Origin: Syntrophobacteria bacterium | GTDB taxonomy: Bacteria; Desulfobacterota; Syntrophobacteria; JARFUL01 | Assembly (NCBI GenBank): GCA_029289015.1 | Contig: JARFUL010000091.1 | Coordinates: 1-13,346 of the forward strand | Direction: 5' to 3' | Length of the DNA: 13,346 nucleotides | Shown here: positions 1-13,346 of the stretch, one piece after another | Numbering within the stretch: the stretch's first letter is position 1 | Layout of the letters: every line of letters starts with the position of its first letter | Translations under genes and position numbers: made by a program | Notes under the pieces: model-generated | What the model was told of the DNA's origin: nothing | The model's database searches: none | What the model saw: only the letters and a program-made list of their open reading frames with translations

Positions 1-568
1 TGGCTATCACCGCGAGCGGGGCGTTGAGCCGTTTGGCAAAGGCCCTGGCCCTCTCCACGCCCCCTGCGTCCGGGGAGACTATCACCAGACCGTCCTCCCG
101 GTGGCTCCTCTTTACGTACTGCATCACCACCGGCGCGGCGAAGAGGTTGTCCACGGGTATCTGGAAGAACCCCTGGATCTGGTTGGCGTGCAGATCGAGG
201 CAGACCACCCTGTCGGCCCCGGCCACGCTGATGAGGTTGGCCACCACCTTGGCGCTTATGGGGACCCTGGGGGCCACCTTCCGGTCCTGGCGCGCGTAGC
301 CGTAGTAGGGGATCACCACATTCACCTTGGAGCCGGAGGCCCTCTTCATCGCGTCTATCATCACCAGCAGCTCCATGAGGTGGTGGTTCACCGGGCGGCA
401 GATGGACTGCACCACGAACACGTCGCTGTCCCGGATGTTCTCCCCTATTTCAACGAATATCTCGCCGTCGGAGAAGGTCCTCACCTCTGCTCTGCCCAGC
501 GGCATTTCGAGGTAGTCGCAGATCTTACTCGCGAGCGGGATGTTGGAGTTGCCGGAAAAGACTTTCAA
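1..568 (-). CDS. prs: Ribose-phosphate pyrophosphokinase (PRPP synthetase), partial
   Basis: Makes 5-phosphoribosyl-1-pyrophosphate from ribose-5-phosphate and ATP, feeding nucleotide, His and Trp synthesis in the cytosol. The visible 189 codons are the N-terminal part of a protein usually about 315 residues long; the rest lies beyond the left edge. The family opening [12 protein letters not shown] is followed by the [12 protein letters not shown] region, [18 protein letters not shown] (ATP-binding flexible-loop region), [13 protein letters not shown] and the SPDAGG stretch. There is no ATG in front of the conserved start. TTG at 568-566 gives exactly the usual N-terminus, and AGAGGG sits 9 nt upstream (578-583), so I take TTG. 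It is the last visible gene of the serA-DUF1844-ispE-tRNA-Gln operon, 37 nt past the tRNA, with no terminator between them. The reading frame is intact. Confidence 0.96.
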
Positions 569-577
569 CGCGCGAAA

Positions 578-583
578 CCCTCT
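578..583 (-). promoter_or_regulatory. Ribosome binding site deciding the TTG start of prs
   Basis: AGAGGG on the minus strand lies 9 nt before the TTG codon. It is the only purine-rich Shine-Dalgarno-like stretch near the conserved N-terminus and supports the non-ATG start. Confidence 0.6.
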
Positions 584-605
584 ATAAAACCCTACGTTTC
601 AACTC

Positions 606-680
606 TGGCTGGGGTGGGAGGATTCGAACCTCCGAATGCGGGTTCCAAAGACCCGTGCCTTACCGCTTGGCCACACCCCA
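606..680 (-). tRNA. tRNA-Gln (anticodon UUG)
   Basis: A complete cloverleaf can be folded on the minus strand. The acceptor stem is TGGGGTG paired with CACCCCA, followed by discriminator G and an encoded CCA end. The anticodon loop CTTTGGA carries TTG at the anticodon position. The T arm is GGAGG-TTCGAAT-CCTCC. The length is 75 nt with CCA. The U at position 1 and the anticodon fit glutamine tRNA. It lies 14 nt after the ispE stop codon and 37 nt before prs, so it is probably cut from the operon mRNA by RNase P and RNase E-type processing (inference). An ispE - tRNA-Gln - prs order is, from memory, typical of many deltaproteobacteria. Confidence 0.97.
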
Positions 681-694
681 GACGTTTCTCCCTT

Positions 695-1570
695 TCAGCG
701 GGCGATGCCCTGGGCCAAAAAGACCATAAGCCCGGTGGCCTGGGAAAGCCTCAAATAGGCCTTGCAAGCGGCTCTAGCGTCCCCGAATATCCCAAACACG
801 CTCGGGCCGCTTCCGGTCATTGAGACCCAGCCCGCACCCACGTCCCGAACCATCTCCTTCAGGTTGTCTATTTCAGGAAACATGGAGGAGGCCGACTCTT
901 CAAGGTCGTTGGCCCTCTTTAGCCCCCCCTCTTGTGTCCCTCTGCTGAGGAAGGCTCGGAAACTCTTAATTTTCGAGTCGCCGGACTCTTTTGTCAACCG
1001 TAAATTTTGATAAACTCCCGCGGTTGAGAGCTGGGCGTCCGGGCATACCAGCACCAGCCACACCGGCGGCACAAAATCGACCCGGGTGAGCCTCTCCCCC
1101 CTTCCCTCGGCCAGCGCGGGACCACCGAGAAGAAAGAAGGGCACGTCGCACCCGAGCCCTTCGGCCAGGGAGAAGAGCTCCTCTTGCTCCAGGGTGCCGC
1201 CAAGGAGCCTGTTGAGCCCCATCAGCGTGTAGGCCCCGTTGCTCGAACCGCCGCCCAGGCCAGCGGCCACGGGAATCCTCTTGTTCAGGCTGAGGGCCGC
1301 GCCCCTCTTCAGCCCGGTGCGCTCAAAAAAACGGACAGCAGCCATGTGGACCAGGTTGGTCCTGTCCTCAGGCGCGCCCAGTCCCCGGCACCCGAGGGTT
1401 ATGCCCGGGCCGTCAGTGAGCTCTATCTCCAGGGTGTCGTAAAGGGTCACCGGCATCATGAGGGTCCTGATGTCATGATAGCCGTCCTCCCTCTTGGCCA
1501 GCACCTCGAAGTAGAGGTTCACCTTGGCCGGAGGATAGAGCGTGATCCCCTTTCCCGAAACCCCATGCAC
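695..1570 (-). CDS. ispE: 4-diphosphocytidyl-2-C-methyl-D-erythritol kinase (IspE)
   Basis: Phosphorylates CDP-methylerythritol with ATP, the fourth step of the MEP route to isoprenoid precursors; cytosolic GHMP-superfamily kinase. At 291 residues it matches the family. PAKVNLYFEV (14-23) supplies the catalytic Lys16. The ATP-binding glycine loop PVAAGLGGGSS is at 100-110. GCDVPFFL (140-147) supplies the catalytic Asp142. The C-terminal MTGSGPSVFG is at 251-260. One oddity: the family usually has Asp straight after GGGSS, and here residue 111 is Asn. The start is GTG at 1570-1568; the nearby ATG is out of frame, and nothing else precedes the conserved region. It begins 3 nt after the DUF1844 stop codon with only a weak Shine-Dalgarno, so translational coupling is likely. 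tRNA-Gln follows within 14 nt. Confidence 0.96.
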   Translation of the reverse strand: MHGVSGKGITLYPPAKVNLYFEVLAKREDGYHDIRTLMMPVTLYDTLEIELTDGPGITLGCRGLGAPEDRTNLVHMAAVRFFERTGLKRGAALSLNKRIPVAAGLGGGSSNGAYTLMGLNRLLGGTLEQEELFSLAEGLGCDVPFFLLGGPALAEGRGERLTRVDFVPPVWLVLVCPDAQLSTAGVYQNLRLTKESGDSKIKSFRAFLSRGTQEGGLKRANDLEESASSMFPEIDNLKEMVRDVGAGWVSMTGSGPSVFGIFGDARAACKAYLRLSQATGLMVFLAQGIAR

Positions 1571-1573
1571 AGC

Positions 1574-1999
1574 TCAGTCCACGAGCTTCACGTAGCGGAG
1601 CCTCAGCTCCGCAAGCAGGCCGGCCAGAAGCCTCTCCTCTTCCTGGCTGAGGTTTCCCCGGGTCTTCTCGTCCATCATGGCCAGCGTGTCTATGGTGTGC
1701 TTGGCCAGTTGAAGATCCCGGGACGGCTCCTCTTCCCCCTGGCCCTCGATGAGGCCCATCTGCTGGAACGCGGCTGTGGCCAGAGATATGACGAAGGTGG
1801 AGAAGTTCACCTCCGGCAGAGGGGGCAGGGAAGCCTCCTCATCCTTCTCGGGCTTTCCGGGGGGCTCCTTGGCCTCCTCCTCTTTTTCCGGGGCTTCTTC
1901 CCTGGCCTCTTCCGTGACTTCGGACTCCTCCTCATCGAGGTAGGCCCGCCTGTCCCTCACCACAAAACCCTTGCCTTTTTTCTCCTCATCCATAGGCAT
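1574..1999 (-). CDS. DUF1844 domain protein
   Basis: Small acidic protein of unknown function. The first half (about residues 3-65) is low-complexity and rich in Glu, Lys and Pro, probably disordered. The C-terminal half is a DUF1844 domain: VNFSTFVISLATAAFQQMG, then LQLAKHTIDTLAMMDEKTRGNL and a closing LRLRYVKLVD, which is all-helical in appearance. The consecutive codons GTG ATG CCT ATG at 2002-1991 leave the exact start open; I take the first ATG (1999). It lies between serA, whose stop codon is about 25 nt upstream, and ispE, 3 nt downstream, so it is co-transcribed. In known genomes DUF1844 genes often sit beside housekeeping operons without an assigned role, and the sequence gives no catalytic motif. 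Confidence 0.9.
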   Translation of the reverse strand: MPMDEEKKGKGFVVRDRRAYLDEEESEVTEEAREEAPEKEEEAKEPPGKPEKDEEASLPPLPEVNFSTFVISLATAAFQQMGLIEGQGEEEPSRDLQLAKHTIDTLAMMDEKTRGNLSQEEERLLAGLLAELRLRYVKLVD

Positions 2000-2024
2000 C
2001 ACCAGGATCCCGGCGCAAAACTCC

Positions 2025-3614
2025 CTAGAGCTCCAGGGCCACCACCTGGTTCACGTGGGGAAAATCCAGGAGCCCCCGCTTCACGTCGGTGGGCACCGGG
2101 GTGTCCGTTTCGAGAAGAATTATGTTCTGGCCGCTGTCCAATACGCGGCCCACGTCCATGGTCGCGATGTTTATGCCGTGCTTGCCCAGGAGCTCGCCGA
2201 TGGAGCCGATAACGCCGGGGGTGTCCATGTTATAGACCAGAAGCACGTGCCCCTCCATGGCAGCTTCCACGTAGAACGCGTTTATCCTCACCAGCCTGGG
2301 CTGCCTCTTGCCGAATATGGTGCCCACCAGCCTCGACTGATCGGACGCGGTGGTGGTGGTGAGTATTATCGCGTTGTTGTAGTACGCGCCCTCCTCCTTA
2401 AACGCGGTCCTCACGTCGATGCCCCGCTCCTTCGCGATGTGGGGCGCGTTTACGAAGTTCACCCCGTCCTCGAGCATCGGGGTGAGGAGCCCCTTTAGTA
2501 TGGACACGGTCACGGGCGCGGTGTTCAACCTTCCCACCTCGCCCACGTATTCGATGACCACCTTCTTCAGCCCGCCCCTGGTGATCTGGGTCGCGAGCAT
2601 CCCCAGCTTTTCGCCGAGGTTGAGGTGGGGGCTGAGGAGCATCAACTCCTCGCCGTCCAAAGAGGGCACGTTCACCGCGTTCCGGATGGTGCCGGTCTTC
2701 ATGTAGTCGATGATCTGCCGGACCACGTCGGTGGCCACTGCCTCCTGGGCCTCGTGGGTGGACGCGCCGAGGTGTGGGGTGGCTATGACGTTGTCGAGGG
2801 TGAGCAGGGGGTGGTCCTCCGGCGGCTCGTTCTCAAAGACGTCTATGGCCGCGGCCGCGACCTTGCCCTCCTTCAGCCCCTCGTAGAGGTCATCCTCGTT
2901 CACTATTCCGCCCCTCGCGCAGTTGAGAATGAACACGCCGTCCTTCATCCTCTTGATGGCCCGGCGGTTGATGATGGACCTGGTCTCCTTGGTGAGCGGG
3001 GTGTGCACGGTGATGTAGTCCGATTCCATGAAGAGGCTGTTCAGGGGGGAGTAGGTCACGCCCAGGCTCTCCATCTGGTCGGGCGAGAGGTAGGGGTCGA
3101 ACGCGAGCACATTCATGCCCAGGCCCCTCGCGCGCTCGGCCACCACCTTGCCTATGCGGCCCAACCCGATGATCCCCAGGGTCTTGTTGTAGATCTCCTT
3201 GCCCTGGAACTTCTTCTTCTCCCACCTGCCCTGCTTCATGGACGAGTTGGCCTGGGGGATGTTGCGGCTGACGGCGAAGAGCATCGCGACGGTGTGCTCC
3301 GCGGTGGAGACCACGTTGCCGTCCGGCGCGTTCATCACGATGATCCCCCTCTTGGTGGCCTCGGGTATGTCCACGTTGTCCAGGCCGATGCCCGCCCTCG
3401 CGATGACCTTGAGGTTCTTGGCCGCGGCGATGACCTCCGCGGTGACCTTGGTCGCGGACCGTATCACCAGCCCGTTGTACGCGGGGATGGCCTCGATGAG
3501 CTCCTCCTTGGAGAGGCCCGGGCTGTTGGTGACCTCGATCTCTTCCGCGGACTCGAGAAGCTCCAGTCCTTTGGAGTGAAGATGATCGCTTATAAGCACC
3601 TTGAAACTAGCCAT
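2025..3614 (-). CDS. serA: D-3-phosphoglycerate dehydrogenase
   Basis: Oxidises 3-phosphoglycerate to 3-phosphohydroxypyruvate with NAD, the first committed step of serine synthesis. From ATG at 3614 the protein has 529 residues, the usual size of the long form. Residues 1-315 form the catalytic and nucleotide-binding domains: Rossmann motif GLGRIG (150-155), Arg233 in NCARGG, Glu262 in FENEPP and His281 in TPHLGAS are the expected active-site residues. About 320-450 is the intervening substrate-binding (ASB) domain. An ACT domain is at 457-529 (HVLLVYNMDTPGVIG...), the usual seat of serine feedback inhibition. The frame stays open 29 codons further upstream, but that stretch holds the promoter and leader, while GGGGGAG lies 11 nt before ATG 3614 and MASFKVLISD is the family start. 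First gene of the operon reading to prs. Confidence 0.97.
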   Translation of the reverse strand: MASFKVLISDHLHSKGLELLESAEEIEVTNSPGLSKEELIEAIPAYNGLVIRSATKVTAEVIAAAKNLKVIARAGIGLDNVDIPEATKRGIIVMNAPDGNVVSTAEHTVAMLFAVSRNIPQANSSMKQGRWEKKKFQGKEIYNKTLGIIGLGRIGKVVAERARGLGMNVLAFDPYLSPDQMESLGVTYSPLNSLFMESDYITVHTPLTKETRSIINRRAIKRMKDGVFILNCARGGIVNEDDLYEGLKEGKVAAAAIDVFENEPPEDHPLLTLDNVIATPHLGASTHEAQEAVATDVVRQIIDYMKTGTIRNAVNVPSLDGEELMLLSPHLNLGEKLGMLATQITRGGLKKVVIEYVGEVGRLNTAPVTVSILKGLLTPMLEDGVNFVNAPHIAKERGIDVRTAFKEEGAYYNNAIILTTTTASDQSRLVGTIFGKRQPRLVRINAFYVEAAMEGHVLLVYNMDTPGVIGSIGELLGKHGINIATMDVGRVLDSGQNIILLETDTPVPTDVKRGLLDFPHVNQVVALEL

Positions 3615-3683
3615 AACAAATAAAGCTCCCCCTTTTGTTACAAAAACACCGACGGGTCTTTTGCCTACAGAACCCGCAAGGTC

Positions 3684-3712
3684 TTTGTAGCATTTTTTCA
3701 CAAGATTGTCAA
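3684..3712 (-). promoter_or_regulatory. Sigma-70-type promoter of the serA operon
   Basis: On the minus strand a perfect -35 box TTGACA (3712-3707) is followed by exactly 17 nt and TACAAA (3689-3684, four of six matches to TATAAT). Transcription would start near 3677 and leave a leader of about 60 nt before the serA ATG at 3614. Its position within the open frame upstream of that ATG argues against the longer SerA reading. Confidence 0.7.
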
Positions 3713-3772
3713 CGTAGTCTTAAAGGCCCGGAGGGGTAATTTGGACAGGCCACCTGGGCCTGGAATCCGGGT

Positions 3773-4106
3773 TCACTCGGAGCGACCGTAGAGGGTCTGC
3801 TTGAGGTGGGGGTGGTTGAAGAGGTCTAAAGGGTCGCCCTCGAGCCCGACCCTGCCCTCCTCCATCAGGTATGCGTAGTCCGCGACGGACAGGACCCTCT
3901 GTACGTGCTGCCCCGCTAAAAGCAGGGTGACCTCGCGCAGGACCGGACTTTTCTGAGCGCGCTGCACAGGTGACCGTGTCCTTGGGCGCGAGCCCCAGAA
4001 AGGGGTCGTCCAGGAGGAGCGGACCGCCCCCAAGGAGCGCCGGGGCAAAGAGGGCCAGACACAAAAGGCCCAACAAAGCCCCGGCCCAGGCCCTCGCTCT
4101 GAGCAT
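3773..4106 (-). pseudogene. Remnant of a branched-chain amino acid ABC transporter (LivM start joined to LivF end, frameshifted)
   Basis: Reading from ATG 4106, about 27 residues form a hydrophobic segment after a basic start (MLRARAWAGALLGLLCLALF), as at the N-terminus of a LivM-type permease. It runs straight into LLLDDPFLGLAPK (4019-3981), a LivF Walker B region in which the usual Glu after Asp is Asp. The frame then fails. In the next frame, from about 3943 to the stop at 3773, comes the LivF C-terminus: REVTLLLAGQHVQ, VLSVADYAYLMEEGRVGLEG, DLFNHPHLKQTLYG. The gap between the pieces (about 38 nt) is right for intact LivF, so a one- or two-base indel lies between 3981 and 3943. Walker A, Q-loop and the LSGGQ signature are absent. 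AGGGAG lies 8 nt before ATG, 27 nt behind the hydrolase gene. The LivF match is firm; the LivM origin is likely but rests on hydrophobicity and operon order. Confidence 0.8.
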
Positions 4107-4133
4107 GGAAATACTCCCTACCTTCCGGAGCTC

Positions 4134-4979
4134 CTATACCTCGAGGCTGAAGCTCACCGGAGCGAACGCGAAACTCCTGCCGAACTCCTGGGCCATCGCG
4201 GCCGCAGGCGCGAGCCCGGTGCAGTGGCTCACCGCGATCTTCTCAACCTCGAAGTCCTTGAGCGCGGCTATGGTCTTTTCCACCTGCACGGGCGAGCAGA
4301 AGTCGAGGTGGGTGCCCCCCAGGAGCGCGTAGACCTTCTCTTCGCCCAGGGACTCGGCAGCGTGCTTCAAAATGTTCACCGTGCCCGTGTGCGCGCACCC
4401 CATCACCACTATCAGACCCTTGGATGACTTGATGTAAAGGGAGAAGTCGTCGAGAAACGGGTCCGGGACGAGCTCGCCGTCAATAAGGGCCGAGAACTTG
4501 GGGTCGCCCTTCTCGAAATCGGTCTGCCTGGGCACCTCGCCGGACACAAAGATGGACGGCCCCACCTCGGTGAGCCCGTCCACGAGCTGGAAGTTCACGC
4601 CCCTGCCCTCGAGGTACTGCCTGGACCAGGGGATGCCTATGGCCACGTTCTTCTCCACCGGCCCCATGGGCATCAGCCGGTAGCGCATGAGGAAGGTATG
4701 CTCGTGCGCGACCACCTGGGTCGGGCCCCTGAACCCGATGAGGGGCATGAGGCCGCCGGTGTGGTCGAAGTGGCCGTGGCTGAGGATCACCTTTTCGATC
4801 TTGGTGAGGTCCTTCTTCAGCCTCATGGAATTCGCGTTCTGGATCAGGGTGAAGCCGCCGCCCGTGTCAAAGAGGTAGTTGCCGCCCGGCGACTCTATGT
4901 AAGCCGCGAACCCGTGCTCCCCCAATACACCCGGAAAGGGCACCGAGTTCTCGCAAAGTACCGTTACCCTCCACTCCAT
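4134..4979 (-). CDS. Metallo-beta-lactamase-fold hydrolase (COG1237 type)
   Basis: A 281-residue metal-dependent hydrolase of the MBL fold. The metal-binding motif SHGHFDHTGG is at 67-76 (His68, His70, Asp72, His73). Further probable ligands are His197 in GCAHTG, His224 in GGTHL and His252 in SHCTG. The N-terminus (VTVLCENSV) and the overall pattern are those of the family often labelled 7,8-dihydropterin-6-methyl-4-(beta-D-ribofuranosyl)-aminobenzene-5'-phosphate synthase. That name comes from an archaeal member and should not be taken as the function here; the natural substrate is unknown. AAGGAGGGG lies 6 nt before the ATG at 4979, a strong ribosome site. No signal peptide, so cytosolic. 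It leads the transcript that once continued into the liv genes, 27 nt downstream, which hints at a role beside amino acid or organic acid uptake (inference). Confidence 0.9.
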   Translation of the reverse strand: MEWRVTVLCENSVPFPGVLGEHGFAAYIESPGGNYLFDTGGGFTLIQNANSMRLKKDLTKIEKVILSHGHFDHTGGLMPLIGFRGPTQVVAHEHTFLMRYRLMPMGPVEKNVAIGIPWSRQYLEGRGVNFQLVDGLTEVGPSIFVSGEVPRQTDFEKGDPKFSALIDGELVPDPFLDDFSLYIKSSKGLIVVMGCAHTGTVNILKHAAESLGEEKVYALLGGTHLDFCSPVQVEKTIAALKDFEVEKIAVSHCTGLAPAAAMAQEFGRSFAFAPVSFSLEV

Positions 4980-5031
4980 CTTAATCCCCTCCTTGTGCTT
5001 TTTGCCGCCCTACAAAAGAGTTCCCTCATGC

Positions 5032-5060
5032 ATTATAAACCCACAGGGCCACGATAAAAA
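5032..5060 (-). promoter_or_regulatory. Probable promoter of the MBL-fold hydrolase gene
   Basis: On the minus strand a perfect TATAAT (5037-5032) lies 17 nt after a weak -35 (TTTTTA, 5060-5055). A leader of about 45 nt would precede the ATG at 4979. The -10 box is convincing and the -35 is not. Confidence 0.5.
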
Positions 5061-5111
5061 CCCTTTATTTCACTAGGGTTTTGCCGTTCGGCCCCCCATT
5101 GGGCGCGGGCC

Positions 5112-5147
5112 AAAAAAAGGGCCCCCCGGACGATCTCCGGGGAGCCC
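5112..5147 (-). terminator. Intrinsic terminator of the acyl-CoA synthetase gene
   Basis: On the minus strand, GGGCTCCCCGGA (5147-5136), a 5-nt loop and TCCGGGGGGCCC (5130-5119) form a 12-bp stem with one mismatch, followed directly by seven T (5118-5112). It begins 22 nt after the ligase stop codon at 5170, isolating that gene from the hydrolase promoter just beyond. Confidence 0.92.
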
Positions 5148-5169
5148 GCTGGTCTCTATGGTTTTACCC

Positions 5170-6834
5170 TTACCTGAGCAGCCTTCTCAGGAGCTTGCCC
5201 GTGGGGGTACGCGGGAGCTCGTCCACGTATACCACCACCCTGGGGAGCTTGTAGATCGCGATGTGCTCCTTGAGGAAGGTCTTGAGCTCCTCGAAGAACT
5301 CCTCGGAGTCCTTCTTGTCCTCGTTGCCGGGTTTGAGCACGATGAAGGCCTTGGTGATCTGGCCCTTCTCCTTGTCGGGAACGCCGATCACGCCGGCTTC
5401 CGCGATCGCGGGGTGCTTCTCCAGGGACTCCTCGATCTCTGCGGGGCCGATGCGGTAGCCGGAGGACTTGATCATGTCGTCCTCGCGGGACACGAAGAAG
5501 ATGTTCCAGGTATCGTCCCGGTAGACCGCGTCGCCCATCTGGTTCCAGCCGTTGACCACGCCCTTCTGCTGGGATTTCAGCAGCTTGTTGTCGTCCTCGT
5601 AGGGCTTCCAGTAGAGCGAGCCGGACGCGCCCTTGATCTGCATGGAGCCGACCTTGGGGTCTTCGCCCGGCATGGTGGCCGGCACGTCGTTGCCTTCGGG
5701 GTCCACTATGCGCACCTCCACCCCGGGCAGGGGCTTGCCTATGGAGTCGGGCACCGGCTCCGGGGACATGGTGTTGGAGGTGACGAGGTGGAGCATCTCG
5801 GTGCCGCCGAGGCCCTCCCAGATGGGGAGACCGGTGAGCCCGGTCCACTCGTCCAGGGTCTCCTTGCCCAGCGCGTCGCCGCCGGAGGTGTACATCCTGA
5901 TGGAGCTCGTGTCAAAGTCCTTGAACTTGGGGAACTTCATCAGCGCGCGATACCCGGTGGGAAGACCGGTGAGGATGTTGATCTGGTGCTTTCCGATGAG
6001 CTCCAGCATGTCGGGCGGGGTGAACCTGGGAATCAAAGAGATGCCCGCGCCCCCCGCGAAGGGGATCAGGGTGAAGGTGCCGAACCCCGCGGCAAAGCTC
6101 ACCGGCGCGGCTCCGCCCAGGATCTCGCCGGGCTTCATCTTGTAAACGTTGTCGTTGACCAGGGTTGCCTCGATGATAACCGGTTTTACGAAGTGGATGC
6201 ACCCCTTGGGCATGCCGGTGGTGCCGGAGGTGTAGAGCATGATCCCGATGTCTTCGGGCCCGAGCATGGTGGCCTCGAGCTCTGGGGAGCCGGCCGCGAC
6301 CATCTCCTCGTAGACCATGTTGCCCTTGGCCTTCTCCTCGTCCGCGTTGCCGCCTATCACGATGACCCTGGTGCCGTACTGGAAGCTGGCCTTGGCCTCC
6401 TCCACCGGCGGCATGAGCGGCGCGTTGACGATGAAGAGCTTCATCTCCGCGTTGTTGGCCACGTATGTGACCTCGTCCTTGGACCACAAAGGCGAGCTGG
6501 GCACCGGGATCGCGCCGATCTTCTCCACCGCGAAGATAACCGCGACGGCCGCAGGAGAGTTGACCAACCGGATGCCTATCCTGTCCTGGGCCTCAACCCC
6601 CACTTCCTTGAGCGCGTTGCCGAACTTGTTTACCATCACCTGGAGCTGGGCGTAGGTGATGGCCTGGTCCATGAACTTGATGGCCACGGTGTCACCCCTG
6701 CCCTCCCGGACGTGCCTGTCCAAGAAGTGGTCGGCAAGGTTCAGCTCTTCTGGGAGGTCCTTGAACTCGTCCGGAACCAGGTACTCCGGCCAGGTATCCT
6801 TCGGCGGCAGGTAGTTTTCAGGAATCTTTCCCAT
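5170..6834 (-). CDS. AMP-forming acyl/aryl-CoA synthetase, benzoate-CoA-ligase-like
   Basis: A 554-residue ANL-superfamily ligase that activates a carboxylic acid with ATP to an acyl-AMP and passes it to coenzyme A. The P-loop YTSGTTGMPKG is at 201-211. The A5 motif GGTEMLHL (343-350) resembles the STEMLH/ATEMLH motif of benzoate- and 2-aminobenzoate-CoA ligases. GDAVYRD (434-440) is the ribose-binding motif, SREDDMIKSSGYRIGP (449-464) the hinge region and PRTPTGK (541-547) carries the catalytic Lys547. AGGAGGA lies about 8 nt before the ATG at 6834. It appears monocistronic, with its own terminator. The A5 motif suggests an aromatic or short branched acid, but substrate cannot be read from sequence alone; medium-chain fatty acids remain possible. 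The liv remnant on the same strand fits a locus once devoted to uptake and CoA activation of an organic acid (inference). Confidence 0.93.
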   Translation of the reverse strand: MGKIPENYLPPKDTWPEYLVPDEFKDLPEELNLADHFLDRHVREGRGDTVAIKFMDQAITYAQLQVMVNKFGNALKEVGVEAQDRIGIRLVNSPAAVAVIFAVEKIGAIPVPSSPLWSKDEVTYVANNAEMKLFIVNAPLMPPVEEAKASFQYGTRVIVIGGNADEEKAKGNMVYEEMVAAGSPELEATMLGPEDIGIMLYTSGTTGMPKGCIHFVKPVIIEATLVNDNVYKMKPGEILGGAAPVSFAAGFGTFTLIPFAGGAGISLIPRFTPPDMLELIGKHQINILTGLPTGYRALMKFPKFKDFDTSSIRMYTSGGDALGKETLDEWTGLTGLPIWEGLGGTEMLHLVTSNTMSPEPVPDSIGKPLPGVEVRIVDPEGNDVPATMPGEDPKVGSMQIKGASGSLYWKPYEDDNKLLKSQQKGVVNGWNQMGDAVYRDDTWNIFFVSREDDMIKSSGYRIGPAEIEESLEKHPAIAEAGVIGVPDKEKGQITKAFIVLKPGNEDKKDSEEFFEELKTFLKEHIAIYKLPRVVVYVDELPRTPTGKLLRRLLR

Positions 6835-6878
6835 CTTTCCTCCTCCTTAAAAATGAGTCTTTTGTTGTTTGGTGAGAG

Positions 6879-6908
6879 CCTATAAAACGCGGCAAACACT
6901 GTGTCCAA
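6879..6908 (-). promoter_or_regulatory. Possible promoter of the acyl-CoA synthetase gene
   Basis: On the minus strand TTGGAC (6908-6903) and TATAGG (6884-6879) are separated by 18 nt, each a partial match to consensus, about 45 nt before the start codon. Tentative. Confidence 0.35.
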
Positions 6909-6931
6909 ATACGGCCGAAAATCGTCCGAAT

Positions 6932-6954
6932 GCCCTCCTGTTTGAGGGCTTTTT
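6932..6954 (+). terminator. Terminator-like hairpin in the leader region upstream of dus
   Basis: GCCCTC (6932-6937), a 6-nt loop and GAGGGC (6944-6949) form a perfect 6-bp stem followed by five T. No plus-strand gene ends just before it. It could act as an attenuator in a long dus leader, stop an unannotated RNA, or be chance. Confidence 0.4.
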
Positions 6955-7227
6955 GAGGTTTGTATGTGCTGTTGAATGAAGCCTAAGGCCTGAACCCTTA
7001 GAACCTGAAAAGCCGATTTATTTACAATACGGCCCGAACCTCACGGCCGCTTTTTCAACCCGGGCCCTGACGCTTCGGGCAAAACCTCTAGGCAACCAGC
7101 GCGTCGGGGTGTATTTTAGCGCGGGGTGGGATAGCCAACCGCCCGGGGGAAAGGCTCGGCCGGCCTGGGATTGGAGACCGCCGAAACCGTCTGAGTGAAA
7201 AAAGTATCAAGCCCCAAAAGCAACTAT

Positions 7228-8274
7228 ATGATAACAGAAGCACTCACGCAAGAAAAATTTCCCGCAGAGAGCCAAGGAACTTCGGGGACGCGTGGCCCCC
7301 GGATCGGAAAAGTGGCCCTTGAGGGCCCGGTTATCCTCGCGCCCATGGCCGGAATCACCGACAGGCCCTTCAGGAGGCTCTGCCGGGAGATGGGGGCCTC
7401 CCTCGCGGTCACGGAGATGGTGAGCGCACAGGGGCTGGCGCGGGGGCGCGGCGCGAGCCGGGAAATCGCGCGCGGGTTTCTTGGGGAAGAGCCCTGGTGG
7501 GTGCAGCTCTTCGGAGAAGACCCGGGCTCCATGGCCCGGGCCGCGAAGATCGTGGAGGGGATGGGCGCGGGCGGGATCGACATAAACCTCGGCTGCCCGG
7601 TGGCCAAGGTGGTGAAGACCGGCGCGGGCGCGGCCCTGCTCAAAGAGCCGGCACGCTCGGCGGCCCTGGTCCGGGCTGTGCGGCGCGCGGTCAAGGTCCC
7701 TGTCACGGTGAAGATGCGGGCAGGGTGGGACGGGGGCTCCATAAACTGCCTCGAGGTGGCCAAGGCCGCGCAGGAAGAGGGCGCGGACGGGGTAATCCTC
7801 CACCCCAGGACAGCAAGGCAGTTCTTCAAGGGAAGCGCGGACTGGTCGCTGATAAAGGGCCTCAAGGATAATTTAACTGTGCCGGTGATCGGCAACGGGG
7901 ACGTGGCCTCGCCTAAGGACGCGCTGAAAATGCTCGACGAAACCGGGTGCGACGGGGTAATGGTAGCGAGGGCCGCGAGGGGCGCGCCCTGGATATTCAG
8001 GGACATCCTGGTATATTTAGAGAGGGGCGAGGCCCCAAAGCCGCCGGCCCCGAAAGAGAGGCTCCGGGTGATGCTCAAACATCTCGAGCTGCTCGGGGAG
8101 GAGTATGGAGCCAGACTCGCCATGAAAAGGGCCAGGATGCACTTCATGTGGTACGTGAAGGGGCTCAGGGGAGGCGCCCGGTTCAGGAGCAGGATAAGCG
8201 GTGTTTCAGATATGGGGGAGCTTGGGAGGATAGCGGAAGATTTCCTTCTCGGGCTGGAGGAAGCCACCCGATGA
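7228..8274 (+). CDS. dus: tRNA-dihydrouridine synthase (Dus family, DusB-like)
   Basis: Reduces specific uridines in the tRNA D loop to dihydrouridine using FMN and NAD(P)H. From ATG 7228 the protein has 348 residues. The family opening VILAPMAGITDRPFRRL is at 35-51. DINLGCPVAKV (118-128) carries the catalytic Cys123. VTVKMRAGWD (159-168) and ILHPRTARQFF (190-200) line the flavin site, and VPVIGNGDV (218-226) with VMVARAARGAPWIF (244-257) completes the TIM barrel. The tRNA-binding helical domain follows. The start is uncertain: GTG 7195 is also in frame, neither start has a good Shine-Dalgarno, and codons before about residue 24 are A/T-rich unlike the rest, so the true start could be later than ATG 7228. 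Its stop overlaps the next start as ATGA, so it is coupled to the IspH-UbiA gene. Confidence 0.93.
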   Translation: MITEALTQEKFPAESQGTSGTRGPRIGKVALEGPVILAPMAGITDRPFRRLCREMGASLAVTEMVSAQGLARGRGASREIARGFLGEEPWWVQLFGEDPGSMARAAKIVEGMGAGGIDINLGCPVAKVVKTGAGAALLKEPARSAALVRAVRRAVKVPVTVKMRAGWDGGSINCLEVAKAAQEEGADGVILHPRTARQFFKGSADWSLIKGLKDNLTVPVIGNGDVASPKDALKMLDETGCDGVMVARAARGAPWIFRDILVYLERGEAPKPPAPKERLRVMLKHLELLGEEYGARLAMKRARMHFMWYVKGLRGGARFRSRISGVSDMGELGRIAEDFLLGLEEATR

Positions 8275-10010
8275 GGGTAAAGCTCGCCAAGACCGCGGGG
8301 TTCTGCATGGGCGTGCGCAAGGCCGTGGAGAAGGCGCTCACCGCCGCGGAGGAGATGGGGGGCCCGGTCTACACCCACGGGCCCCTGATCCACAACAACC
8401 AGGTGCTCGAGGTGCTGGCCGGGCGGGGAATAATCCCCCTGCCCGAGGACGGGAACACCTCGGACAAGACAGTGGTGATCCGCGCGCACGGCATTCCCCC
8501 CGCGCTCCGAAAGGAGCTCAGGGAGTCCGGGGCCAGGGTGGTGAACGCGACCTGCCCCCGGGTGGCCAAGGTGCAGTCCATAATAAAGCGCTACTCCGGC
8601 AAGGGTTACTTCTGCGTGATCGTGGGGGACGAGAACCACGCGGAGGTGGTGGGGCTCAAGGGGTTCGCGAAAGACGGCGTCGCGGTGGTCTCAGACGTGG
8701 GCGAGCTCCCCGAGCTTCCTGACGGGGAAAAGGTGCTGGTGGTGGCCCAGACCACCCAGTCGGACGACCGTTTCCAGGAGGTGGTGGACCTACTGAGCGG
8801 CAGGCACGCGGATCTCCTGCCCATAAACACCATCTGCGACTCCACCCACAGGAGGCAGTCCGAGATAAGGTCTCTGGCCCGGGAGGTGGACGCGCTGGTG
8901 GTGGTGGGGGGGTTCCACTCCGGCAACACCAGGAGGCTGGCGGAGATAGGAAGGAGCGCGGGTGTTCCCACCTTCCACGTGGAGACCGCGCAGGGGCTCG
9001 ACAGAAATCTCCTGAGCAGGTTCAAGACCATAGGCGTGACCGCGGGAGCCTCCACCCCGAACTGGATGATCAAGAACGTGGTCGAGGAGATCCACAGGAT
9101 CCGCCCCTTTGGCACGGCAAGGCTCCCCTACGTTATGCAGGAGCTCTTCAGGGCCGTGGTGTGGTCCAACCTCTTCGTGGCCCTGGCCGCGGCCTCCCTG
9201 GGCTATGCCGCGCTCTCCCTCATGGGTGCCTCCCACACCCCCTCCCAGTTCTTCATCGTGCTCAACTACGTCTACGCGATGCACCTCCTCAATCGCTACA
9301 CCGACCAGCCCGCGGCAAGGTTCAACGATCCCGCGAGGGTGAAGTTCCTGGAGGAGAACAGGCTCTTGCTCATGGGCTCGGGGATTGTGGCCACTCTCTT
9401 GGCCCTGGGGCTCTCCGCGAGCATGGGGCTCGTGCCTTTCGGGCTCCTTCTCGTCATGTCCTTCTTCGGCATCACCTACGCGATACCCGTGATTCCCAGG
9501 TGGTGGCTCAGGTGGATCAAGCTCCCGGAGATAAAGACCCTCAAGGATATCCCCGGCTCCAAGACCTTCTTCATCGCGGCGGCCTGGGCCCTGGTCACCA
9601 CGGTCATACCCGCGTCGGTCCAGCCGGGGCTCTCCGTCTCCAGGGTGGCCTACGGCTTCCTCGTGATCTTCATCATGGTGCTGATCCGCTCCGCGCTCTT
9701 CGACCTCCTGGACCTCCAGGGCGACCGGCTGGTGGGCAAGGAGACCATCCCCGTGTTCATCGGCAAGCATAACACCAGCACCCTGCTCTGGATGCTCACC
9801 GCTCTGTTGGGGCTGGTCTTTGTCTTGGGCGCGGGCACAGGAATCGCGACCGGGCTCTCCTACGGGCTCCTGGCTGTGGCCGGGTATCTGGCCGGGAACA
9901 TATACATTCACCAAAGGGGGCTCGCGTCGCTGGGCTACCGCACCGAGGCCCTTTTGGAGACGGGGTTTATCTTGGCGGGGCTCATCGCGCTCATCTACAG
10001 GGCGATCTAG
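8271..10010 (+). CDS. ispH: IspH (HMBPP reductase) fused to a UbiA-type prenyltransferase
   Basis: A 579-residue two-domain protein. Residues 1-278 are IspH/LytB, the [4Fe-4S] enzyme that reduces HMBPP to IPP and DMAPP, the last MEP step. Cluster ligands are Cys12 (GFCMGV), Cys95 (NATCPRV) and Cys189 (TICDST). Active-site His41, His73 (RAHGIP) and Glu125 (ENHAEV) are present, as are the TTQ stretch at 161-163 and GASTPNW at 259-265. After a short linker, residues about 290-579 form an integral membrane domain of about eight or nine helices with UbiA motifs: NRYTD (341-345), and DLQGDRLVGKETIPV (481-495) as the second Asp-rich motif. The first motif is unusual, with the next Asp (353) eight residues on. 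The joint is in one uninterrupted frame with no internal stop. Start ATG 8271 overlaps the dus stop by 4 nt; the frame is open further upstream, but that is out-of-phase dus sequence. Prenyl substrate and acceptor are unknown. Confidence 0.93.
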   Translation: MRVKLAKTAGFCMGVRKAVEKALTAAEEMGGPVYTHGPLIHNNQVLEVLAGRGIIPLPEDGNTSDKTVVIRAHGIPPALRKELRESGARVVNATCPRVAKVQSIIKRYSGKGYFCVIVGDENHAEVVGLKGFAKDGVAVVSDVGELPELPDGEKVLVVAQTTQSDDRFQEVVDLLSGRHADLLPINTICDSTHRRQSEIRSLAREVDALVVVGGFHSGNTRRLAEIGRSAGVPTFHVETAQGLDRNLLSRFKTIGVTAGASTPNWMIKNVVEEIHRIRPFGTARLPYVMQELFRAVVWSNLFVALAAASLGYAALSLMGASHTPSQFFIVLNYVYAMHLLNRYTDQPAARFNDPARVKFLEENRLLLMGSGIVATLLALGLSASMGLVPFGLLLVMSFFGITYAIPVIPRWWLRWIKLPEIKTLKDIPGSKTFFIAAAWALVTTVIPASVQPGLSVSRVAYGFLVIFIMVLIRSALFDLLDLQGDRLVGKETIPVFIGKHNTSTLLWMLTALLGLVFVLGAGTGIATGLSYGLLAVAGYLAGNIYIHQRGLASLGYRTEALLETGFILAGLIALIYRAI

Positions 10011-10058
10011 GGGACCGAACAGGTTATACGCGTCAATCTATCATTCGGGAGACCGATT

Positions 10059-10340
10059 ATGAAGGACGACCAAGGGGCAGACCAGGCCGGGTGCGCGGGC
10101 ACAGGCGACTATGTTAGCTGGGAGGAGGAGCTTGTCCTCAAGAGGATGCGGGAGTTGAAAGAGGAGGCCGCCCAGACCAAGGCTGAAATAGCCAGGCTCT
10201 CAAAGGAGCCCGAAAGGGAAGACGAGCTTGGCGCGGCCAGGGAGAAGCTAGAGGAGCTGAAGGGAGCCTTCAGGGAGCTCGAGAGGGCGAGGGATGAGGC
10301 CCGGACCCACAAGATGAGGGCCCTGGGCCACGAGGACTAG
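10059..10340 (+). CDS. Small coiled-coil protein, function unknown
   Basis: A 93-residue, strongly charged protein. From about residue 20 to 88 it is a continuous Glu/Lys/Arg/Leu-rich helix with heptad-like spacing of Leu and Ala (EEELVLKRMRELKEEAAQ and onwards), so a coiled coil is likely. There is no signal peptide, membrane segment or catalytic motif. GGGAG lies about 7 nt before the ATG. It follows the IspH-UbiA gene by 48 nt on the same strand without a terminator, so it is probably the last gene of the dus transcript. Codon use matches the GC-rich genes to its left. I do not recognise a named family. Confidence 0.75.
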   Translation: MKDDQGADQAGCAGTGDYVSWEEELVLKRMRELKEEAAQTKAEIARLSKEPEREDELGAAREKLEELKGAFRELERARDEARTHKMRALGHED

Positions 10341-10554
10341 GCCCAAGGAGAGGACGCGGGGGTAAATTTTTTGGATGATGTAGATGACTGTAGCCTATCC
10401 CAAGCCTAAAAAGAAAAGCACTTACACCAAGCCTAACAAACACATCTCACGGTAGAGACAAAAACACCATAAACTCCTGTCACATTTCTTCCGCTCGACT
10501 GTATATCATAGTAAAAAGTTAGGATATAAAAACCAGCACACAAGGAGGTTGGAG
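10341..10554. other. A/T-rich gap marking a composition change
   Basis: About 210 nt without a convincing gene. Base composition shifts here from strongly GC-rich to markedly A/T-richer. It contains a short direct repeat (CCAAGCCTAA-type at about 10399 and 10432) and must contain the promoter of the exported-protein gene, but no box pair is clear enough to call. No obvious terminator for the preceding gene is visible. Confidence 0.5.
10542..10548 (+). promoter_or_regulatory. Ribosome binding site setting the start of the exported-protein gene
   Basis: AAGGAGG lies 6 nt before ATG 10555, the ideal distance, and rules out the in-frame TTG at 10549. Confidence 0.85.
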
Positions 10555-10965
10555 ATGATCAAGAAAAAACATTTGCTTGCTTCGGCTTTGCTGATTTCCG
10601 TGGCGCTAATATTGTCTGTTTTGGCCGTTGCAGGCCCTAAGAAAGTCTCCCTTAAAGGGGAGATTCGGGATGCCGAGTACGTAAGGAAAATGACCAAATC
10701 GCAAAAAACCAAGCTTGGCCCGAAGATTGTGGATAAAGATGACTTCGTTTTCCTTTTGCCCGGCGGAGACTACTATCTCCTGCCCAACATAGACCGTAAC
10801 ATAAAGGCAAGGCATGCGGGGCAGCAGGCAAGGATAACGGGTAAACTGAATGGGCAGGCAATTATAGCGGAAAGAATCGAGTTGAAAAGGGACATAGGAT
10901 ATGAGACAGTCTGGGCCGAAAGATGGGAGGAGGATCTGATGAGGGACCTGGTGTGGCACGGGTAG
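10555..10965 (+). CDS. Small exported protein, possible OB-fold
   Basis: A 136-residue protein with a clear Sec signal peptide: MIKKKHLL, a hydrophobic core to about residue 23, and an AVA-G cleavage site after residue 26. The mature part (about 110 residues) begins GPKKVSLKGEI. A pattern of short strands (VSLKGEI, DDFVFLLP, QQARITGKL, AIIAERIEL) suggests a small OB-like barrel of the kind found in periplasmic binding proteins, but this is pattern reading only. There is no cysteine in the mature part and no lipobox. It is followed by the CCGCAAC array and a terminator, so it is a single-gene unit. Base composition is lower in GC than the genes before 10340. Function unknown. Confidence 0.8.
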   Translation: MIKKKHLLASALLISVALILSVLAVAGPKKVSLKGEIRDAEYVRKMTKSQKTKLGPKIVDKDDFVFLLPGGDYYLLPNIDRNIKARHAGQQARITGKLNGQAIIAERIELKRDIGYETVWAERWEEDLMRDLVWHG

Positions 10966-10984
10966 AACAAGTAGGCTCCTCTAC

Positions 10985-11012
10985 CCGCAACCACCCGCAA
11001 CCTATCCGCAAC
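10985..11012 (+). repeat. CCGCAAC array, copy A (three units)
   Basis: CCGCAAC occurs at 10985-10991, 10995-11001 and 11006-11012, a period of 10 and then 11 nt, about one helical turn. It starts about 20 nt after the exported-protein stop codon and is followed, 15 nt on, by a terminator hairpin. Related arrays lie at 12313 and 13323 in the same orientation. Confidence 0.85.
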
Positions 11013-11027
11013 TTGTAAAAACGATAA

Positions 11028-11065
11028 GGCTGTAACCCGATAAGGATTGCAGCCTTTATATTTTT
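11028..11065 (+). terminator. Intrinsic terminator of the exported-protein gene
   Basis: GGCTGTAA (11028-11035) pairs with TTGCAGCC (11047-11054), 8 bp with one G-T wobble and an 11-nt loop, followed by the T-rich run TTTATATTTTT. CGATAAGG occurs twice (11022-11029 and 11038-11045), once overlapping the stem and once in the loop. The left arm and loop reappear in repeat copy B. Confidence 0.8.
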
Positions 11066-11143
11066 GTGGTGCCGAAGAAAGGGGACGCGTGGGTGAATGG
11101 TTTTGATAGTGGTATGGCTGCAACTCCTGCTTCAGGTATGCAA

Positions 11144-11172
11144 TTTCAAATTATCAACCTTTCCGCTATAAT
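11144..11172 (+). promoter_or_regulatory. Promoter of the membrane-anchored methyltransferase gene
   Basis: A perfect TATAAT -10 box at 11167-11172 lies 17 nt after a weak TTTCAA -35 (11144-11149). Transcription would start near 11179, about 35 nt before the start codon. Confidence 0.6.
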
Positions 11173-11213
11173 GGGTAACAATCACTTCGATTATTCCGGG
11201 ATAAAGTAAAGAC

Positions 11214-12278
11214 ATGGGGTTGAGACCCAACAGGTTTTCTCTTGGGCTTTTGTCCTGCCTGCTTGTCCTTGTGGCCGGGGGATTGCTGCTTTTGTTTTAC
11301 CTGGGCAGTGATCGGGTGGACTCACGAGCCCGGGGACCCGAAGCCGCAAAAGCGCGTCCGGCCGCACCACCTGCGGCAAAATCGACGAAAAACGATTTCA
11401 CACGAGAGTCACGCCGCCTCAAAGAGTCCTGGGATCGTCAGAGCAAGGAGGCTTTACAGGACTATCTTGTGAAGGGGTATCAGAACCCGCAGATCAACGT
11501 TGAAAGCATCCTGACGCGCCATCAACTCCTGGAGTGGCTCTTTCCCGGTCTATTTTCCGAGCTAAAACGCGAAGAGCTGGCCTACACAGTTGAAACCCTC
11601 CGGCTGTTCAATGAGGCCCTGGATCGCCATAACACACAGTTCAAATTGGAATTTAAAGATACTGATACGCAAAAGAAGATCAGCCTCGCTGAGGAGAGTC
11701 TCAAACACAGGTTTACGGTCTATCAGAACAGGTGGGCAGATACTTTAAAAAATCTGGAGGCAAAGAAAGCCAGCCTTTTGGAGCCGGCTTGCGGTTCTGC
11801 CAATGAGTATCGATTTTTCGTCTCTTATGGCATTGCCCGTTTCTTCGATTACAAGGGTTTTGACATCGCAGAAAAGTGTATCGCAAACTCGAGGGCTATG
11901 TTTCCCGGGATTGATTTTGAGGTGGGAAACGTAATGAAGATAGCTGAAAAGGATAAGGCCTTCGATTATTTAATAGTTCAGGACCTCTTTGAGCATCTTT
12001 CCCTGAAAGGGATGGAGAAAGCTCTGGAGGAGGTCTGCCGGGTAACCAAAAAGGGCCTGGTAATCGTATTCTTCAATATGGCCCAAAGACCCGATCACAG
12101 GATCAAGAGGGTCCGCAAGTATCATTGGAATCTACTGAGCGAAACGCTCATAACAAACTTTTTACTAAAAAGAAGCCGTGATGTGCGTGTTGTTAATGTT
12201 CAGAAGTATCTAAAAGAAGAGTTCGGGTTTTCCAATTACTACAATCCCAAAGCCTACACATTTGTAGTCAATTTCTAA
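11214..12278 (+). CDS. Membrane-anchored class I SAM-dependent methyltransferase
   Basis: A 354-residue protein with a short basic N-terminus, one hydrophobic segment (about 10-30) acting as signal anchor, a Pro/Ala/Lys-rich linker (40-60), a helical charged region (60-180) and a C-terminal methyltransferase domain. The SAM-binding motif I is LLEPACGSANEYRFF (188-202). The acidic end of strand 2 is GFDIAE (215-220), with the following motif FEVGN (235-239). The post-motif DYLIVQDLFEHLS is at 251-263, and KKGLVIVFFN (279-288) is the strand after it. Acceptor substrate unknown. If the N-terminus is an N-in anchor the domain would face the periplasm, where SAM is absent, so topology is a real puzzle. 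It has its own promoter, a weak ribosome site and lower GC than the left arm. Repeat copies A and B flank it. Confidence 0.82.
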   Translation: MGLRPNRFSLGLLSCLLVLVAGGLLLLFYLGSDRVDSRARGPEAAKARPAAPPAAKSTKNDFTRESRRLKESWDRQSKEALQDYLVKGYQNPQINVESILTRHQLLEWLFPGLFSELKREELAYTVETLRLFNEALDRHNTQFKLEFKDTDTQKKISLAEESLKHRFTVYQNRWADTLKNLEAKKASLLEPACGSANEYRFFVSYGIARFFDYKGFDIAEKCIANSRAMFPGIDFEVGNVMKIAEKDKAFDYLIVQDLFEHLSLKGMEKALEEVCRVTKKGLVIVFFNMAQRPDHRIKRVRKYHWNLLSETLITNFLLKRSRDVRVVNVQKYLKEEFGFSNYYNPKAYTFVVNF

Positions 12279-12312
12279 TTGACACGTCTACTTACCGGTT
12301 CACGGTCTCTCG

Positions 12313-12371
12313 CCGCAACCCCCAGCAACCTGTCAAAAGAAAAAAGCTGCAACCCGTCAGGATTATATCCT
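12313..12371 (+). repeat. CCGCAAC array, copy B (two units plus decayed tail)
   Basis: CCGCAAC at 12313-12319 and the variant CAGCAAC at 12323-12329 are 10 nt apart. About 16 nt further on, GCTGCAACCCG (12346-12356) and AGGATT (12359-12364) repeat the left arm and loop of the copy A terminator. The right arm is changed (ATATCC instead of GCAGCC), so the long hairpin is lost and only a short AGGAT/ATCCT stem remains. It lies 35 nt after the methyltransferase stop codon. Confidence 0.7.
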
Positions 12372-12432
12372 CCATCCAGGCAAAATCCGGAGGCGTCTCT
12401 TCCGGCCCCTCCCCGACCCGGCATATTAACCA

Positions 12433-12461
12433 TTGACAACTGTATCCGGTAATAGTAGTAT
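12433..12461 (+). promoter_or_regulatory. Promoter driving the small basic protein
   Basis: A perfect TTGACA (12433-12438), a 17-nt spacer and TAGTAT (12456-12461, four of six matches). The start would be near 12468, giving a leader of about 200 nt before ATG 12670. Confidence 0.6.
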
Positions 12462-12669
12462 CCATTGAATCCCCTAATCTGGTTTTGGTATTTAGCCCCA
12501 GGGCCCGAGAAGGCCATGAGGTCTTTGTTATTCAGGACTCGATGATGCGGGCAAGGCAGGCTCGTATTCAATTGCAAAGAACATTCGGAGCGCCATATCC
12601 GGTTCAACCGGGAGAGCAGGCGCAGAACACGGCGGTCCGGCATATTCAGTCCGGGAATTTGGAGGTGTC

Positions 12670-12810
12670 ATGGCGAGACGCAGCCATCATAGCTTCAACA
12701 AGAGGCAGAAAGAGCTCGAGCGTAAGGCAAAGGCCAAGAAAAAGATGGAGCGGCGGCAGTCCAAGAATAAAATGGCCGAGGATGAGGAAACGGACGACAC
12801 CGAGCAGTAG
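12670..12810 (+). CDS. Small Lys/Arg-rich protein (46 residues)
   Basis: A complete short gene. It begins MARRSHHSFNKRQKELERKA, continues with KAKKKMERRQSKNK and ends in an acidic tail (AEDEETDDTEQ). GGAGG at 12661-12665 lies 4 nt before the ATG. The protein has a basic helical body and an acidic C-terminus, with no membrane segment. From memory, proteins of this look (a FxKRQKE core followed by a Lys/Arg helix) are common in deltaproteobacterial genomes, often unannotated, and their role is unknown; nucleic acid or ribosome binding is a guess from charge. It sits 234 nt upstream of the cold-shock gene on the same strand and downstream of a good promoter. Confidence 0.78.
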   Translation: MARRSHHSFNKRQKELERKAKAKKKMERRQSKNKMAEDEETDDTEQ

Positions 12811-13006
12811 CAGGAGCAGGAATCGAGCTCTTCCTTTCCATCTTCATATTATTACCTGGTCAAGATTAAAAGAAGGTTCGCAAGACAATCCTTGAGAATT
12901 CGCATCGGTGCAAGGAGATTAAAAACGATTCTTAGATAGTTAGGGGAGATGCCCTCTACGTTCCCAGGCGGCATTTTCATTCTGAAGACAAGGGAACCTA
13001 TTAAAA

Positions 13007-13025
13007 GGCCTTTGAAAAAAAGGCC
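13007..13025 (+). promoter_or_regulatory. Hairpin just before the cold-shock gene ribosome site
   Basis: GGCCTTT (13007-13013) and AAAGGCC (13019-13025) form a perfect 7-bp stem with a GAAAA loop, ending 5 nt before the GGAGG at 13031. There is no T run, so it is not a terminator. Such a leader stem could modulate translation with temperature (inference). Confidence 0.5.
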
Positions 13026-13044
13026 AACATGGAGGTATTGTTAC

Positions 13045-13248
13045 ATGGCAAGTGGTTCTGTTAAATGGTTCAGCGAGCAAAAGGGCTACGGCTTCATCGT
13101 TCCGGATGAGGGAGACAAAGACCTTTTTGTTCATCACTCCAACATCGAGATGGAAGGCTATAAGACCCTTCACGAAGATCAGAGGGTCGAATTTGAGGCA
13201 GCTGAGGGCCAAAAGGGCCCCGAGGCCACCAAGGTTCGCCCTGTCTAA
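13045..13248 (+). CDS. Cold-shock protein, CspA family
   Basis: A 67-residue single cold-shock domain, an RNA/ssDNA-binding five-stranded OB barrel that melts mRNA structure. It opens [18 protein letters not shown], with RNP1 KGYGFI (13-18) and RNP2 DLFVHHSNI (about 28-36), and ends [19 protein letters not shown], all usual for the family. ATG 13045 is chosen over the frame-open upstream region because it gives the family length and has GGAGG 9 nt before it (13031-13035). The leader from 12811 is 234 nt and holds the hairpin at 13007. A strong terminator follows. Which csp paralogue it is cannot be decided here. Confidence 0.96.
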
Positions 13249-13275
13249 CCGACACGGTATATAGCAAGTCCATGG

Positions 13276-13302
13276 GGCCCCGGAGAAATCCGGGGCCTTT
13301 TT
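13276..13302 (+). terminator. Intrinsic terminator of the cold-shock gene
   Basis: GGCCCCGGA (13276-13284) and TCCGGGGCC (13289-13297) form a perfect 9-bp stem capped by a GAAA tetraloop, followed by five T. It lies 27 nt after the stop codon. Confidence 0.95.
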
Positions 13303-13322
13303 CCCCTCTCCCCACCTACCTT

Positions 13323-13346
13323 GTGCAACCCCCCGCAACCTACCCG
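13323..13346 (+). repeat. CCGCAAC array, copy C (cut by the window edge)
   Basis: GTGCAAC (13323-13329) and CCGCAAC (13333-13339) are 10 nt apart, then CTAC and CCG at 13344-13346, exactly where a third unit would start at the 11-nt step seen in copy A. It lies just beyond the cold-shock terminator. Confidence 0.75.

Follow-up and report, generated by a model that had tools for sequence, protein, structure and literature searches.

An IspH–UbiA-fold fusion protein of Syntrophobacteria and the erosion of the metal site across its clade

The sampled IspH proteins fused to a C-terminal UbiA-fold domain form one clade, and across this clade the four metal ligands of the domain are eroded; this is newly found here. 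The member that we analysed is encoded in the window (the whole 13,346-nt stretch of DNA under study, contig JARFUL010000091.1 of the Syntrophobacteria bacterium assembly GCA_029289015.1). On balance, we lean towards reading its product as a membrane-bound IspH: the lineages would share the physical attachment, not an intact prenyl-transfer site, with binding or transfer of prenyl diphosphate probably persisting in the window's clade.

The fusion has been known since 2015, and the window protein belongs to the group described by Rao et al. (PMC4746011). The available text of that paper reports 47 IspH-UbiA proteins in sulfate reducers, with the function of UbiA unknown, states two DXXXD repeats for the UbiA part (not as the authors' defining criterion), records that expression of the full-length fusion failed and proposes membrane localization along with a supply of prenyl precursors. 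As that text describes them, those fusions share with the window protein a UbiA-like domain on the C-terminus of IspH, occurrence in sulfate-reducing anaerobes or their kin and separate UbiA/MenA proteins elsewhere; in contrast to the two repeats stated there, the third position of the window protein's first motif is occupied by A349. Among the literature matches listed (titles and starts of abstracts), we found nothing more recent that describes the fusion or its decay.

The fused gene and its IspH half

The gene runs on the forward strand from ATG at 8271 to the stop codon at 10010 as one frame of 579 aa, with IspH followed by a UbiA-fold membrane domain (Table 1).

Table 1. Positions of the fused gene's parts and of the adjacent dus gene in the window
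Feature	Position	Strand	Evidence
dus (tRNA dihydrouridine synthase)	7195..8274	+	Pfam Dus, 307 bits; ATGA overlap with the ispH-ubiA start
IspH (LytB) domain, residues 1-278	8271..9104	+	
Cys12 codon, presumed [4Fe-4S] ligand	8304..8306	+	C in 133/133 aligned fused proteins
Cys95 codon, presumed [4Fe-4S] ligand	8553..8555	+	C in 133/133 aligned fused proteins
Cys189 codon, presumed [4Fe-4S] ligand	8835..8837	+	C in 132/133, one gap
UbiA-fold membrane domain, about residues 292-579	9144..10007	+	
First Asp motif, residues 341-356 (N341, D345, A349, N352, P354, R356)	9291..9338	+	alignments; ligand roles from AfUbiA (available text of PMC4106721), mapped by motif register
Second Asp motif, residues 478-485 (D478, D481, D485)	9702..9725	+	alignments
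Glu559 codon	9945..9947	+	kept in most metal-site-decayed relatives; E in 125/134 aligned rows

The initial annotation had proposed exactly such an in-frame fusion with all three cluster cysteines of IspH intact, and both statements are borne out. Pfam LYTB covers residues 3-274 with 294.4 bits (curated cut-off 24.5), TIGR00216 matches with 290 bits (cut-off 187.85) and C12, C95 and C189 are present. Relatives P0001 and P0002, at 95% and 80% identity, also have 579 aa, and of 109 fetched loci (some species are among them twice), 108 encode both domains in a single frame and the remaining one is truncated by a contig edge. An assembly artefact is therefore unlikely, and the same evidence rules out loss of a stop near codons 280-290 as the source of the fusion. 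The profile of another fusion, PRK00087 (IspH-RPS1), matches residues 1-276 only; there too IspH has a large C-terminal partner, which is ribosomal protein S1 and not a membrane domain.

Besides the three cysteines, which we take to be the [4Fe-4S] ligands, the window IspH has H41, H73, H123, E125 and T161, presumably with the catalytic Glu/His/Thr roles of the IspH literature. The 12 IspH positions examined are invariant across the fused proteins, save for single gaps in the same proteins. A search of the genome for another ispH, which the initial annotation had suggested, found none (338 contigs, 89% complete). Since the catalytic residues are intact and no other IspH was found, we infer that the IspH half works as the final MEP-pathway enzyme, which would produce IPP and DMAPP on the cytosolic side of the membrane.

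The UbiA-fold domain and the erosion of its metal site

Pfam UbiA (PF01040) matches residues 332-541 with 29.5 bits (E 6e-7; the domain by itself scores 32 bits), below the curated cut-off of 34.2, which many relatives of the same class exceed at the same position. The membrane domain is predicted to have the UbiA fold; a profile built from ten UbiA parts found no match by sequence among PDB chains.

The available text of PMC4106721 gives NDXXDXXXD as the consensus of the first UbiA motif and states that in AfUbiA N68, D72, D198 and D202 directly bind two Mg2+ ions, while D76 does not. The window protein reads N341-RYT-D345-QPA-A349-RF-N352-D-P354-A-R356, with Arg after the Asn and Ala in place of the last acid; the second motif, D478-xx-D481-xxx-D485, has the canonical DxxxD, in agreement with the initial annotation. 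Because of the departure in the first motif, we file the domain as UbiA-fold with a variant motif rather than as a canonical UbiA enzyme. A register with N at 0, D at +4, an acid or its substitute at +8 and N at +11 fits 31 MqnP-type proteins (N, D, D, N). In this register N341, D345, D481 and D485 would be the equivalents of the four AfUbiA ligands and A349 that of D76, so that the window protein appears to keep the metal site. The first motif had been called unusual because the next Asp follows D345 only eight residues later. D353 does stand there, but it is the variable residue of NxPxR, and the ligands N341 and D345 are present; thus, the initial interpretation was right about the fusion and largely misread the motif. 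Y403, R473 and other pocket residues are conserved in the window's clade. Compared with AfUbiA (4TQ3) and ApUbiA (4OD4, 4OD5), the window domain has Ala at the D76 equivalent, is fused to IspH and is 13-16% identical.

We aligned 134 fused proteins of at least 500 aa, drawn from the window, named contigs and other genomes, leaving out L052 and three fused loci shorter than 500 aa (L067, L074 and L082). One genome (G352) was in twice (L116 and L134), giving 133 proteins, and de-duplication at 97% identity gave 121; since 8 further pairs from two collections were also identical, the main counts are those of the 121. All four ligands are kept in 34 of them, three in 76, two in 3 and one in 8 (38, 83, 4 and 8, respectively, among the 133). 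By set, before de-duplication, all four were present in 17/76 named loci, 10/29 best phylum hits, 10/16 proteins of the class and 0/11 proteins of family f34. Substitution of D345 by Gly is the most frequent change (58 of 133); 47 of these 58 proteins have Asp at 349, a pattern by which the site may have been re-arranged rather than lost. Of 108 fused loci, 11 have the full NxxxDxxxD first motif; many of the fused proteins examined have no acid at its last place. On a quick tree, much of which is weakly resolved, D345 changes at least five times.

As a control, we used 31 MqnP-type proteins selected among the top-scoring PF01040 matches (20 from the same class and all 11 from f34), a choice that gauges conservation and not presence. 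These menaquinone prenyltransferases belong to the UbiA superfamily and occur in related genomes; unlike the fused domain they stand alone, and N, D and D of the first motif and both D of the second are invariant in 31/31. Erosion is thus specific to the fused domain and not general to UbiA proteins of these genomes.

The extent of erosion differs among lineages. In the proteins nearest to the window's (the best 120 of 5467 hits; n = 121 with the window protein included), four ligands are present in 109 and three in 12. In f34, one to three ligands are lost in all 11 genomes, with the proteins still fused, full-length (542-551 aa) and UbiA-folded by prediction; the metal site is largely gone in 9/11. 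The nine most decayed f34 members all keep D485, E559 and a Lys at position 356; E559 is absent from two decayed proteins of family f6. In f34, the mean identity is 40% for the membrane half versus 74% for the IspH half.

Origin, distribution and loss

Family f6 contains both states. Two genomes of one genus have fused proteins (565 aa) that carry Q or Y and S in place of the first-motif ligands, and E in place of D481. In three genomes of other genera, IspH ends at 280-283 aa and is followed by a gene that we take to be glycosyltransferase-like; one unfused f6 genome, G051, yielded just a weaker UbiA match of 86 bits. In a careful tree (52 rows), the three stand-alone IspHs group with the decayed fused protein (support 100/99) within the fused clade. 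Support for the fused clade is 93/93 (98/94 with the stand-alone L175 beside it; 96 in the quick tree). Because the f6 stand-alone proteins nest in the fused clade, this sample indicates one fusion, one later shedding and decay in the sister lineage.

Among 395 genomes sampled from the phylum, IspH was found in 372, and a profile of the UbiA part (E 1e-10) matched 148, an undercount, since 10 of the 11 genomes of f34 went undetected. Frames of at least 500 aa hold 144 of the 149 profile matches; of the other five, one is a UbiA protein in its own right and four are located at the ends of contigs. In 2 of the 148 matching genomes, the UbiA part contains stop codons (G076, C37:3874-4698, and G126, C18:79203-80006), possibly further decay or assembly errors. 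A search for proteins with the domain only returned 23 (162-461 aa), 11 with a Pfam IspH remnant; 7 of the other 12 are named IspH by their source. Neither this search nor the profile search of the phylum yielded a relative of this UbiA part that clearly stands alone.

The records of the best 80 of 316 named-genome loci are titled with sulfate-reducer-type genera or orders, Syntrophaceae, Deltaproteobacteria or Proteobacteria. Six congeneric genomes of family f3 (L136-L141) encode a stand-alone IspH of a distant clade alongside either the fused form or another IspH match.

Role of the membrane domain and genomic context

The UbiA-fold C-terminal half appears to have arisen by one fusion in this phylum. 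It would hold IspH at the membrane, its own location there being predicted, and might let prenyl lipids act on IspH; throughout the lineages, selection may have kept attachment rather than catalysis. In the window's clade, the domain probably still binds prenyl diphosphate, as it retains the conserved Tyr and each of the four Mg2+ ligands, and may transfer it to some acceptor. Against the attachment reading, the metal site is well conserved in the window's clade, as it would be in a working enzyme, and Asp349 of the Gly345 proteins might compensate for the lost ligand. Inertia could explain why f34 retains its membrane half, which diverges more quickly than the IspH half, and the domain, lost completely in f6, is not indispensable everywhere.

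It is possible, though we regard it as doubtful, that the fusion is a Rosetta-stone enzyme, i.e. an active prenyltransferase fed by its own IspH with IPP and DMAPP at high local concentration and serving a specific acceptor in these anaerobes, as put forward in the available text of Rao et al. (PMC4746011). The predicted fold and the conserved ligands, Y403, R473 and other pocket residues of the window's clade agree with this, as does Asp349 if the site was re-arranged and is not dead. Yet f34 stays fused with its site largely gone, and UbiA enzymes mostly use prenyl diphosphates longer than the products of IspH. Quinones are served by other UbiA-family proteins, present in all 11 f34 genomes and as MqnP-like and MenA-like genes in the window's genome, and no obvious acceptor gene was seen by eye to recur beside the fusion; the initial annotation had said the same of the window's neighbours. 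Outside the window's clade, most fused proteins are without one or more of the residues whose counterparts AfUbiA and EcMenA require to bind GPP fully or to be fully active, according to the available text of PMC4106721.

In mammals, UBIAD1 senses GGPP and controls HMG-CoA reductase; that complex (8DJK) is non-covalent, eukaryotic and of the mevalonate pathway, with contact between membrane helices (available text of PMC9314443). More tentatively than an active enzyme, the fused domain could be a covalent bacterial counterpart, with a regulatory or structural instead of a catalytic role in the phylum: a fold binding prenyl lipids would hold and tune the last MEP enzyme, having decayed to a pseudo-prenyltransferase at least twice (f34 and f6) and been shed once (f6). 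By the same analogy, a sensor domain that would bind long-chain prenyl diphosphates and exert feedback on IspH seems unlikely. The enzyme and sensor readings can overlap with tethering, and the weights given to them need not sum to one. Least probable, and in our view improbable, is a functionless domain that is merely tolerated. Fast divergence in f34, complete loss in f6 and the stop codons in two genomes would fit it; one stop codon would remove the domain, yet all f34 genomes keep it at full length, the phylum matches lie almost throughout in long frames and the most decayed f34 members retain E559, D485 and Lys356.

The comparison across relatives pulls apart two ideas that the 2015 paper had not separated: feeding a prenyltransferase with its substrate, and placing IspH at the membrane. 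That domains are retained after their decay suggests that placement, or regulation, can suffice on its own. If true, this would be an unusual instance of bacteria controlling the MEP pathway at the level of the membrane.

No acceptor-pathway gene was recognized by eye among 80 named loci, many of them with short flanks. The commonest neighbours there occur in 34, 31, 30, 29 and 26 loci, others in 24, 20, 19, 11 and fewer; we take them to be housekeeping-like (ParA/ParB-, NYN- and PlsY-like, named from sequence). The MqnP-like gene of the window's genome is in two pieces, split by an in-frame TAG (L002 1825-1827, genome contig C49) that is either a sequencing error or real decay, and is flanked by frames that are presumably UbiD- and UbiX-like. 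Both it and the MenA-like gene lie away from the fusion; given their presence, the UbiA part is unlikely to be the genome's menaquinone prenyltransferase. In f6, a futalosine hydrolase gene (L118 2480-3301; TIGR03664, 130.3 bits over 124.7) adjoins the fused gene and, by the look of the sequence, the unfused ispH genes also.

About 7 kb from the fusion, the window encodes another MEP-pathway enzyme, IspE (695-1570, reverse strand; TIGR00154, 195.7 bits over 138.7), adjoined by tRNA-Gln (606-680) and a ribose-phosphate pyrophosphokinase gene truncated at the edge of the window. A short reverse-strand frame at 3773-4048, without a Pfam match, looks by eye like the end of an ABC-transporter ATPase and is possibly a gene remnant. 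The forward frame at 11214-12278 has an N-terminus hydrophobic by eye, a C-terminal Pfam Methyltransf_25 match and weak similarity to MenG.
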